DNA from: Halobacteriales archaeon YIM A00010
GTDB taxonomy: Archaea; Halobacteriota; Halobacteria; Halobacteriales; Haloarculaceae
NCBI GenBank assembly: GCA_025041175.1
Contig: JAKCFJ010000002.1
Span: 558,001 to 622,000 of the forward strand
Reading direction: 5' to 3'
Length of the DNA stretch: 64,000 nt
In this document: piece after piece, positions 1 through 64,000 of the stretch
Position numbering within the stretch: the first letter of the stretch is position 1
How the letters are laid out: each line of letters starts with the position of its first letter
Translations under genes and position numbers: made by a program
Notes under the pieces: model-generated
What the model was told of the DNA's origin: nothing
The model's database searches: none
The model's input: only the letters and a program-made list of their open reading frames with translations

Positions 1-1
1 C

Positions 2-886
2 GGCGTGCCGAGAGACGAGATGTGGGGGCTCACGTTCCAATACGACGACGACATCTACGGCCGCCGAAACGTCCGGAAGGCGTTCGCTCACCTCATCGAA
101 CGATCGAAGAAGCTCGCAAATCAGATGTTCCCGCTGGGGAAAGCGGTCGACTACGACTCGGGGATGACGACCACGATGACCGAAGAATGGGTCTCTTCCG
201 GGGTCGTCGACGGCTTTACCGACTACACGGGACAGAACCACGACGAGGCCGCTGCGCTGTTGGAAGCGGAGGGATTTTCTCAGGACGGCGAGGAGTGGTA
301 CACACCTGGCGGCGACCGCTTCCAGATGGAGCTTCGGTTACCGTCGTACGACGACATCGTCGCGGGAATGCAGGTCGTCGAGGCACGAATCTCGGAGTTC
401 GGCATCCAGACCGAATTCAACGCGATGGAGCTGGCGACGTTCACTGGCGACGTCGAACCGACCGGCGACTTCACAGTCATCGCATCGTCGTTAGGAAACC
501 AGCCCCACCCTCTGCAGGCGTACCAGTTCAACTGGTTGGATCAGATGGCCCAGACCAACTACGATCTGACAGTGGAGGTGCCAGAGATCGGTGACGCTGG
601 CGGAGACCCGACGAGAGAAGTCGATATCGAAGCGCTACTGATCGAGCTCACGGAAACGGCGGACGCCGACAGAGAACAGGAGATCATCGACGTGCTGGCG
701 TGGGTTCACAACCAGGACATCCCGTACGTCGCTTGTGCGGAGAAAGCACACCAGTACTGCGTTTCCTACTCCGACTGGGAGATGCCCGAAACGGCCCACG
801 AGCAGGCGCAGGGACACGATCCACTGGCAATGACGCACACGCCGTGGCATTTCCCGATCCACTGTGGCGCGATCCGGCCGAAGTAA
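2..886 (+). CDS. ABC importer solute-binding protein, family 5 (5' end missing)
   Basis: C-terminal ~295 residues of a Dpp/Opp-type extracellular substrate-binding protein (SBP family 5). It would capture a peptide or oligosaccharide outside the membrane and deliver it to an ABC permease. The reading frame is open at the window edge, so the Tat/lipoprotein signal and first lobe lie outside. Typical family features are visible: a stretch like YGRRNVRKAFAHLI (residues just after the edge), then the DEAAALLEAEGF segment before the second lobe, then a Trp/His-rich tail. The best partner is the permease/ATPase set at 3086-7346, although an opposite-strand gene pair separates them. The substrate is unknown. 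Confidence 0.85.
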   Translation, partial: GVPRDEMWGLTFQYDDDIYGRRNVRKAFAHLIERSKKLANQMFPLGKAVDYDSGMTTTMTEEWVSSGVVDGFTDYTGQNHDEAAALLEAEGFSQDGEEWYTPGGDRFQMELRLPSYDDIVAGMQVVEARISEFGIQTEFNAMELATFTGDVEPTGDFTVIASSLGNQPHPLQAYQFNWLDQMAQTNYDLTVEVPEIGDAGGDPTREVDIEALLIELTETADADREQEIIDVLAWVHNQDIPYVACAEKAHQYCVSYSDWEMPETAHEQAQGHDPLAMTHTPWHFPIHCGAIRPK

Positions 887-891
887 GCGGC

Positions 892-1698
892 TCACGGTGG
901 ACTGTCGACATCGTACATCGTCGTTTCGAGATCAGCGTGGGTGCCCCGGGCCGTCAACCCGCCGTCGACAGGGAGGGAGACGCCGGTGATCCATCCCGCC
1001 GTCTCCTCGTCAGCGAGAAACGCGACGGCGTTGGCGACGTCCTCGGGCCGCCCGAGCCGCTCGATCGGGTACTGTTCGACCCATGCCCGGTGGACGGGCG
1101 AGCTTTCCTCGGCGACCGCTGCGGCCGATCCGGGCGTGAGAACCGTTCCGGGAACGACTGCGTTCGCGCGAACGCCGTGGCGTCCGTATTGTGCGGCAAG
1201 GACGCGGGTCAATCCGAGCAGTCCGGCTTTCGCCGAGGAGTACGCACCGAGACCGATGCCCGCGATCGCGTTGGCCGAGGACACCGTTACGATCGATCCA
1301 CCGCCGTCAGCGAGCGCGGGGAGCGCCTCGCGGGCGCAGACGAACGGTCCCTTGAGATTCAGCCCGAGCACGCGATCGAGCGCGTCGTCGTCAACAGCGT
1401 GTGGGGCACCGTCGTCCAACGATCCGCCGGCGTTGTTCACGAGCACGTCCAGCGCTCCGTACTCCTCGACCGTCGCGTCCACGAGCGACCGAACGTCCGC
1501 CGTCTCGGTGATGTCCGTCTCGACGAACGCCGCCGTTCCGCCGTGATCCTCGACGGCTCGCACCGTTTCCCGACCGCCCTCACGATCCACGTCTGCGACG
1601 ACGACCGTGGCACCGCCGCGTCCCAGGCGCACCGCGGTAGCGCGACCGATTCCCGAAGCAGCACCCGTCACGATAGTGGGCGTTCCGTTCAGGGTCAT
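892..1698 (-). CDS. SDR-family NAD(P)-dependent oxidoreductase
   Basis: Classical short-chain dehydrogenase/reductase of 268 aa, the normal length. Visible motifs are the Rossmann TGAASGIG (residues 11-18), Asp36 at the end of the second strand (suggesting NAD(H) over NADP(H)), NNAG (88-91), Asn114, Ser140/141 and YxxxK (Tyr153, Lys157). The catalytic tetrad is therefore complete. It lies 37 nt downstream of the enolase-superfamily gene on the same strand and is probably co-transcribed, which suggests oxidation of a hydroxyl group on a sugar acid or related product. Cytoplasmic. The substrate cannot be read from the sequence. Confidence 0.93.
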   Translation of the reverse strand: MTLNGTPTIVTGAASGIGRATAVRLGRGGATVVVADVDREGGRETVRAVEDHGGTAAFVETDITETADVRSLVDATVEEYGALDVLVNNAGGSLDDGAPHAVDDDALDRVLGLNLKGPFVCAREALPALADGGGSIVTVSSANAIAGIGLGAYSSAKAGLLGLTRVLAAQYGRHGVRANAVVPGTVLTPGSAAAVAEESSPVHRAWVEQYPIERLGRPEDVANAVAFLADEETAGWITGVSLPVDGGLTARGTHADLETTMYDVDSPP

Positions 1699-1735
1699 GC
1701 GTTGAGGTGTGACGGAACCAACAAAAAGGTATCCC

Positions 1736-2845
1736 TCAGTCGACCCGGTACTCGGAGAGTTTCCCCTCGTCGACCGTAACGCCGAGTCCCGGTCCCTCTG
1801 GCACGTCGATAGTCCCGCTCTCGACCGCGAGCGGTTCAGCGAGGATGTTGTCAGCCCAGCCGTAGTAGACCGAATCCGGCGGCAGGTTCAGCGCCGGTGT
1901 GCTCGCGTACAGATGGAGGACGGCAGCCTGTTTCACTCCGAGGTCGAAGCCGTTGTGGTGGGTCACCGACAGGCCCGCCTTCGAGGCAACCGCGATCTGC
2001 TCTCGAACCGCCGTCAGACCGCCCGCGGGAACGAGGTCGACGCAGGCCACGTCGGCCGCCGATCGTTCGCAGATGTGAGAGAGGTTGCGCGGAAAGTACG
2101 TGTCCTCGTTGACGGCAACGGGCTGGCGAAGCCGCTCGCGGAGGCGCTCGTAGGTGCCGTAGGTGTCGATGCGACACGGCTGTTCCATGTACTGAAGGTA
2201 GATATCCTCGTCCTCGAGGACGGCACCGGCGCGGACGGCCTCCTCGAACGTCCAGCCCTGATTCGGATCGAGCCGGAACTCCAGTTCGCCCGACACCGCC
2301 TCGTGCATCGCGCGGATCCGCTCGACGTCGCGCCGCCAGTCCGGACCGGCTTTCGTCTTCAGAACGGAAAAGCCCGCCTCGTTGGCGCGGGCAGCGTACG
2401 TGCGAGACTCCTCGGGGGAAAGCATCCCCAGACAGTACGCGACGCCGACCGAATCACAGACCCCACCACCGAACAGGGTCGAGACGGACACGCCGAGTCG
2501 CTTGCCGAACGCGTCCCACAGCGCCGTCTCCACCGCGCCGAAAAACGGACGGACCTTCGCGTACGGGTAGTAAAACGAGTCGAGGAACGAACCGATCTCC
2601 TTGAGCTCACGACCGATGAGCTCCGGCGCGATAACGTCCTCGATCACGGCGGTGGTCACTCGGGCGGACTGCATCGCGGTGAGCATCTCACCCCAGCCAG
2701 TAACGTCCTCGGTGTCGACGCGAACGAGCGTTCGCCCCACCGTCTCGACCTCGTCGTGGTTGCTGCTATACGGCGCTAGTCCCCCGTCCTCGAGCGGTGC
2801 GACCGACATTTCGACAGGAATTGCCGCGACGTTCGTGATCGGCAT
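1736..2845 (-). CDS. Enolase-superfamily enzyme, mandelate-racemase subgroup
   Basis: A 369-aa protein, counted from an ATG at 2845. An upstream open frame exists, but homology begins here and a TTTTA-type TATA box lies about 27 nt upstream. Residues match the mandelate racemase (MR) active-site plan: KTK (Lys163, Lys165), metal ligands Asp193, Glu221 and Glu247, then Asp270 and the His296/297 pair that would form the second acid/base dyad. Family chemistry abstracts the alpha proton of a carboxylate (racemisation or dehydration of acid sugars). The Lys after strand six that L-Ala-D/L-Glu epimerases use is replaced (DLVPAGG), so dipeptide epimerase is less likely. It probably leads an operon with the SDR gene. 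Confidence 0.88.
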   Translation of the reverse strand: MPITNVAAIPVEMSVAPLEDGGLAPYSSNHDEVETVGRTLVRVDTEDVTGWGEMLTAMQSARVTTAVIEDVIAPELIGRELKEIGSFLDSFYYPYAKVRPFFGAVETALWDAFGKRLGVSVSTLFGGGVCDSVGVAYCLGMLSPEESRTYAARANEAGFSVLKTKAGPDWRRDVERIRAMHEAVSGELEFRLDPNQGWTFEEAVRAGAVLEDEDIYLQYMEQPCRIDTYGTYERLRERLRQPVAVNEDTYFPRNLSHICERSAADVACVDLVPAGGLTAVREQIAVASKAGLSVTHHNGFDLGVKQAAVLHLYASTPALNLPPDSVYYGWADNILAEPLAVESGTIDVPEGPGLGVTVDEGKLSEYRVD

Positions 2846-3044
2846 ACCTATTCCGTCCGCCGCGATGACTAAAATCTTGCTGCCGAGAGCGAGCCGGAGC
2901 GGTCCAGAACGAACGACTACTCGACTGAATCCGGTCGAACGACCGTTCACAACCGCCGAGCGAAACGGACCGCAGACCCCCTTCGCACCGATGCGTTCCG
3001 ATCCGCTTGAAGAAAAATGACACAACATAACATTGGAGAATCAT

Positions 3045-3085
3045 CCAAACGCTTATTAATGAAAGGTACATCCGTTGTCGTATCC
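3045..3085 (+). promoter_or_regulatory. Promoter of the first Dpp/Opp permease gene
   Basis: A TTATTAA box at about 3053-3059 lies some 27 nt before the ATG at 3086. A-rich sequence upstream is compatible with a BRE. The spacing fits a leaderless transcript and decides the start of the permease in favour of 3086 rather than upstream ATGs. Confidence 0.6.
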
Positions 3086-4099
3086 ATGGCAAACTATTAC
3101 GTGGCACGAACAGCCCAAGCGATATTCACGCTCTTCGCCGTGGTTACGTTTTCGTTCGGATTGATTCGGCTGATGCCGGGCGGTCCGATGGATTACGTCC
3201 GGGCCCAACTCCAGCAGGAGACGGGAAACGTGAATCAAGCACAGATCAACGCGATGGTCGAGGTGTACACGAACGTCCAGCCCGACGCCCCCCTGTACGA
3301 GCAGTATATCAACTATCTGTTCGACATCGTGCAGGGAGATTTCGGCGTATCGATGTGGTATGGGGAGTCTGTTTCGGGGATTCTGGCCGCAGCAGTTCCA
3401 TGGACGGTGTTCGTTATGGCGATCTCGTTAGCACTCACGTTCGGAATCGGAATCTCGTTGGGTGCTGTGATGGCGTACGCCGAGGGGAGTCGGTTCGACA
3501 CGGTATCGACGCTCTGTTCGATCGTGCTCAACTCGGTACCGTACTACGTTGCTGCGATCGTGCTCGTCTACTTTCTGGGGTACGAATGGGGGATGTTCCC
3601 GATCGGTGGCCGGATCTCCTCGGACGTGACTCGGGGCCTGAACCCCGAGTTCGTGGCGAGCGCCGCGTATCACGCGGCGTTACCGATCGCGTCGTTCGTG
3701 CTCACCGCGTTCGGGATCCAGGCGCTTGCGATGCGAGGAAACAGCATCAGGGTGCTCGGGGAGGATTATCTCCGCGTCGCCCGGTTGCGCGGTCTTCCGC
3801 CCCACAAGATCGCGTTTCGGTACATCGGGCGGAACGCGATTTTGCCGATGTACACCGGCTTCATGATCTCGATCGGCTTCATGTTCGGCGGCTCCGTGAT
3901 CCTCGAGGAGATCTTCAGTTACCCGGGCGTCGGCTACTACATGTTCCGCGGGATTCAGGCCCGGGATTATCCGCTCATGATGGGCGCGTTCATCCTGATC
4001 ACGTTCGCCGTCGTCGTCGGGATTTACGTCGCAGACCTGACGTACGGACGGATCGATCCACGCGCGGGGTCCGGGGGTGGTGATCGTGAAGCCTACTGA
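3086..4099 (+). CDS. ABC importer permease, DppB/OppB type
   Basis: A 337-aa inner-membrane permease of a peptide-type ABC importer. The first helix follows the N-terminal MANYYVARTAQ. The family's long extracellular segment after TM1 contains the conserved LMPGGPMDYVRAQL region. The cytoplasmic EAA-type loop near residue 225 (DYLRVARLRGL, then an RNAILPMYTGF stretch) docks the ATPase. The C-terminal helix pair ends at DPRA. The start at 3086 fits the TATA box; an in-frame ATG at 3059 sits inside that box. The next gene overlaps its 3' end by 23 nt, which implies translational coupling. Confidence 0.93.
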   Translation: MANYYVARTAQAIFTLFAVVTFSFGLIRLMPGGPMDYVRAQLQQETGNVNQAQINAMVEVYTNVQPDAPLYEQYINYLFDIVQGDFGVSMWYGESVSGILAAAVPWTVFVMAISLALTFGIGISLGAVMAYAEGSRFDTVSTLCSIVLNSVPYYVAAIVLVYFLGYEWGMFPIGGRISSDVTRGLNPEFVASAAYHAALPIASFVLTAFGIQALAMRGNSIRVLGEDYLRVARLRGLPPHKIAFRYIGRNAILPMYTGFMISIGFMFGGSVILEEIFSYPGVGYYMFRGIQARDYPLMMGAFILITFAVVVGIYVADLTYGRIDPRAGSGGGDREAY

Positions 4100-5132
4100 A
4101 TCCGATCGAAAGCCCGACGGCGGCGAAGTGGTACAGGGAACGGAACCGTTCGAGTCCGTGTCTTCCGAAACGATGAGCCGGCGGGAACGCTACGCGCTCA
4201 CGATCAAAGAGTGGGTCGTCGCGCCGATGCGAATCGTTTGGGCGGATTGGCGCGCCCGCGTCGGAGGGTTCATCATCCTCGTGTACGTTCTCATGGGCAC
4301 CGTCGGCGTTCACGTGGTCGATCCACCGATGGTCGGGGAAGGACCACGGCTTCAGCAGCCGTTCCAGAGCATGGCTTACCCACTCGGAACGGACATCAAT
4401 GGAAACGACCTGTTCGCCCAGATCGTGCACGCAACGCCGCCGATGCTCGAGATGATCGCCGCCGGCGCGCTGTTTACGACGGCATTAGCGACGGCGGTCG
4501 GTACGCTTTCGGGATACAAGGGGGGCACGGTCGACCGGCTGTCGATGACGTTCACCGACATTCTGTTGACGATTCCGGGATTGCCGCTGGTGATCGTCCT
4601 CGCGCTGGTGTTGAATCCGCGCCAACCGTGGGTCGTCGGGATCATCCTGACGGTCAACGCGTGGGCAGGACTAGCCCGTTCGATCCGTTCACAAGTGTTG
4701 ACGCTCCGAGAACGGGAGTTTATCGAAGCGTCCCGACTCATGGGCATTCCCACGTGGAAGATCCTACTGAAGGACGTAACGCCGGGGATCATGCCGTACA
4801 TCCTGGTGAATTTCGTCAATTCGGCACGAACCGTGATCTTCGCGTCCGTTGGGCTGTATTTCCTCGGTGTGCTGCCGGACACGTTCCTGAACTGGGGCGT
4901 GATGATGAACTACGCGTACGAACTCGGAGGGGGGGTGTACACGTCGAGCACCGTTCACTGGCTGTTCGTCCCGTTGATCACGATCGTGATTTTATCGTTC
5001 GGGCTGATCCTGTTCTCACAGGGAACGGACCGGATTTTCAACCCGCGCGTGCGAGCGCGACACGTTTCGGGACCGGACGCCGGCGATGGAGACGAAGAAC
5101 GAAGCGACGTGACCACACAAATCCGATCGTAA
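4077..5132 (+). CDS. ABC importer permease, DppC/OppC type
   Basis: A 351-aa second permease subunit. A ~50-residue charged N-terminus precedes TM1. The family hallmark HPLGTD-like loop appears as PLGTDINGNDLF, and the EAA loop reads REREFIEASRLMGIPTWKI. The listed start is a GTG overlapping the upstream permease. An internal ATG at 4173 (MSRRERYALT) would remove only the charged tail and cannot be excluded. It pairs with the DppB-like subunit to form the channel, powered by the fused ATPase that starts 6 nt downstream. Confidence 0.93.
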   Translation: MVIVKPTESDRKPDGGEVVQGTEPFESVSSETMSRRERYALTIKEWVVAPMRIVWADWRARVGGFIILVYVLMGTVGVHVVDPPMVGEGPRLQQPFQSMAYPLGTDINGNDLFAQIVHATPPMLEMIAAGALFTTALATAVGTLSGYKGGTVDRLSMTFTDILLTIPGLPLVIVLALVLNPRQPWVVGIILTVNAWAGLARSIRSQVLTLREREFIEASRLMGIPTWKILLKDVTPGIMPYILVNFVNSARTVIFASVGLYFLGVLPDTFLNWGVMMNYAYELGGGVYTSSTVHWLFVPLITIVILSFGLILFSQGTDRIFNPRVRARHVSGPDAGDGDEERSDVTTQIRS

Positions 5133-5138
5133 ACGACA

Positions 5139-7346
5139 ATGGCTACGACACACGACAGTTCGACCGAAGCGACGAACGAGGCGTCGGAGCGGCCGATCCT
5201 CGAGGTACGAAACGCGAGCGTCAGCTTCGACATGGATCGGGGCGAATCCCGCGTGCTCGACGACGCGACGCTAACGATCCACGACGAGGAGATCGTCGGG
5301 ATCGTCGGCGAGAGCGGGAGCGGGAAGTCGATGTTCGCGTCGGCCCTGCTAAACGCGGTCCCACAGCCTGGCGTCCTCGACGGCGAGATCGTCTACAACC
5401 GACAGAACAGTGACGCGGTCGACCTCCTCGGCTTGTCGTCCCAAAAGCTCCGGGAGCTGCGGTGGGAGGAGATCTCGATGGTCTTTCAGGGCGCTCAAAG
5501 CTCGTTCAACCCGACGATAACCGTTCGGGATCACTTCGAAGAGACCCTCGAAGCCCACGGGTACGAGCACGAAAGCGGGATGGCCCACGCGCGCCGACTG
5601 CTGTCCGACCTGTACATGGATCCCGACCGCGTGCTCGGTAGCTACCCCCACGAACTGAGCGGCGGGATGCAACAGCGGGCGCTCATCGCTCTCAGCCTAG
5701 TGCTCGAGCCGAACGTGCTCGTGATGGACGAGCCCACGGCGGCGCTGGATCTGCTGATGCAGCGATCGATCCTCAGTTTGCTCGAGGACGTTCAAGAGAA
5801 GTACGATCTCACGATCGTGTTCATCACCCACGATCTGCCGCTCGTCACGGGGCTGGCCGACCGACTGGCGGTGATGTACGCCTTCGAATTCGTCGAGATC
5901 GGGGCGGCCGAGGACGTGTTCTCCGGCCCGACACACCCCTACACGCGGGCGTTACTGAACGCGATTCCGAACCTGGACACGCCCAGATCCGAGATGCAGC
6001 CGATCGAAGGGAGTGCGCCGGACCCGGTGAACGTCCCACAGGGGTGTTCGTATCACCCCCGGTGTCCGGTGGCGGACGAGCGGTGCACGGCGGACGATCC
6101 GTCCTTTTTCGACATCAGCGACGGGCACCGGTCCGCGTGCTTCCACTGGGATCGGGCATCGGAGGAGATCCCGCTGTCGATGGGTGAGGAGATGGGTGGC
6201 CGGAGCGAGACCGAGACTGGCAACCAGTCCGCTGAGCCGGTCGTGTCGGTCTCCGGTGTCGACGTTCATTTCAAACAGAAGGGCGGCGGACTGTTGGACC
6301 TGTTCACGTCGTCCGAGACAGTGCACGCCGTCGACGACGTCGACCTCGAGGTCTACGAGAACGACGTTATTGCGCTCGTCGGTGAGAGCGGGTGTGGAAA
6401 GACCACCCTCGGCAAAGCGATCATCGGTGCCCAGCGACCGACCGACGGGAGCGTCACGTATCGGGGACAGAGCATCTGGGACGCCAAGGACACGAGGGGT
6501 GACGTCGACGTTCCGTACGGGGAGATCCGGCGATCGCTCCAGATGATCCACCAGGACCCCGGATCCTCGCTCAACCCGAACCGGAAGGTGCAGGCGAGCC
6601 TCGAGGCCCCTCTGAAGCGCTGGAACCCGGAGATGGACCCCACCGACCGGGAAAAGCGCGTGCTCGGAACACTCGAGTACGTCGGTATGTCGCCGCCGGA
6701 GGACTACGCCCAGCGCTATCCCCACCAGCTCAGCGGCGGAGAGAAACAACGCGTCGCACTCATCCGGGCGCTGCTGATGAACCCCGACGTCGTCCTCGCG
6801 GACGAAGCTGTGAGCGCACTGGACGTTTCGCTGCGAATCGAGATGATGGACCTGATGCTCGAGCTGCAGGACACGTTCGACACCTCCTACGTTTTCATCT
6901 CACACAACCTTTCCAACGCGCGGTACTTCGCCGGGACGGCCGGGGGTCGGATCGGCGTGATGTACCTCGGCGAACTCGTCGAGATCGGTCCCGTCGACCA
7001 GGTCATTCACGATCCGAAACACCCCTACACGAAGGTGTTGAAGTGGGCAACGGACGACATGAACGTCGAAGAGGACGTTACAGACCCGCCGATCCGGGAC
7101 ATCGATGTTCCGGATCCGGTCGACCCGCCCTCTGGCTGTCGGTTCCACACCCGGTGTCCCGAGGCGCGCGAGGTGTGCCGAGAAGAGGCGCCGACGCTCG
7201 AAGAAAGCACCGACGACGTTCACCACACGGCGTGCTTTCGGGCGTACGGCGACGGCCATCCCTACTGGGAGAGCGAACCGCTCGCCGAGGGGGTGGACGT
7301 CACCGAACGCACGGACCGGGACAACTCGTCGTCTGCCGCCGACTGA
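5139..7346 (+). CDS. Fused double ABC ATPase (DppD-DppF type)
   Basis: A 735-aa polypeptide with two complete peptide-importer ATPase units. Domain 1 has Walker A GESGSGKS (~58-65), signature LSGGMQQR (~170) and Walker B VLVMDEP. It ends with the oligopeptide-transporter C-terminal Cys-rich segment (CSYHPRCP). Domain 2 has Walker A GESGCGKTT (~414), signature LSGGEKQR (~532) and Walker B-like VVLADEA with Ala after Glu, then a second CRFHTRCP segment. Most Dpp/Opp systems encode these as separate genes, as the second locus in this window does. Both domains look catalytically intact apart from the ADEA variation. It forms an operon with the two permeases. Confidence 0.94.
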   Translation: MATTHDSSTEATNEASERPILEVRNASVSFDMDRGESRVLDDATLTIHDEEIVGIVGESGSGKSMFASALLNAVPQPGVLDGEIVYNRQNSDAVDLLGLSSQKLRELRWEEISMVFQGAQSSFNPTITVRDHFEETLEAHGYEHESGMAHARRLLSDLYMDPDRVLGSYPHELSGGMQQRALIALSLVLEPNVLVMDEPTAALDLLMQRSILSLLEDVQEKYDLTIVFITHDLPLVTGLADRLAVMYAFEFVEIGAAEDVFSGPTHPYTRALLNAIPNLDTPRSEMQPIEGSAPDPVNVPQGCSYHPRCPVADERCTADDPSFFDISDGHRSACFHWDRASEEIPLSMGEEMGGRSETETGNQSAEPVVSVSGVDVHFKQKGGGLLDLFTSSETVHAVDDVDLEVYENDVIALVGESGCGKTTLGKAIIGAQRPTDGSVTYRGQSIWDAKDTRGDVDVPYGEIRRSLQMIHQDPGSSLNPNRKVQASLEAPLKRWNPEMDPTDREKRVLGTLEYVGMSPPEDYAQRYPHQLSGGEKQRVALIRALLMNPDVVLADEAVSALDVSLRIEMMDLMLELQDTFDTSYVFISHNLSNARYFAGTAGGRIGVMYLGELVEIGPVDQVIHDPKHPYTKVLKWATDDMNVEEDVTDPPIRDIDVPDPVDPPSGCRFHTRCPEAREVCREEAPTLEESTDDVHHTACFRAYGDGHPYWESEPLAEGVDVTERTDRDNSSSAAD

Positions 7347-7433
7347 TCGGCGCGATCCAGCGTACGTGGCGTTCGGACGGTATTCGAGGCGACCGCCGGG
7401 CCGCGCGAGACACCGTAATGGGTGTCACACGCC

Positions 7434-7467
7434 AACGTATACGTCACTCCGAGTTGTTTCGCCGTTC
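7434..7467 (+). promoter_or_regulatory. Promoter of the PHP gene
   Basis: A CGTATACG box at about 7436-7443 lies ~28 nt before the GTG at 7468. The position suits a leaderless transcript and supports the GTG start. Confidence 0.45.
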
Positions 7468-8253
7468 GTGCACGATCTTCACGTCCACTCGAACTACTCC
7501 GATGGAGCGTTCCTTCGTGAAATGATCGCTGCAGCCGAGGCAGCCGGTGTGAACGCCATCGGGGTCGCGGATCACTGTTACATTTCCTCTCGACGACCGT
7601 TGACCGACGCCCGAGCGATCGTCGGAATGAATCTCGATCGAACGTACGAGCGCCGGCGACACGCGATCGAACTCCTCCGCGAAGAAACGTCCGTGACTGT
7701 CTACGACGCGGTCGAGATGGATTACGATCCCGACGACCGAGCCGACATCCGTGCGTTTCTCGGGACGGCCGGGTTCGACTACGCCATCGGCAGCGTCCAC
7801 CGTGTGGACGGCGCGAACGTGCAGCTAAACGCCCGGTTCGAAGACACGTCGGAGGCCGAACGCGATCGGATCGTGGATCGCTACTTTCGTCAGCTCGTCG
7901 ACCTCATCGAAACGGAGCTGTTCGAGATCGTTGCCCACCTGGATCTCCCGGAGCGCACGCCGACGCTTCGTGGGCGCGCGACCCAAGAGCAGTACCGGCG
8001 CGTAGCGCGTGCGTTCGAGAACTCCCGAACGGTGCCGGAGATCAACGCCGGGCGCGCCACAGACGAAGGGATCGTTCATCCCTCGGACGCGTTCCTCGAA
8101 ATACTCCTCGACCACGGCGTCGAGTTCACGACCGGATCGGACGCCCACGACCCGAGCGAAGTGGGCGAGCGGAACGCGTTCCTCGAAACGTTCGTTGAGA
8201 ACCGTGGGATCGATCCGCTCGATCCGCGCGCTGTTCTCCGAGCGAGCGACTGA
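7468..8253 (+). CDS. PHP-domain metal-dependent hydrolase
   Basis: A 261-aa PHP (polymerase and histidinol phosphatase) family protein. It has the four expected metal-binding blocks: HDLHVHSNYSDG at the N-terminus, ADHCY near residue 37, IGSVHR near 110 with a later AHLD, and TGSDAHDP near 230. The fold binds two or three metal ions and usually hydrolyses phosphate esters (histidinol phosphate, nucleoside or sugar phosphates). The start is a GTG placed by the TATA box; the frame remains open upstream into the ATPase gene, but no PHP homology lies there. It sits between two importer loci and could serve either. The substrate is undetermined. Confidence 0.88.
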   Translation: MHDLHVHSNYSDGAFLREMIAAAEAAGVNAIGVADHCYISSRRPLTDARAIVGMNLDRTYERRRHAIELLREETSVTVYDAVEMDYDPDDRADIRAFLGTAGFDYAIGSVHRVDGANVQLNARFEDTSEAERDRIVDRYFRQLVDLIETELFEIVAHLDLPERTPTLRGRATQEQYRRVARAFENSRTVPEINAGRATDEGIVHPSDAFLEILLDHGVEFTTGSDAHDPSEVGERNAFLETFVENRGIDPLDPRAVLRASD

Positions 8254-8339
8254 CCGCGTCGCTCGCGGACACACTGAATCCGCGTTCCGCAACCGGATCG
8301 ACGACGAGAACACGACACACAGAGTATGATTAGGGATAG

Positions 8340-8373
8340 TCTTATGGTATGGTAACAGAAACCAATTGATCGT
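8340..8373 (+). promoter_or_regulatory. Probable promoter of the second importer/salvage operon
   Basis: A CTTATGG box at about 8342-8348 stands ~27 nt before the ATG at 8374. It would drive the solute-binding protein gene and possibly the whole 8.4-18.5 kb gene string. It is weak compared with other TATA boxes in the window. Confidence 0.35.
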
Positions 8374-9978
8374 ATGCCTCCCGAAAGGCAGGGGAGCGGT
8401 ACGAACAGGCGTTCATTCATCAAGGCAGTAGTTGCGTCCGGCGGCGTCGTGGCTCTGGCAGGGTGTGGGGAGGATGCCGACCCGGTCTTTGCCGACGGCG
8501 GGAACGAGGACGCGGGCGACGCGCCCACGGGCGGAGTGCTCGATGTGGCGAGCGCGGACGATCCGGAGAACCTCGACCCGCATACCACGACGATCAACGT
8601 TGCGCAACTCGCGCTCGAAAACGTGGTCGAAGGGTTGTTCGACCTCAATGAAGAACTCGAAATCGAACCGCTGCTCGCGTCCGACTACGAGGTCAGCGAC
8701 GACAACCTCGTCTACGACATCGAACTCGAAGAGGGGATCCAGTTCCACGATCCCGTCGGCGGCGAACTGACCGGTGACGACGTCCAGTACACGATCGAAC
8801 GGATCCTCGATCCCGATTTGGGTTCACCACGGGCGGCGAACTTCGAGATGATCGACGAGATCGAGACGCCGGACGACTACCACGTCCGATTCGTCCTGTC
8901 GGAACCCTTCGCACCGTTCCTGATCGCGTTCACCGAAGGGGCCGGCATCGTTCCCGCGGACGCGGCCAACGAGGTCGATCTCCAACGGACTCCGATCGGG
9001 ACCGGACCGTTCAGTTTCCGCGAGTGGCGCGTCAACGAAGTCCTGGAACTCGAACGGTTCGACGGGTATCACAGCGACGGCCAGCCCAAATTGGACGAGG
9101 TGATCTTCAACGTCGTTCCCGAATCTTCGACCCGGATGACCCGGCTCAATACCGGCGAAGCCCACGTTATGTACGGCATTCCGTTCCAGAGCACCGACGA
9201 TATCGACGGTGGCACCGACACCTGGCTCGCCTCGGCTCCGAGCATCTGGAAGCAGTCGCTCTGGTTCAACACGAACGAAGAGCCGCTGAACAGCCGAAAC
9301 GTTCGACGGGCGATCAACCACGCCATCGACCGCGAGCAGTTCGTCCAGGGCGTCCTCTTCGACCGAGGACAAGCCGTTCATTCGCCGGTGCCACCGACGA
9401 GCGCGTGGAACGACCGCATCGATGGCGGTGAACCCGACGACCACGACACCGCTCGGGCCGAGGAACTCCTCGCGGATGCCGGCTACGATCCCTCCGACAT
9501 CGGCCTGACGATCAAGGCCTCGCGGACCCCAGGCCCGACGTTCGCGGACACGGCCACGCTCGTCCAGTCACAGCTCAGCCAGCTGGGGATGAACGTCGAA
9601 ATCGAAATCCGTGACTTCTCGACGTGGCTGCAGGAGGTCTGGGAGAGCAACGACTTCGAACTCTCGGTGGGGTCGTGGTCCGGGCGGATCGATCCCGACG
9701 GCTGGTACTACAGACAGTACCACTCGGACGGGGCGTGGAATCACTGGGGATTCGCGAACAGCGAGGTGGATCAGCTCCTCGAAGAAGGACGGACCACGAT
9801 GGACACCGAAGAACGGGCCGAGATTTACAGCCAGGTCGATCGTCTCGTCTCCGAGGAACTACCGATGGCCTATCTCTACTTCAGGGAAGACCTGACGGGA
9901 CTCCGCAACGAAGTCGGCGGATACGAGTCCACGCCGGTGAAACAGGCCTCGTTCCACGAAACGTATCTCGAAGAATGA
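8374..9978 (+). CDS. ABC importer solute-binding lipoprotein, SBP family 5
   Basis: A 534-aa substrate-binding protein of a Dpp/Opp-type importer. The N-terminus carries a Tat motif (NRRSFIK) and a lipobox ending ALAGC, so it should be exported folded and anchored by lipid. Family landmarks follow: a DPENLDPH-like stretch near residue 65, the HDPVGGELTGDDVQYTI segment (~125-140), IGTGPF (~208) and NVRRAINHAID (~310). It heads a run of nine same-strand genes ending in muropeptide-processing enzymes, so peptidoglycan fragments are a reasonable but unproven ligand. A 7-bp inverted repeat overlaps its stop codon. Confidence 0.94.
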   Translation: MPPERQGSGTNRRSFIKAVVASGGVVALAGCGEDADPVFADGGNEDAGDAPTGGVLDVASADDPENLDPHTTTINVAQLALENVVEGLFDLNEELEIEPLLASDYEVSDDNLVYDIELEEGIQFHDPVGGELTGDDVQYTIERILDPDLGSPRAANFEMIDEIETPDDYHVRFVLSEPFAPFLIAFTEGAGIVPADAANEVDLQRTPIGTGPFSFREWRVNEVLELERFDGYHSDGQPKLDEVIFNVVPESSTRMTRLNTGEAHVMYGIPFQSTDDIDGGTDTWLASAPSIWKQSLWFNTNEEPLNSRNVRRAINHAIDREQFVQGVLFDRGQAVHSPVPPTSAWNDRIDGGEPDDHDTARAEELLADAGYDPSDIGLTIKASRTPGPTFADTATLVQSQLSQLGMNVEIEIRDFSTWLQEVWESNDFELSVGSWSGRIDPDGWYYRQYHSDGAWNHWGFANSEVDQLLEEGRTTMDTEERAEIYSQVDRLVSEELPMAYLYFREDLTGLRNEVGGYESTPVKQASFHETYLEE

Positions 9979-9997
9979 ATTTCAAACAATAATTCAT
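9975..9997 (+). other. Inverted repeat between binding protein and permease genes
   Basis: ATGAATT (9975-9981) and AATTCAT (9991-9997) are perfect 7-bp arms around a 9-nt spacer, overlapping the stop codon of the binding-protein gene. Such hairpins between a binding protein and its permease often stabilise the upstream mRNA or partly terminate transcription. That role is inferred here. Confidence 0.45.
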
Positions 9998-10002
9998 CAA
10001 GC

Positions 10003-10947
10003 ATGTATAGATACGTCCTGAAACGGCTCGCTCAATACGTTCCGGTTTTGATCGGCGTCAGCGTCATTGCGTTCCTCCTCGTCCACGTTCTGAGCGGCGA
10101 TCCGGTGCGGACGATGCTCGGAACGGGCGCGACCGAAGAGCAAGTAGAACACGTGCGGACACAACTCGGCTTGAACGCACCGCTTCATGTCCGGTATCTC
10201 TCGTGGCTGGCCGGAGTGCTAGGGGGTGATTTCGGGAGGTCGATCATGAGCGGTGAGTCCGTATCATCGCTGATTCTCACGACGCTCCCGCGGACGCTCT
10301 GGCTCGCGTTCGGGGCGGCCGTCTTGTCGATCGGTATCGGCATCCCTGCCGGCGTCGTTTCGGCGGTTCATCGGTACAGCAAGTGGGATTACGGGGCGAC
10401 GCTGCTCGCATTCGGCGGGATCTCGATTCCCAACTTCTTCCTGGGAATCGTGCTCATCCTGCTCTTCGCGGAGCACCTGGCGTGGTTGCCCTCGGGCGGG
10501 TACGTGTCGCCGCTCGCGGATCCAGTCGAAGGGTTCCGACGACTGATCTTGCCGTGGATCGCACTCGGTACGGCACTCGCGTCGATCGTGATGCGAATGA
10601 TGCGGTCCAGCCTTCTCGAGGTGATGAACGATCAGTACATCGAAACCGCGACGGCGAAAGGACTGACGAGAGACCTCATCCGGAACAAGCACGCGATCGC
10701 GAACGCGTTGATCCCAACGGTCACGATCGTCGGACTCAACGTCGGGTACTTGCTGGGCGGCGCGATCGTGATCGAGGAAATATTCGCGATTCCCGGATTC
10801 GGACAACTGACGCTCAATGCCGTCCTCAACCGGGATTTCGTCGTGCTACAGGGGGTCCTCCTCGTGACGGCGTTCCTGTTCACGTCGGTGAATTTCATTG
10901 TTGACCTCGTCTACGCGTACCTGGACCCGAGGATAACCTACGAGTGA
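10003..10947 (+). CDS. ABC importer permease, DppB/OppB type
   Basis: A 314-aa membrane permease. TM1 follows MYRYVLKRLAQYVPV, and the post-TM1 block VLSGDPVRTMLG is typical of DppB. The ATPase-coupling EAA loop is visible near residue 210 (QYIETATAKGL). The C-terminus ends YLDPRI. The 24-nt gap after the binding protein and 6-nt gap to the next gene indicate one operon. With the following permease it would form the channel for the ligand delivered by the 8374-9978 lipoprotein. Confidence 0.95.
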   Translation: MYRYVLKRLAQYVPVLIGVSVIAFLLVHVLSGDPVRTMLGTGATEEQVEHVRTQLGLNAPLHVRYLSWLAGVLGGDFGRSIMSGESVSSLILTTLPRTLWLAFGAAVLSIGIGIPAGVVSAVHRYSKWDYGATLLAFGGISIPNFFLGIVLILLFAEHLAWLPSGGYVSPLADPVEGFRRLILPWIALGTALASIVMRMMRSSLLEVMNDQYIETATAKGLTRDLIRNKHAIANALIPTVTIVGLNVGYLLGGAIVIEEIFAIPGFGQLTLNAVLNRDFVVLQGVLLVTAFLFTSVNFIVDLVYAYLDPRITYE

Positions 10948-10953
10948 TAGAGA

Positions 10954-11838
10954 ATGACAACTGAGACGGAACGCGCTCGACGATCGGTGTTCGGATCCTT
11001 CCTGAGAACGGTCCGGCGTGACAAGCTGGCTCTCGGCGGAGCCGTTGGTCTCGCCGGGATTTCGTTCGTCGCCATCGTCACCCCGTGGGTGATCGGATAC
11101 GATCCGTCCACGACCAATCTGGCGCTCATGCTGCAGCCGCCATCGATGGAGCACCCACTCGGTACCGACAGGTACGGCCGAGATATTCTGCTCCGGATCG
11201 TCGTGGGCGCTCGGACATCGCTGTTCGTCGCTTCCCTCGGCGTCGGGATCGCCACCGTCATCGGCGTCGCCCTCGGTTCGATCTCCGGGTACTACGAGGG
11301 GGTCGTAGGCGAGAGCATCATGCGCGTTGCGGACACGGTCTTCGCGTTCCCCGCGCTTCTTTTGGCGCTGTCGCTGGTCGCAGTGCTCGGTCAGCACCAG
11401 TACAACGTCATCGTGGCCGTCGGGATCGTGTACTGGCCGATCTTCGCGCGTATCACGCGTGGAAGCGTCCTCTCGGTCAAGCAAAAGGATTTCGTGCAGG
11501 CGTCCCAATCGATCGGGGAGCGGGACTACCGGATCATCTTCGGTGAAATCCTCCCGAACGTGACGGCTCCGATCATCGTGCAAGCGACGATCAGCCTCGC
11601 AGTAGCGATCCTGCTCGAGAGCGCGCTCTCGTTTCTCGGACTGGGCGTTCCGCCGCCGGATCCGTCGTGGGGTCGCATGCTCGCCGAGAGCCGGGACTTC
11701 ATGACGCAGGCTCCCTGGTGGACGATCGCACCGGGGATGGCGATCGTTGTGACGGTTCTGAGTCTCAACTTCGTCGGTGACGCCCTTCGTGACGCACTGG
11801 ATCCCCAACAGGAGGACATGCTGGAGGACGAACGATGA
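10954..11838 (+). CDS. ABC importer permease, DppC/OppC type
   Basis: A 294-aa membrane permease with a short cytoplasmic N-terminus, the characteristic HPLGTDRYGRDI loop (~residues 68-80), and an EAA loop near residue 175 (QKDFVQASQSIG). FLGLGVPPPDPSWGRML near the C-terminus is also diagnostic of DppC-like subunits. Its stop codon overlaps the start of the next ATPase gene by 4 nt (ATGA), so translation is probably coupled. Confidence 0.95.
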   Translation: MTTETERARRSVFGSFLRTVRRDKLALGGAVGLAGISFVAIVTPWVIGYDPSTTNLALMLQPPSMEHPLGTDRYGRDILLRIVVGARTSLFVASLGVGIATVIGVALGSISGYYEGVVGESIMRVADTVFAFPALLLALSLVAVLGQHQYNVIVAVGIVYWPIFARITRGSVLSVKQKDFVQASQSIGERDYRIIFGEILPNVTAPIIVQATISLAVAILLESALSFLGLGVPPPDPSWGRMLAESRDFMTQAPWWTIAPGMAIVVTVLSLNFVGDALRDALDPQQEDMLEDER

Positions 11839-13058
11839 CGGCAGATCCCTCGATCACTTCGAACGGCGAATCGGAAGCCAAACACAGCCCGTCCGAACCC
11901 TTGCTCTCGGTCGATGGGCTCTCGGTACAGTTCCAGTCGCTCGATGGTCCGATCGAAGCGGTCTCGGACATCGACATCCGGATCAATCGGGGTGAGACAC
12001 TCGGTCTCGTGGGCGAGAGCGGAAGCGGAAAATCCGTGACCGCCCGAAGCATTCTCCGGCTGTTGGATTCCTCGGCATCTCTCGACGGTCGGATCCACTT
12101 CGACGATACGGATCTCCTCGCGTTGGACGAAGCGGAGCTTCGACCGATCCGTGGGAACCGGATCTCGATGATCTTTCAGGACGCGGGAGCCGCGCTGAAT
12201 CCGGTTTTGACGGTCGGGGATCAGGTATCCGAGACCATCCGGATGCACCAGGATATCCCGGGTGAAGGGATCTCAGGGGTCGAGCGAAACGCGCTTACGA
12301 GCCTGCTTCGGCCCACGGACTGGCCGAAGCGGTTCGAGGAATCGTGGGCGCGGACGATCGAACTGTTCGACAGGGTCGGCATCCCGGAACCGGACCGCCG
12401 CGCGTTCGAGTATCCGCACGAATATTCCGGCGGGATGCGACAGCGCGCGATGATCGCGATGGCGCTCAGCTGCCGTCCCGAACTGCTGATCGCCGACGAA
12501 CCGACGACGGCGCTCGACGTGACGATCGAGGCGGGGATCCTCGACCTGATCGAGGAACTCCAAGCTGAGTTCGGGACGGCAGTCCTGTTCATCACCCACG
12601 ACATGGGCGTGATAAACGAGGTTGCCGACCGTGTCGTGGTCATGTACGCCGGCAGGATCGTTGAGACCGGACCGACGCGAGAGCTGTTCGAACACCCCAA
12701 ACACCCCTACACCGAGGCGCTGCTCGACAGTGTTCCAACGCTCGATGGGACCGAGTCGTTGGACCCGCTCTCGGGGAACGTTCCCGATCCGCAGAACCGA
12801 CCGTCCGGATGCCCGTTCCGGGATCGCTGTCCGGAGGCCAACGCGGCGTGCGACGGCCGCTTCCCGCCCGCGTACGGGGTGCATCCCGAAGACGAACCGG
12901 CGACGGTGAGCGAACGGGGATCCACGACGGTTCCGGAACCCCGCCGGGACGGGTCGGACCACGCGACTCGCTGCGTGTTGTATGGGGATGTCGACGTGCT
13001 ACAGCACGAGCCGGGACTGTCAGGATCATCAACGGCCGAACCGGAGGGGGACAAATGA
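11835..13058 (+). CDS. ABC importer ATPase, DppD/OppD type
   Basis: A 407-aa ATPase subunit with Walker A GESGSGKS (~60-67), signature YSGGMRQR (~197-204), Walker B LLIADEPTTALD and switch His in ITHDMG. The oligopeptide C-terminal domain has a CPFRDRCPEAN cluster that may bind Fe-S as in DppD/DppF homologues. It starts within the upstream permease stop codon and ends with an ATGA overlap into the partner ATPase gene. An insert of ~25 residues between Walker A and the signature (around PTDWPKRFEESW) is longer than usual. Confidence 0.95.
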   Translation: MTADPSITSNGESEAKHSPSEPLLSVDGLSVQFQSLDGPIEAVSDIDIRINRGETLGLVGESGSGKSVTARSILRLLDSSASLDGRIHFDDTDLLALDEAELRPIRGNRISMIFQDAGAALNPVLTVGDQVSETIRMHQDIPGEGISGVERNALTSLLRPTDWPKRFEESWARTIELFDRVGIPEPDRRAFEYPHEYSGGMRQRAMIAMALSCRPELLIADEPTTALDVTIEAGILDLIEELQAEFGTAVLFITHDMGVINEVADRVVVMYAGRIVETGPTRELFEHPKHPYTEALLDSVPTLDGTESLDPLSGNVPDPQNRPSGCPFRDRCPEANAACDGRFPPAYGVHPEDEPATVSERGSTTVPEPRRDGSDHATRCVLYGDVDVLQHEPGLSGSSTAEPEGDK

Positions 13059-14155
13059 TGGCTAGCGGCGTCGGCAACCGCGAATCGATCGCACGAACCG
13101 AAAACGGTCAGGTGCTCGTTGCGGAGAGCCTCGAGCGGTACTACCAGTCGTCCGAGAGCGTTCTCGCATCGCTCGTTCCGGGCACCGGAACGAAGGTGCG
13201 CGCGGTCGACGGCGTTTCGCTCGCGCTTCGAGCGGGAGAAACGTTCGGCCTCGTCGGCGAGAGCGGGTGTGGAAAGTCTACGCTGGGTCGAACGCTGGTG
13301 CGACTCGACGAACCCACTGGCGGCATCCTCACCTACCGGGGAACCGACATCTCCGGGTCGTCGATGCGCGACCTTCGTCCGCTCCGGAGCGAACTGCAGT
13401 TCATTCACCAGGATCCCTCGTCCTCACTCAACCCGCGAAAGCGGATCGAAGGGATCCTCGAACGGCCGCTGGCTATCCACACCGATCTCTCGGGAGCCGA
13501 ACGATCCGACCGCATCGACGAACTCCTATCGCGCGTCGGACTCGAACCGGGTCGGCGGTCGAAGTATCCACACGAGCTATCGGGCGGTCAGCAACAGCGC
13601 GTGGAGATCGCCAGGGCGCTGAGCGTCGAGCCGAAGCTCATCGTGGCCGACGAACCGACGAGCGCGCTCGATGTCACGGTTCAGGCCCAGATCCTGAAGC
13701 TCCTCGAAGGGCTTCAGGACGACCTCGATCTGACGATGGTGTTCATCTCCCACGATCTTCGGACGATCCGGCACATCACGGATCGAATCGGGGTCATGTA
13801 CCTCGGTGAACTCGTCGAAGTGGGACCGACCGACGCGGTGTTCGAGTCCCCTTCCCATCCGTATACCATGTCACTGTTGCGATCGGTCCCGACCGTCGCG
13901 TCCACCGAGCGGTCACGGGTTCGGCTAGAGGGACAGCCACCGGATCCGGCGAATCCGCCGAACGGATGCCGGTTCCACACCCGGTGTCCGGTCGCACAGG
14001 CCGAGTGTGAGGTCGTCGATCCGATCGAACGATCCACCGGCAACGAACAGTTCTATCGGTGTCACTTCGGGACCGTCGACATGGATCAGGGGCGCGTCGG
14101 CGACCCCACGGAACGGGTTCGGGACCATCGAGAGCGCGAGGGGACGACAGAATGA
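13055..14155 (+). CDS. ABC importer ATPase, DppF/OppF type
   Basis: A 366-aa second ATPase subunit. Walker [10 protein letters not shown] (~66-74), signature LSGGQQQR (~173-180), Walker [18 protein letters not shown] switch, and the C-terminal CRFHTRCP Cys cluster are all present. The start is the ATG overlapping the upstream stop (ATGATG at 13055). It pairs with DppD as a heterodimer. Its last codons overlap the start of the beta-lactamase-fold hydrolase gene by 4 nt, which ties the importer to the salvage enzymes downstream. Confidence 0.95.
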
Positions 14156-15261
14156 CGTTTCGCTCGGACGGTCTCGAGCGCGTTCGTACGCTCCTCGAAA
14201 GCGGAGTCAGCGATGTCTACAGCGGTGCAGCGCTGGCGATCGGCACCAGGGAAGTCGAAGAGACGTTCATCGTCGGCGAGCGCGAGGCAGGTGGCGAACC
14301 GGTCACGGCCGATACGCGGTTCGATCTGGCTTCGCTGACCAAGGCCATCGCCACGACGACCGTCACGCTCCGGCTCGTCGAACAGGGACGGATCGCGCTC
14401 GATGCCCCGCTCTCGGCGTATCTCGACCGGGTTTCGACGACCGATCGCGGGGCGATTCCCGTCCGATCGCTGCTGACCCACACGTCCGGTCTTCCCCCGT
14501 ACAAGTCGTTTCCGTTCGGGTGGGATTCTCGGGACGCGTTGGTCGAATCGATGTATGACTCACCGCTCTCCGTGCTCGCACCGCCGGACGAGCTGTACAT
14601 CTATAGCGATCTGAACTTCGTTTTGCTCGGGGAGATCGTTCGGACCGTCACCAACGACTCGCTCGCGACGGCGTTCGACGAACGCGTCGCTTCGCCACTC
14701 GGTCTCGACCGGACATCCTTTGGCCCACTGCCGGAGAACACGCCGGTCGCCGCGACCCGCGACAGACGATGGCGAAAGCGTATCCTTCGGGGAGAGATCC
14801 ACGACTACATGGGTGCGATCATGGACGGCGAGAGCGGGAACGCCGGGCTGTTCGCCACTGCCGGGGACGTCGCGACAGTCGCAACGATGCTGCTCAACCG
14901 TGGTTCGGTCGCTGGAACGCGAGTTCTCGCCCCCACGACCGTCGAGACACTCCGGGAGAACATCCTCCCATCGATCGACGAGCGCCACGGGCTGGGCTGG
15001 CGACTCGGGACCACTAACCGCCCCGCGACGGGGTGGAGTCGGGACGCGTTCGGACACACGGGGTTCACGGGAACGTCGGTTTGGATCGATCCGCGGACCG
15101 ATCTCTTCGTGGTTCTGCTGACGAATCGGCTCCTCGTTTCCGACGACGCTGAGCCGATCGCTCGACTCCGGACGCGACTCCACGAGGCGGCTCTCGCCGC
15201 GCTGGACGACCCGGGGAGGACGGTACAGACCGATACACCGACCGAAGATTCGAACCCATGA
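14152..15261 (+). CDS. Serine hydrolase of the class C beta-lactamase fold (AmiE-like candidate)
   Basis: A 369-aa cytoplasmic protein with no signal peptide. It has the class C beta-lactamase / penicillin-binding-protein active-site set: SLTK (SxxK, ~residue 61), YSDLN as the YxN box (~149), and HTG as the KTG-type box (~303). Bacillus AmiE (YbbE), which removes the peptide from N-acetylmuramyl peptides, belongs to this fold and lies in an operon with NamZ. The neighbours here (AnmK, NamZ, peptide-type importer) make an amidase or peptidase on muropeptides the best guess. The family also includes esterases, so the function is inferred from context. ATGA overlaps at both ends show tight coupling. 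Confidence 0.85.
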   Translation: MTFRSDGLERVRTLLESGVSDVYSGAALAIGTREVEETFIVGEREAGGEPVTADTRFDLASLTKAIATTTVTLRLVEQGRIALDAPLSAYLDRVSTTDRGAIPVRSLLTHTSGLPPYKSFPFGWDSRDALVESMYDSPLSVLAPPDELYIYSDLNFVLLGEIVRTVTNDSLATAFDERVASPLGLDRTSFGPLPENTPVAATRDRRWRKRILRGEIHDYMGAIMDGESGNAGLFATAGDVATVATMLLNRGSVAGTRVLAPTTVETLRENILPSIDERHGLGWRLGTTNRPATGWSRDAFGHTGFTGTSVWIDPRTDLFVVLLTNRLLVSDDAEPIARLRTRLHEAALAALDDPGRTVQTDTPTEDSNP

Positions 15262-16514
15262 CACGAGAACCGACGACTTCGACACGCGAGGAGACGAGCC
15301 CAGAAGAGCCTTCGAAACACCGAGCCGGCGTACGAGACGCGACCGACCGCGATCGGTACGTCGTCGGACTCATGGCCGGTACGTCGCTCGACGGGATTGA
15401 CGCGGCCTGCTGTCGGATTCGACGCGAGGAAGGTGGTCCGTTCGGGTACGATATCAGCATCGAATCGTTCGTGACGGTCACGTACCCCGAATCGATCCGC
15501 GACCGTCTGATTGACCTCTGTGAGGCGGATACCGGGCGCATCGACGAAGTGTGCCGACTGAACCGTTCGATCGGAGCCCTGTTCGCGAACGCAGCGGAGC
15601 GCTCCCTCGATCGTGCAGGAATCCAGCCCGATGACGCCGAAGCGATCGGAAGCCACGGACAGACGATCCGGCATATCCCCAGCAAGTCGCTGGGACCGAT
15701 GGACCGTCGGTTCCGATCGACGCTCCAGATCGGCGACGGTGCGACGATCGCGTTCGAAACCGGAATCCGGACCGTGTCCGACTTCCGGACTGCCGACGTT
15801 GCCGCGAGTGGCCACGGAGCGCCGCTTGCCCCGTTTCTCGACGCGACGCTCTTTGCCGACGACGAGGAGGCGAGGGTGCTGCAGAACATCGGCGGGATCG
15901 GCAACTGCACGGTTCTCCCCCCCGCCCCCGATCGAGACGACATCGTTGCGTTCGACACCGGTCCAGGGAATATGGTCGTGGACGCGATCGTGGAGATTCT
16001 CAGCGACGGGCATCGTACGTACGACGAAGACGGCAGACAGGCAGCCACCGGAACGCCCGACGACGGCCTTCTCTCCGAGTTCCTCGCTCACGACTACTTC
16101 GAGGAGGCTCCGCCGAAAACGTCCGGCCGGGAACAGTTCGGGCACGAGTACGCGCGGCAGTTCATCGAGGCGGGGCGGGAGCGTCGCCTGTCGAACGACG
16201 ATATCGTCGCCTCCTCGACCATGCTGACCGCTCGTTCGATCGCCGACGCCTACGAGCGATTCGCCGATCCGTACCCGTCGGAAACCTACGTCTCCGGCGG
16301 CGGAGTGTACAACGATACGCTCCTGTCGTACCTCCGTGAGGAACTCGAGTGTCCGATTGCACCGTTGGACGACCTCGGAATGGATCCGGACAGCAAGGAG
16401 GCGGCCCTTTTCGCGTTGCTCGCTGCGACGCGCCTCGACGACGTTCCGAACACGATCCCGTCGGCCACCGGGGCGAGCGAGCCGGTCGTCATGGGGGATG
16501 TGAGCGATCCGTGA
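15258..16514 (+). CDS. anmK: Anhydro-N-acetylmuramic acid kinase
   Basis: A 418-aa AnmK-family kinase, which hydrolyses the 1,6-anhydro ring of anhMurNAc and phosphorylates O6 to give MurNAc-6-phosphate. Signature blocks are present in order: GLMAGTSLDGID (~37-48), GSHGQTIRH (~132), QIGDG followed by SDFRTADVA (~160-180), GHGAPLAP, NIGGIGN (~213), FDTGPGNM (~234), TSGREQFG (~280), SGGGVYN (~340) and SKEAALFA (~378). It has an ~30-residue hydrophilic N-terminal extension relative to bacterial AnmK. It overlaps both neighbours by 4 nt. Levoglucosan kinases are relatives, so other anhydro-sugars remain possible, but the NamZ neighbour favours MurNAc. Confidence 0.94.
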   Translation: MTREPTTSTREETSPEEPSKHRAGVRDATDRDRYVVGLMAGTSLDGIDAACCRIRREEGGPFGYDISIESFVTVTYPESIRDRLIDLCEADTGRIDEVCRLNRSIGALFANAAERSLDRAGIQPDDAEAIGSHGQTIRHIPSKSLGPMDRRFRSTLQIGDGATIAFETGIRTVSDFRTADVAASGHGAPLAPFLDATLFADDEEARVLQNIGGIGNCTVLPPAPDRDDIVAFDTGPGNMVVDAIVEILSDGHRTYDEDGRQAATGTPDDGLLSEFLAHDYFEEAPPKTSGREQFGHEYARQFIEAGRERRLSNDDIVASSTMLTARSIADAYERFADPYPSETYVSGGGVYNDTLLSYLREELECPIAPLDDLGMDPDSKEAALFALLAATRLDDVPNTIPSATGASEPVVMGDVSDP

Positions 16515-17227
16515 TCCTCGATCCCGCAGCCGTCGACCCCGTCCGAACGCCGACGGGGTCCGTCAAACTGGTCCCTCCCGAGTTGATCGCGTTTGATTTC
16601 GATGGGACGCTCGTCGACCAGCGAGGCGGCTGGCTCTTGTTACAGGAGCTGTTCGGAACCCGTGAGCGAGGCAAGACGCTGAGCGAACGACACCGGGGCG
16701 GAGAAATCACCTTCCAGGAGTGGTGTGACGGGAACGTCGCACTGTGGGCCGAGCGAGGGGTCGAACGAGCCAACGTCGAAGCGGCCGCCGCCGCCGTCAA
16801 GCTCACGCAGGGTGCCACACCGTTGCTGGAGTTCCTCCACGACTCCCGACCGCCGTACGGGACGATCAGTGGCGGGATCCGGGACTTACAAACCGTTCTC
16901 GATCCGTTCGAACCGGATTTCCGTCTCGCTAACGAGCTACGCTTCGACGACGACGGTACCCTCGACGGTTCGACCGCTCGTGTCGGACCCGATCACAAAG
17001 ACGAGGTCCTGAAAACCCTCTGTGCCGACTACGGTATCGAGCCGAGTGATGTCTTCTACGTCGGCGATTCACACACCGATGTCGAGGCGTTCGAGGTCGC
17101 TGGCACGACGGTTCTCTTCGACCCCGATGCCCGACTCGACGAAGGGGTAGAGGAGGAGGTGGACATCGTTGTCGACGATCGGGACCTCGGTCGCGTGACA
17201 GCGCTTTTGCGGGGCTTGCTCGACTAG
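16511..17227 (+). CDS. HAD-superfamily phosphatase, SerB-like
   Basis: A 238-aa cytoplasmic HAD hydrolase with motif I FDFDGTLVD (nucleophile Asp29, acid/base Asp31), motif II Ser in ISGGI, motif III Lys in PDHKDEV, and motif IV GDSHTD. The helical cap between motifs I and II resembles phosphoserine phosphatase (SerB) relatives. The start is a GTG overlapping the AnmK stop codon by 4 nt. In this operon it could dephosphorylate MurNAc-6-phosphate, as MupP does in Pseudomonas, but MupP is a different HAD subgroup, so that is only a hypothesis. Confidence 0.88.
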   Translation: MILDPAAVDPVRTPTGSVKLVPPELIAFDFDGTLVDQRGGWLLLQELFGTRERGKTLSERHRGGEITFQEWCDGNVALWAERGVERANVEAAAAAVKLTQGATPLLEFLHDSRPPYGTISGGIRDLQTVLDPFEPDFRLANELRFDDDGTLDGSTARVGPDHKDEVLKTLCADYGIEPSDVFYVGDSHTDVEAFEVAGTTVLFDPDARLDEGVEEEVDIVVDDRDLGRVTALLRGLLD

Positions 17228-17326
17228 ACGCGTCGATCACGCCCCGGTCCGCGAGCGCTCGCCAGTATCCGAACGCTGCCCGGCGGTACCAGATGGTTTA
17301 TGATGAACGAACGCGCACACGTCGAC

Positions 17327-18487
17327 ATGGTTAGCCTCGGCGTCGATAGACTCCTCGACGATCCGACCGTCGCCGTTCCCGACGGTCGGCTCGGACTGAT
17401 AACGAACCCCTCTGGTGTGAACGAGGACTTACGTTCGACCCTCGACCTCCTGGCGGAACGAACGGATATGGATCTCCGTGCGGCTTTCGGTCCCGAGCAC
17501 GGCGTCCGCGGGGACAAACAGGCCGGGGTGGAGTACGGGGACGGCGTCGACGAGGCAACCGGTACGCGGATCCGGAGCCTGTACGGCGACACCCGGCGCA
17601 TCCAGCCCGAACAGATCAGAGACATCGACGTCCTGCTCTGTGACATCCAAGGGATCGGCTGCCGGTTTTACACGTACCTCTACACGCTTGCGTACGCCCT
17701 AGAGGGAGTCGCGGGGACCGACACGGAGCTCGTGGTGCTCGATCGCCCGAACCCGATCGCTCCGCTCGGGCACGATGGGAACCGGGTCCCCGACGAACAC
17801 GCGAACTTCGTTTCGGGCTACCGGCTACCGATCATCCACCGGATGACGATCGGTGAGCTGGCCGGGTATTTCAACGGGGAATTCGACATCGGTGCGGATC
17901 TCAGTGTGGTCGAACTCGACGGCTGGGACCGCGAGACGTGGTACGACGAGACAGATCTGTACTGGGTCCAACCGTCACCGAATATCCCGACCCTCTCGGC
18001 TGCGCTCCTCTACCCCGGAACGTGCCTCTTCGAGGGAACCAATCTCTCGGAGGGACGAGGGACCACCACCCCGTTCGAACTGGTGGGGGCGCCGTGGATC
18101 GATCCACACGAGTTCGCCGGTCTGTTGAACGGCGCCGGTCTTCCGGGCGTTCGGTTCCGGCCGGTGTACTTCACGCCCTCCTTTTCGAAGCACGAGGGGG
18201 AGCGGGCTGGCGGCGTCAAGATCCACATCGACGATCGAAGCGCCCTCTCGCCGGTCCAGATCGGACTCACAACGCTGATCACGGCGTTTCGGGAGTATCC
18301 ACAGACGGAGTGGCGAACCCGCGATGGTGCTGACACGATCGATCGGCTCGCTGGGGGACCGGAACTGCGCGAGCGGATCGACACGTCCTCGAACGACCCG
18401 TTCGCGGTCTGTGAAGCGATTCGGGCGTCGTGGCAGTCGGACACGACAGCGTTCGAGCGGGTGTGTGAACGCTACCGACGCTACTGA
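17327..18487 (+). CDS. namZ: NamZ-type exo-beta-N-acetylmuramidase (DUF1343)
   Basis: A 386-aa DUF1343 protein. Bacillus NamZ (YbbC) of this family removes MurNAc from the non-reducing end of peptidoglycan fragments. Conserved blocks: GLITNPSGV (~22-30), FGPEHGVRGD (~60), DIQGIGCRFYTYLYT (~107-121), VLDRPNPI (~140), QPSPNIPT (~216) and EGTNLSEGRGTTTPFE (~240). No signal peptide is visible, so it would act on imported fragments. The start is set at 17327 because TTTATGA at ~17297-17303 resembles a TATA box 27 nt upstream and homology begins there; ATGs at 17300/17303 would add nine residues. It lies 99 nt after the phosphatase and ends the salvage string. Confidence 0.9.
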   Translation: MVSLGVDRLLDDPTVAVPDGRLGLITNPSGVNEDLRSTLDLLAERTDMDLRAAFGPEHGVRGDKQAGVEYGDGVDEATGTRIRSLYGDTRRIQPEQIRDIDVLLCDIQGIGCRFYTYLYTLAYALEGVAGTDTELVVLDRPNPIAPLGHDGNRVPDEHANFVSGYRLPIIHRMTIGELAGYFNGEFDIGADLSVVELDGWDRETWYDETDLYWVQPSPNIPTLSAALLYPGTCLFEGTNLSEGRGTTTPFELVGAPWIDPHEFAGLLNGAGLPGVRFRPVYFTPSFSKHEGERAGGVKIHIDDRSALSPVQIGLTTLITAFREYPQTEWRTRDGADTIDRLAGGPELRERIDTSSNDPFAVCEAIRASWQSDTTAFERVCERYRRY

Positions 18488-18546
18488 CGCCGAGCCGAGT
18501 CCAAAGGCTCCGAAACTGTTATTCCCGATTCATTCCACACCACTGT

Positions 18547-18801
18547 ATGGGTTCGAACACGGGCCGGTCCGTTTGCGCCGTCGTCTGTGGCTACCGACAC
18601 CTCTTCAGATACGTCCTCCGACTTGTGCTCGTGTTACTCGCGCTGTCGCTCTTTTCCATGCTGTTCGTTCCCCGCGGAAGCGAGTCGTACTACATCGCGC
18701 TCGTGAATTTTATGCTGTTGATCCCGATGCTGGGAGTCACGGTCTCGTTCGCCTACCTGTGTGAGAAACGAAACGAACGGAAAACAATAGATTCAACATG
18801 A
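18547..18801 (+). CDS. Small two-helix membrane protein
   Basis: An 84-aa protein with two hydrophobic segments (about residues 20-40 and 50-70) separated by a short polar loop, plus a charged C-terminal tail. No known domain is recognised. It is on the same strand 60 nt after the NamZ gene and could be co-transcribed, but nothing in the sequence links it to cell-wall sugars. Confidence 0.6.
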   Translation: MGSNTGRSVCAVVCGYRHLFRYVLRLVLVLLALSLFSMLFVPRGSESYYIALVNFMLLIPMLGVTVSFAYLCEKRNERKTIDST

Positions 18802-19069
18802 TGAAAATATACATATAATTAATATGTAAATCAATACTAATTCCATTATATTCATCTATACATATCTGATCAGATTTAATCTGATGCGAATGGATATCGC
18901 TCACTCGGATCAGATTTAGAACTTGATTGCGGCATATCTCGTTATTTTTGATATTAAATCGTTCGTCATTCGTCGGTGTGACAGTCGAAATAGAAGTGAA
19001 TATAGAATTATACTATTCCAGGATAAATCCGATTATTTCCGTCTACGACCGCCAATGAGGAGCGAGCCG
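18802..19069. other. AT-rich convergent intergenic region
   Basis: Between two convergent genes, the sequence turns markedly AT-rich. It holds a perfect 12-bp palindrome, ATCTGATCAGAT (18864-18875), with further AATCTGAT and GATCAGATT copies within 50 nt. No gene is credible. It probably contains the terminators of both flanking transcripts. Confidence 0.4.
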
Positions 19070-21877
19070 TCAGTCCTCGATGATCTCGACGGTTCCTCGG
19101 GTTCCGTCGATCCGCACTCGTTGTCCCGTCTCGATGCGGCGGGTCGCCTCCGGTACCGACACCACGGCCGGCAGTCCGTATTCGCGCGCGACGATCGCGC
19201 CGTGGCTCATCCGCGTCCCGACCTCCACGACCATTCCCGCCGCGTTCAAAAACAGCGGCGTCCAGCCGGGATCGGAGGAGGGAGCGATGAGGATTTCATC
19301 GGTTTCGATCGTCTCTTCGGTGGGATCACGAACCACGCGGGCGATCCCTTCGACGACACCGCTCGAAACGCCCGTTCCGACGAGCGCCCCTTCGGGGATG
19401 TCGTTCCGATCGACCTGGAGGCTCGGCACTTCGCCCTCGCTCGTCAGCACCGGCGGCGCGTCCATCGTCGTCTGGCGCTCGAATTCAGCGCGCCGGGCCG
19501 CGATGTCAACCTCGATCGAGTCGCCCTCCAGCGCGGCGAGCAGTTCGTCCTTCCGGAGGTACCAAACGTCGTCGGTACGGTCCAGTCGGCCCTCGGAGAC
19601 GAGCAGGTCGCCGGCCTCCAGAAAGATCTCGTGCCACGCGGTGAAGACGTGGGCGAACCCCTGTTTTGGGTATTCGCGTGTTTGGATGTAGCCCCGATAC
19701 GTTCGGATCAGTTGTCGGACGAGCCGTTTCCGGATCGGGCCGAGCCATCCACGAGCGGCCCGCCCTTCGAGCAGCTCGGCCGCCGCAGTCGCCTCCCGTT
19801 CCATTTGACGGAGGTGTTTGCGGTGCTCGCCCGCCTGTTCGCGTTCGAGGTTGGCACGGACCGTCGCGAGCAGTCCGGCGGGATCCTCGTGCCACCGTGG
19901 GCGGCTGACATCGATCTCGCCGGTCGCCCGGTGGCCGAACTCCTCGAGATACTCATCAAACGCAGCTCGGAACGCCTCGCCTCCCTCACACGCTTCGATC
20001 TCGTCGAGCGATGCGTCCTGCCGGAGCGCCTCGGCAACCTCCGGATGCTCGCGCGCCACGTCCGCGAGGTCGCCCAGCCCGAGGTTGATTCGCGTCACCA
20101 GCTCGGCTGGAAACCCCTTGCCGACATCGTTCACATCATCAGAAACGCTCCACGTTTCTGATTGGCCCACGAGAGCGTCACTCTCGTGAACCTCCTCGGG
20201 AGTGTCCGGAAACAGCCCCTGGAGTACTCCTTCTGCTGTGAGGGCGGCGTACAGCGGGCCGAGGGGTGGGAAATCGATTTCTCCCGCCGAGAGTTCGAAG
20301 ACGGCGTGCACCCGCTCGACGGGCGTGTCGGGTGCGCGCGTCAGGGCCGCGATGTCCCGTCCCCAGGTGGTCCACTTGGTCTCCTCGTGCTCGGGGGGGT
20401 TCGGCTCACCGACGAACGCACTGAAAAGCCCGGAAACGATTGCCGACACGATCGGAAAGCCCATCCGAACGCCCCGCCAGACCACGCCAGCGAACCGGGG
20501 AAGGGCCGCAAGCATGCCACGCACCGTCCGTTCTTCTTCGAGCTCCTCGCCGCGCCGGGCCAGCAGATCCTCGAAGGCCGCACCGATCGGTTCGCTCATC
20601 GCCGCCAGTTGATCCGGAAGCCTCTGCCGAAGGGGACCGATCCGCAAGAGTGTCGTCATGTCGATGTAGAGACGCCCACCGGCCTCGGCGATCCACTGCG
20701 TGCCGGAGTCCATTCCGAACTCCGCCATCCAGAGTCGAGTGTACGTCGTCCAGACATCCCTGACAAGCGGCGGCATCGCTTCGCCAAACGCCTGTGCGTG
20801 TCCGAAGTTATAATAGACGTGCAGGCGGTCGTCGTCCGGTTCGGGCGATAGCGAGGCGCGACGCGCCTCGGACAGCCGGGCGCAGCCCGGCGATGGCACG
20901 GGGAACAGCGACGTGATCGGGCGGGCCTGCACGATATGAACGGTCCCATCCACAAGACACCACTCGATGTCCTGTGGCGACCCGAACACCCCTTCGATCT
21001 CCTCGCCCACCTCCACGAGCGTCCGAACCTGCTCGTCCGACAGCACGCGCGCCGAATCGGCCGAATCGAGTTCGACCGTCTCGGTCCCTCCCTCGTCGAG
21101 TGGCTGCACGGCGAGGCGTTGGTCGCCGACCTCGTAGTCGAGAATCTCGCCGGTCCGCCTCTCGACGCGAACGGCGTCGCCAGTGGCCTCACCCGAGACC
21201 AACGCTTCCCCCAGTCCGATCCCGGCCTCGATGGTCGTGACGTGGCGGTTGCCCGTCCGTGGATCGGCGGTGAAGAGGATGCCCGACACGTCGGGCGTGA
21301 TCATCTCCTGCACGACGACCGCCAGAGCCACCTCCTCGTGGGGAACGTCGTTTCTGGCGCGATATGCGATCGCCCGATCGGTGAGCAAACTCGCCATGCA
21401 GGCGCGGATGCGGTCGATAATCTCGTCCGCACCGCGGACGTTGAGGAACGTCTCCTGTTGGCCCGCAAAGGACGCCTCTGGGAGGTCCTCGGCCGTCGCG
21501 CTCGACCGGATCGCGTACGCCTGCCCCGGATCGCTCGTCGCGTCGAGAGCACCCTCGATCGCATCCCGGAGTTCTTCGGGAACGCTGCGCGCTCGGATCC
21601 GAGCACGCAGGACGCTTCCCGCCTCCGCGATCTGCTCCCTGTCCGTCGGATCGAGCGCTGCGAGTTCGGCGATTGTTTCCCGGATGGCCGGCTCGTCGAT
21701 CAGCGCCTCGTACGCCGCAGTCGTGACACAGAACCCGTCGGGTACCGGCAGCTCGCCACCGGCAAGCCGCGCCAGGTTCGCGCCCTTGCCACCCACCAGC
21801 GCGCGCTCCGTTGCTCCAGCCTCGTCGAACCCGACCACGTACGTTTCGTCCGCCCGCCCATCCTCACCCTCTCTCAT
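19070..21877 (-). CDS. Rifampicin-phosphotransferase-like enzyme, paralogue 1
   Basis: A 935-aa protein with RPH domain order. The N-terminal ATP-grasp/PPDK-type ATP-binding domain (~1-340) has GGKGANLARL, RSSATAEDLPEASFAGQQE and SGILFTADP. A large middle domain (~340-830) begins with a GHAQAFGEAMPPL block like the RPH substrate domain. The C-terminal swivelling phosphohistidine domain has MSHGAIVARE. Phosphoenolpyruvate synthase has the His domain centrally and a C-terminal barrel, which is absent, so a small-molecule phosphotransferase (ATP to AMP plus Pi) is favoured. The start at 21877 matches the N-termini of the other two paralogues; 21946 is the longest option. Archaeal RNA polymerase is rifampicin-insensitive, so the real substrate is probably something else. 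Confidence 0.88.
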   Translation of the reverse strand: MREGEDGRADETYVVGFDEAGATERALVGGKGANLARLAGGELPVPDGFCVTTAAYEALIDEPAIRETIAELAALDPTDREQIAEAGSVLRARIRARSVPEELRDAIEGALDATSDPGQAYAIRSSATAEDLPEASFAGQQETFLNVRGADEIIDRIRACMASLLTDRAIAYRARNDVPHEEVALAVVVQEMITPDVSGILFTADPRTGNRHVTTIEAGIGLGEALVSGEATGDAVRVERRTGEILDYEVGDQRLAVQPLDEGGTETVELDSADSARVLSDEQVRTLVEVGEEIEGVFGSPQDIEWCLVDGTVHIVQARPITSLFPVPSPGCARLSEARRASLSPEPDDDRLHVYYNFGHAQAFGEAMPPLVRDVWTTYTRLWMAEFGMDSGTQWIAEAGGRLYIDMTTLLRIGPLRQRLPDQLAAMSEPIGAAFEDLLARRGEELEEERTVRGMLAALPRFAGVVWRGVRMGFPIVSAIVSGLFSAFVGEPNPPEHEETKWTTWGRDIAALTRAPDTPVERVHAVFELSAGEIDFPPLGPLYAALTAEGVLQGLFPDTPEEVHESDALVGQSETWSVSDDVNDVGKGFPAELVTRINLGLGDLADVAREHPEVAEALRQDASLDEIEACEGGEAFRAAFDEYLEEFGHRATGEIDVSRPRWHEDPAGLLATVRANLEREQAGEHRKHLRQMEREATAAAELLEGRAARGWLGPIRKRLVRQLIRTYRGYIQTREYPKQGFAHVFTAWHEIFLEAGDLLVSEGRLDRTDDVWYLRKDELLAALEGDSIEVDIAARRAEFERQTTMDAPPVLTSEGEVPSLQVDRNDIPEGALVGTGVSSGVVEGIARVVRDPTEETIETDEILIAPSSDPGWTPLFLNAAGMVVEVGTRMSHGAIVAREYGLPAVVSVPEATRRIETGQRVRIDGTRGTVEIIED

Positions 21878-22097
21878 GGTCGTCCTCGCCCGGAGCACCC
21901 CCGGCGTCAGCCCGGCCGGTTCGATGGGTTCGGTGATCGTCGTCATGTCTAGTCCATAGCGGGCGAACAGCTCCCGACCGGTCTCCCGGATCCGTCATCG
22001 CATCGGAGAAGTGTGTCATAATTCCTTTCGCATCGTGGTGGCCGTTTGTCCCATAGCCCGACAGAAGGTGTGTGAACACCATGAATATTTCGTTCAT
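21864..22097 (-). CDS. Possible short upstream ORF overlapping RPH-like gene 1
   Basis: A 77-codon frame that ends 14 nt inside the RPH-like gene with GEDDHERG. The leader ORF of paralogue 3 ends similarly (GADDHE) at the same place relative to its RPH start. No domain is recognised and the composition is unremarkable. It could be a coupling peptide or a relic of an upstream regulator. Weakly supported on its own. Confidence 0.25.
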   Translation of the reverse strand: MNEIFMVFTHLLSGYGTNGHHDAKGIMTHFSDAMTDPGDRSGAVRPLWTRHDDDHRTHRTGRADAGGAPGEDDHERG

Positions 22098-22098
22098 G
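22080..22098. promoter_or_regulatory. Palindrome upstream of RPH-like gene 1
   Basis: CATGAA and TTCATG arms around TATTTCG, 200 nt upstream of the RPH-like start and between genes on the same strand. It could be an operator. No regulator gene is adjacent. Confidence 0.3.
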
Positions 22099-22209
22099 TG
22101 GTTATCATCCTACGATGCGCGAGAAAGACACAGCTATCACACATACGAATGTACAACAGCCGGCCGAATCGATGTGATCGGCTGGCGCGAGGGGGACGTA
22201 GCGACGGCG

Positions 22210-24915
22210 TCAGGCGTCGCCCGGCGCTGGCGTGCCCTCGGACCCCTCGTCGGGCACCCGCGAGCGGTTGACGAACGACAACGCTGCGAGCACGGCCAGC
22301 CCGACCAGTCGGAGCCCGGCCGTCATGTAGAACGCCGTCACGGGACCAGGGAGTCCGAACAGGCCGAGCAGCTCGTCGACCACGAGCAGGGCCAGGTCGG
22401 GCACCATCAGCAGGATGGACGCGACGGCGTACGCCGCCCGTTCGCTGCGATCGATGGCCGCGTACTGGTAGCCGATGATCGTCACGCCCAACGCGTAGAT
22501 ACCGAGGAACATCCCGATGATGGGAACGACGACTTCGGGGACGAAGTAGCCCAGCGACGTGATGTCCGACATGGTCAGGATTCGAGCGCCGTCGTCGGTC
22601 TGGCGCAACAGGAGGATCCCGGGCGAGAAGACGAACGCGAACGGGACGAGGATCTTGTTCAAAGAGAGCAAAAACGCCTTCGTCGCCGTTGCGAACTCGT
22701 CGGCCTTCGCGACGCCCGCACCGGCGAACGCGGCGACGGCAACCGGTGGCGTCACGTCCGCCATCAGCCCGAAGTAGAGGATGTAGAGGTGGGCGCCGAC
22801 ATCGGGAATGCCGAACGCCTCCAGGCTCGTCTCGAGCATCGCGATCAGGATGATGTACATGACGGTCGTCGGCATGCCCATCCCGAAGATGATGGCGGCG
22901 ATCCCCGACAACAACAGCAACAGCAGGAACGACTCGCCGCTGACCGTCAGGATGAGCGCGTTCAGGTTCGGCCCGAGCCCAGAGACGCTGATGACGCCCG
23001 GGATGACGCCGGCCGCCGCGACAGCGATGACGACGGTGGTCGCGGTCCGGGCGCCGGATTCCATGGAGCGGAGGATGAACGCCCCAAAGCGGTAGAGCGC
23101 GGTGTCTGCGAGTGAGGGTCGGCCGAGGCGCTCGGCGCTCTCCCGGGCCGTTTCGTCGACCTGACTATCCAACTCGAGCATCGGCGCGTCCAGATGTGGA
23201 CGGGCGAGGAGAACGACGAGACTCACGAGAATCGTGATCGTCCCGAGATCCGACACCCCAGCGTACGCCGCAGCACTGAGCGACAAGCCCCCCGGGGCGT
23301 CAGCGATCCCGAGCAGGACCTCAACCGCGGTGACGATCCCGCCACCGTAAACGGCGTACGCCGCGAACTGCGCGAGCGCGAGCGTCACGATCCCGGTAGC
23401 CAGCGGGATCCGCGTGCGCTCGTCGTACGCGGCGATCGCCACGATGAGCGCGATCACGGCAACGATCGTGTACCAGCCGGCCCGGTTGATCGAGAACCGA
23501 GCGACGATCAAAAAGTACAACAGGAGAACGAGCGGGAGCAGATAGAACCAGCCCTGCTCGAAGTGTTCGCGTGGATCGGGCAGTTGCGCGCGCGAAAGAC
23601 CGCCGATACTGCTACGAGCGGCCTCGAAGTGGACCATCACCCACATCCCGAAGAAGAAGGCAAGAGCTGGCAGCGTCGCCGCGACGATCACGTCCGCGTA
23701 CGGCGTCCCGGTGAACTCCACGATGAGGAACGCGGCAGCGCCCATCACGGGCGGCAGCATCTGCCCACCCGAAGAGGAGGAGGATTCGACGGCACCAGAG
23801 AACTCCGGCGTGTATCCCGAACGCTTCATCAGCGGGATCGTGAATGCGCCCGTCGTGACTGTGTTGGCGATCGAGGATCCCGAAAGCATGCCCATGAACC
23901 CGCTGGAAACCACGCTGGCCTTGGCGGGACCGCCCTTTCTCGTCCCGGTCAGCGAGTACGCGAGGTCGATGAACCACTGGCCCGCGCCGCTCATCTCGAG
24001 GAACGCGCCGAAGAGGATGAAGATGTAGATGAACCGGACGCTGACGGTGACGGGCGTGCTGAACACGCCCGCCTCGGTCGTGTACCAGAGGTTGTAGACG
24101 ATATTCCCCCAGCTCGCGGGCGTGATCGACAGCGCCCCGATGACCGAATCGCGCGGGATGAGGTAGCCCCAGTGGGCGTAGACGATGAACATCCCGACCA
24201 GCGACGTGAGCAGGATACCGAGCGCCCGGCGGGTCGCCTCGAGCACCAGCAGGACGCCGAGCACCCCGAGCAGGTACGCGTACGACACCTCGTCGATCGG
24301 GACGCCGACAGCGACCAAACCAGTCACGATCGGCTCCAGCACGGGATAGACCTCCTGAATCGGCCGGCCGGCGTGGATGCCGAAGATCGGGAGCTGGCGG
24401 ATCTCCTCGAACTCGGTAACGATGTAGTAGGTGGGCAGAAGCGAGAGCGCGACGAGCAGAACGTCGATGGGGGTAACCCGAGTCAACGAGGAATCGACTG
24501 CCGCCCAGCGGACGCCGCGAGCCACTCTCTCGACGGTTCGTGTGAGAGGATGGTTCTCACCGAGCCGGTCGCGGAGCGCGGGCGCAATCCGCCCCAGACG
24601 ACGAGAAACGAATCCATCGCCTTGGGTCGGCGGAAAGAGCAGGAAGCCGATGACCAGTGCGAACGTGACGTGGATCGCATTGACCTGCAGCTGCTGGAGC
24701 GAGACGAGTTGGTACTCACCCAACAGGGGGAGCGTCGCGCCGAATTGGTATCCGCGGGCCGCGATCCACATCTGGAACGCGGAGAACGCGATGCCGATCA
24801 ACGCGACGAGCACGAGCGCCGCCCCGCGAAGCGTGCGACGGCGCTCTATCTCCTGGAGGATCTCCTCTTTCTCTTCGTCCGAAACGTCGTCCGCCGTAGA
24901 TGTATCGACGCTCAT
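22210..24915 (-). CDS. TAXI-TRAP transporter fused permease (DctQM)
   Basis: A 901-aa polytopic membrane protein joining the small (Q) and large (M) TRAP permease subunits, as is usual for TAXI-type systems. About 16-19 hydrophobic segments are visible. The M-type core has the SGSSIANTVTTGAFTIPLMK stretch (~350) and a second half with FGMGMPTTVMYIIL (~655-670). It is energised by an ion gradient and fed by the TAXI binding protein two genes upstream. The DUF1850 gene lies 15 nt upstream. Substrates for such TAXI systems are typically dicarboxylates, glutamate or other small acids; none can be assigned here. Confidence 0.95.
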   Translation of the reverse strand: MSVDTSTADDVSDEEKEEILQEIERRRTLRGAALVLVALIGIAFSAFQMWIAARGYQFGATLPLLGEYQLVSLQQLQVNAIHVTFALVIGFLLFPPTQGDGFVSRRLGRIAPALRDRLGENHPLTRTVERVARGVRWAAVDSSLTRVTPIDVLLVALSLLPTYYIVTEFEEIRQLPIFGIHAGRPIQEVYPVLEPIVTGLVAVGVPIDEVSYAYLLGVLGVLLVLEATRRALGILLTSLVGMFIVYAHWGYLIPRDSVIGALSITPASWGNIVYNLWYTTEAGVFSTPVTVSVRFIYIFILFGAFLEMSGAGQWFIDLAYSLTGTRKGGPAKASVVSSGFMGMLSGSSIANTVTTGAFTIPLMKRSGYTPEFSGAVESSSSSGGQMLPPVMGAAAFLIVEFTGTPYADVIVAATLPALAFFFGMWVMVHFEAARSSIGGLSRAQLPDPREHFEQGWFYLLPLVLLLYFLIVARFSINRAGWYTIVAVIALIVAIAAYDERTRIPLATGIVTLALAQFAAYAVYGGGIVTAVEVLLGIADAPGGLSLSAAAYAGVSDLGTITILVSLVVLLARPHLDAPMLELDSQVDETARESAERLGRPSLADTALYRFGAFILRSMESGARTATTVVIAVAAAGVIPGVISVSGLGPNLNALILTVSGESFLLLLLLSGIAAIIFGMGMPTTVMYIILIAMLETSLEAFGIPDVGAHLYILYFGLMADVTPPVAVAAFAGAGVAKADEFATATKAFLLSLNKILVPFAFVFSPGILLLRQTDDGARILTMSDITSLGYFVPEVVVPIIGMFLGIYALGVTIIGYQYAAIDRSERAAYAVASILLMVPDLALLVVDELLGLFGLPGPVTAFYMTAGLRLVGLAVLAALSFVNRSRVPDEGSEGTPAPGDA

Positions 24916-24930
24916 GATCGAGAACGATTA

Positions 24931-25464
24931 TCAGATGTCATATTTTGGGACGACCGAGGTATTTAACGGTAGCGCATCGTCGACGGATCGATCGGTGAGA
25001 TAGACGACGACCGATCCCTCCGAGAGCGCAACCAAGTCGTACTGATCGTTGCCGACGATCAACTCGTGCCCCGCGATCGATCCGGGCGCGATTGTGAGCT
25101 TTTCGTACGACCTGTTCGGCCGAACGATGAAGTCGTCGTCGGTTTGCTCGGTCGGCTCGTCCGCTGGCAAGCCCGCGCCGTAGGAGCGAAACACCGTTCG
25201 GTCCATCCGCAACTCCGAACCATTAACGACGTACACGTCCCGAACCGGGGTTTTCTCGACACTGTGGGTGTACGAAAGCACCACTTCGTCGCCGTCATCG
25301 ACGGCGACTTCCAGCAACTGTTCGCCCGAATCGGCATCGGCGACGACCAGCGTTCTGTCGGCCGACCCGGACGAGACGACAGCGGTGGTCGCCACCAACA
25401 CCGCAACAACGAGGACGGCAACACGCTTTTTATTCAGCCACCCCATATTTGGTGTAGCGTCCAC
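24931..25464 (-). CDS. DUF1850 protein of TAXI-TRAP operon
   Basis: A 177-aa protein with one N-terminal membrane segment (~13-32) and an outward-facing domain. The DUF1850 block SYTHSVEKTPVRDVY (~66-80) is followed by FRSYGAGLP. DUF1850 genes commonly sit between TAXI binding-protein and permease genes, exactly as here (1 nt after the binding protein, 15 nt before the permease). An accessory role in the transporter is assumed but unproven. Confidence 0.9.
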   Translation of the reverse strand: MDATPNMGWLNKKRVAVLVVAVLVATTAVVSSGSADRTLVVADADSGEQLLEVAVDDGDEVVLSYTHSVEKTPVRDVYVVNGSELRMDRTVFRSYGAGLPADEPTEQTDDDFIVRPNRSYEKLTIAPGSIAGHELIVGNDQYDLVALSEGSVVVYLTDRSVDDALPLNTSVVPKYDI

Positions 25465-25465
25465 A

Positions 25466-26449
25466 CTAGTTGAAATAGCTCTCTGCGCCGGGATGGAGCG
25501 GGATCGGCATGCCGTCCTGGGCGGTGTCGACGCTGATGAACTCCGCTTTCTGGGAGATCCTGTCGAGATTGTCGAAGATCGCGGTCGTGACTTCCTCGAC
25601 GGTTCCCTCGTCCATCGCCTCGTGGGTGGCGATCATCGCCTGGACCGAGACCGTCTCGACGTCCTCATCGATTCCCTCGTAGGTACCGCTCGGAACGGTG
25701 TCCTCGGCGAACCATTCGGCCTCGTTCATGAGGTTCCCTCGAAGATCGCCCGCCACTTCGACGAGACCGATGTCTTGGGTCGTCGCAAGCTCCTCGACGG
25801 AGCCGACGGGCCAGCCGCCGACGACGAACGCGGCGTCGACATCGCCGTCGCGGATCTGGTCGGCCGCCGTCTCGAAGTCGGTGTTCTGTTCGTCGAAGTT
25901 CTGGACGCCTGCCGTCTCGAGGATCTGCAACGCGTTGACCTGCGTCCCGCTCCCGAGATCGCCAGTGTTGATCGACCGGCCCCCCAGGTCCCCCACGCCC
26001 TCGATCCCCGAACCCGCTTGGGTGATGATGTGGATCGTTTCCGGATACAGCGTGGCGACACCGCGGATGTTCTCCATCGCTTGGCCCTCGAACTCCTCGA
26101 GACCCGTCCCGTTGAGCGCGAAGTACGCGATGTCGTTCTGGATGAGCGCGAAATCGGCGTCCTCGCTGTTGAGGCTCCCGACGTTCTCGACGCTCGCTCC
26201 GGTCGACTGAACCTGTAGCGCGTGGGGCGTTTCCTCGTCGACGATCGTCTTGAAGTCACCGGAGAGGGGGTAGTACGTCCCGCCGGTCCCACCCGCGTGC
26301 CACGAGAGGCGCTCGCCGCCCTCCCCGGGTTCTGCCTCGTCTTCGGGCGTCGTATCGCCCCCAGAGCCCTCATCTTCGAGACACCCAGCGGTCCCGAGCA
26401 GCCCGACAGTTCCAGCTATTTTGATGAATCGGCGTCGTTCGTATGACAT
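25466..26449 (-). CDS. TAXI-family TRAP solute-binding lipoprotein
   Basis: A 327-aa TAXI binding protein. The N-terminus has a Tat-like RRRFIK and a lipobox ending GTAGC (Cys19), then an acidic linker typical of haloarchaeal lipoproteins. The family pattern GGTGGTYYPLSGDF (~residues 53-66) and SINTGDLGSGTQV (~155-167) are clear. It is the first gene of the TRAP operon. A TATA-like AAATATATAG lies about 30 nt upstream of the start. It captures the solute outside and hands it to the fused permease. Confidence 0.95.
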   Translation of the reverse strand: MSYERRRFIKIAGTVGLLGTAGCLEDEGSGGDTTPEDEAEPGEGGERLSWHAGGTGGTYYPLSGDFKTIVDEETPHALQVQSTGASVENVGSLNSEDADFALIQNDIAYFALNGTGLEEFEGQAMENIRGVATLYPETIHIITQAGSGIEGVGDLGGRSINTGDLGSGTQVNALQILETAGVQNFDEQNTDFETAADQIRDGDVDAAFVVGGWPVGSVEELATTQDIGLVEVAGDLRGNLMNEAEWFAEDTVPSGTYEGIDEDVETVSVQAMIATHEAMDEGTVEEVTTAIFDNLDRISQKAEFISVDTAQDGMPIPLHPGAESYFN

Positions 26450-26471
26450 CGTGTGTAACGAGATGTTGTAT

Positions 26472-26490
26472 CACTATATATTTGACCAAA
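26472..26490 (-). promoter_or_regulatory. Promoter of the TAXI-TRAP operon
   Basis: On the minus strand AAATATATAG (about 26478-26487) stands ~30 nt before the ATG at 26449, giving a short leader. This is the only obvious promoter for the three-gene operon. Confidence 0.5.
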
Positions 26491-26516
26491 ACGCTTGTCC
26501 ATCCCGGTGAAACAGT

Positions 26517-27914
26517 TCAGTCGTCACGTTGCCGGTAGATGGGCAGCCGGAATCCAATCCTTCCGTCGTGAAGGCGCCACCTGATCTCGAGTCCGACCCA
26601 GGCGAATCCCGCCAAGAGTCCAACGGCCGCGGCGGCGAACTCGCTGCGCCCCATCCACACCGGACTGATGAAGAGGATTCCGTTTGAGACCCGGTGGGGG
26701 ACGATCGAGTCGACGGCGTCGGAGAGCGTGGCGAGGACGCTGAACCCGTCGTCTCCGTCTTCGTCTTCGTCGGCGGTAGCCGTCTGAGACTCGAGATCTA
26801 ATTGTCGTGCGCTGTGGCCGCCCGCGCTCTCGTCGCCCGTTTCGAGCCGTTCGGCCTCGTAGGGCAGCGACGACTCGACCTGCCACTCGATCTCACCGTC
26901 CGGGGCGATCTCCATGACGCGGTTCCCGTGGGTGTCGGTGACGAGCGTGTTGCCGTTGGGCAGACGGTCGGCGTCCCGGGGCCACTGCATCTGCTCGTCC
27001 GACCACTCCCAGCTCCGGGTCCACTCGCCGTCTTCGCGCTGGAACTCCTGAACGCGTCCGTTCTCGGAGTCGGCGACGACGACCGCCGGCCCACCCCTCG
27101 ATTCGGGGATGTAATCGGGGTTGTGCTGTTCGAACATGACGCCGTAGTCGTTCTCGGCGCCGAGCGTCCAGTTCTTCTGGAGTCCTTGCTCGGGGTCGAT
27201 GAAGACGACCTGATCCTGATTACGGAGGCTGACCATGACCCGACCCGCGTTCGTGCCCTCCTCGATGTACTCGACGTCGTTGATGTGCGCCCAGTCACCG
27301 GGATACGCACCGCCGCCATCGACGGGGAAATCGCTCTGGGCGTCCCAGAGCCACTCGACGACCTCCGTTTCGGTGTCAACGATGAACACCTGATCGGAAA
27401 CGATGTCAGCGACCAGAACGTGCGTATCATTGATGCGGTCCATATCGTGCCATTCGCCGGCGGTTTCCTTGTAGTCGTAGCGCTCGTAGAGCACCTCGAC
27501 CTCGCCGGTCTCGAGGTTGGCACGCTCGATGACGTTTCTCGCACACGGTGGATCGTTACACGTTGGTCCCTCGGAGTGGATCGTGTCCGTCGCGGTGTAC
27601 TCGACGGTCAGAGGATCGTCCGCAGCGGGATCGACGTCGAAGTACTTTGTGCGCGTGTTGTTGTAGTATACGACTTCGCCGTCAGGAGCGTAGGCGGTGA
27701 TCGTCCCTGCGCGTCCCGATTCGGTAACGACCGTGTGGTTGTCGGTCGGCGGTGCGTTCGGAACGTCGGTCTCGGACGCAGTCGAAAGACCGTCCGACGC
27801 CGCAGGGGCGAGCACGGCAACCACCACGAGGAGTACAGCGACAAATCCGACCCGGAGCCGATTCCGGGAGAGCGCGGATCGAACGCGTCGCGACAGATAC
27901 GAACGATCCGTCAC
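26517..27914 (-). CDS. Arylsulfotransferase (ASST)-family membrane protein
   Basis: A 465-aa protein counted from a GTG at 27914; further upstream codons are open but lack homology features. One N-terminal membrane helix (~20-38) is followed by a large extracellular beta-propeller-type domain with repeated blocks such as DTETEVVEWLWD and WPRDADRLPNGNTLV, and by a C-terminal helix (~430-450). The family includes sulfuryl transferases, but many haloarchaeal members have no proven activity. A TATA-like CTAATATC lies ~70 nt upstream. It is independent of the TRAP operon, which starts just downstream on the same strand. Confidence 0.85.
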   Translation of the reverse strand: MTDRSYLSRRVRSALSRNRLRVGFVAVLLVVVAVLAPAASDGLSTASETDVPNAPPTDNHTVVTESGRAGTITAYAPDGEVVYYNNTRTKYFDVDPAADDPLTVEYTATDTIHSEGPTCNDPPCARNVIERANLETGEVEVLYERYDYKETAGEWHDMDRINDTHVLVADIVSDQVFIVDTETEVVEWLWDAQSDFPVDGGGAYPGDWAHINDVEYIEEGTNAGRVMVSLRNQDQVVFIDPEQGLQKNWTLGAENDYGVMFEQHNPDYIPESRGGPAVVVADSENGRVQEFQREDGEWTRSWEWSDEQMQWPRDADRLPNGNTLVTDTHGNRVMEIAPDGEIEWQVESSLPYEAERLETGDESAGGHSARQLDLESQTATADEDEDGDDGFSVLATLSDAVDSIVPHRVSNGILFISPVWMGRSEFAAAAVGLLAGFAWVGLEIRWRLHDGRIGFRLPIYRQRDD

Positions 27915-28138
27915 AGCGCGGTCACTCTCGCGTATCGGCGTGTTGTTTGGGGAGCCATCTGCTTGCGGTTTCCCGAGCAAGATATTAGTCTTTTGTGAAC
28001 TCCTTCCGTCGTCTCTGCGAGCAGTACGGTGACCATTCCGATCACGCTCGTGATGGTTGGAGCGTGAGGGGAGCAAGGCGACGGTAGCAGACACATTTCC
28101 GGTCAAAGCCTTTTCATCGTCGGTTCGCTAGTACCGGT

Positions 28139-28771
28139 ATGGCATCCCCGTTCGATGTGCTACAGATCGATGCGGACGCGGACGAGGAGGAGATAACGCA
28201 GGCATATCGACAACGGGTGAAGGAGGCCCACCCGGACCAGGGTGGATCGATAAGCGAGTTTCAACGAGTCCAGACAGCGTACGCAAAACTCAACGGGGAC
28301 TACAGCGTCGAAGATCACGACGATCGGTACGACGACACTGGACAACGCGACTCCCGAGTCGAGTACCTCAACTACGAAGTTCTGGACGATCACGGGTGGA
28401 GTTTCAGTGACGACGATCTGTTCGAGAAAGCAGCCGCTGCGGACCTCGACTCGGGCGACTACGGGAAGTTTCTGGTACAGCCACACGAGTCACTGCTCGA
28501 AGCTGCGGAGAACCGCGGCTTCGTGTGGCCGTACGCCTGCCGCGGTGGGGCTTGCGCCAACTGTGCGGTTGGGGTCGTCGAGGGAGAACTGGAGATGCCC
28601 GTCAACACCATTCTCCCCCCTGAAATGCTCGAACGCGGTATCCGGCTGTCCTGCAACGGGATGCCAGTCACCGAGGAGATGAAAGTCGTCTACAACATCA
28701 AACACCTCCCCCGGCTCGAGGAGCTTCGGTTGCCACCCCGGCCGTTCGAGCAGGCGTACGCCGAGGAGTGA
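28139..28771 (+). CDS. DnaJ-domain / 2Fe-2S ferredoxin fusion
   Basis: A 210-aa cytoplasmic electron carrier. An N-terminal J-domain (~3-55) contains HPDQGG in place of the strict HPD motif plus flanking Gly. An acidic linker follows, then a plant-type [2Fe-2S] ferredoxin domain (~95-200) with cluster ligands CRGGACANC and a fourth Cys in LSCNGMP. Haloarchaea commonly fuse a J-like domain to this ferredoxin, so the architecture is known though its reason is not. It likely serves oxoacid:ferredoxin oxidoreductases and other redox partners. A single-gene unit. Confidence 0.93.
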   Translation: MASPFDVLQIDADADEEEITQAYRQRVKEAHPDQGGSISEFQRVQTAYAKLNGDYSVEDHDDRYDDTGQRDSRVEYLNYEVLDDHGWSFSDDDLFEKAAAADLDSGDYGKFLVQPHESLLEAAENRGFVWPYACRGGACANCAVGVVEGELEMPVNTILPPEMLERGIRLSCNGMPVTEEMKVVYNIKHLPRLEELRLPPRPFEQAYAEE

Positions 28772-28860
28772 ATACCCAGCGGCACGGAACGGTTTGAGGA
28801 GCACTCCCGGTCATCCAGTTATCTCACTACAGCCCGTCCTCCAGGATCGTTTTCGTCAGT

Positions 28861-29694
28861 TCATCGCGTACGCGCCAACCCACAGATCTCTTTCAGGAGA
28901 TATCTTGCCTGTACAGGAAAGGTAATGTCAGACAGATAATAGAGCGTACCGAGTTCCGCATCCGGAACCGTCACCGGCGCGAAGGATGGGTCCCGCAGTT
29001 TTTGCATTCCCCTCGTCAAGACACCGGGCGAGGCGCGAAAGAGCCGTCGCCGAACTTCAGCCCACGTGTGTGCATTCGCCAGGTCAACCGATGCGAACGC
29101 GACGATGTCGCCTGCGTCTAGTTTCGGTGTCAACCGCTGTAATGTTACTCCCCCGCGTGGAGCATCGTGGAGAAATTCCCAAAATCCAGCTGGTGTTCCG
29201 CGATACTGCCGAATATCACCGTGATGGAAGCTCAACACGCCGTACTCTGGTTGAGTGAGGATGTCTCCCCGAAGAATGCCCACCTGAAAGTGAACGACGA
29301 CATCACACGCGTCCACGATCGTTTCGACGACATCGGACGGAATGACAACCCCGAAACGGTCTGCCGGTTGCGATTTACACTGAATGCGCCTTACTGAATC
29401 CGGCCATTCGACAGCAGACAACGACGTGTACGTTTGTGGATCCCGTCTGATCGCGTTTTTCACGGACTGTACGCCCGCACAACAGCACCGATTCAGGTGG
29501 TGTGTGATACCGGCGTGCCCGACTGTATCATCGACCTGTTCGGCCACATGGACAACAAGAGTCACCTCCGCATTCGTCTTCTGAACCATTTGTCGCACCG
29601 AGGCAACCATCCAGTCTGCAATCTCACCCCGTCCCGTAAGAAAACAGACGCGAAGCGGTGTGAGGGACGACCGAGTCGTGTTCCGGAGCTTCAT
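28861..29694 (-). CDS. Formyltransferase-fold protein (methionyl-tRNA formyltransferase-like)
   Basis: A 277-aa protein with a formyl-transferase N-type core. The catalytic-style segment SFHHGDIRQYRGTP (~170-183) recalls the Asn/His/Asp region of tetrahydrofolate-dependent formyltransferases, but Asn is replaced by His. It is followed by GVTLQRLTPKLDAGDIV, the canonical D-A-G-D-I pattern. Archaea do not formylate initiator Met-tRNA, so the substrate is more likely a sugar nucleotide or another amine. Two possible starts (29694 or 29718) lie in a duplicated 25-nt segment. It is isolated from other genes. Confidence 0.8.
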   Translation of the reverse strand: MKLRNTTRSSLTPLRVCFLTGRGEIADWMVASVRQMVQKTNAEVTLVVHVAEQVDDTVGHAGITHHLNRCCCAGVQSVKNAIRRDPQTYTSLSAVEWPDSVRRIQCKSQPADRFGVVIPSDVVETIVDACDVVVHFQVGILRGDILTQPEYGVLSFHHGDIRQYRGTPAGFWEFLHDAPRGGVTLQRLTPKLDAGDIVAFASVDLANAHTWAEVRRRLFRASPGVLTRGMQKLRDPSFAPVTVPDAELGTLYYLSDITFPVQARYLLKEICGLARTR

Positions 29695-29755
29695 AGCCTG
29701 TCTATCCCGATAATCCACGATCTTGAATTCTCATGGCTTGTATATCCCGATAATT
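29691..29755. repeat. 25-nt direct repeat pair at a gene start
   Basis: Copies at 29691-29715 and 29731-29755 share ATCCCGATAAT and most flanking bases (about four differences), with a 40-nt period. The first copy covers the start codon of the formyltransferase-like gene and the second covers its 5' leader. This could be a duplicated regulator site or a tandem duplication. Confidence 0.6.
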
Positions 29756-29974
29756 AGTGCTTAATACGTGTAAGACGAAAATTCTCCACCAGTAATGTAT
29801 AAGATGTCGGCTCGAGACCTATGAGCCTCCCCGTCGGTTTGTCGACTACGATATTCACGTTTGGAACCGTACCTTCCGTCCGGCACCACCGTTCTGTTCG
29901 TTCAGTGATGAGATAGCGACGGTTAAGTGCAGTTTCCCCTCGACTAGGTTATCCTATCGGTCGGTAAGTTATCA

Positions 29975-31144
29975 TTATTGGTCGTCTCGCCCGGAGCCAT
30001 CAGCGCGTTCGAACGCGTCAGTGGCCTCTTGTGCGATTTCACCGGCTTCGATGTCCGAGTAACGCTCACGAACGACGCGTTCGGTGTTATCGAGGAGACG
30101 CGCGGCGGCTGCGTACCCCTTGGATTTGGCGAGCACTCTACCCGCCCCTCGCCGCGCACCGTGTGGTGCGAGATAGCCGTGTTTGTCCTCGATCTCGATC
30201 CCGGCGTCGTCGGTGAGCCGCCGCATGATTCGCCGCCCGCTGGTGGTCGTGATCGATGGAGGGGCGACGTTCGCCTCGTGGAACAGCTCAAACGTCGGTT
30301 CCGTCCCGAGTTGCCGTTCGATCGTGTCGGCGAGTCCGCGCTCGGCGAACTCGTCTCGGAGCTGGCCGTAAAGCGTGGGTCGGTGGAGGGTCGGGAACAG
30401 GGGCCACGTCTCGGCGGGATCGAGCACGCGTTCGAGCGTTCGAAGCGGGTGGACGACCGGATCGGGAATCGAGCGGTCACTCAGCTCCTGTCGTTTCGAG
30501 AGGACAGTGAGCCGGCGCTCTTCGAGGGCGAGATCCGACCACGTGACCCCCGTTCGACGGTCGTCGGACGGATTGTGGAGGAGTTCACTGCCTCGGATGC
30601 CCGTGTAGGCGAGGACGTACACGAACGCCCGATCTCGAGCGGTTTTGATCGCGTGCCACCGATCATCCTCGACCGCATCGAGCGCCTGCTCGGCCATTTG
30701 ATCGGCGTGACGACAGATGGCGCGGCGTTGAGCGGGGTACCACGTCTGCTGGCCGGTCTCGCGCTGGCGGCCCGCGTGGTCGGTCGTCGGAAGAGGTTCC
30801 TTTGCGCGCGTCGTCTGGGCGGGGTTCTCCGTCAGATACCCCTCCCGAACGCACCAGCCCAGAAACGCCGAGAGGTTCGCGTAGTAGGTCCGAACGGAAC
30901 TCGCTGTGAGATCGTCCTGAACGAGGGATCGGACGTACTGGCGGAGATGGACGGGAGAAAGCTCGGTGAACGCCGATGGGGTGTCGGGTTGATCGGCGAG
31001 CCAGTCGAAAAACCGCCTGACATCACGTTCCACGTTGCGCCGGTACGTCCCCGACTGGCGGTTCGGACCTTTGCCTTTGCTACTGAGAAACGCCTCCAAG
31101 GCAGGGTCCGGGAACAGATAGGATTGCTCGTCACTCACGCCCAT
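29975..31144 (-). CDS. Tyrosine recombinase / integrase
   Basis: A 389-aa XerC/D-like recombinase. The SAM-like core-binding domain occupies ~15-110 (YRRNVERDVRRFFDWL, then SSVRTYYANLSAFL). The catalytic domain has Arg in TGIRGSE, HxxR in PHGARRG, and the nucleophile Tyr in RERYSDI. The second His/Trp of the RHRH/WY set is replaced in LLDNTERV. The start at MGVSDEQ (31144) follows a typical haloarchaeal length; an upstream ATG at 31195 adds 17 residues. A perfect 13-7-13 inverted repeat lies just upstream and may be its recombination site. It borders the accessory half of the window. Confidence 0.9.
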   Translation of the reverse strand: MGVSDEQSYLFPDPALEAFLSSKGKGPNRQSGTYRRNVERDVRRFFDWLADQPDTPSAFTELSPVHLRQYVRSLVQDDLTASSVRTYYANLSAFLGWCVREGYLTENPAQTTRAKEPLPTTDHAGRQRETGQQTWYPAQRRAICRHADQMAEQALDAVEDDRWHAIKTARDRAFVYVLAYTGIRGSELLHNPSDDRRTGVTWSDLALEERRLTVLSKRQELSDRSIPDPVVHPLRTLERVLDPAETWPLFPTLHRPTLYGQLRDEFAERGLADTIERQLGTEPTFELFHEANVAPPSITTTSGRRIMRRLTDDAGIEIEDKHGYLAPHGARRGAGRVLAKSKGYAAAARLLDNTERVVRERYSDIEAGEIAQEATDAFERADGSGRDDQ

Positions 31145-31250
31145 CACCGGGCCGTGAGGCCCTGTCCAGCCTGAACCGTGCCGAGAGGGAGCCAATCACG
31201 TCGAAAATGGTACTGAACATGGTTCGTGTACGGGATAGAGACGGATATAT

Positions 31251-31283
31251 CCACGTATGCTTATCTCTACTAAGCATACGTGG
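31251..31283. repeat. Perfect 13-7-13 inverted repeat (candidate recombination site)
   Basis: CCACGTATGCTTA (31251-31263) and TAAGCATACGTGG (31271-31283) are perfect arms around TCTCTAC. Two inverted 11-13 bp arms with a 6-8 bp spacer is the layout of tyrosine-recombinase crossover sites (lox, dif). It lies ~107 nt upstream of the recombinase start. A regulatory hairpin is the alternative. Confidence 0.55.
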
Positions 31284-31375
31284 ATGGGATTCACCCAAAT
31301 TCCGCCGATTTCAGACGGCCGAACCGTTGAACGGCATAAATCCAGAAATATAAATCATATATCGATATATCAAAT

Positions 31376-31432
31376 TCACCAAAGTGGAGGTCCCCTACTT
31401 CGGAGGATGGTTTTCTGTAAATGGACTTTTCT
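31376..31432. repeat. Dispersed ~57-nt repeat, copy 1
   Basis: Shares CACCAAAG and TTCGGAGGATGG, and roughly 70% of bases by eye, with 35721-35777. Unknown origin, possibly the end of a degraded element. Copy 1 lies directly before a palindromic ~110-nt element. Confidence 0.4.
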
Positions 31433-31435
31433 CAC

Positions 31436-31545
31436 CAGAGGTCGGCTAGGTCGATTTATTATGCACGGCTATCCGCGAAACATAGACTACTGATATTAGA
31501 TTTCAAGATAGATTGTGAATTAGAAATCCACCTAGCCGACTTCTG
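31436..31545. repeat. Palindromic ~110-nt element, copy A
   Basis: The left end GGTCGGCTAGGTCGATTT mirrors the right end AATCCACCTAGCCGACTTC, and the inverted symmetry continues towards the centre (CGAAACATAG against TTAGATTTCA). The whole unit can fold as one long imperfect hairpin. No coding capacity. Confidence 0.7.
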
Positions 31546-31678
31546 TTCTCACTAGAATGAGTCTGGAATTTGTCGTGCAGCGTCGATAGAAGGCTTCATT
31601 CGGTATGCTACTCGATTCAGGACGCTCGGCTCAGTTTCACCCCAAGTGCTCGCTGGATCGGGAAGATGATCTAGACGT

Positions 31679-31788
31679 CTGAAGTCGGCTCGGTAGATTG
31701 CTCATGCACATCTGGGCTCGAAATCTACACCGGGCGTCTAAATTTCGTGGGTGGCTATGTATGACGAATCCTACCTAGCAGACTTCAG
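31679..31788. repeat. Palindromic ~110-nt element, copy B
   Basis: Starts CTGAAGTCGGCTCGGTAGAT and ends CTACCTAGCAGACTTCAG. The internal arms CGAAATCTAC and CTAAATTTCG are again inverted. Exactly the same length as copies A, E and F. Confidence 0.75.
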
Positions 31789-31812
31789 ATGATGGACAAT
31801 AAGATACCTAAT

Positions 31813-31923
31813 CTGATGATGGGCAGGTAAAATTCCTAATGCATAGCTACCTGCGAAATTTATACTGACGACCTAGATTTCGAGATGGATCGTGCATTAT
31901 GAATCTTACCTAGCCGACTTCAG
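31813..31923. repeat. Palindromic ~110-nt element, copy C
   Basis: The right end CTTACCTAGCCGACTTCAG is well conserved. The left end CTGATGATGGGCAGGTAA is degenerate. The centre has CGAAATTTATA against CTAGATTTCG. A short extra fragment resembling an element interior follows at 31924-31945, directly before the IS remnant. Confidence 0.7.
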
Positions 31924-31942
31924 ACCTAATGCACAGTTATTC

Positions 31943-32113
31943 ATGAACGCTCTTCTGTTGGAGGTTGTTGATGGTGTTTAGCAGTTCTCACCGCATCGAG
32001 GCATCTCCAAGGACAAACTCACACAGTACCTTCGAGCGTTCCAGCTACGCCACGAACTGTTCCGCAAACCTGGTCGAGAAGCCCTCAACTACGCTGTCAG
32101 AGCGACGCTCTGA
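31943..32113 (+). pseudogene. Remnant of an IS transposase C-terminus
   Basis: A frame of ~56 codons reading like the end of a haloarchaeal transposase (FSPHRGISKDKLTQYLRAF, then FRKPGREALNYAVRATL). A TAG stop interrupts it after VVDGV. The motif recalls IS1595-type elements, but the family is not certain. The rest of the element is missing. It follows palindromic copy C by about 20 nt. Confidence 0.6.
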
Positions 32114-32321
32114 AATCAACAATGTGCTACCCATGAGCGTGATTTCTCCACCCCTACAGTCAGATTATCAGATATGGCACTTTACCGACGTGTACCGTTG
32201 CCTTTTGAGAGCGCTGCACCCGGGGCAACTAGATACTAACACTTGCTCCCCCCCAAGTTGAGGGACGCCATCAATGTATTTCGAGAGACTGTTGAAAGAA
32301 GTAATATTCAATCGATTATAT

Positions 32322-32735
32322 CTATTTTTCCTCACAGAGCGACCGCACTCCAAGAATATACAGTGTAACGATAATATAAGCTATGAATATTCCAAGGAAG
32401 AAATTATAGTATAAGACAGCTGAGTTTGGGAACAGCCATATATAACTCGACATCAGACCCACATAACCTATGAATACAATCGGACCCATAAGAAAATCTA
32501 TTTGTTGCAAAATATTAGTGAATTGTGGCCAATGCTCGGGTCGTTCAACTATATCTTTGTATATAGGAAATATAATGAACGATATAAAACCTCCGACAAA
32601 ATGGGGCCACGAAAGAGTCTCTGCGTTTCGGAGTTTGAGAGCAATCACTCCTAGAGCAACGATTCCTATACCGATCTGACGACGAAGAGATCCTGATGTT
32701 ATGTGCGACAGTAACTGGTTGTTTTTGTCCGTCAT
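32322..32735 (-). CDS. Membrane protein of unknown function, AT-rich gene
   Basis: A 137-aa protein with three to four hydrophobic segments (about residues 22-40, 45-58, 80-100, 110-130) and an LCEEK C-terminus. The DNA is visibly richer in A and T than the neighbours and uses AT-ending codons, which suggests acquisition from outside. No family is recognised. It sits between IS debris and a truncated surface protein, consistent with an accessory gene. Confidence 0.65.
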   Translation of the reverse strand: MTDKNNQLLSHITSGSLRRQIGIGIVALGVIALKLRNAETLSWPHFVGGFISFIIFPIYKDIVERPEHWPQFTNILQQIDFLMGPIVFIGYVGLMSSYIWLFPNSAVLYYNFFLGIFIAYIIVTLYILGVRSLCEEK

Positions 32736-32865
32736 AGGATCACATTTGGTTGTTCAGCACATTGTACAGGATAAGTCAATATATATCACGGCGGTCTAAT
32801 CTATATCTCCCTGGAAACCGCAATCTTCAGATACCTATGCCGACGTGCACTTAATACGTTTTATA

Positions 32866-34059
32866 TCAGAGGGCCCAGTCACTTTCATGAGGCTTTCCAT
32901 CTATTTCACCTCCAAAACTTTCGAGTCTTTCTTCGAGTACGAGATAGGCCACCCTCTCGTTCACATGCGTTTGCTTCTCGTCACTGCTCCGTTCTTCCTC
33001 GACCATCACCTCAACGCCTGTCTTCGACAGGTTCCAGCGGCGGAGATTACACGTATTATACCCGGCAAAGGACTGTATCCCCGCCAGGAAGGCGGGATTC
33101 GAATACTCTCGATCGAAGGAGAGACGATCCCACGCGTGATCCAACGTTGTGTGTCCCGCCTCGAATGCCTTCCCGTCTAGCGTGCCCGTCCCTGGTTCGA
33201 GGGCAATGTATCCAAGTGCCTCTGTGTAGTGGGTTCCGTGGGCTTCTTCCTCCTGAATTCTCACGTCGAAGCCATCCGGCGAGACATTGCTAACGCGCGT
33301 GACGATGGGGTGCCAGCCTTGTTCGGTCTCCGTCTGGCAGAGCACGATCGGCGTCGTCTCGAATGGTTGCTCGAACGAAACGCTCTGCCAGTCAGTGTCG
33401 ACAGTAGTCCGTCCGGCGGAGGCACTGCGCCCATCATCCAGTTCGTGCTTCCCAGTTTCCATGGCCAGGCTGCCGACCGTCTCATCGTAATGGACATCGT
33501 TCATGTAGAGCCACTCCTCGGTGCGGGCATCGAAGCTCTGACTGGAGACGTTCCGCAACCGCACGTGGCACGGTTGGTCGCCGTTGTAGGATGGCGGGTT
33601 GGCGATGACGACCGGGGCCTGGTAGTCCCCCGCGAGGTCGTACGTCTGCCATGGATCATCGACAGTGAGTGTTCGTACCTCGGACTGGCTGGGATTTAAC
33701 GTGTCGAGCGACTGTTGCTGTCCGTCGATGAAGACATCGATATCGCTGACCGAGCCGTCTGCGACTCTGAACGAAGTCACCTCCCCCTGGAACAGGTAGG
33801 TATCGTCCTGACTACGAACGATTCCCTCGATACGGTCGATTCCAACGCGGTCGGCCGCCTCGTTCGTCGCTGTCGAGTACACGATGTCGGTCCCCCCGAC
33901 GGTATACTCCGTTCGAGGGCCGGTTCCGGATACGCGCAGTTCGTGCACGTCGGATGGATTCAGGTCCGAAGCCGTCTGCTCGTTCCCATCGACCAGTATC
34001 TCGATATCGTCGGCATTCCCTCTCGTATCCTGCCAGCTCTCTACCAGGGGTTTCCACAA
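32866..34059 (-). CDS. Surface-type protein with lectin-like repeats, probably N-terminally truncated
   Basis: 397 aa, no catalytic motif. Two short leading repeats have the DIEILVDGNEQTASDLNPSD / DIDVFIDGQQQSLDTLNPSQ pattern, each about 90 residues apart. Then come three tandem ~80-residue beta units with a WQSVSF or WDRLSF start, a central RVSNVSPDGFDVRIQEEE type core and a closing YIALEPGTG or YLVLEERL. This resembles H-type-lectin-like modules found in secreted haloarchaeal proteins. No signal peptide or Tat motif precedes it, although such proteins are exported, so the 5' part was probably lost. It may therefore be non-functional. Confidence 0.6.
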   Translation of the reverse strand: MWKPLVESWQDTRGNADDIEILVDGNEQTASDLNPSDVHELRVSGTGPRTEYTVGGTDIVYSTATNEAADRVGIDRIEGIVRSQDDTYLFQGEVTSFRVADGSVSDIDVFIDGQQQSLDTLNPSQSEVRTLTVDDPWQTYDLAGDYQAPVVIANPPSYNGDQPCHVRLRNVSSQSFDARTEEWLYMNDVHYDETVGSLAMETGKHELDDGRSASAGRTTVDTDWQSVSFEQPFETTPIVLCQTETEQGWHPIVTRVSNVSPDGFDVRIQEEEAHGTHYTEALGYIALEPGTGTLDGKAFEAGHTTLDHAWDRLSFDREYSNPAFLAGIQSFAGYNTCNLRRWNLSKTGVEVMVEEERSSDEKQTHVNERVAYLVLEERLESFGGEIDGKPHESDWAL

Positions 34060-34106
34060 GCATATCGGGTGCGATGCTTACCTGTCAGTAGCTGCGACTG
34101 ATGCAC

Positions 34107-34880
34107 TCAGTCAAGATATTTACTGATGAGTAGCTCAGTCCCATGTCGAAGGCGTTCTGAAAGCGACTCTTCACTCATGTCCAATTCATCGGCGAGGTCC
34201 TGAAGTGTAATTTCCTGGGAGGAGCTGTAGTAGCCGTGTTCGTACGCAGCCACGGTTGTCTTCAGTGCTGCCAGCCGTGGCTGTGCCTCGCTCGCGGTCA
34301 GTGCTGCCGTATAGATCGGCGAGCCATTTTCGATGTGGCGACCTCCCTCGACGAGCGGGCCGACGTCCACGGGAGTGAATCCGATTTCCTCGATGAGGTC
34401 CGATACGACTTCCTTCGCTTCATCGTCATCCCCGGCGACAAACACCGCGATACGGTCGTCTGGGTCGGCGTCCAGCCGTTGTTCATCTCGGAACGTCGGC
34501 CAACCCGTCGCATTGAACGCCTTGACGACTCGCGAGTCTTCGAGATGTTCTGCGACGAGGGCCATGTACGACTCGCCGACATCCATCAATCCATCACGAC
34601 CGGGGTAGTAATTCGCCATGCTGATGACGATCTTGCCACTGAGAACGTCGGCAGGCAGGGATTCATAGGCATGGAGCGGGATTGCCTCTATGACGATTTC
34701 GCCGAACTCGGCGGTCTCAGATACCGTGCCTGCCTGAACGTTGGGTCCTAGCTCGTCGACGAGGTCGGTGAGCGTTTCCGGCCCTCGAGAATTACAGACC
34801 ATGATCTCATGCCCAACTTCAGCGAAGTGATGAGCGGCTGTGCTTCCCATATTGCCTGCGCCAATGATTCCGATTTTCAT
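34107..34880 (-). CDS. Dinucleotide-binding F420/NADP reductase-like protein fused to a Bat-type HTH
   Basis: 257 aa with two parts. Residues ~1-200 are a COG2085-type NADP/F420 oxidoreductase-like Rossmann domain with GIIGAGNMGS (4-13), NSRG (30-33), ISMANYYPGRDG (~85-96) and VVKAFNATGWP (~118-128). Residues ~203-257 form a helix-turn-helix of the bacterio-opsin-activator (HTH_10) type: AAYEHGYYSSSQEITLQDL then DELDMSEESLSERLRHG. HTH_10 normally sits C-terminal to sensory domains. A reductase-like domain in that position suggests a redox- or cofactor-responsive regulator, or an enzyme that also binds DNA. Divergent from the HxlR gene 202 nt away. Confidence 0.82.
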   Translation of the reverse strand: MKIGIIGAGNMGSTAAHHFAEVGHEIMVCNSRGPETLTDLVDELGPNVQAGTVSETAEFGEIVIEAIPLHAYESLPADVLSGKIVISMANYYPGRDGLMDVGESYMALVAEHLEDSRVVKAFNATGWPTFRDEQRLDADPDDRIAVFVAGDDDEAKEVVSDLIEEIGFTPVDVGPLVEGGRHIENGSPIYTAALTASEAQPRLAALKTTVAAYEHGYYSSSQEITLQDLADELDMSEESLSERLRHGTELLISKYLD

Positions 34881-35063
34881 CGATGGATTCCCGTCCCCAC
34901 ATCTGAGCGGATAGGTGAAAAGCTACCAAGTTAGGAATGCGGTTGCTACTACCAAGGGTGGAAGTAAGGAAACTGACTCACCGACTCGACTCAATTCCTA
35001 GCGCACGTAGTCTACTTCACTTATAATATTCTCAAATATGGATATCCGTTCCAAAATAACCAT

Positions 35064-35082
35064 TACTACGATTTCCGTAGTA
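35064..35082. promoter_or_regulatory. Operator-like palindrome at the HxlR promoter
   Basis: TACTACG-ATTTC-CGTAGTA with perfect 7-bp arms touches the HxlR start codon. An AAAATAAC TATA-like box lies ~25 nt before the ATG, so the palindrome covers the expected transcription start. That is the position for autorepression by the HxlR protein. Confidence 0.55.
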
Positions 35083-35447
35083 TGACTATGAACGAGTCCA
35101 GCGCAAATCAACAGCCAAAACTACGCGAAACGGTTGATGAGAGCACGCTATTTTCACTTCTCGGGAGAGCACATACCTTAGCAATCCTTAACGAGTTTGT
35201 TATTAGAGACAGGCAGTCATTCCGTTTTAACGAGCTTCAAGATTCGCTCGCTCTTTCCCCGAATACGTTGTCTCGACGACTCGATGAACTCGTTGAAGTC
35301 GGGTTTCTTGAGCGAACACAGCACGACGAAATCCCACCACGAGTAGAATATGAGGACACAGAAATGGTAGCCGGTCTCACACCCGTTTTTCAAGAGTTGG
35401 CAACTTGGATGGAGCGCTACGGAGCAGACCAACTTGAGTGTTCCTGA
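35082..35447 (+). CDS. HxlR-family winged-helix regulator
   Basis: A 121-aa MarR/HxlR-type DNA-binding protein. It has the usual HxlR order: LLGRAHTLAILNEFV (~28-42), recognition region FNELQDSLALSPNTLSRRLD (~51-70), and wing FLERTQHDEIPPRVEYEDTE (~77-96). HxlR proteins often repress adjacent oxidoreductase genes in response to electrophiles or redox change. Here the divergent neighbour is the reductase-HTH fusion. A palindrome at its own start suggests autoregulation. Confidence 0.88.
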   Translation: MTMNESSANQQPKLRETVDESTLFSLLGRAHTLAILNEFVIRDRQSFRFNELQDSLALSPNTLSRRLDELVEVGFLERTQHDEIPPRVEYEDTEMVAGLTPVFQELATWMERYGADQLECS

Positions 35448-36068
35448 GATTCAGTAGTTCACAAGGTCGTTCGTTGATATCTGTTCGAAAATCGGTGATA
35501 AAGTTCGAGGGAGCTTTGGCCACTCTCTCAGTGACTGAGAAGGTTTCCGTGCTGAATAGACACCCTGTATTCAGCACGATTCGCTGGGCAACACCTGACA
35601 CCGGTAGAAACTCAGCGCCCATTTCGAAAATCTACTGAACAGTTGAACCATCCAGAACCTTCTAAATGAAAATATGGTAGACTCACATCGTATGCATTGA
35701 GACGACTAGTCTCAACTACCCCACCAAAGGGAAGATCCAGAGATTCGGAGGATGGCTATCTACAAACCACCTCTTTGCTTATGAATCAGCTCAAGGGGAA
35801 CACTGTGCCGATTAGCAGCTTGGATTCATAGAAATTTTTATATATGGTCGATTGAACTACTTCGGTAACAATCGATTCGTTAGGTTAACGCTGCTATCGA
35901 TGCAGTAGACGATTCGGATCGGCTCACATCGATGTTCTCCGCTTGTTCACACACCACTGGCAGTGTGAGCGACTGCTGCGCTCAGTGACCAGCGAGAAAG
36001 GATTAGAGCATTAGAACGAAACGCTCAAATATTCAGTGCTCGTAGACGAACGTGGAAGGAGCGACAAT
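35448..36068. other. Gene-free region with promoter of the ABC exporter
   Basis: About 620 nt without a convincing gene. It contains the second ~57-nt dispersed repeat (35721-35777), a strong TATA-like TTTTTATATATGG (~35836-35848) far upstream of the exporter, and a CACAC/GTGTG inverted pair (~35949-35968). A Shine-Dalgarno-like GGAAGGAGCG lies just before the ATPase ATG at 36069, unusual among the leaderless genes here. The exporter is probably transcribed with a ~200-nt leader. Confidence 0.4.
35721..35777. repeat. Dispersed ~57-nt repeat, copy 2
   Basis: Counterpart of 31376-31432, sharing CACCAAAG and TTCGGAGGATGG with small differences. Same orientation. Function unknown. Confidence 0.4.
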
Positions 36069-37064
36069 ATGGCCACAATCCAGCTGAGCGGGCTGACGAA
36101 GTACTACGGCGAGACCCGAGGGATCGAAGATGTCTCGCTCACGGTCGAGGAGGGTGAGGTGTTCGGCTTTCTTGGGCCGAACGGAGCGGGCAAGTCGACC
36201 ACGATCCGCACCCTGATGGGGTTTCAATCACCAACTGAGGGAGGGGCAACAGTCCTTGGATACGATGTCCGTGATGAACGCGACGTGATCGAGATGAAAC
36301 AACGAGTCGGCTACCTGTCGAGTGATCCCGCATTCAATGAACACGTCACTGGCCAACGCTTACTCGACTATCACGCGTCACTCGAACACGACGAGCGCAG
36401 CGAGACACTCCTCTCATTGTTCGAGCCGCCGATGGACCGGAAAATCCGTGAGTACTCGCGCGGAAATAAGCAGAAACTCGCCATCGTCCTCGCGTTCATG
36501 CACGATCCCGATCTCATAATCATGGACGAACCAACCTCAGGACTCGACCCACTCCTTCAAGATCGCTTCTTGGAGTTCATCCGCGCTGAACAGGCCCGCG
36601 GGAAGACGGTGTTTTTCTCCTCGCATATCCTGAGCGAGGTCCGGAAAGTCTGTAACCGTGTGGGCATCATCCGTGATGGCCACCTCGTGGAAGTCGAAGC
36701 GGTCGAGACGTTGCTGGATCGCGGCGGTAAGGAGGTGCGGGTTCACGTCGCCGAGACGGTCGATGCGGGCGATTTTGCCATCGACGGTGCCCACGACATC
36801 GACGTCTCTGGTGGAGAGGATCACTCCGCACAGACGGTCGAGACCGATAGCAGTGGTGCATGGACGGACGGTGGTGACGCACCTGGCTCTGACGCCACCA
36901 CAAGTTACGGAACGAGCGTCAGCTTCACCTACACCAGCGCATACGACGCCCTGCTTTCGCACCTGCTTGAGTACACGATCATCAACCTCGACATCGAGGA
37001 AGCGCCCCTGGAGGACGTGTTCATGCGCTTCTACGGCGACAGAGGAGATGAGACCGATGTTTGA
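36069..37064 (+). CDS. ABC-2 type exporter ATPase (module 2)
   Basis: A 331-aa ATPase of the DrrA/CcmA-like ABC-2 class. Walker A GPNGAGKST (~36-44), a Q-loop region near VGYLSSDP where Gln is not seen, signature YSRGNKQK (~131-138; Ser-Arg-Gly instead of Ser-Gly-Gly), Walker B LIIMDEPTSGLD and switch SSHILSE. The C-terminal third holds a Gly/Ser/Asp-rich insertion (~250-285) before the last strand. The ATG at 36069 has a GGAG-type ribosome site. It overlaps the permease gene by 8 nt. It powers export of an unknown compound. Confidence 0.93.
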   Translation: MATIQLSGLTKYYGETRGIEDVSLTVEEGEVFGFLGPNGAGKSTTIRTLMGFQSPTEGGATVLGYDVRDERDVIEMKQRVGYLSSDPAFNEHVTGQRLLDYHASLEHDERSETLLSLFEPPMDRKIREYSRGNKQKLAIVLAFMHDPDLIIMDEPTSGLDPLLQDRFLEFIRAEQARGKTVFFSSHILSEVRKVCNRVGIIRDGHLVEVEAVETLLDRGGKEVRVHVAETVDAGDFAIDGAHDIDVSGGEDHSAQTVETDSSGAWTDGGDAPGSDATTSYGTSVSFTYTSAYDALLSHLLEYTIINLDIEEAPLEDVFMRFYGDRGDETDV

Positions 37065-37848
37065 GATCACGCGCTACGAGGTCGAACGCCGAGAGGTGGG
37101 CACTGCCGCGCTCGTCGTCGGGCTGGCGGTGACCGCAGCGCTGTTTGTAGCGTTCGCGCCGAGCGTCGTCACACAGGCCAACCTCGAGATGACGCAAGTT
37201 TTCCCCGAGACGCTACGAAGGGCATTAGACATAACGGCGATGAGTAGCCTCGCGGGCTTTCTCGCCGCCGAACTCTACAATTTCATCTGGGTCATTCTGC
37301 TCGGGATGTATGTCGCCTACAGTGCGGGGGCGCTGATCGCAGCGGATGTCGAGACAGACCGCATGGAGACATTGCTTGCGAGACCGGTCTCGCGCGCGAA
37401 GGTCGTCAGAGAGAAGTTCCTGGCGTTGCTCGTGCCGATCCTCGCCGCGAACGTCGTCGCTGGAGGCGTTGTCTACTCGGGCGCGACGATGATTAACATC
37501 GATGCGTCGCTCACATTCGCCGATGTCGTTGCGGTCCACGCGCTCTCGATTCCGTATCTGCTGTGCTGTGCGGCAATCGGACTTGGCTGTTCAGTCCTCT
37601 TCGGTCGCGGAAGTACTGCTCAGCGGGTAGCGATGGCTCTGATCTTCGCGTTATTCCTGTTCGAAGCGGGCGTGGGACTCAGCGACTACGCCTGGCTCGG
37701 CGCGATCGCTCCCATGCGGTACTATCACCCGACGGCGATCATGGTTCATAACGCATATGATGTCGTCGGGGGAGTGATTCTCCTTGGTGCAACAATCGTG
37801 GTGGTCGGGGCGAGCGAATGGTGGTTCCGTCGGACGGACCTCTCATGA
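37057..37848 (+). CDS. ABC-2 type exporter permease (module 2)
   Basis: A 263-aa membrane protein with six hydrophobic segments (approx. 18-36, 65-95, 120-145, 155-180, 185-205, 235-255) and the TDRMETLLARPVSRAKVVREKF cytoplasmic loop typical of ABC-2 permeases. The ATG lies inside the 3' end of the ATPase gene. It forms the exporter with that ATPase. The following TetR and RPH-like genes suggest a resistance or detoxification module. Confidence 0.9.
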   Translation: MFEITRYEVERREVGTAALVVGLAVTAALFVAFAPSVVTQANLEMTQVFPETLRRALDITAMSSLAGFLAAELYNFIWVILLGMYVAYSAGALIAADVETDRMETLLARPVSRAKVVREKFLALLVPILAANVVAGGVVYSGATMINIDASLTFADVVAVHALSIPYLLCCAAIGLGCSVLFGRGSTAQRVAMALIFALFLFEAGVGLSDYAWLGAIAPMRYYHPTAIMVHNAYDVVGGVILLGATIVVVGASEWWFRRTDLS

Positions 37849-37998
37849 TCACGACGCTGAGCCGAGTGAGGCGATCGACCGACCGGACAGCCACGAAAAA
37901 CTGGCCGCCGTCCCACTCACCGAGCCACCGACCACTCAGCGGCGAGCGAGTAACGAGTAACCCAACAGTTCAACAACTGATCAATCATTACACAACCC

Positions 37999-38652
37999 AT
38001 GCGAGCTTTCACTGATGCAGAACGAGAGCGGATTCGTCAGCAACTCCGCGATAGAGGGCGCGAGCTGTTCGCCCGCTATGGAGTACGCAAGACAACGATG
38101 ACAGACTTGTTAGAGCCAATTGAGATTGGCACCGGCACGTTTTATCAGTTCTATGACTCCAAAGAAGCGCTCTACCTCGAAATTCTTGAGGCGTACGGTG
38201 AGGAATTCGTCCCCCGGTTACTGGAGAATTCCTTTGAGGCGCACGACGATCCGGAAGCGGCGATTACGGCGTTTCTCGAGAAGGTTATGGATGAATACGA
38301 ATCGAATCCACTCTTCAACCAGATCTTCGTCGAGGACACCTACGACCGGCTGCGGGCGAAGTACTCGGACGATGAAGTTGCAGAGGAACGTGAGGAACAG
38401 ATCGAACCCATCCTGCCGTATATCAAGCAGTGGTACGACGACGGGCAGGTGACTGGGCCCGATCCGGAGACGATTGCGTACACGCTCCGGGCTGTTACCC
38501 TTCTTCCATACAATAAAGAGCACATCAACGACGACCGCTATCCAGCGATCCGGGACACACTCATTGCGACCGTCGCGGCTGGGATGACCGACGGAATCGA
38601 TAGAACCAACGGAACTGACGGAACTACTCCCCCGGAGGACGTCCATGGGTGA
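37999..38652 (+). CDS. TetR-family regulator (module 2)
   Basis: A 217-aa regulator. The N-terminal HTH (~10-55) shows the TetR pattern RELFARYGVRKTTMTDL then GTGTFYQFYDSKEALYLEIL. The remainder is an all-helical ligand-binding domain with no assignable ligand. Its last codons overlap the start of the RPH-like gene (ATGGGTGA), so the two are translationally coupled. It likely represses the exporter/RPH module until an inducer binds. A 150-nt gap separates it from the permease gene. Confidence 0.92.
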   Translation: MRAFTDAERERIRQQLRDRGRELFARYGVRKTTMTDLLEPIEIGTGTFYQFYDSKEALYLEILEAYGEEFVPRLLENSFEAHDDPEAAITAFLEKVMDEYESNPLFNQIFVEDTYDRLRAKYSDDEVAEEREEQIEPILPYIKQWYDDGQVTGPDPETIAYTLRAVTLLPYNKEHINDDRYPAIRDTLIATVAAGMTDGIDRTNGTDGTTPPEDVHG

Positions 38653-41359
38653 GACCGAAGATATCCAGGTGGAAGGGCCATACGTCGTCGGATTCGACGA
38701 CGCTGGGGCAACGGAGCGTGCGCTCGTCGGTGGCAAGGGTGCGAACCTGGCGCAGCTTGTTGGTGCTGGCCTGCCGGTGCCACCAGGCTTTTGTGTTACG
38801 ACGGCTGCGTATGAGGTCCTGATCGACGAGCCGATCATCGAGGACGCAATCAACGAGCTCGCAGCCCTCGATCCGACGGACACGGCGGCGATCGCGGACA
38901 CGGGTGCCGCCCTCCGGGCTCGGATCCAGGACTGTGATGTCCCCGACGAGATACGAGAGGCGATCGAGCGTGCGCTCGATTCGACAGCGAACGATACAGA
39001 GGCCGTGTATGCCATCCGGTCGAGTGCGACCGCCGAAGACCTCCCCGAGGCGTCGTTTGCGGGCCAACAGGAAACATTCCTCAATGTCCACAGAGAGGAG
39101 ATCACAGACCGAGTTCGTGCCTGCATGGCGAGTCTGTTTACCGACCGCGCGATCGCCTACCGAGCCAGAAACGATATCCCGCACGAGGAGGTAGCGATTG
39201 CGGTCGTCGTTCAACGGATGATCACCCCCGACGTGTCGGGCATCCTCTTCACCGCAGACCCACAAACGGGCAACCGGCACATTGCATCCATCGATGCCGG
39301 ACTCGGACTCGGCGAAGCACTCGTCTCCGGTGAGGTGACCGCCGACAACGTTCGGGTCGATACGCGGACCGGCGAGGTGCTCGACTACGAGAGTGGCGAC
39401 CAGCAGGTCGCGGTTCGCCCGCTTCCCGAGGGCGGCACCGAGACAGTCGAGCTCTCCCAGGAAGAACGCGCGTCCCACGTCCTCTCCGATGAGCAGATCC
39501 AGACCCTCGTAGAGTTCGGCAAGGAGATCGAAGCGCTGTTCGAGTGTCCTCAGGATATCGAATGGTGTCTCGCCGACGGCGAGTTCTCGATCGTGCAGGC
39601 ACGGCCGATCACGTCTCTGTTCCCCCTGCCGTCACCTGCCCCAGCGGACGATCGACTGCACGTCTACCTCAGCATAGGTCATGCCCAAGCCTTTCCCGAA
39701 GCGATGCCACCACTCGTCAGAGATATCTGGCGGACTTACACGCACACGTTGTTGGGACTAAACACTGATTCGCGATTCGTCGTCGAAGCCGGTGGGCGGA
39801 TCTATGTGGATCTGACGCCATTTTTACGGAGCAATACCGTTCGCCAGCGGCTGCTGGACCTGCTGTCAACGATGAGTGAACCGGCGGCAGCCGGTCTCGA
39901 CGACCTGTTGACCCGACGCGAGGAGGCGTTCCGCGATGGTCGTGGCTGGTTCGAAACAATCGCAATGGGACCCACGCTCGTGGGTGCGGCTTGGACAGGC
40001 GCGAAGACGGGTCTTCCACTCATCCGGAAATATATTGATGGGTTCGGTGGAGCGTTCAGTGGCGAGCCAACCCCAGAGCGCGAGGAAGACCTGTGGGATG
40101 CGTGTGGGCGACAGCTCGCAGCGCAGATGCGCGCACCCGAGACGCCCGCTGACCGTGCTCGCGCTGCCTTCGACCTGCTTACTACCGAGACCCTGGTCAG
40201 TGCCATCCCGCGCATGGGTCCGTTGGTCGCTGCCTTCGCAGTGGGTGGGTGGCTCCAGCGACGGTTCCCGGTCGCGCCAGAGGATGTCAACGCCGTTGGC
40301 AGGGGCTTTCCGAACGAACTGGTGACGCGCATCAATCTCGGCCTGGGTGATCTCGCAGATGTGGCCCGCGACCATCCCGCAGTTGCCGACGCGCTCCAAG
40401 ACGAGCAATCGCTCGAAGAGATCGAAGCCGTCAAGGGCGGTGAGGCGTTCGTGGCCGCCTTCGACGACTATCTCGATGAATTCGGCCACCGTGCGACTGG
40501 CGAACTCGACGTCAGCAGGCCACGGTGGCGGGACGATCCATCAGGATTGCTTGCGACGGTTCGCGCGAACCTCGAACATGGAGAGGCTGGCGAACACCAC
40601 GAACATCTTCAGCAACTCATTGCCGACGCAGAGGCAGCAGCCGACCGACTCTGCCGACAGGTCAATCACGGACTGTTCGGCCCTGTTCGAACGCGTATCG
40701 TTCGCCGCCTCATCCGGACGTATCGCGGCTACGTCCAGACCCGAGAGTACCCGAAACAGGGCTTCGCTCACGTGTTTGCGGCGTGGCACGAGACACTCCT
40801 CGCCGCTGGCGAGACTCTCGCTGCTGAGGGACAGCTGCATACTCCCGAGGATGTCTGGTTCCTCCGGAAGGACGAGCTGTTCGCCGCGCTGGACGGTGCA
40901 CCACTCACGGTGGATATCGCAGCCCGGCGTGCCGAATTCGAGCGCCACGCGTCGATGGACGCGCCACCGCTGCTAACGAGCGAGGGGGAAGCGCCGAGCG
41001 CCCGCGTCGAGCGGGCAGATCTCCCCGAGGGGGTGCTTGCTGGAACCGGCGTCTCGGGCGGCGTGGTTGAGGGTCCTGCTCGCGTGATCCGCGACCCTTC
41101 TGAGGCGACCATCGAGAAGGGCGAAATTCTCATCGCCCCCTCGTCGGACCCTGGGTGGACGCCGCTGTTTTTGAACGCGGCGGGCATGGTCGTTGAAGTC
41201 GGCGGGCGTATCAGTCACGGTGCGCTCGTCGCGCGCGAATACGGCCTGCCAGCGGTCGTGTCGGTGTCCGAAGCCACTCAGCGCATCGAGACCGGCCAAC
41301 GGGTTCGGGTGGACGGAACACAAGGGACCGTTGAGATCATCGAGGATGACAATGAGTGA
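38645..41359 (+). CDS. Rifampicin-phosphotransferase-like enzyme, paralogue 2
   Basis: A 904-aa intact protein with the same three-part layout as paralogue 1. ATP-binding domain: GGKGANLAQL, RSSATAEDLPEASFAGQQE, SGILFTADPQTGNRH. Middle substrate domain: starts at IGHAQAFPEAMPPL (~345) and includes RATGELDVSRPRWRDDPSG (~625). C-terminal swivelling His domain: ISHGALVAREYGLPAVV. All catalytic elements look present, including the phosphorylatable His. Overlap with the TetR gene and the upstream ABC-2 exporter indicate a drug/metabolite inactivation-plus-efflux module. The product name PEP synthase, often given to such proteins, does not fit the domain order. Confidence 0.9.
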   Translation: MGETEDIQVEGPYVVGFDDAGATERALVGGKGANLAQLVGAGLPVPPGFCVTTAAYEVLIDEPIIEDAINELAALDPTDTAAIADTGAALRARIQDCDVPDEIREAIERALDSTANDTEAVYAIRSSATAEDLPEASFAGQQETFLNVHREEITDRVRACMASLFTDRAIAYRARNDIPHEEVAIAVVVQRMITPDVSGILFTADPQTGNRHIASIDAGLGLGEALVSGEVTADNVRVDTRTGEVLDYESGDQQVAVRPLPEGGTETVELSQEERASHVLSDEQIQTLVEFGKEIEALFECPQDIEWCLADGEFSIVQARPITSLFPLPSPAPADDRLHVYLSIGHAQAFPEAMPPLVRDIWRTYTHTLLGLNTDSRFVVEAGGRIYVDLTPFLRSNTVRQRLLDLLSTMSEPAAAGLDDLLTRREEAFRDGRGWFETIAMGPTLVGAAWTGAKTGLPLIRKYIDGFGGAFSGEPTPEREEDLWDACGRQLAAQMRAPETPADRARAAFDLLTTETLVSAIPRMGPLVAAFAVGGWLQRRFPVAPEDVNAVGRGFPNELVTRINLGLGDLADVARDHPAVADALQDEQSLEEIEAVKGGEAFVAAFDDYLDEFGHRATGELDVSRPRWRDDPSGLLATVRANLEHGEAGEHHEHLQQLIADAEAAADRLCRQVNHGLFGPVRTRIVRRLIRTYRGYVQTREYPKQGFAHVFAAWHETLLAAGETLAAEGQLHTPEDVWFLRKDELFAALDGAPLTVDIAARRAEFERHASMDAPPLLTSEGEAPSARVERADLPEGVLAGTGVSGGVVEGPARVIRDPSEATIEKGEILIAPSSDPGWTPLFLNAAGMVVEVGGRISHGALVAREYGLPAVVSVSEATQRIETGQRVRVDGTQGTVEIIEDDNE

Positions 41360-41399
41360 GTCAGAACCCAGTATCGATGAGAGGCTTTAGCTGAATTGC

Positions 41400-41860
41400 A
41401 GGCGCTAAGCCCCCTTCCTCAACCACGAGCGAAGCGAGTGGTAGGGAGGGGATACAGCGCCGTCTTTGCTTGTTTTCCGGTTAATTCGACAGACTTACGA
41501 CCTCATCTGTGCAATGAGGTAGTAAGACGCTCACCACATGCCGTCCGATGTTGGCAACGTCGTTCGAAAGACGCGACGCGTCTTTCGTGATGACGAAACG
41601 GCTTCGCCGTTTCGAACCATGACAAGAAGCGTGCGTCGGACAGGTGGCCCGAGTGTCGAACTGATAGGAGTGGGACACTCCGAATCCAACGCCTGCGGAG
41701 ACTGGGACCGCTACGCCCATCCCTGCGATGGGTGCAAGTCCTGTCGTGGAAACAGGAAGTCAAGGGAAATCGAAGATTTCCCGTATCCAGCAAATCGCTC
41801 CGCGATTTGCGCGACTCCGACCTCAACAAAGGCGCGAAGCGCCGGAGTAGGTCGGGGTAG
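41400..41860 (+). mobile_element. IS200/IS605-type debris (TnpB tail) with hairpins
   Basis: At ~41671-41856 one frame reads like the low-complexity tail of haloarchaeal TnpB/OrfB proteins (TPAETGTATP, then ASPVVETGSQGKSK) and ends TAG. The flanks hold several perfect hairpins: CGAAAGACGCG with CGCGTCTTTCG (41569-41591), CGAAACGGC with GCCGTTTCG (41595-41615), and GGGAAATC with GATTTCCC near 41765. These would suit a decayed single-strand transposon end. The rest of the element is absent. Confidence 0.5.
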
Positions 41861-42463
41861 TTCACCGACGAAGAGCGTGCCGATATTCGTGAGAATATTG
41901 TTGAAACTGGTCGTGACTTAGTCAGTACACTCGGTCCAGCAAAAACGACTGTCAAAGATATCACTGATCGAGTTGGAATTGCAAAGAGTACGTTTCACGT
42001 ATTTTTCGGCACGAAAGCGAAGTTATACTACGAGATTTTTCTCCGTGTACGGGGCGAATTCCTTTCTCGGGTGAGGCAAAAACTGGCAGACATTGCTGAT
42101 GCCGAAGCTGGCTTGACTTAATTATTCCAGATATATGAATCGAGTATTAAAAACAACCAGTTGTTACAGAAGACAATTGTTGAGTGCGATAAGACGTTCA
42201 TTCGCGGTATCCCTGAGCAAACGATTCGACAGCATCGCCAAGAGACGAGGGACCAAATTCACGTCTTCATCAAGACGTGGCAGACAGCCGGTGAGATGAG
42301 AGCCCTTCCCACTGACGTGTTCTTTGGCGTGATGCGGGCACTGGCGTTCATAACGCTGTATCTCGCCGATATGGCTGTCTACGCTCCGTTCACTCGGCCG
42401 ATGGACGATCTGCGATGCTATCGAGCCACTGTTCGAGTTTCTTGTGCGGCGGTGGTCCGGTGA
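41861..42463 (+). pseudogene. Broken TetR-family regulator
   Basis: The frame begins directly after IS debris with FTDEERADIRENIVETGRD and an intact TetR HTH (TTVKDITDRVGIAKSTFHVFF). It is interrupted by a TAA at 42119-42121 after AEAGLT, then resumes in the same frame (LFQIYESSIKNN). A further frameshift near 42412 leads to an IEPLFEFLVRR-like ending in another frame. No start codon remains. Three lesions make it non-functional. It converges on and overlaps the symporter gene. Confidence 0.8.
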
Positions 42464-43823
42464 GAAGGCTAACCCCAACGAAGAGGAGGAGACTTGCCCC
42501 GAGCCCATACAGAATTGGACGATTCGAACCGAAGCCGTAGAGTGCCATGCTTGCGATGATAACGACGGAACTCCCGAGTATTGAGGACACTGCTCCCTGC
42601 CATGTTGCGCCGTGCCAGAAGAATGCGGCCATCAAGGGAACAAAAATTGCACCTGTCAACAGGTTATACGCGAGCGTGAGTGCGTTGACCACGTCTCCGA
42701 TGAGGACTGCCGCCCCTATCATGCCGACACCAAGGACGAGAATCGCGATGCGGGAAATCCGGGTATACGTCCCTTCATCGGCATCAGGGTCGATGAATCG
42801 ACGGTAGATGTCGTTCGTGAAGAGTGTACTGGAGGCAAGCAACGCGGAGTCTGCGGTCGACATCATCGCGGAGATGAAGCCTGCAAGGATGAGTCCAGAA
42901 AGACCGACAGGAACGATTTCGAGGATCATCCGCGGCAGTGCGAGATCTGGGTTCTGAAATGCGGGAAATAACACCAGTGCAATCATCCCGAGCAACGCGG
43001 TGGCGATCCCGTAAACGACAGCGTACGCCCCTGTAGCAATATTGCCAATTCGTGCTGTGTCGGGACTATCAGCAGTGAAAACCCGTTGCCAGATATCCTG
43101 GCCGATCATTATTCCTAAAAAGTACAGCAGAAAATAGCTGACGATCGTATCAATACCGATGCCAGTTGAACTGAAATATGACGGGTCGAGTTCGGCTTGA
43201 AGCCCGGAGAGCCCTCCGACCTCGAGAAGGCCGAGTGGCAAGGCGAACACGAAGACGCCTACAGTCATGACGACCCATTGGAGAAAGTCGGTAATCGTAA
43301 CCGAGAACATCCCACCCAAAGCGGTGTAACCGATAACGATGATTCCGGAAGCGACGATCATGCTGTTCAGACTGTAGTCAAAGAGTGCCGTAAGCACTGT
43401 CCCGATGGATATGACCTGCGTAATCGCGATGGTAAGCGCGTACACCCCCGCAACGACTGCCCCGACTGTCGCCGAATATTTGTCGAACCGTCGTTCGAGT
43501 ATCTCACCAAGTGTGTACGCTTTTAGATTGGCAAGTTGAGTCGAAATCAGCAAACCGACTGCGGCCACGCCCAAGCCGAGCCAAACAACGAGCCACGCGC
43601 CTGAAACTCCGTATTGGTAGCCCAGTCCACCACCGCCGATAGTGGATGCACCGCCGAGGATAACTGCCGACATGACCGGCACGTACATCCAAAGTGGGAT
43701 GTTCCGGCCCGCGACAAGATAGTCGTCGAGAGTATCTGACCGATGGTAACCCCAGTACCCGACCCCTACCATGCCGAGCATATATAGGACTAGTATGGTA
43801 ACGTCAATGCCTACCAATGACAT
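42390..43823 (-). CDS. Sodium:solute symporter (SSS family)
   Basis: A 477-aa polytopic transporter. The ATG at 43823 fits a TATA box (AAGTATAGAC on the minus strand, ~43841-43850). About 13 membrane segments are visible, with the SSS landmarks GYWGYHRSDTLDDYLVAGR (~20-38), GGGGLGYQYGVSG (~63-75) and the sodium-site helix region ISAMMSTADSALLASSTLF (~325-343). It imports an organic solute, probably nitrogenous given the neighbours. A GGAA-N6-TTCC palindrome overlaps its start, and an NrpR-like regulator gene lies 179 nt upstream on the same strand. Confidence 0.92.
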   Translation of the reverse strand: MSLVGIDVTILVLYMLGMVGVGYWGYHRSDTLDDYLVAGRNIPLWMYVPVMSAVILGGASTIGGGGLGYQYGVSGAWLVVWLGLGVAAVGLLISTQLANLKAYTLGEILERRFDKYSATVGAVVAGVYALTIAITQVISIGTVLTALFDYSLNSMIVASGIIVIGYTALGGMFSVTITDFLQWVVMTVGVFVFALPLGLLEVGGLSGLQAELDPSYFSSTGIGIDTIVSYFLLYFLGIMIGQDIWQRVFTADSPDTARIGNIATGAYAVVYGIATALLGMIALVLFPAFQNPDLALPRMILEIVPVGLSGLILAGFISAMMSTADSALLASSTLFTNDIYRRFIDPDADEGTYTRISRIAILVLGVGMIGAAVLIGDVVNALTLAYNLLTGAIFVPLMAAFFWHGATWQGAVSSILGSSVVIIASMALYGFGSNRPILYGLGASLLLFVGVSLLTGPPPHKKLEQWLDSIADRPSAE

Positions 43824-43840
43824 GGAAATATGTTTCCATG
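43821..43840. promoter_or_regulatory. NrpR-type operator at the symporter start
   Basis: CATGGAAATATGTTTCCATG: arms CATGGAAA/TTTCCATG around TATG, containing GGAA-N6-TTCC, the half-site arrangement known for the archaeal nitrogen repressor NrpR. It lies between the TATA box and start codon of the symporter, where binding would block transcription. An NrpR-like gene is adjacent. Confidence 0.65.
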
Positions 43841-44001
43841 GTCTATACTTAAAACCACCGACATTGATGTTTTTCGGATCGTTCCAATACGATTTGGTTC
43901 CCGGAAAATCGATCGTTGATTGCGACTTCATGCAGACAAAAGCAAATGCACTGGGGGCTGTGACGATTCACTCGGCAACGTCGCCGAATCGACACCACTG
44001 G

Positions 44002-45045
44002 TTAATTGCTGGGGACAGTCCCGCGGAACGCCTGTACGTGTTCGAGACGATTCCGTGGAACTGTCCCATATAACGTCTCCCAATCGTCCGATAGACCGTA
44101 CTCATAGAGAGCGGTAAGCGTCAGTTCACCGGCTCCGACGTAGGTAAGCGAGCCGAATGCCCACGCCGAATTGCCGTCCAAGAACGCCTCTTGTTCGCGT
44201 GGTCGACGGAAATCGACGACGCCGCCAAGCTCTGCTCGCATTGAAAGGGTCAGGTCTTTCGTTTCCTCGTATCGATTGATCGGGAATTCGCGGTCGTCGC
44301 CGATGAGGAGGCCCGATTCGTTGCCTTCGATGAGGCTGGTAACATCACTCCGGTTCGCTTGGATCAGCAACGAAATGACGTCGATAGACGAGCCTTCCCC
44401 GTTGATGACGTCAACGTAACGGACGATCCGACCGCCGCGTTCGGCATTGCTCGCGATCGCACTGCTGTCGTCTTCTTTTCTATTCGTCGACGTGTATTCG
44501 AGAACGCCCGCTGTCGAGAGGTTCGTGCTGATTCCGTGGGCGAGCAACACGCCGTCGAGGGTGATACTCGATGCGACAAGTAGACGGTAGTCCCCCGGCT
44601 CGGTGCCGCTGGTTTCTTCTAGTGAGATGGGTATGGGTCCGAGGGGGAGCGATTCGAGTCGTTCGACAAGCGCAAGAGCATCTTCGACGGCATCGGCGTC
44701 GAGGAACGCACTCGACACGATGAGTACCCCCGCGTCTTCTATTGGGTCGTAGCTTACGCGGCTGGTGAGCACGGCGATTCGAGCGCGAATCTGTTCCAAC
44801 CGGCCATTGACGTCGCCCTGTTCGAGTTCCACTCGACCGCTTTCCGTGAGCTGCCGACCCTTCCCTGGGACTTTCTCGGTGAGTCCGATGCTATCGAGTT
44901 CAGAGAGTTTTAAACGAATCGTTCGGTCCTTGATGTCGTATCCGTGAAGCTGCATCAATTCGCTAAGCTGGATGCTACCAATCGGACTATAACGGTCGAC
45001 GAGGCGAAGCAAGTCGTACGTTCGTTTGTCTATATCAGCAGCCAT
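44002..45045 (-). CDS. NrpR-like transcriptional regulator (HTH + DUF128)
   Basis: A 347-aa regulator. The N-terminal winged helix (~5-75) reads DRYSPIGSIQLSELMQLHG then IRLKLSELDSIGLTEKVPGKGR. The rest is a DUF128/NrpR effector domain with VSSAFLDADAVEDAL and GVLLAHGISTNLSTAGVLEY. In methanogens NrpR represses nitrogen-assimilation genes and is released by 2-oxoglutarate. The start is set at MAADIDKR (45045). It is divergent from the aminotransferase-ureohydrolase operon and upstream of the symporter. Both of those carry 4-6-4 palindromes at their promoters, so local control is likely. Confidence 0.85.
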   Translation of the reverse strand: MAADIDKRTYDLLRLVDRYSPIGSIQLSELMQLHGYDIKDRTIRLKLSELDSIGLTEKVPGKGRQLTESGRVELEQGDVNGRLEQIRARIAVLTSRVSYDPIEDAGVLIVSSAFLDADAVEDALALVERLESLPLGPIPISLEETSGTEPGDYRLLVASSITLDGVLLAHGISTNLSTAGVLEYTSTNRKEDDSSAIASNAERGGRIVRYVDVINGEGSSIDVISLLIQANRSDVTSLIEGNESGLLIGDDREFPINRYEETKDLTLSMRAELGGVVDFRRPREQEAFLDGNSAWAFGSLTYVGAGELTLTALYEYGLSDDWETLYGTVPRNRLEHVQAFRGTVPSN

Positions 45046-45168
45046 TGTTAATAGTTCAATATGTTGACTGTCTACACCAAGGTTTGGATCTGCGTGTCGT
45101 GGGACGCCGGTTGGCTGGTAGCGGCGACCGGCAAGTAACATTTATGTTCCGTGACGCACGACAGCCAA

Positions 45169-45184
45169 TGGCAATCAATTGCCA
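45169..45184. promoter_or_regulatory. Operator-like palindrome upstream of the aminotransferase operon
   Basis: TGGCAATCAATTGCCA, a perfect 16-bp palindrome, contains GGCA-N6-TGCC: the same 4-6-4 layout as the symporter operator with one symmetric base change. A TATA-like CATTTATG lies at ~45139-45146, putting the palindrome at the expected transcription start, 13 nt before the ATG at 45197. Confidence 0.6.
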
Positions 45185-45196
45185 CCTTGTGAGATA

Positions 45197-46516
45197 ATGT
45201 CACCCGAACCACCGACAACCAACGAAACCGTATCTACACAGTACGACGAGTACGTGATGTCCGTCTGGAAGGACCTCAACGTCCCTGTCAAGCGCGCTGA
45301 GGGTTGCACCCTCGAAGATTTCGACGGCAACACCTATCTCGACCTGTTTTCGGGTATCTCGGTCGCGAACATCGGCCACAACAATGAGGCAGTCGTTGAG
45401 TCTGCCAAGGCACAACTCGACGAGTTTGTCCACGGTTGTTCGTATGTTCACCCGAACGCTCCCGTGGCCGAACTCGCAGAAACGCTCTCTCAGATCACGC
45501 CGGGCGACCTCAAACGGAGTTTCTTCTGTAACTCTGGGACGGAAGCCGTCGAGGGCGCGGTCAAGCTTGCCCGGAAACACACGGGAAACAGGGAGGTCAT
45601 CGCCCTTGAGATGGGGTTTCACGGACGCACGCTCGGGAGCCTCGCGCTCACCGGCAACAGCTCCTACAAGGATGGCATGGCCCCAACGATCAACGATGTC
45701 GCGCACGCTCCGGCACCGTACGCCTATCGGTGCCGCTCGTGTGAAGACACCTGCTCGACGGCCTGTGCTGATGATCTCGAACACACCATCGAAACTCACA
45801 CGTCCGATGACCTTGCCGCAGTCGTTGTCGAACCTGTCATGGGTGAAGGTGGAATTATCGTCCCGCCAACGGACTGGCTTGCGAGAATCAAGGAAATCAC
45901 CCACGATCATGGAGGACTCCTCGTCGTTGACGAGGTTCAGACGGGATACGGACGAACCGGCGAGATGTTCGCCTCCACTCATTTCGATGTCGTGCCTGAC
46001 ATCATGCCGCAGGCCAAAGGTATCGCGAACGGATTACCCCTCGGTGCGTTCACCGCAACCGAGGAAATTGCGAACAGTTTCGAGGCTGGCGATCACCTTT
46101 CGACGTTCGGCGGCAATCCAGTTGCCTGTGCAGCGGCGCTGGCGACGATCGACGAACTGCAGAGCGGTATCGTCGGAAACGCTCGTGAGCAGGGTGCGTG
46201 GCTCTCGGATCAGCTTGCTTCTCTCGAAGCGACGTTCGACGGTATCGGCGACACGCGTGGTCTCGGCCTAATGCATGGCATCGAACTCGTCGATCCTGAC
46301 GAAGATGGGCCACGAGGCGTTGCATCGAAGCCGGATGCACACCGTGCGAAACGCGTTTCGAAATGTCTCAGAGAGGATGGGTTCGTCATCGGCGTCGGTG
46401 GTTACTACGGGAACGTGTTGCGATACCAGCCGCCATTGACGATCAGTCGTGGTCAGCTCGAACGGTCCATCGACGCGCTCAGAGCTGCACTTGAACGCGA
46501 GGAGGAGGTCGAATGA
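45197..46516 (+). CDS. Class III pyridoxal-phosphate aminotransferase
   Basis: A 439-aa fold-type I class III aminotransferase (omega-amino acid/ornithine/GABA group). Visible are SGTEAVEGAVKLARKHTG (~112-129), GFHGRTLGSLALTG (~143-156), PLP Asp in VDEVQTGYGRTG (~243-254), Schiff-base Lys in PQAKGIANG (~274-282) and FGGNPVACAAALATI (~305). A Cys-rich insert (CRSCEDTCSTAC, ~176-187) resembles the AGXT2-like branch. The start at 45197 matches homology. ATGA overlap with the ureohydrolase gene shows an operon. It could transaminate the amine released by that enzyme (for example 4-aminobutyrate) or an upstream guanidino-amine. Confidence 0.93.
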   Translation: MSPEPPTTNETVSTQYDEYVMSVWKDLNVPVKRAEGCTLEDFDGNTYLDLFSGISVANIGHNNEAVVESAKAQLDEFVHGCSYVHPNAPVAELAETLSQITPGDLKRSFFCNSGTEAVEGAVKLARKHTGNREVIALEMGFHGRTLGSLALTGNSSYKDGMAPTINDVAHAPAPYAYRCRSCEDTCSTACADDLEHTIETHTSDDLAAVVVEPVMGEGGIIVPPTDWLARIKEITHDHGGLLVVDEVQTGYGRTGEMFASTHFDVVPDIMPQAKGIANGLPLGAFTATEEIANSFEAGDHLSTFGGNPVACAAALATIDELQSGIVGNAREQGAWLSDQLASLEATFDGIGDTRGLGLMHGIELVDPDEDGPRGVASKPDAHRAKRVSKCLREDGFVIGVGGYYGNVLRYQPPLTISRGQLERSIDALRAALEREEEVE

Positions 46517-47520
46517 GCAACCCTTCCAACAGAGCGGCGGTGTTCCGCGAGTCTACCCCTGGATCGGATGTTGAACTCGCATATGCTGGATTCGACACGT
46601 TTCTCAAAGGTGAGCCACAGGATGTCGGTGATGTTGACGATGTCGACGTCGCAGTGTTCGGTGTCCCGTACGACGGTGCGGTTTCCAACCGTCCTGGTGC
46701 CCGGTACGGTCCGGGCGCGATTCGGAAAGCTAGCGGTTGGTGGGCGTACCTCTCGGCATACAAAGGCGAATTGACGAACATGCGGACCGGCGATCAAGTG
46801 GACTTCAATGAGCTCACTGTGGCCGACACTGGCGACGTACCGCTGTTTCCAATGGATCGCGAGACGACAGCCGAGAGTATCACTGCCCACGCAGCGACAG
46901 TGGCCTCCCAGACGTTTCCGGTCATGCTAGGAGGCGACCACTACTGCACGTTCCCCGCAGTCCGTGGCTTCGCACAGGGAACCGATTACGACCGCATCGG
47001 CTTCGTCCAGATCGATGCCCACACCGACACCGTTTCGGAGAGCCCGGTCTTCGGAACCGACTTCCACGGATCGAGCACAGCTCTGATTGCGGATCTACCA
47101 AATGTCGACTATGAATCGGTCAGTCAGGTTGGAATTCGTGGCTACGAATCGCCTGATTTCTTCGATTTTGCCGACGAAACCGGACTCAACCTTTTCACCA
47201 TGGGAGATATATCAGATCGCGGCATCGTGTCTGTGGTGGAGGACGCCGTTGAAGCTGCCGCACGGGACACGGATGCAGTATACGTCACCTTCGACATCGA
47301 TTCCGTCGATCCTGGATTCGCACCGGGTACCGGAACTCCGATTCCCGGTGGACTGACGCCCCACCAAGCACTCGAAGCAATGACGGTACTGGGTAACCAC
47401 GACGACGTCGGTGCCGTTGATATGATGGAGGTCGCTCCACGATACGACTCGAACGAAGGTACCGAGCGCTTGGCGGCGTATCTTCTCGTAAAGCTTCTTG
47501 AACGGAAATTCACTGCATAG
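46513..47520 (+). CDS. Agmatinase/guanidinobutyrase-family ureohydrolase
   Basis: A 335-aa arginase-fold binuclear Mn hydrolase that splits urea from a guanidino compound. Metal ligands are in GGDHYC (~139-144), DAHTDT (~161-166) and the closing DIDSVDPGFAPGTGTP (~259-274). GVPYDGAVSNRPGARYGP (~54-71) near the N-terminus is typical of the agmatinase branch. The substrate could be agmatine, 4-guanidinobutyrate or a relative; the aminotransferase partner favours a C4-C5 guanidino acid or amine. It overlaps the aminotransferase by 4 nt and is followed by a truncated aminotransferase. Confidence 0.93.
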   Translation: MSNPSNRAAVFRESTPGSDVELAYAGFDTFLKGEPQDVGDVDDVDVAVFGVPYDGAVSNRPGARYGPGAIRKASGWWAYLSAYKGELTNMRTGDQVDFNELTVADTGDVPLFPMDRETTAESITAHAATVASQTFPVMLGGDHYCTFPAVRGFAQGTDYDRIGFVQIDAHTDTVSESPVFGTDFHGSSTALIADLPNVDYESVSQVGIRGYESPDFFDFADETGLNLFTMGDISDRGIVSVVEDAVEAAARDTDAVYVTFDIDSVDPGFAPGTGTPIPGGLTPHQALEAMTVLGNHDDVGAVDMMEVAPRYDSNEGTERLAAYLLVKLLERKFTA

Positions 47521-47583
47521 CATGCGCGACAATGCACTACAGCCACACGCGCGAGTGGTAGATGGAAATAAAATGCGGTGGCG

Positions 47584-47935
47584 ATGATTCCCGTGGACGA
47601 TTCTGTACGGCCGGATCGCCAGATTGGGACGGACCGCCTCAACGTGGTGTCGGAGTCGGTCATCCGTGAGATGACTCGAGAGGCTCACCGCCACGACGCA
47701 ATAAACCTCTCACAGGGTATCCCTGACGTTGATGAGGCGCCGGTAGCAATCAAAAAAGCCGCCAAAACGGCCATAGATACTGAGAGTCAGTATACGATTA
47801 CGTGGGGACTCCCTGATCTCCGAGAAGCCGTATCGGAGCGGTACGCCGACTGGAAGGGGATCGAATACAACCCCGAAACGGAAGTAACAGTAACGATCGG
47901 AACGAGCGAAGCGGTCGTATCGTGCCATCCTTTCC
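47584..47935 (+). pseudogene. Class I aminotransferase, N-terminal fragment
   Basis: About 117 codons of a class I/II PLP aminotransferase (aspartate/kynurenine type): DAINLSQGIPDVDEAP, QYTITWGLPDLREAVSERY and TVTIGTSEAV. The sequence then leaves the family abruptly near 47930, with the PLP lysine and C-terminal half missing. Reading continues in a foreign frame to 48009. It is 64 nt downstream of the ureohydrolase and was probably the third enzyme of that operon before a deletion joined it to regulator sequence. Confidence 0.8.
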
Positions 47936-47939
47936 TCGG

Positions 47940-48286
47940 GATACCTCCTGCAGTTTCCCCTGATCCTTCGCAACGGGTGGCTCATCAGCGACCTGACCAC
48001 CTCACATGAGCAGCTGTCGCAGCTCAAAGACGCGTTCGAGGCCGAGGGGGTCCCATACGAAATCGGCTCGATCACGCAGTCACTCGATCAGATTAGCTTG
48101 TTGACAGATCGCCAACGGCGGTTCATTACCGAAGCGACCGAACGTGGGTACTACGATAGCCCGCGCGAGTGCACGCTCACCGAGCTCGCGGCTGCGCTGG
48201 ACGTCAGTAAAGGTGGAGCAAGTCGCATTCTCCATCGCGCTGAAGGTCGAATCATCAAGAACTTCCTCGGCAAGCCAGCTATTTAA
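47940..48286 (+). pseudogene. Bat-type HTH regulator, C-terminal fragment
   Basis: From about 47940, in a frame different from the aminotransferase, the sequence reads as the end of a bacterio-opsin-activator-type regulator: LRNGWLISDLTTSHEQLSQL, then the HTH_10 domain LLTDRQRRFITEATERGYY with LTELAAALDVSKGGASRIL, ending at TAA. The sensory N-terminus is missing. The junction with the aminotransferase fragment is within ~15 nt of 47935 and suggests a deletion. Confidence 0.8.
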
Positions 48287-48648
48287 ACTGGGCCGTCGCA
48301 ATGGAGAATATCGCTGTGGAGGCGAAACTCCTCGAATTGGGGGCTCAGCGATACGCTGTACAGTCATCACCCAATCCAAGCGATTATTTGTGACCTAGCT
48401 GTCTACTGCAGTAGGGTAGATCGTCTGGCGGGTGACATCAGGAATCGGCTCGGTTGATTCGTCATGCACAGCCATGTGCGACATGTAGACTGTCGGTATA
48501 GATTCTGCGCCCAACTATGCATGAGCAATCTACCGAGCCGACATCAGCCCAAGAGGATACAGTGACCCGAGCTATCGGGTCACGAAACCGGTAGCATAGG
48601 TCGCTTGCACCCATCGTTTTTATCTACATGGGGGCTTTATTTGTCATA
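48287..48648. other. Gene-free region with palindromic element D
   Basis: Holds palindromic copy D and, at 48615-48625, TTTTTATCTAC, a TATA-like box ~27 nt before the ATG of the next membrane-protein gene. Nothing else is recognisable. Confidence 0.5.
48439..48547. repeat. Palindromic ~110-nt element, copy D
   Basis: The left end GGAATCGGCTCGGTTGATTC and right end GCAATCTACCGAGCCGACAT mirror each other. GTCATGCACA and TATGCATGAGC lie just inside, and the centre contains ACATGTAGAC against GTATAGATT. 109 nt. Confidence 0.75.
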
Positions 48649-48933
48649 ATGAAAATTAATCCGAAACAGTTGTTTTCTGAGCCGAGTGGATGGGATACTG
48701 CCAAAATATCTATCGGGGGCTCACTTGCTCTCTTTAGTCTGTATGTGTTCTTTGAACTCCGGTATGCTAGTGGGCTTACCGCGACCTTCATTATTGGAGC
48801 TGCAGCAGGGCTGTCAGGAATTGCGGAACTGCTGCCAAAGAACCGACGGCTATTGGCGGGGGTACTGCGGGTAATAGCACTTGGTGTACTTGTAACTCTG
48901 GTAGTGCTGTCCTTACGCGACCTACTTTCGTAG
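48649..48933 (+). CDS. Small membrane protein
   Basis: A 94-aa protein starting MKINPKQLF, positioned ~27 nt after a TATA-like TTTTTATC box (leaderless). Three hydrophobic segments (about 20-36, 42-60, 68-88) and a polar N-terminus. No family is recognised. A fragment of the palindromic element follows it within 5 nt. Confidence 0.6.
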   Translation: MKINPKQLFSEPSGWDTAKISIGGSLALFSLYVFFELRYASGLTATFIIGAAAGLSGIAELLPKNRRLLAGVLRVIALGVLVTLVVLSLRDLLS

Positions 48934-48937
48934 TGAG

Positions 48938-48957
48938 CTGAAGTCGGCTATGTAGCT
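48938..48957. repeat. Fragment of the palindromic element
   Basis: CTGAAGTCGGCTATGTAGCT matches the left terminus of the ~110-nt element. The remainder is absent. Confidence 0.5.
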
Positions 48958-49049
48958 CCTACCCTGTCAGTAGGGGGGTACCTGCTGACAGACTGTCATC
49001 AACCTCGCTTCTTTATATAGTTAGCATCCGGTCAATTACTCGTACCAAA

Positions 49050-49259
49050 ATGGCACACATTGCTACCTGTATTCGTGCCTCAACTGATGATCAGGAGACG
49101 ACTCATCAGCGATCAGTGATCGATGACTGGCTCGACGAGCACGCCGTCAACGCTGGGGCCGTCGATCACTACGCCGACCTCGGTCACTCCGGGTCCGATT
49201 CTGGTCGCGAGCAATTCGGTGAGTTGATCTCCGGGACATCGACTGGCAGATCTTCGACC
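49050..49259 (+). pseudogene. Serine recombinase (resolvase) N-terminal fragment
   Basis: About 68 codons of a resolvase catalytic domain: IATCIRASTDDQETTHQR carries the catalytic Ser, then DHYADLGHSGSDSGREQF. The sequence departs from the family after LISG, so the DNA-binding end is gone. A TATATA box (~49012-49018) stands before it. A remnant of a phage- or transposon-borne recombinase. Confidence 0.7.
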
Positions 49260-49536
49260 ACCTGGCGGACCACCGCTGCACACGGCAGCATGTGGGGTGA
49301 CCGGCGACTACATCTACCAACACATCGACCTGCTTGACAAGCTAGGGCTCGTAAACATCATCCACAAAGGGTTCTACGATCTGGCCGACCAACAGCGGTT
49401 GCCAGTGGCGACTGAGACGTGGGAGCGACTGCACGAGCACAAACAGACAGAGGAATCGGTCGACGAGGTTCTGAATTGGTTGCTCGACATCGAAACGGGC
49501 TGGAAGTGGCTGACTGAGCACAAATCAAACGACTAG
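49226..49536 (+). pseudogene. Winged-helix protein remnant in two frames
   Basis: The first part (LRDIDWQIFDHLADHRCTRQ, to ~49290) and the second part (GDYIYQHIDLLDKLGLVNII to the end) together resemble a haloarchaeal winged-helix protein but lie in different frames; 49297-49536 is the longer open piece. It overlaps the end of the resolvase fragment. Decayed mobile-element cargo is the likely origin. Confidence 0.5.
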
Positions 49537-49539
49537 CGA

Positions 49540-49662
49540 TCACTCGAGACGCCGCTGCTCGACGGACAGACATGCTTCACAGAGGACCGTGTCGCCGTCG
49601 ATCGTGACCTGCGTAATCGGGAACTGCCCTTCGCACCGGTCACAGACGCATGGATCATCCAT
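49540..49662 (-). CDS. Small zinc-ribbon protein
   Basis: A 40-aa protein, MDDPCVCDRCEG at the start and CEACLSVEQRR near the end, giving two Cys pairs (CDRC and CEAC) spaced for one zinc ion, with another Cys at position 5. Haloarchaea encode many such tiny two-CxxC proteins, mostly of unknown role. A TATA-like GTATTTTCG lies ~25 nt upstream. The frame continues further upstream but without sense. Too short for most gene finders. Confidence 0.55.
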   Translation of the reverse strand: MDDPCVCDRCEGQFPITQVTIDGDTVLCEACLSVEQRRLE

Positions 49663-49786
49663 ACGAATCGTTCTGCTCGAAAATACGTAACCACCATCGG
49701 CGCGACCACCGTCACCCCACGATCGGCCCGATCGGGCCGAGTCCCCCCTTTGTCGGGAATCACCTGAGAAATCCGACGCCGTGCTA

Positions 49787-50302
49787 TTAGATGTTGAACA
49801 GCCCAGCGAGCCAGCCCGCCAGCGCAAGCAAAAGGAGCCCAGCCGCACCAGTGATGACGACAGGAGTCATCTGGGAGGTCCCAAGGAGGACACCGAGCGC
49901 GAATAAGAGCGCGAGTATCCCTACCATGGTGAACGCACCAGCCGCGCCAAGCCGCCAACTTGGGAGGTCGACTCCGCTAGAATTGCGAACCGTGTGAACA
50001 ACGACGGCCCCAGCGAGTCCAAATCCGAAGAGATACGCACCGAATAGCACGGGATAGTAGGCGCCTGCGGACCCAACGGTAACTTCCAGTATATCGAATC
50101 CGACGATAAGGAGGTAGCCCGGAATTATAGCGGGTCGGAACTCAACTCCTAGAGCTACTGGAGCGTAGAGACCGACGACAACCACCACGGCGATGACAGT
50201 CTCACGGACGAAGGTCACTCTGTTACTCTGTACCATATCTTTCGTGTGCTGATTTGCTGTCCGCCATCGTTGCTGTGGGGTTGGTCGGCGGGGCAGGTCC
50301 AT
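49787..50302 (-). CDS. Membrane protein of unknown function
   Basis: 171 aa, with a possible later start at MVQSNRVTF (50236, 149 aa) that removes a polar leader. Five hydrophobic segments follow (about residues 34-52, 60-76, 84-106, 120-142, 146-168). No recognised family. It lies opposite and downstream of recombinase debris. Confidence 0.6.
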   Translation of the reverse strand: MDLPRRPTPQQRWRTANQHTKDMVQSNRVTFVRETVIAVVVVVGLYAPVALGVEFRPAIIPGYLLIVGFDILEVTVGSAGAYYPVLFGAYLFGFGLAGAVVVHTVRNSSGVDLPSWRLGAAGAFTMVGILALLFALGVLLGTSQMTPVVITGAAGLLLLALAGWLAGLFNI

Positions 50303-50816
50303 AGGCTACGCCTGCTCCACCGCCTGGTCCTTCGCTGAGTGGGCACTCGCATGAGCGATGGCTACGTTCCCCTCGTACTTTACATCGCCTCCAGACATCT
50401 CTGCCAGAGGATGGCGGCCCCGTCAGTCCCTGTCACCAGTGAGGACGTGGTATCAGCCATGAGCCTACGAATACTCTCGTTCTTGTGAATGTGACAGAAA
50501 GCAATCCCCTGCCGAACGGGACCAGTCGGGCATCAATCCGATTGCGTGTTTGTGTAGTAACGTGCAACTCACCACCGCCACCGGCTTCTCTGCAATGCCT
50601 ACATTCGAGACGCTTACACATCTCATTCGAGATCGGTTCCCGCGATCACACAGCCAGTCTCCAGCCACTCAGTGACGGGCACCTGGTTTCGGCGCGAGGG
50701 GGCAGGGAGTGACCGCATCAGGAACTGCCTCATAGCCATCATCGAAGAGGATCTCACGTATCGTTTACGCGATTGCCAATGGTACGTTACAGCCAGTTAG
50801 GCTTATATATTCATTC
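50303..50816. other. Gene-poor region before the DUF7344 gene
   Basis: About 510 nt with no convincing gene. A short minus-strand frame (50433-50621) starts MCKRLECRHC and has a CxxC pair followed by ELHVTTQTRNRIDAR, which might be a decayed zinc-ribbon gene. The end contains GCTTATATAT (50801-50810), the TATA box of the DUF7344 gene. Confidence 0.3.
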
Positions 50817-50831
50817 ATGATACATGAACCT

Positions 50832-51281
50832 GTGAATAGTGAATCGAACGAACCGGACAAAAACCCTCATGAATTGCCCAGGCCACACCGCGATGAGCAG
50901 GGACAGTTGCTGGAAATCCTGTCGTTAGACTATGTCTACGAAGCATTGGCTCATCCCCGGCGGCGATATCTTTGTTATACGCTCTGTGAAGACATTCCCA
51001 GATCGCTGACCGACCTTGCGACGAAGATCGCCGCGTTCGAGAACGATAGTCCCGAGCATGCGGTCACGGCCTCCCAACGAGATCGGGTGTATGTTTCGCT
51101 CTATCACACCCACGTGCCGAAACTAGCCGATAACAGCGTCCTCACGTTCGATCCAGAGATGGAGACGATTGGAGCCGCTGAGCATACCGAGCAGGTCCTG
51201 ACCGCACTCGAAGGGATGAGTGCAAGCCTCGTCATGGCGCATCCCCCACGCACAGGGGAGATGGAGTATGAAAAACCATAA
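50832..51281 (+). CDS. DUF7344 winged-helix protein
   Basis: A 149-aa haloarchaeal DNA-binding-type protein. The core reads LDYVYEALAHPRRRYLCYTL, SLTDLATKIAAFEND and RVYVSLYHTHVPKLADN, diagnostic of DUF7344. The strong TATA box at 50803-50809 predicts transcription from ~50830, which selects the GTG at 50832 over the ATG at 50817 (five extra residues). It overlaps the HalOD1 gene by 14 nt, a pairing seen repeatedly in haloarchaea. Probably regulatory; target unknown. Confidence 0.88.
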   Translation: MNSESNEPDKNPHELPRPHRDEQGQLLEILSLDYVYEALAHPRRRYLCYTLCEDIPRSLTDLATKIAAFENDSPEHAVTASQRDRVYVSLYHTHVPKLADNSVLTFDPEMETIGAAEHTEQVLTALEGMSASLVMAHPPRTGEMEYEKP

Positions 51282-51600
51282 CAGCGGGAGCGTCAACGAC
51301 AACAACTCGACATGGACGCTGGTGGAACAGCACCATTACGACCCAGCCAAGGACGCAGATCTCACGACTGCCGTCGTGTTCGCCGTCGCAGACGCCATTG
51401 ACGTCTCGCCGCTCGAGGTGAAATCCCCACCGATGTACGAGTGTGTCGATCTGGCAACCCTCGAGGCCGCGTTCTTTGGCTCCGACGTGGTGGGACGTTG
51501 CCAAGGTACCGGTACCGTCGAGTTCGTGTACAACGAGTTCATCGTGGGCATCAGCATTAACGGCTGGATTCGGATCTACGAACCGGCCAGCAACGGATAG
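51268..51600 (+). CDS. HalOD1 output-domain protein
   Basis: A 110-aa single-domain protein. The HalOD1 core runs from TTAVVFAVADAIDVSPLEV (~33-51) through PPMYECVDLATLEAAF to GTVEFVYNEFIVGISINGW. The domain is thought to be a signalling output module. The start lies inside the DUF7344 gene, so the pair is co-translated. Confidence 0.88.
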   Translation: MKNHNSGSVNDNNSTWTLVEQHHYDPAKDADLTTAVVFAVADAIDVSPLEVKSPPMYECVDLATLEAAFFGSDVVGRCQGTGTVEFVYNEFIVGISINGWIRIYEPASNG

Positions 51601-51912
51601 TGAGGCCCAAGCCCGCCCACGTTCCCCCACTGCACGGCGGTCCCTTACCGTCTTCCATCCATCCGGCATGCTCAGCTTGGCCATCCACTGAGCGACTCCA
51701 ATTTCACATTTCCACACAAACACGCAACTCACTACTCTCGCTCTGCGCCAGGACAGTGGTTCGAGGGATCATGCTTATCCTGCCTGCGTAGAAGCGGGGG
51801 AGCGAGCGTCGGTACGATCGATTGATTGTTCGGTCGATTGGGCAATCCTGAGTTGACGGAGCTGGTGACTCCCATCGCGATGTATTTAAATCGACCGCTC
51901 CGGGATGACACT

Positions 51913-52332
51913 ATGTTCACGTTTCGCTCCGTTTTCCGTGTCCTGCTTGCTATCGTGGTGTGGTATGCCGTTCTCTTTCCCACATTTGCACTCTTTGGAA
52001 CGTTCGTCCTGCCACCAGACCCATTCACACAACTCGTCTTGCTGGTCCCAGGCATCGGAGTGGCGATCGTCGTGGCCATTATCTTCGTCGCTCGCTCAGG
52101 ATCACTCCGACACCTTCGACGATTCGCTAGTATCGTCTTCGCCATCACCGTTGTCGTCGGAGTACCAGTGAATATCCTGTTCGAGGTGGTCGGTGACTAT
52201 GGGTCCCCACTGGCCGTACTTACGGCGCTGTTTCTCCTTGGCGTCGTCTATGCGGGAGGATATTACCTCGTATACGAGAACGGATATCAACGGTTGAAAA
52301 GCCGGTATATAGGCAGTGATACCCGGGGCTGA
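51913..52332 (+). CDS. Four-helix membrane protein
   Basis: A 139-aa protein beginning MFTFRSVFRVL, ~27 nt after a TATTTAAAT TATA box (51883-51891), so leaderless. Four hydrophobic segments (about 8-28, 38-60, 72-92, 98-118) and a basic C-terminal tail. No named family is recognised with confidence. Confidence 0.65.
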   Translation: MFTFRSVFRVLLAIVVWYAVLFPTFALFGTFVLPPDPFTQLVLLVPGIGVAIVVAIIFVARSGSLRHLRRFASIVFAITVVVGVPVNILFEVVGDYGSPLAVLTALFLLGVVYAGGYYLVYENGYQRLKSRYIGSDTRG

Positions 52333-52684
52333 ACGCACTGCTCGTCGATCACTGAGATAGCCCGCGCAAAATAATGGAAGCGAACAGGCCCTTGTCTATA
52401 TCTCCAGCTTATCGCTAGAATCACGTACAGGACTACCAGCACACCCAGCGTTTTTTACGCCTGAAACCCGACAGGTCCTGTCTCAGCCCCCGTTCTGGTC
52501 CTCACCCGCGCGTCTATCGCTCCCGCCGCCATACGATTCCACATCCTCCACTAACGTATGAAGAAGTGGGCTTTTGCACGGTATGTGCAAAATGAATTCC
52601 GTTTGCACGGTCGAGGGCGACGAGATGCGTCTCGATCGGCACGGAGCACGGGTGGATTCGAAGGTGCATCGGAACCTTAGTCAA
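52333..52684. other. Gene-free region with a short inverted repeat
   Basis: No credible gene. TTTTGCAC (52572-52579) and GTGCAAAA (52585-52592) form perfect 8-bp arms, and TTTGCACGGT recurs at ~52607. They could be a regulator site or debris. The palindromic element E follows at once. Confidence 0.3.
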
Positions 52685-52794
52685 GTGAGGTCGGCTAGGT
52701 TGATTGCTCATGCACAACTAGGCTCGAAATCAACACCAGACAGCTACATTCCGAAGATAGACTGTGCATTAGAAATTCACCGAGCCGTCTTCTG
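52685..52794. repeat. Palindromic ~110-nt element, copy E
   Basis: The left end GGTCGGCTAGGTTGATTGCT mirrors the right end AAATTCACCGAGCCGTCTTC, with CATGCAC and GTGCATT just inside and CGAAATCAAC against CTACATTCCG near the centre. It lies immediately downstream of the P450 stop codon. Confidence 0.75.
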
Positions 52795-52835
52795 TTCATG
52801 GGGTAACCCAAACTTGGAAGTCAGAAAGACTCGCT

Positions 52836-54059
52836 TCAGACCGTCGCGTACCGGATCGGCAGCGAGTCGACGCCGTAGATGAACGAACTGCGGGTCGGCT
52901 GAAGCGTCGTGTCGGGAATCTCGACGTCCGCGAACCGGCCGAACAGTTCCGAGAGAGCGACATCCGCTTCGAGACGGGCCAGCGGCGCGCCTAAACAGTA
53001 GTGAGTTCCGTAGCCGAATCCCAAATGTTGGTTGGGCGAGCGATCAGGAATGAACGAGTCGCCCTCGGGGAACTGACGATTGTCGCGGTTGGCCGAACCC
53101 ATCCAGACAACCACTACCTCGCCCGCCTCAATGGATTCGTCCCCGATAGTCACGTCTTCGGTCGTGAACCGGCTCATCGCCTGCACCGGCGAGCGATAGC
53201 GCAGCACCTCCTCGATGGCCGGCGTCAGAACCGCGCCCGCCGCGGTGTAGGTCTCAAACAGATCGTTCTCGCCGAAACAGCGCATGGCGTTGGCGATCAG
53301 GTTCGTGGTCGTGATATTGCCTGCGACGAGCAACAGTATGCAGAGTCCAACCATATTCTCGGGGGGCAGAGGTTCGCCGTCAATCTCAGCGTTCGCGATC
53401 GTCGAGATGAGATCCTCGCGCGGGTTCTGGCGGCGCTCCTTGATGAGCTGCATAAAGTATCCGCTCATTTCCTGAAAGAGCTCAAACTGGCGCTCGGCGA
53501 ACGCCTCGCTGCTCTCGGAGTCACTGGGCGCGGCGATGAGCGCATCGGACCATTCCTTGAACTGGTCGCGTTCTTCGACAGGCACGCCCAGCAACTCCGC
53601 AATCACCATGACTGGTAACGGATAAGCGAACTCCTCGACGAGGTCGATCTTACCTTCCCTGTCGAGTGTATCGTCGAGGAGCTCACCGGTCAGCTCCCGG
53701 ATCCGGGGTTCGAGCTCGCGGATGGCCTGCGGGCGAAAGAAGTCGTCAACGACGTCGCGAAGTTCGTCGTGGCGCGGTGGATCCTCGGAGACCATCGAAC
53801 TGATAGCCATCTCTTGGCCATCCATCTTGGGGCTGACGAAGTCGGGAGCGTTCTCAGGGTCCACCGAGAACGTCGCGTCGTCGCCCAGGATCCGCTTGAC
53901 GTCGGCGTAGCGAAAGACGTCCCATGCATTGCGCTCGGGATCGTAGTGGACGGGCGCGTTCTCGCGCATCTCGTGGTACCAGTCGAACGGTTCGAGCCAC
54001 GCTTCGCGCGTTGAAAGTGCCTCGGGAAACACGTTTGCTCCCTGCGGTTCGATCGACAT
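52836..54059 (-). CDS. Cytochrome P450
   Basis: A 407-aa soluble bacterial-type P450 monooxygenase. The heme loop reads FGYGTHYCLGAPLAR (Cys ~355). The K-helix ExxR is in IEEVLRYRSPV. The I-helix has LLVAGNITTTNL, where the acid before the Thr pair is replaced by Ile/Asn-type residues. The substrate loop includes MVSEDPPRHDELRDVV. It needs ferredoxin-type electron donors and hydroxylates an unknown organic compound. It is divergent from a Bat-type regulator, with ~90 nt between starts. The start could be 54059 or 54080. Confidence 0.93.
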   Translation of the reverse strand: MSIEPQGANVFPEALSTREAWLEPFDWYHEMRENAPVHYDPERNAWDVFRYADVKRILGDDATFSVDPENAPDFVSPKMDGQEMAISSMVSEDPPRHDELRDVVDDFFRPQAIRELEPRIRELTGELLDDTLDREGKIDLVEEFAYPLPVMVIAELLGVPVEERDQFKEWSDALIAAPSDSESSEAFAERQFELFQEMSGYFMQLIKERRQNPREDLISTIANAEIDGEPLPPENMVGLCILLLVAGNITTTNLIANAMRCFGENDLFETYTAAGAVLTPAIEEVLRYRSPVQAMSRFTTEDVTIGDESIEAGEVVVVWMGSANRDNRQFPEGDSFIPDRSPNQHLGFGYGTHYCLGAPLARLEADVALSELFGRFADVEIPDTTLQPTRSSFIYGVDSLPIRYATV

Positions 54060-54150
54060 ACTCTGAATAACAGCGGACAAGGAGATGGGCTGACTGCCTA
54101 GGATCTCAGGCAGTTTATTCTTTCACGTGCGTGTAGTACCGGTAACTCAC

Positions 54151-54813
54151 ATGAGAGCGCTGACGCTCCTCGTGGACATGCGGTCATCGCACCCAGACTT
54201 CCGGCTGTTCGACGAAGCGTCGGGGATCAGCAGGGAACGCGTCTACCACGTCAACATACTGGAGAACGGGACGACGGTCATGCTGGGTCGGCTTCGGGGC
54301 GACCTTGACCGTGCGAGACAACTAATCGAAGACCGGCTCGATGTGCTCGGTCTCAGCATTTCCGGCGACGGTGACGAAGGTGGGCTAGTGTATATCCACA
54401 CGCAACCACCATCGGAGATCAGACGGTTCCTGAAACTTCCGCGAGAACACGAGGTATTCTTCGATTTTCCGGTAGAAGGCACGCGTGACGGCAAGCTGCG
54501 GGTCGTCATGGTCGGCGAGACGAACGAAGTGTTGCAGGAGGCCCTGGAGGACATTCCAGCGGAAATCAATGTCACTGTCGAACGGATCAGTCCGTACCTG
54601 GAGCACTCCACGAACGTCATGCCGACGCTGACCGACCGCCAGCGGGAGGTGCTCGATGTCGCGCTCGAACTGGGCTACTACAACGTCCCGCGGCGAGCCA
54701 CCCACCATGACATCGCAGAGCTGCTGGGGCTCACGGTCGGGACGGTATCGGAACACCTCCAGAAGGTCGAGGCACGGGTGTTCGGAGCGCTCTTCGACCA
54801 CACAACGGGATGA
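54151..54813 (+). CDS. Bat-type HTH_10 transcriptional regulator
   Basis: A 220-aa regulator starting MRALTLLVDMRSSHPDF. The N-terminal two-thirds is the usual Bat-family alpha/beta sensory region, with no PAS or GAF motif seen. The HTH_10 domain (~163-218) reads LTDRQREVLDVALELGYYNV, then IAELLGLTVGTVSEHLQKVE. Divergent from the P450 gene, which it probably controls. The ATG at 54151 is preferred over an upstream GTG. Confidence 0.9.
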   Translation: MRALTLLVDMRSSHPDFRLFDEASGISRERVYHVNILENGTTVMLGRLRGDLDRARQLIEDRLDVLGLSISGDGDEGGLVYIHTQPPSEIRRFLKLPREHEVFFDFPVEGTRDGKLRVVMVGETNEVLQEALEDIPAEINVTVERISPYLEHSTNVMPTLTDRQREVLDVALELGYYNVPRRATHHDIAELLGLTVGTVSEHLQKVEARVFGALFDHTTG

Positions 54814-54854
54814 GGCGGACCCTGACACCTTTTGGATCGGGGATATTCTATTCG

Positions 54855-54957
54855 CTGATGTCGGCTAGGTAGCCAATCAATGCACGGATCAGATGTTCGT
54901 TTCGGCCATTATCTAAACGTGATAAATAGACGCTGGTCAATTTCAGGTCGACATCTC
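54855..54957. repeat. Palindromic ~110-nt element, copy G (degenerate)
   Basis: The left end CTGATGTCGGCTAGGTAG and the ATGCACG inside it are conserved. The right side, ending near GGTCGACATC, is eroded. Slightly shorter than the other copies. Confidence 0.5.
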
Positions 54958-55043
54958 GGAATCGTCCGATCAGGGTGTGAAATGAACGCCTGCTGAACAG
55001 TGCCGCCGCTCACGAGTCGGGTGAACACGGAAGAGTATCGGCA

Positions 55044-55220
55044 TCAATCAGGCGGATCGAGACCGTAGCACTGCTTGGCGACGGTCAGGAACTGATTCGC
55101 GTCCACGTGGGGCGCGTACGACCGATTTTCGCCGTCAATGGCGAGCTTCACCAGCAGATCGACGAGCCGCCAGACGTTATATAGCACGCATGCAAACACG
55201 ATGTGCGATGGTCGTGACGT
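55044..55220 (-). pseudogene. IS transposase C-terminal remnant
   Basis: The last ~55 codons read like the end of a haloarchaeal DDE transposase: FACVLYNVWRLVDLLVKL then PHVDANQFLTVAKQ and YGLDPPD before the stop. Upstream the frame loses similarity and no catalytic residues are present. The family (IS4-like is likely) is not certain. Confidence 0.6.
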
Positions 55221-55398
55221 CCGAGACGAACCCATCGAGATCATCGCCGTTGCCGTCAGATTCGCTATCAAAATTGCGGGCCTGTCTGTGGTGATCGATG
55301 ACATTTTCGGCGAGAGCCGGTATGACCGTCTTCGTGGGGCCATCCGGTCGCACACGTTCTAGCTTTAGCCGGTAGGGCTTGTTACAGGATATAAACGA

Positions 55399-56067
55399 TC
55401 ACTCCTCGGCCGTTAGTCCTCGAGCCAGCGACGAAATGAGCACGTCCTGCACTCGTTTATAATACCCTTGCTCGTACTCCTCACGTACGTCTTCATAGCC
55501 CTCGAATTCGTCTCTGTGGAGTGCGAGATATCCAATTGATCCGCCCATGAGACCGAGGAGCGTCGTTGTATCGACATCCGCAAGCAGTCCGTGACTCTCT
55601 GCTCGGAGCGCGTCGATAACTGGCAGGAGTGCAGCCATCTCGTCCCGTTGGATCTGCTCAATCCTATCCGGTGAGACGTTCCGCACCAGTTTCTGATAGT
55701 CGTTCTGGATGACTATCTGTTGAACGAGTGGGTTCCCCTCAGCAAACTCGGCATAGCTCCAGAACAGCCGTTCGAGTCCCTCACGTGGCTCGTCTACGTC
55801 AGACAGCTCTGAGCGCACCTCCTCGCCAAATTCCTCCATTTCGCGCTGGAGGATCACAAGATAGAGATCGGCCTTGGTATCAAAAAACCGATAAAAACTC
55901 CCTTTACTGATACCGACCGGTTCGGTGATATCCGTGAGAGTGACCTTTTTCGGGTCATACGTGAGCAGCAACTCGCGCGTTGTCTCGATGAGTTGCTCTC
56001 GGATTCGGTCGTGCTCCTCGTCACTGAACCCCCGCCGATCCCTCGGTTCGTCGCTGAATTCACCCAT
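55399..56067 (-). CDS. TetR-family regulator (module 3)
   Basis: A 222-aa regulator starting MGEFSDEPRDRRG. The HTH shows RELLLTYDPKKVTLTDITEP and GISKGSFYRFFDTKADLY; the C-terminal helical domain has no identifiable ligand. It is divergent from the third RPH-like gene. The intergenic region contains a 25-bp-arm inverted repeat that embeds both TATA boxes, so it should repress itself and the RPH/exporter operon. The HTH resembles the module 2 TetR only at family level. Confidence 0.92.
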   Translation of the reverse strand: MGEFSDEPRDRRGFSDEEHDRIREQLIETTRELLLTYDPKKVTLTDITEPVGISKGSFYRFFDTKADLYLVILQREMEEFGEEVRSELSDVDEPREGLERLFWSYAEFAEGNPLVQQIVIQNDYQKLVRNVSPDRIEQIQRDEMAALLPVIDALRAESHGLLADVDTTTLLGLMGGSIGYLALHRDEFEGYEDVREEYEQGYYKRVQDVLISSLARGLTAEE

Positions 56068-56082
56068 ATCTCCAATTCGATA

Positions 56083-56146
56083 TATGACTATATAAACGAA
56101 TTGGTCACAGATAAGACTACATGACCAAAATAAATATATAGTCATA
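56083..56146. promoter_or_regulatory. Long symmetric operator with two divergent promoters
   Basis: Left arm 56083-56107 (TATGACTATATAAACG...TTGGTCA) and right arm 56122-56146 (TGACCAAAA...TATAGTCATA) are inverted, with only a few mismatches, around a 14-nt spacer. Each arm contains a TATA box facing outwards. A TetR dimer pair bound here would shut off both directions. Confidence 0.7.
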
Positions 56147-56161
56147 GAGTCAAGGGCAGGT

Positions 56162-56314
56162 ATGGTATCGACCGAACGGACTGATCTGACTACCGCGTAC
56201 GGGAGCCTCGTCGGGAGTCGTTTTCTTCCAGTTGCTGCAGAGAGCGGCAAGAGAGGTGGCGTCGCGGCCAAGTCGACCGACGGAGCTACGTCCGGGGCGG
56301 ATGACCATGAGTGA
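56162..56314 (+). CDS. Leader ORF upstream of RPH-like gene 3
   Basis: A 50-codon frame, starting MVSTERTDLTTAYG and ending GADDHE. Its ATG lies ~26 nt after the AAATATATAG TATA box, exactly where a leaderless transcript would begin, and it ends 14 nt inside the RPH-like frame. It may be a real small protein whose translation feeds ribosomes to the RPH gene. No domain is recognised. Confidence 0.45.
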   Translation: MVSTERTDLTTAYGSLVGSRFLPVAAESGKRGGVAAKSTDGATSGADDHE

Positions 56315-59026
56315 GAGCGAAGAGTCTCGAGTGACTGAGCCGTACGTTGTTTCGTTCGACGACGCTGGGGCAACGGAGCGCGCGCTCGTCGGTGGCAAGG
56401 GTGCGAACCTGGCGCGGTTGGTTGATGCTGGCCTGCCGGTGCCGACGGGCTTCTGCGTGACGACCGCTGCATATGAGGCCCTGATCGACGAGCCGGCTAT
56501 CCAGGACGCAATCGACGAGCTCGCAGCGCTCGAGCCGACGGATACGGCAGCAATCGCGGACGCGGGAGCTGCTCTCCGCGCTCAGATCCAGGACTGTGAT
56601 GTTCCACAGGAGGTCCGGGATGCGATCGAGACGTCTCTCGATGCGACAGCGAGCGATCCAGGGCAGGCGTATGCCGTTCGCTCGAGTGCCACCGCAGAAG
56701 ACCTCCCCGAGGCCTCGTTCGCGGGCCAACAGGAGACGTTCCTCAATATCCGCGGCGCAGATGCAATCATCGATCGAGTCCGTGCGTGTATGGCGAGTCT
56801 GTTTACCGACCGTGCGATCGCCTACCGGGCCAGAAACGACATCTCACACGAGGAAGTGGCGATCGCGGTTGTCGTCCAACGGATGATCACGCCCGACGTC
56901 TCCGGTATTCTCTTCACCGCCGATCCACAGACGGGCAACCGTCACATCGCGTCCATCGAGGGCGGAGTCGGGCTGGGGGAGGCGTTGGTGTCAGGGGATA
57001 CCACTGGCGACGCCGTTCGCGTCGATCAACGGACCGGTGAGGTGCTCGACTACGAGGTCGGCGACCAGCAGGTCGCGGTTCGATCACGTTCTGAAGGCGG
57101 CACTGAGACGGTCGAACTCGACGCGGACGACCGCACGAGACGCGTGCTCTCGGACGACCAGGTTCGGACCCTCGTACAAATGGGCGCGGAAATTGAAGCG
57201 TTGTTCGAGTGTCCCCAGGACATCGAATGGTGTCTCGACGATGGGGACGTTTCTATCGTGCAGGCGCGCCCGATTACGTCCTTGTTCCCGCTTCCTGACC
57301 CGATGCCCCGTGACGATCGGCTTCACGTGTATTTCAGTATGGGACACACGCAGGCGATGGCGGAAGCGATGCCACCGCTCGCTGCCGATCTATTCCGAAA
57401 ATGGATGGGAGATATATTCGCTGAGTTCGGTTCTGATGAGAACAGTCGATGGCCGTCGAGGCAGGTGGGCGCGTCTACCTCGACATCACGCCGTTCCTTC
57501 GGTTCAAATGGGGGCGACAAGGCTTCATTGACAGTATCGATTCGCTGAGCAGCCCCGCAGCCCGTGGGCTGCGAGAGCTTATAGAACAGCGCGGCGAAGA
57601 ATTCGACAACGATACGTCACTATCATCCATCCTCTCAACTGTCTGGAGCGGAGGGCGCATAGCTCGAACGTTTGCACCCGTGATTCCAGGTGTGGTGTAT
57701 CGCTTTGCTACTTCATTTATTCGCGCAGGCAATGATAGGGAACAGGTGATCCAGTGGTGGCGATCGTGGGGTGAACGAACGGCCACTGAAATACTAGAGC
57801 CGGATGATGTTACTAGGCGAACAGAATCCGTATTCGAACTATTCTCATCCAATATAATCGAGCTGATAAAAGAAGTGTATCCACCAATAATGCCGCTTGA
57901 TGCTGGAATTGCGGCAGATAAAGGACTCAGGGTTCTGTTTCCCGATGAGCACGACACTATCGATGCCGCAGGGAGAGGCTTTCGTGATGAGGTCGGAACC
58001 CAAATGAACCTTCGACTGAACGATCTCGCAGACATTGCTCGGACGCATCCGCCTGTCGAGGAGGCGATCCACGATGAAGCGTCGTTGGAGGCAATCAAAG
58101 AGGTCAGTGGTGGAGACGCGTTCGTCAGCGAATTTGAAGCGTTTCTCGATGAATTCGGATATCGAGCAACCGGTGAGATAGATGTGAGTCGCCCGCGGTG
58201 GCGAGACGATCCTGCTGGCCTTCTCCAAGTTATTCGCGGGAATCTCCGTGCTGGAGAACATGATGCCTATCGAGAACATCTCCGAGAACTCGAGGATGAA
58301 GCAGCGGAGGCAGTCGCTGAGCTGACGGAGAAGGCAGAACGGGGGCTGTTTGGCCCCATCCGCCGACGAATGGTTGGTCGGTTATTGAAGGTCTATCGGG
58401 GATACATCCCATTGCGAGATGAGCTAAAACATGGCACTGCTCATCTCTTTGCAGCATGGCATGACGGTCTCCAACAGGCCGGTGAGCATCTCGCCGCGAG
58501 AGGGCAGTTAGAAACCCCCGACGATGTCTGGTATCTCAGAAAGGACGAACTGTTCGACCTCCTTGCCTCACGCGAGGCTCCGACTCCTGATATCGACAGC
58601 CGTCGTCGTGACCACGAACGATTCACGCAGTTGGATGCACCGCCACTGCTAACCAGCGAAGGCGAAGCCCCGACGGCAGCGGTTACTCACGACGTCGGAG
58701 CGGATACGCTCGTTGGGACCGGCGTTTCGTCGGGGGTCGTCGAAGGAACGGCGCAGGTCGTGTTCGATCCGAGTGAGACGACGCTCGAACCCGGTGAGAT
58801 ACTCGTCGCGCCGTCCTGTGATCCAGGGTGGACACCGCTGTTCCTGAACGCCGCAGGAGTAGTGACCGATGTGGGCGGGCGAATGACCCACGGGGCGCTA
58901 GTTGCTCGCGAGTACGGACTCCCGGGCGTCATGTCCGTTCGGAAAGCGACATCGCGCATCGAAACTGGACAGCGAATTCGGATAGACGGATCACAGGGAA
59001 CTGTTGAGATCGTGGGGGACGGCTGA
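56301..59026 (+). pseudogene. RPH-like enzyme, paralogue 3, frameshifted
   Basis: Same layout as paralogues 1 and 2. The first frame (from ATG 56301 or 56307) covers the ATP-binding domain and the first ~40 residues of the middle domain (GHTQAMAEAMPPL, then FGSDENSR). At ~57445-57450 the frame shifts, and a second frame (VEAGGRVYLDITPF, open from 57449) continues to the end with the intact His domain MTHGALVAREYGLPG. A one-base loss or two-base gain explains it. Everything else is well preserved, so the lesion is recent, or it is a sequencing error or a programmed shift. The downstream ABC ATPase overlaps its stop codon. Confidence 0.85.
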
Positions 59027-60054
59027 TGGCTCACCGTCCATTTCTGGAATCAGATGCTGCGCTCGTCGTCAATGGGCTCCGCAAGACATACGCCCAGGGT
59101 GACGACACGACTGTCGCATTAGACGACATTTCCCTGCACGTAGAGCGGGGCGACGTCGTCGGACTCTTGGGACCAAACGGGGCTGGAAAGTCGACGTTGG
59201 TCAATATTCTGTGTACGCTCCTCCAGCCAACGGCTGGCAGTGCCACCGTCGCTGGCTATGATGTGGAAACCGAGGGGGCCGACGTTCGCCGCAACATTGG
59301 CGTCGTCTTCCAAGAACCCGCCCTCGACGACCAGCTCACTGGGATCGAAACCCTCCGCTTGCACGCGCGGCTCTACGGCCTCGACCGCCAGACACGCGAG
59401 GAACGGATTACCGAAATCCTCGATCTCGTCGGGCTCGCTGAGGTTCGTGATCAAGTAGTCGAGCAGTACTCCGGCGGGATGAAACGGCGGCTCGAAATCG
59501 GCCGTGGGATGCTCCACGATCCGGTCGTGTTGTTCCTTGACGAACCGACGCTCGGGCTCGACGCCCAAACCCGACAGGCTACACGGGAATATATCCAGCA
59601 GCTGAACGAGGAGGCGGACGTGACTGTATTGTTGACGACCCACAACATGGTGGAAGCCGACGCCCTCTGTGACCGGGTTGCGATCATCGATCACGGCGAG
59701 ATCGTCGTGTTCGATTCCCCCAGCGCGCTCAAAGCCCAGCTGGGTGGCGACATTGTGACGCTCACGGTTACGGATAGTGAGGAGGCGACACGCCTCGCCG
59801 AGCTGCTCGCCTCGTATTCGTGGGTCACAGCCGTTCATCCCACTGGACGAGACGTCCAGGTATCGGTCGCGCGCGGCCAGACGCGCATCCCCGCGCTCGT
59901 CACGCGGGCGAGCGAGGCAAGCGTGTCGGTCACGTCCGTCGACCTGCAAACCCCCAGTCTCGAATCCGTCTTCCTGACCCATACCGGCCGAACGATCGAC
60001 GATACCGGAGCGGAGACCGCACCCACCCGCCCGCCCGTGGTGACGAAACAATGA
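59026..60054 (+). CDS. ABC-2 type exporter ATPase (module 3, DrrA-like)
   Basis: A 342-aa ATPase with Walker A GPNGAGKST (~47-55), VVFQEPALD Q-loop (~98), signature YSGGMKRR (~148-155), Walker B VLFLDEPTLGLD, switch TTHNM, and the DrrA-type C-terminal domain (~235-330). The start overlaps the RPH-like stop (TGATG) and the end overlaps the permease start by 4 nt. It powers efflux in the same transcript as the RPH-like enzyme. Confidence 0.95.
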   Translation: MAHRPFLESDAALVVNGLRKTYAQGDDTTVALDDISLHVERGDVVGLLGPNGAGKSTLVNILCTLLQPTAGSATVAGYDVETEGADVRRNIGVVFQEPALDDQLTGIETLRLHARLYGLDRQTREERITEILDLVGLAEVRDQVVEQYSGGMKRRLEIGRGMLHDPVVLFLDEPTLGLDAQTRQATREYIQQLNEEADVTVLLTTHNMVEADALCDRVAIIDHGEIVVFDSPSALKAQLGGDIVTLTVTDSEEATRLAELLASYSWVTAVHPTGRDVQVSVARGQTRIPALVTRASEASVSVTSVDLQTPSLESVFLTHTGRTIDDTGAETAPTRPPVVTKQ

Positions 60055-60818
60055 TGGCCGACGTGCAGGCGATGTATGGACTCTGGCTGCGAGAGATCAC
60101 TCAGTTTCTCCGGTCGTGGTCGCGGATCGTCGGCTGGCTCATCACGCCACTGCTGATTCTGGGCTTTCTCGCGTTCGGCTTTCGCGGCGTTGCCCTGCCA
60201 GGACTCCCGGAAGGCATCGATTATGTGCAGTATCTGGTCCCCGGGATGGCTGGGTTTACGATCCTGTTTTCGGCCTCGTTCACCGGATTGGGAATCCTCT
60301 CGGACAGAGAGGTCGGCTTTCTCAAGGAGATTCTGGTGGCCCCCGTGAGTCGTCGGGCCATCGTGCTCGGGTGGACCGCAGGCGGGGCCACCACGGCCGT
60401 CATCCAAAGCACGCTCATCATCCTGCTTTCGATCCCACTGGGCTTTCGCCTCAAACGTGTCTGGATGTTCCCTCTAGCCGTGCTCGTGTTGCTCCTGTTA
60501 GCGATTACGTTCATCGGCTTTGGGCTGGCGCTCGCCTCACAGTTCCGCGATAGCCAAGGATTCGGGCTGCTCATCAACTTCACCATTTTCCCGCTCTTTT
60601 TCCTTTCGGGCGCGCTCTATCCCATCGAGAATTTGCCCGGGCCACTCCAGTATCTCGCCCTCCTCAACCCGCTCACCTATGGGATCGACGCGCTCCGCGG
60701 AGTGTTGATCGGGACGAGCGCGTATTCACTGCTCCTCGATGTGAGCGCGCTTCTGGTCGCGGCAACAACGATGGTCATGATTGCTGGCATCCTCTTCGAA
60801 CGTATTGAAGTCGTCTGA
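60051..60818 (+). CDS. ABC-2 type exporter permease (module 3)
   Basis: A 255-aa permease with six hydrophobic segments. Family motifs: YLVPGMAGFTILFSASF (~58-74), DREVGFLKEILVAPVSR (~82-98), LSGALYPIENLP (~185-196) and LNPLTYGIDALRG (~206-218). It matches DrrB-like permeases and pairs with the ATPase immediately upstream. Its stop codon lies inside a palindromic ~110-nt element. Confidence 0.95.
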   Translation: MMADVQAMYGLWLREITQFLRSWSRIVGWLITPLLILGFLAFGFRGVALPGLPEGIDYVQYLVPGMAGFTILFSASFTGLGILSDREVGFLKEILVAPVSRRAIVLGWTAGGATTAVIQSTLIILLSIPLGFRLKRVWMFPLAVLVLLLLAITFIGFGLALASQFRDSQGFGLLINFTIFPLFFLSGALYPIENLPGPLQYLALLNPLTYGIDALRGVLIGTSAYSLLLDVSALLVAATTMVMIAGILFERIEVV

Positions 60819-60923
60819 TCAAGGAAGGCTGTATTTGTCATGCATAGACACCCTCGAAATATAGACTGTCGATATAGATTTCGGGCTCAATCATGCATGA
60901 GCAATCTACCTAGCCGATCTCAA
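60814..60923. repeat. Palindromic ~110-nt element, copy F
   Basis: The right end GCAATCTACCTAGCCGATCT is well conserved and the left end is degenerate. The centre is nearly symmetric: CGAAATATAGAC against GATATAGATTTCG. It includes the permease stop codon at 60816-60818 and sits between two convergent exporter operons, where its hairpin could end both transcripts. Confidence 0.7.
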
Positions 60924-61000
60924 ATCGGAAGTATTGTCCGCCCCGTCGGATTCAAGAGCGAACAAACGGAGAAACGGTCTGACAAGCCCCATCAGGTGGA

Positions 61001-61903
61001 TCAGCTGACTCGTGAGCTCGCCACGCGGTGCAACAGGACGACGGCGATCCCACCAAACACGAGGTCAAACACACCGAGCACTACTACCGCTGGCACAATG
61101 GTGTTCCAGATGCCGGCAAACGCCGTCACATCGATCACCGTGAGGACATCCTGGCCGAGCATCAGCGCACGGAGGGCATCGACACCGTACGTGACCGGAT
61201 TGACCGTTGCTACGATCTGCATCCACTTCGGGAGAAGGCTGATCGGCACGAAAGCGCTCGAGGAGAAAAGCAATGGATAGTGCACCATATACATCCAAAT
61301 AGTGGCCGATGTGGCATCTTGCGTCACGAGCGCAATGATGTTTGAGAAGGCCGTAAACCACAGCGAATACACGATAACGATGGCGAAGATTCCGAGCACG
61401 CCTCCCAGTCCCGTTTGGATGTAGGTCCCGACCGAGCCACCGGACTCGATCCACAAGAGTATGTATCCGAGCACGAGAATCATCGCCGCTTGGATGATGA
61501 TTCGGATCACATCTGCGAGGGATTTTCCGAGAAACATCGCCCCACGGTGGGTCGGTGAGACGAGTATTTTGTCGAACATGCCACTCTCCATGTCGTCGAT
61601 CATCCCCGTTCCAGATTGGATGGCTACCGTCATGGCTGTGACGATGACGATGGCTGGCGTGAGGAAGGTAACATAGGTGACGTCCGCTCCGAACAGTTCT
61701 TGGATTGGCCCTCCGGCGAGATTCCCGAACACCTGTGTGAATAATATCAGAAAGATAAAGGGCGAGAGCAGTGCCTCAAATACCACAGCCGAGTTACGGA
61801 CGGCTTTCTGGAGCCAGCGTTTGAGCATGATCCACACATCGACGAGGAAGCTGTTGGCAGCCGCTTGCTGCTCGACTGCCCGCGCAGTGTCGGTCGTACT
61901 CAT
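61001..61903 (-). CDS. ABC-2 type exporter permease (second exporter)
   Basis: A 300-aa DrrB-like permease with six hydrophobic segments and the motifs LTPAIVIVTAMTVAIQSG (~82-99), MESGMFDKILVSPTHRGAMFLGK (~105-127) and VNPVTYGVDALRALMLG (~240-256). It overlaps the upstream ATPase gene by 4 nt and converges with the module 3 permease. Related to, but clearly distinct from, the module 3 permease. Confidence 0.94.
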   Translation of the reverse strand: MSTTDTARAVEQQAAANSFLVDVWIMLKRWLQKAVRNSAVVFEALLSPFIFLILFTQVFGNLAGGPIQELFGADVTYVTFLTPAIVIVTAMTVAIQSGTGMIDDMESGMFDKILVSPTHRGAMFLGKSLADVIRIIIQAAMILVLGYILLWIESGGSVGTYIQTGLGGVLGIFAIVIVYSLWFTAFSNIIALVTQDATSATIWMYMVHYPLLFSSSAFVPISLLPKWMQIVATVNPVTYGVDALRALMLGQDVLTVIDVTAFAGIWNTIVPAVVVLGVFDLVFGGIAVVLLHRVASSRVS

Positions 61904-62949
61904 CGACTCACCTCCGTCTGAATGGTGTCGCCCGGCTGGTTTTCGTCGGCCGTCTCTTCGCTCGCTGTTTCGCCAGTGATAGCGAGGAAGACGTCGTCAA
62001 GCGTCGGCGACCGAATATCGAACCCCGTCACAGTAAAGCCCGCTTCCCGCAGCGCAACGAGGAGGTCGGTGCCGGCTCTTCGGGCGTGCTCGGAGGCGAT
62101 GGCGATGCCCTCGTCGGTGGGTTCGATCGTATTGTCCTCGAACAGGCCCGACTCGCGGGCGACACGTTGGGCGTGCGCTCGCTGCTCGGCGGTCGGATCT
62201 TCGAGCGTAATATCAAGGATGTCTCCGCCGACCTGCGATTTGAGCGCGTTCGGTGAATCAGTGGCGATGAGTTGCCCGTTTTGAATCACCGAGAGACGGT
62301 CGCAGAGCTCGTCGGCCTCTTCGAGGTATTGGGTCGTCAGAAATACCGTCGTCCCCTGCTGGTTGATCTCCCGGAAATACTCCCAGAGGCGATTTCTGGC
62401 CCGCGGATCCAATCCAGTCGTGGGTTCATCCAGGAACACGAGCCGTGGCTCGTGAACCAGGGCGGTCGCCACGTCGAGGCGCTTTTTCATTCCACCCGAG
62501 AACGTCTTGGGTTGCTTGTCGGCCACATCCGCGAGATCAACGAGATCCAACAGGTCGTCGATCCGCTCGGCACGCTCGCTTTGGGGAACACCGTATATCT
62601 CGCAGGCAAAGCGGATGTTCTCGCGGGCGGTGAGATCCTCGTCCACGCTCGTCTCTTGGGCCATATAACCGATGGACGAGCGAACAGCGCGGGGGTCGTC
62701 ACCGACATCGAAGCCATTGACGGTCACCGACCCGGCAGTGGGCTGTAGCAGCGTCACGAACGTCTTGATCGCGGTGGTCTTGCCCGCCCCGTTCGGTCCC
62801 AAAAACCCGAAGAACTCACCCGTAGGGATGTCGAGGTCAATGCCGCGCACCGCTCGGGTGCCGTCAGCGTACGTGAGTTCGACGTTTCTCGCCGTGATCG
62901 CAGTTGAGGACGCCTTCTGTGTCTCGATCGGAGCGGTGGGCATGGTCAC
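61900..62949 (-). CDS. ABC-2 type exporter ATPase (second exporter)
   Basis: A 349-aa DrrA-like ATPase: Walker A GPNGAGKTT (~53-61), MAQETSVDE Q-loop, signature FSGGMKKR (~154-161), Walker B LVFLDEPTTGLD, switch TTQYLEE with Gln in the His position, and a C-terminal domain rich in acidic residues. The start is a GTG overlapping the small upstream gene by 4 nt. Forms an exporter with the following permease. Confidence 0.94.
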   Translation of the reverse strand: MTMPTAPIETQKASSTAITARNVELTYADGTRAVRGIDLDIPTGEFFGFLGPNGAGKTTAIKTFVTLLQPTAGSVTVNGFDVGDDPRAVRSSIGYMAQETSVDEDLTARENIRFACEIYGVPQSERAERIDDLLDLVDLADVADKQPKTFSGGMKKRLDVATALVHEPRLVFLDEPTTGLDPRARNRLWEYFREINQQGTTVFLTTQYLEEADELCDRLSVIQNGQLIATDSPNALKSQVGGDILDITLEDPTAEQRAHAQRVARESGLFEDNTIEPTDEGIAIASEHARRAGTDLLVALREAGFTVTGFDIRSPTLDDVFLAITGETASEETADENQPGDTIQTEVSR

Positions 62950-63185
62950 ACTCCCTCCGTTTTTTCCGGAACCGCGTCTTGGATCTCGTTCCCACCGATC
63001 GTGAGGAAGTCAGCCGAAGTCGTTTTCCACGACAGGAGGAGGGTAATTCGGTTCTCTTCGCCCTCGCTCACTTCGGCTGGATCGCTGCCGATCACAGCCA
63101 TATCGTCTGTTGATCGTGGAGTGACTCCATTCGGAGCGTCGGTGTATCCTGTGTTGATCTCTTGCTTCTGCATCCTTTGCATCAC
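62946..63185 (-). CDS. Small hypothetical protein heading the second exporter operon
   Basis: A 79-aa polar protein with no membrane segment and no recognised domain. Its stop overlaps the ATPase start by 4 nt. A TATA-like ATTTATAAC on the minus strand (~63222-63230) sits ~40 nt upstream of its start. The promoter position and tight coupling support a real gene. An inner ATG at 63173 is an alternative start. Confidence 0.55.
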   Translation of the reverse strand: MMQRMQKQEINTGYTDAPNGVTPRSTDDMAVIGSDPAEVSEGEENRITLLLSWKTTSADFLTIGGNEIQDAVPEKTEGV

Positions 63186-63244
63186 GTAGGGAGAGATGCC
63201 GTTTGTCCTCGGGTGTTACCCCGGTTATAAATGGAGGGTTTATA

Positions 63245-63283
63245 ATTGACCGTGTTCTCAGTCATGTGTATGAGACGGTCAAT
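63245..63283. promoter_or_regulatory. Inverted repeat between exporter operon and Bat regulator
   Basis: ATTGACCGT (63245-63253) plus CTCA are mirrored by TGAG plus ACGGTCAAT (63271-63283). It lies just upstream of the exporter operon's TATA box, in the region shared with the divergent Bat regulator, so it is a plausible binding site. Confidence 0.45.
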
Positions 63284-63419
63284 AGCTCCTCATCCAGAGA
63301 CACGATTCGAGAGTGAACGAATAGTATGACCGAGTCCGTGACCCTCAACGATAATGAGATACATAACCGTCGTTATCACCCCAACCGATGAATACCTTCG
63401 ATCAAGCAGCCACCAACAG

Positions 63420-64000
63420 ATGCCGGAAAACGCCGACGATCGGAGAGAGATATGGATCGATGACACGCTCGTCGCGACCCAGGAAGCGATAGAGTATGGC
63501 AATCTTCTCGATGATGGAACCGCCGTTGCGATCGTGCAGTTCCGAGGTGATGCCGATCAGGTTGCAACGATAGTAGACGAAACTCCAGAGTTCATCTCTT
63601 GTACCGTGACGGGTGGTGAGACGTGGCTGGCGTATATGCACTATGAGCCCGACGAGGTTGAAACAACCCTTCTCGAACAGATCGATACCGAACCAATCAG
63701 TATCGACTGGCCGGTGAGAGAGACTGCTGACGGGCAGCAAGTCACCTTCTTCGGTGAGGATGCCGCCCTCCACCAACTGATCGCTAGTATCCCAGATGAA
63801 ATGAACCTGAGACTCGAACGGGCAGGAGAGTATCAGCCAGACATGGCTGACCCAGCGGCGCAACTCACCGACCGTCAAAAAGAGATCGTGCGGGCAGCGA
63901 TCGCAGCGGGATACTACGCCATCCCGCGGCGTGCAACGCAACAGGACTTGGCGGCCGAGCTCGGGCTGTCGCAGGGGACAATCGGAGAACATCTTCGGCG
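63420..64000 (+). CDS. Bat-type HTH_10 regulator (3' end beyond window)
   Basis: An open frame of 193 codons to the window edge, starting MPENADDRREIWIDD. The sensory-type N-terminal region is followed by the HTH_10 domain: LTDRQKEIVRAAIAAGYYAI, then LAAELGLSQGTIGEHLRR, cut at the end. Only about 15-20 residues should be missing. It is divergent from the small-protein/ABC-2 operon and is the natural candidate for its regulator. Very similar in its HTH to the P450-linked regulator at 54151. Confidence 0.88.
   Translation, partial: MPENADDRREIWIDDTLVATQEAIEYGNLLDDGTAVAIVQFRGDADQVATIVDETPEFISCTVTGGETWLAYMHYEPDEVETTLLEQIDTEPISIDWPVRETADGQQVTFFGEDAALHQLIASIPDEMNLRLERAGEYQPDMADPAAQLTDRQKEIVRAAIAAGYYAIPRRATQQDLAAELGLSQGTIGEHLR

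Follow-up and report, generated by a model that had tools for sequence, protein, structure and literature searches.

The window, by which is meant the whole 64,000-nucleotide stretch of haloarchaeal DNA that was analysed, carries a gene whose product joins a reductase domain to a C-terminal domain derived from HTH_10, and a divergent gene for an HxlR-family regulator, the two being separated by a spacer with short conserved sites. The features are given below by position in the window, with the basis of each in brackets.

34107..34880, minus strand: fusion gene, 257 aa, a COG2085-type NADP-binding reductase domain plus an HTH_10-derived C-terminal domain (ORF, Pfam, full-length homologues)
34119..34265, minus strand: HTH_10-derived domain, residues 206-254, acidic and without the Pro-Arg of the family (Pfam, dN/dS, charge comparison)
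34266..34880, minus strand: reductase part, residues 1-205, with GxGxxG, N-S-R and KAFN (ends where stand-alone relatives end)
34915..34934, minus strand: promoter block B, CTAACTTGGTAGCTTTTCAC (19/20 positions invariant, 13 loci)
34941..34965, minus strand: promoter block A, ACTTCCACCCTTGGTAGTAGCAACC (21/25 invariant; an imperfect ACTnCn-n6-GGTAGT inverted repeat inside)
35065..35081, no strand: 17-bp palindrome ACTACG-N5-CGTAGT directly before hxlR (15/17 invariant, 13 loci)
35082..35447, plus strand: HxlR-family regulator, 121 aa (PF01638 match)

The fusion ORF starts with ATG and has no internal stops. F420_oxidored (PF03807) matches residues 2-91 of its product (78 bits against a Pfam cut-off of 21.6, E 8.6e-22) and HTH_10 (PF04967) matches residues 208-248 (34.7 bits, cut-off 23.1), and the claim of an earlier note that both domains reside in one protein is thus borne out by a single ORF with both matches above cut-off. 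The HTH_10 match covers profile positions 8-48, the first seven being missing because the helix that ends the reductase stands in for LT-x-RQ; an AlphaFold2 model (mean pLDDT 87.9) shows residues 196-214 as a single helix that crosses from the reductase end into the HTH. Homologues in other genomes align over the whole length, to residue 256-257, at 59-75% identity, and these, together with purifying selection on the HTH part, argue that the HTH is not an artefact of chance or reading frame. Downstream of the fusion gene (window 32866-34059, minus strand) lies a gene for a product with an H-type lectin domain (PF09458).

Within the reductase part, GxGxxG and KAFN accompany an N-S-R at residues 30-32, on the predicted NADP 2'-phosphate side. 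Among solved structures SMa0349, STEAP domains and FNO come nearest, the model pLDDT in this region is mostly above 90, and the fold match and the profile score together place the domain in COG2085/F420_oxidored. NADP-dependent members have a Ser-Arg to which the Ser-Arg at residues 31-32 aligns, and NADP(H) is therefore the predicted cofactor. The earlier note had also allowed for F420 as cofactor or ligand, which is not indicated, as the NpdG F420 reductase model (TIGR01915) scores 49.1 bits, far under its cut-off of 149.8. Apart from FNO and STEAP, no KAFN-type COG2085 protein is known to have an established substrate, a point against the enzyme reading preferred below.

Distribution and origin of the fusion

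Full-length fusions occur in 13/391 sampled haloarchaeal genomes, spread over five families and often on plasmids, which answers the question of conservation in haloarchaea that the earlier note had posed. There is a full-length paralogue (63% identity) on another replicon of the window's own genome, C3, and a further full-length fusion (59% identity) in genome G110. The fusions in named records lie on plasmids of Halobacterium hubeiense, Natrinema sp. DC36, Halostagnicola larsenii and Halalkalicoccus sp. FCH27, where the public annotation is 'NAD(P)-binding domain-containing protein' and nothing more specific; a literature search on this fusion found no paper. A scan of genome contigs with a single protein returned one weak locus only. 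A viral origin was considered and rejected: no relative was present in viral contigs, and phages gave weak partial matches only.

The stand-alone reductases without an HTH, of 208-217 aa, end at the point that coincides with the HTH start in the fusions. A tree built on the reductase part places every fused row on one side of a single branch in 100% of 200 bootstrap trees, so that the fusions form one clade beside the stand-alone proteins, with the own C3 copy and the G110 copy branching near its base at modest support (87/77). The paralogous fusion on C3 (G000:C3:107800-118800) lies near genes for an HTH_10 regulator and a P-type ATPase; HVO_2928_N-type relatives of that regulator also adjoin four of the HxlR-fusion pairs described below, and one adjoins a broken reductase gene in G103.

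Selection and altered chemistry in the HTH_10-derived tail

The tail is under purifying selection, with dN/dS about 0.1. The HTH values are 0.07-0.12 in most pairs, as low as those of the reductase or below them, and 0.09-0.11 in pairs with dS of 0.2-0.6. Several of the dS values are above 1, a caveat to these figures. Ratios are higher in the closest pair, where changes are few (0.35), and in comparisons that involve L011 (the G110 copy) or L019-L024 (0.22-0.53). Every fusion scanned passes the Pfam cut-off for HTH_10, and every full-length one keeps the domain.

The chemistry of the tail, compared over 40 HTH columns with 90 HTH_10 domains of the window's genome as controls, departs strongly from that of its family, although nine fusion sequences only were compared, which counts against the reading preferred here. 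The net charge is -8 in the window and -8 to -11 in the HxlR-linked orthologues, against -5 to +3 in the controls; Arg and Lys residues number 2 in the window and 0-2 in the HxlR-linked clade, against 3-9. The near-invariant Pro-Arg found in about 88/90 controls is Ser-Gln in the window's HTH, and its recognition helix begins Glu-Glu, as in 0/90 controls. Most of the basic residues typical of the family are accordingly lost, Pro-Arg and a non-acidic recognition helix, its other traits as a DNA-binding domain, are lacking, and the HTH of the HxlR-linked clade has probably lost sequence-specific DNA binding, although charge alone does not exclude such binding in a haloarchaeon. A structure search with the HTH part alone, an uninformative query, gave no significant match. 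The window's own 6-Mb genome, G000, holds 97 HTH_10 matches, several inside or beside the window.

These data bear directly on the proposal of the earlier note that the fusion acts as a transcription factor, in which the Rossmann domain would bind NADP(H) or a redox substrate and switch DNA binding by the HTH. HTH_10 is elsewhere an output domain, the N-terminal domains of Bat-like proteins are often exchanged before it (PMC5847659), and the tail is recognisable and selected in all scanned fusions; FNO is a homodimer (PMC5614548), and an FNO-like homodimer would pair two HTHs. The early-branching copies, L002 on C3 and L011 in G110, moreover keep Pro-Arg, with net charges of -4 and 0, an ordinary or near-ordinary HTH chemistry that speaks for this proposal and counts against the reading preferred here. 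In the window's clade, however, the Arg/Lys counts, the replaced Pro-Arg and the Glu-Glu of the recognition helix make the domain an outlier among the 90, and the promoter sites would be explained by HxlR and recur where the searched genome has no fusion protein. For the window's copy the proposal is thus not the best-supported one; a sensor of this kind is considered less likely than the preferred reading and yet a serious rival. The fusions likely began as ordinary HTH_10 proteins, with the DNA contacts lost later in the clade that became paired with HxlR. The earlier note had set its proposal against the possibility that homologues lack the HTH or carry it in degraded form; this was borne out in part, in that the stand-alone relatives have no HTH and the HTH of the fusions is altered and yet selected.

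The loss of DNA-contact residues also invites the opposite notion, that the HTH was captured by a read-through fusion and has no role, and one orthologue group has a changed C-terminus with a decayed second tail copy behind the gene. A dN/dS of about 0.1 across five families, in most pairs no higher than that of the reductase, and the retention of the tail by every full-length fusion leave such a passenger very improbable. The decayed second copy, interrupted by stops, follows immediately on the fusion gene at L076 5962-6063 and also at L080, L095, L083 and L077, and the orthologues concerned end in KSFPFS.

The HxlR gene and the conserved spacer sites

The neighbouring gene product belongs to the HxlR/DUF24 family (PF01638, E 6.9e-14, 51.9 bits against a cut-off of 20.8), and the start that is conserved among relatives is probably the ATG at 35088. 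The earlier note had described a divergent HxlR regulator with its own operator, a description that holds up in the PF01638 match and the conserved operator-like palindrome. A divergent HxlR gene of at least 74% identity is present in 12/13 fusion genomes and in none of the fusion-less genomes among the 391 sampled, the next-best HxlR in any sampled genome being 64% identical. The fusion-to-hxlR gap is 201-213 bp where measured. An HTH_10 regulator, a PaaI-type thioesterase and an MFS transporter are common to four loci and other loci differ, such that the HxlR-fusion pair is the sole element that recurs at all HxlR-bearing loci, which argues that the pair is the transferred unit. The two paralogues (C3, G110) are without HxlR and without the conserved sites.

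Beyond the palindrome and blocks A and B the spacer is poorly conserved (28/99 and 6/34 invariant positions in 13 aligned spacers). In genome G382 hxlR and everything past block A have been lost, while both blocks are kept; no HxlR homologue was reported there at E 1e-20. This retention counts against HxlR as the ligand of the blocks, and on its account the fusion protein itself was first favoured as owner of the promoter block, a candidate dropped since the block precedes pirin, SDR, EF-1A and DoxX genes beside HxlR homologues. At the G382 locus (L073) a recombination break lies directly before the promoter block, upstream of the fusion gene.

A search of 292 genomes with the block-B pattern CTAACTTGGTAGNTTTT found it in 10, and the reversed control gave 0 matches; nine carriers are fusion genomes with one match each, and the tenth is G334. 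The palindrome and the roughly 50-bp block between fusion and hxlR match promoters of a candidate HxlR regulon in G334. The blocks hold inexact copies of the palindrome, such as ACTTCTAACTTGGTAGT and ACTTCTAATCCCGTAGT of G334, for which reason blocks and palindrome are most simply both taken as HxlR sites, with HxlR their putative ligand. The recurrence of the block at other genes beside HxlR homologues likewise suggests that HxlR controls expression of the fusion gene. The window's own genome holds one copy of the block motif, and the palindrome has one other perfect copy, between an MFS and an SDR gene; one-mismatch matches were fewer than in the control, and no regulon is therefore claimed for this genome. 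No operator-like sites were found before stand-alone reductases.

A trigger enzyme, which would combine reductase activity with feedback through the HTH on its own promoter or that of hxlR, would suit a divergent pair with a conserved spacer and a single chain in which enzyme motifs and HTH are both conserved. It is judged improbable, as the basic residues of the tail are lost and HxlR would account for every conserved element of the spacer.

Proposed function and comparison with known systems

What was computed directly in support of an interpretation comprises the fusion, its single clade, the HxlR linkage, the common sites, selection on the tail and the loss of its basic residues. The preferred explanation, to which about even chances are given, is an HxlR-controlled NADP(H) oxidoreductase whose altered HTH_10 tail probably lost sequence-specific DNA binding; for the window's copy a stress-induced enzyme is more likely than a sensor-regulator. 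The locus would be a mobile two-gene module, an HxlR-family regulator with a divergent NADP(H)-dependent oxidoreductase of the COG2085/STEAP-FNO kind that bears an HTH_10-derived tail. HxlR would occupy both the palindrome where its own gene starts and the repeats of the block that precedes the fusion gene. If it acts as YodB-type HxlR repressors do, it may let go of these sites in the presence of reactive compounds, quinones and other electrophiles among them, whereupon the reductase domain would spend NADPH on the compound or a derivative. The tail, descended from a DNA-binding domain, would stay folded and may serve dimerisation, stability or protein contact. A quite improbable variant is that the acidic, non-DNA-binding tail acts on regulators, for instance by mimicking DNA towards, or dimerising with, HxlR or a neighbouring HTH_10 regulator, and so links NADP(H) state to the electrophile response.

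The quinone link within the preferred explanation draws on the gene content of the regulons of two genomes in which the HxlR homologue is just 62-64% identical to that of the window, which counts against it. In G334 four block-B copies lie within 7 kb around the HxlR homologue (64% identity): one precedes genes for a pirin, an MhqO-type dioxygenase and an alpha-beta hydrolase, and others precede an SDR gene divergent from HxlR, an EF-1A paralogue and a DoxX gene. The arrangement in G423 is similar. The dioxygenase matches B. subtilis MhqO (3oaj, E 2.8e-73) and a hydroquinone dioxygenase (4huz), and candidate HxlR sites are common to MhqO/MhqD-type genes in G334 and G423, which is not so in the window's genome. 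EF-1A is no detoxification enzyme, and its presence counts against the preferred explanation; the paralogue lies at L148 7998-9263 and L149 11521-12792, both on the plus strand, in genomes with two or three EF-1A copies each. YodB is among the nearest solved relatives of the HxlR protein, whose only cysteine is residue 120 of 121. A single cysteine so near the C-terminus also counts against the preferred explanation, and as alignment to YodB reveals no N-terminal equivalent of Cys6, a thiol switch of the YodB type cannot operate here; the regulator may bind a ligand, a mode that has been discussed for MhqR.

The locus provides a well-delimited haloarchaeal example of a transcription-factor domain that became attached to a redox enzyme and was reshaped while under selection, with a near-normal older copy in the same genome as a comparison for the altered tail, and it points to an archaeal HxlR regulon, with a specific candidate operator, like the quinone-stress regulons of bacteria.

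With FNO/NpdG (1jax, 5n2i) the fusion shares the fold, GxGxxG and Ser-Arg at the predicted NADP phosphate site, whereas it falls below the NpdG cut-off, adds the HTH tail and has KAFN in place of the FNO motif. The STEAP N-terminal oxidoreductase domain and SMa0349 (4huj) are its top structural and sequence matches and have KAFN in common with it; it differs in having no transmembrane domain and in its HTH tail. It resembles Bat-type regulators (PF04967) in its C-terminal HTH_10 above cut-off, and differs in the absence of BAT, PAS, GAF and REC domains (Pfam) and in an acidic HTH without Pro-Arg. In bacteria the DUF24/HxlR repressors YodB and CatR and the MarR-type MhqR control quinone reductases and nitroreductases, as well as ring-cleavage dioxygenases and the phospholipase/carboxylesterase MhqD (PMC6798810). 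The candidate haloarchaeal HxlR regulon resembles these quinone and electrophile detoxification regulons in pairing an HxlR(DUF24)-type regulator with an MhqO-type dioxygenase, a carboxylesterase-type hydrolase and reductases near HxlR homologues; it differs in its haloarchaeal setting without an N-terminal sensing cysteine, in the inclusion of EF-1A in the wider set, and in the fusion gene that is its cargo at the window.
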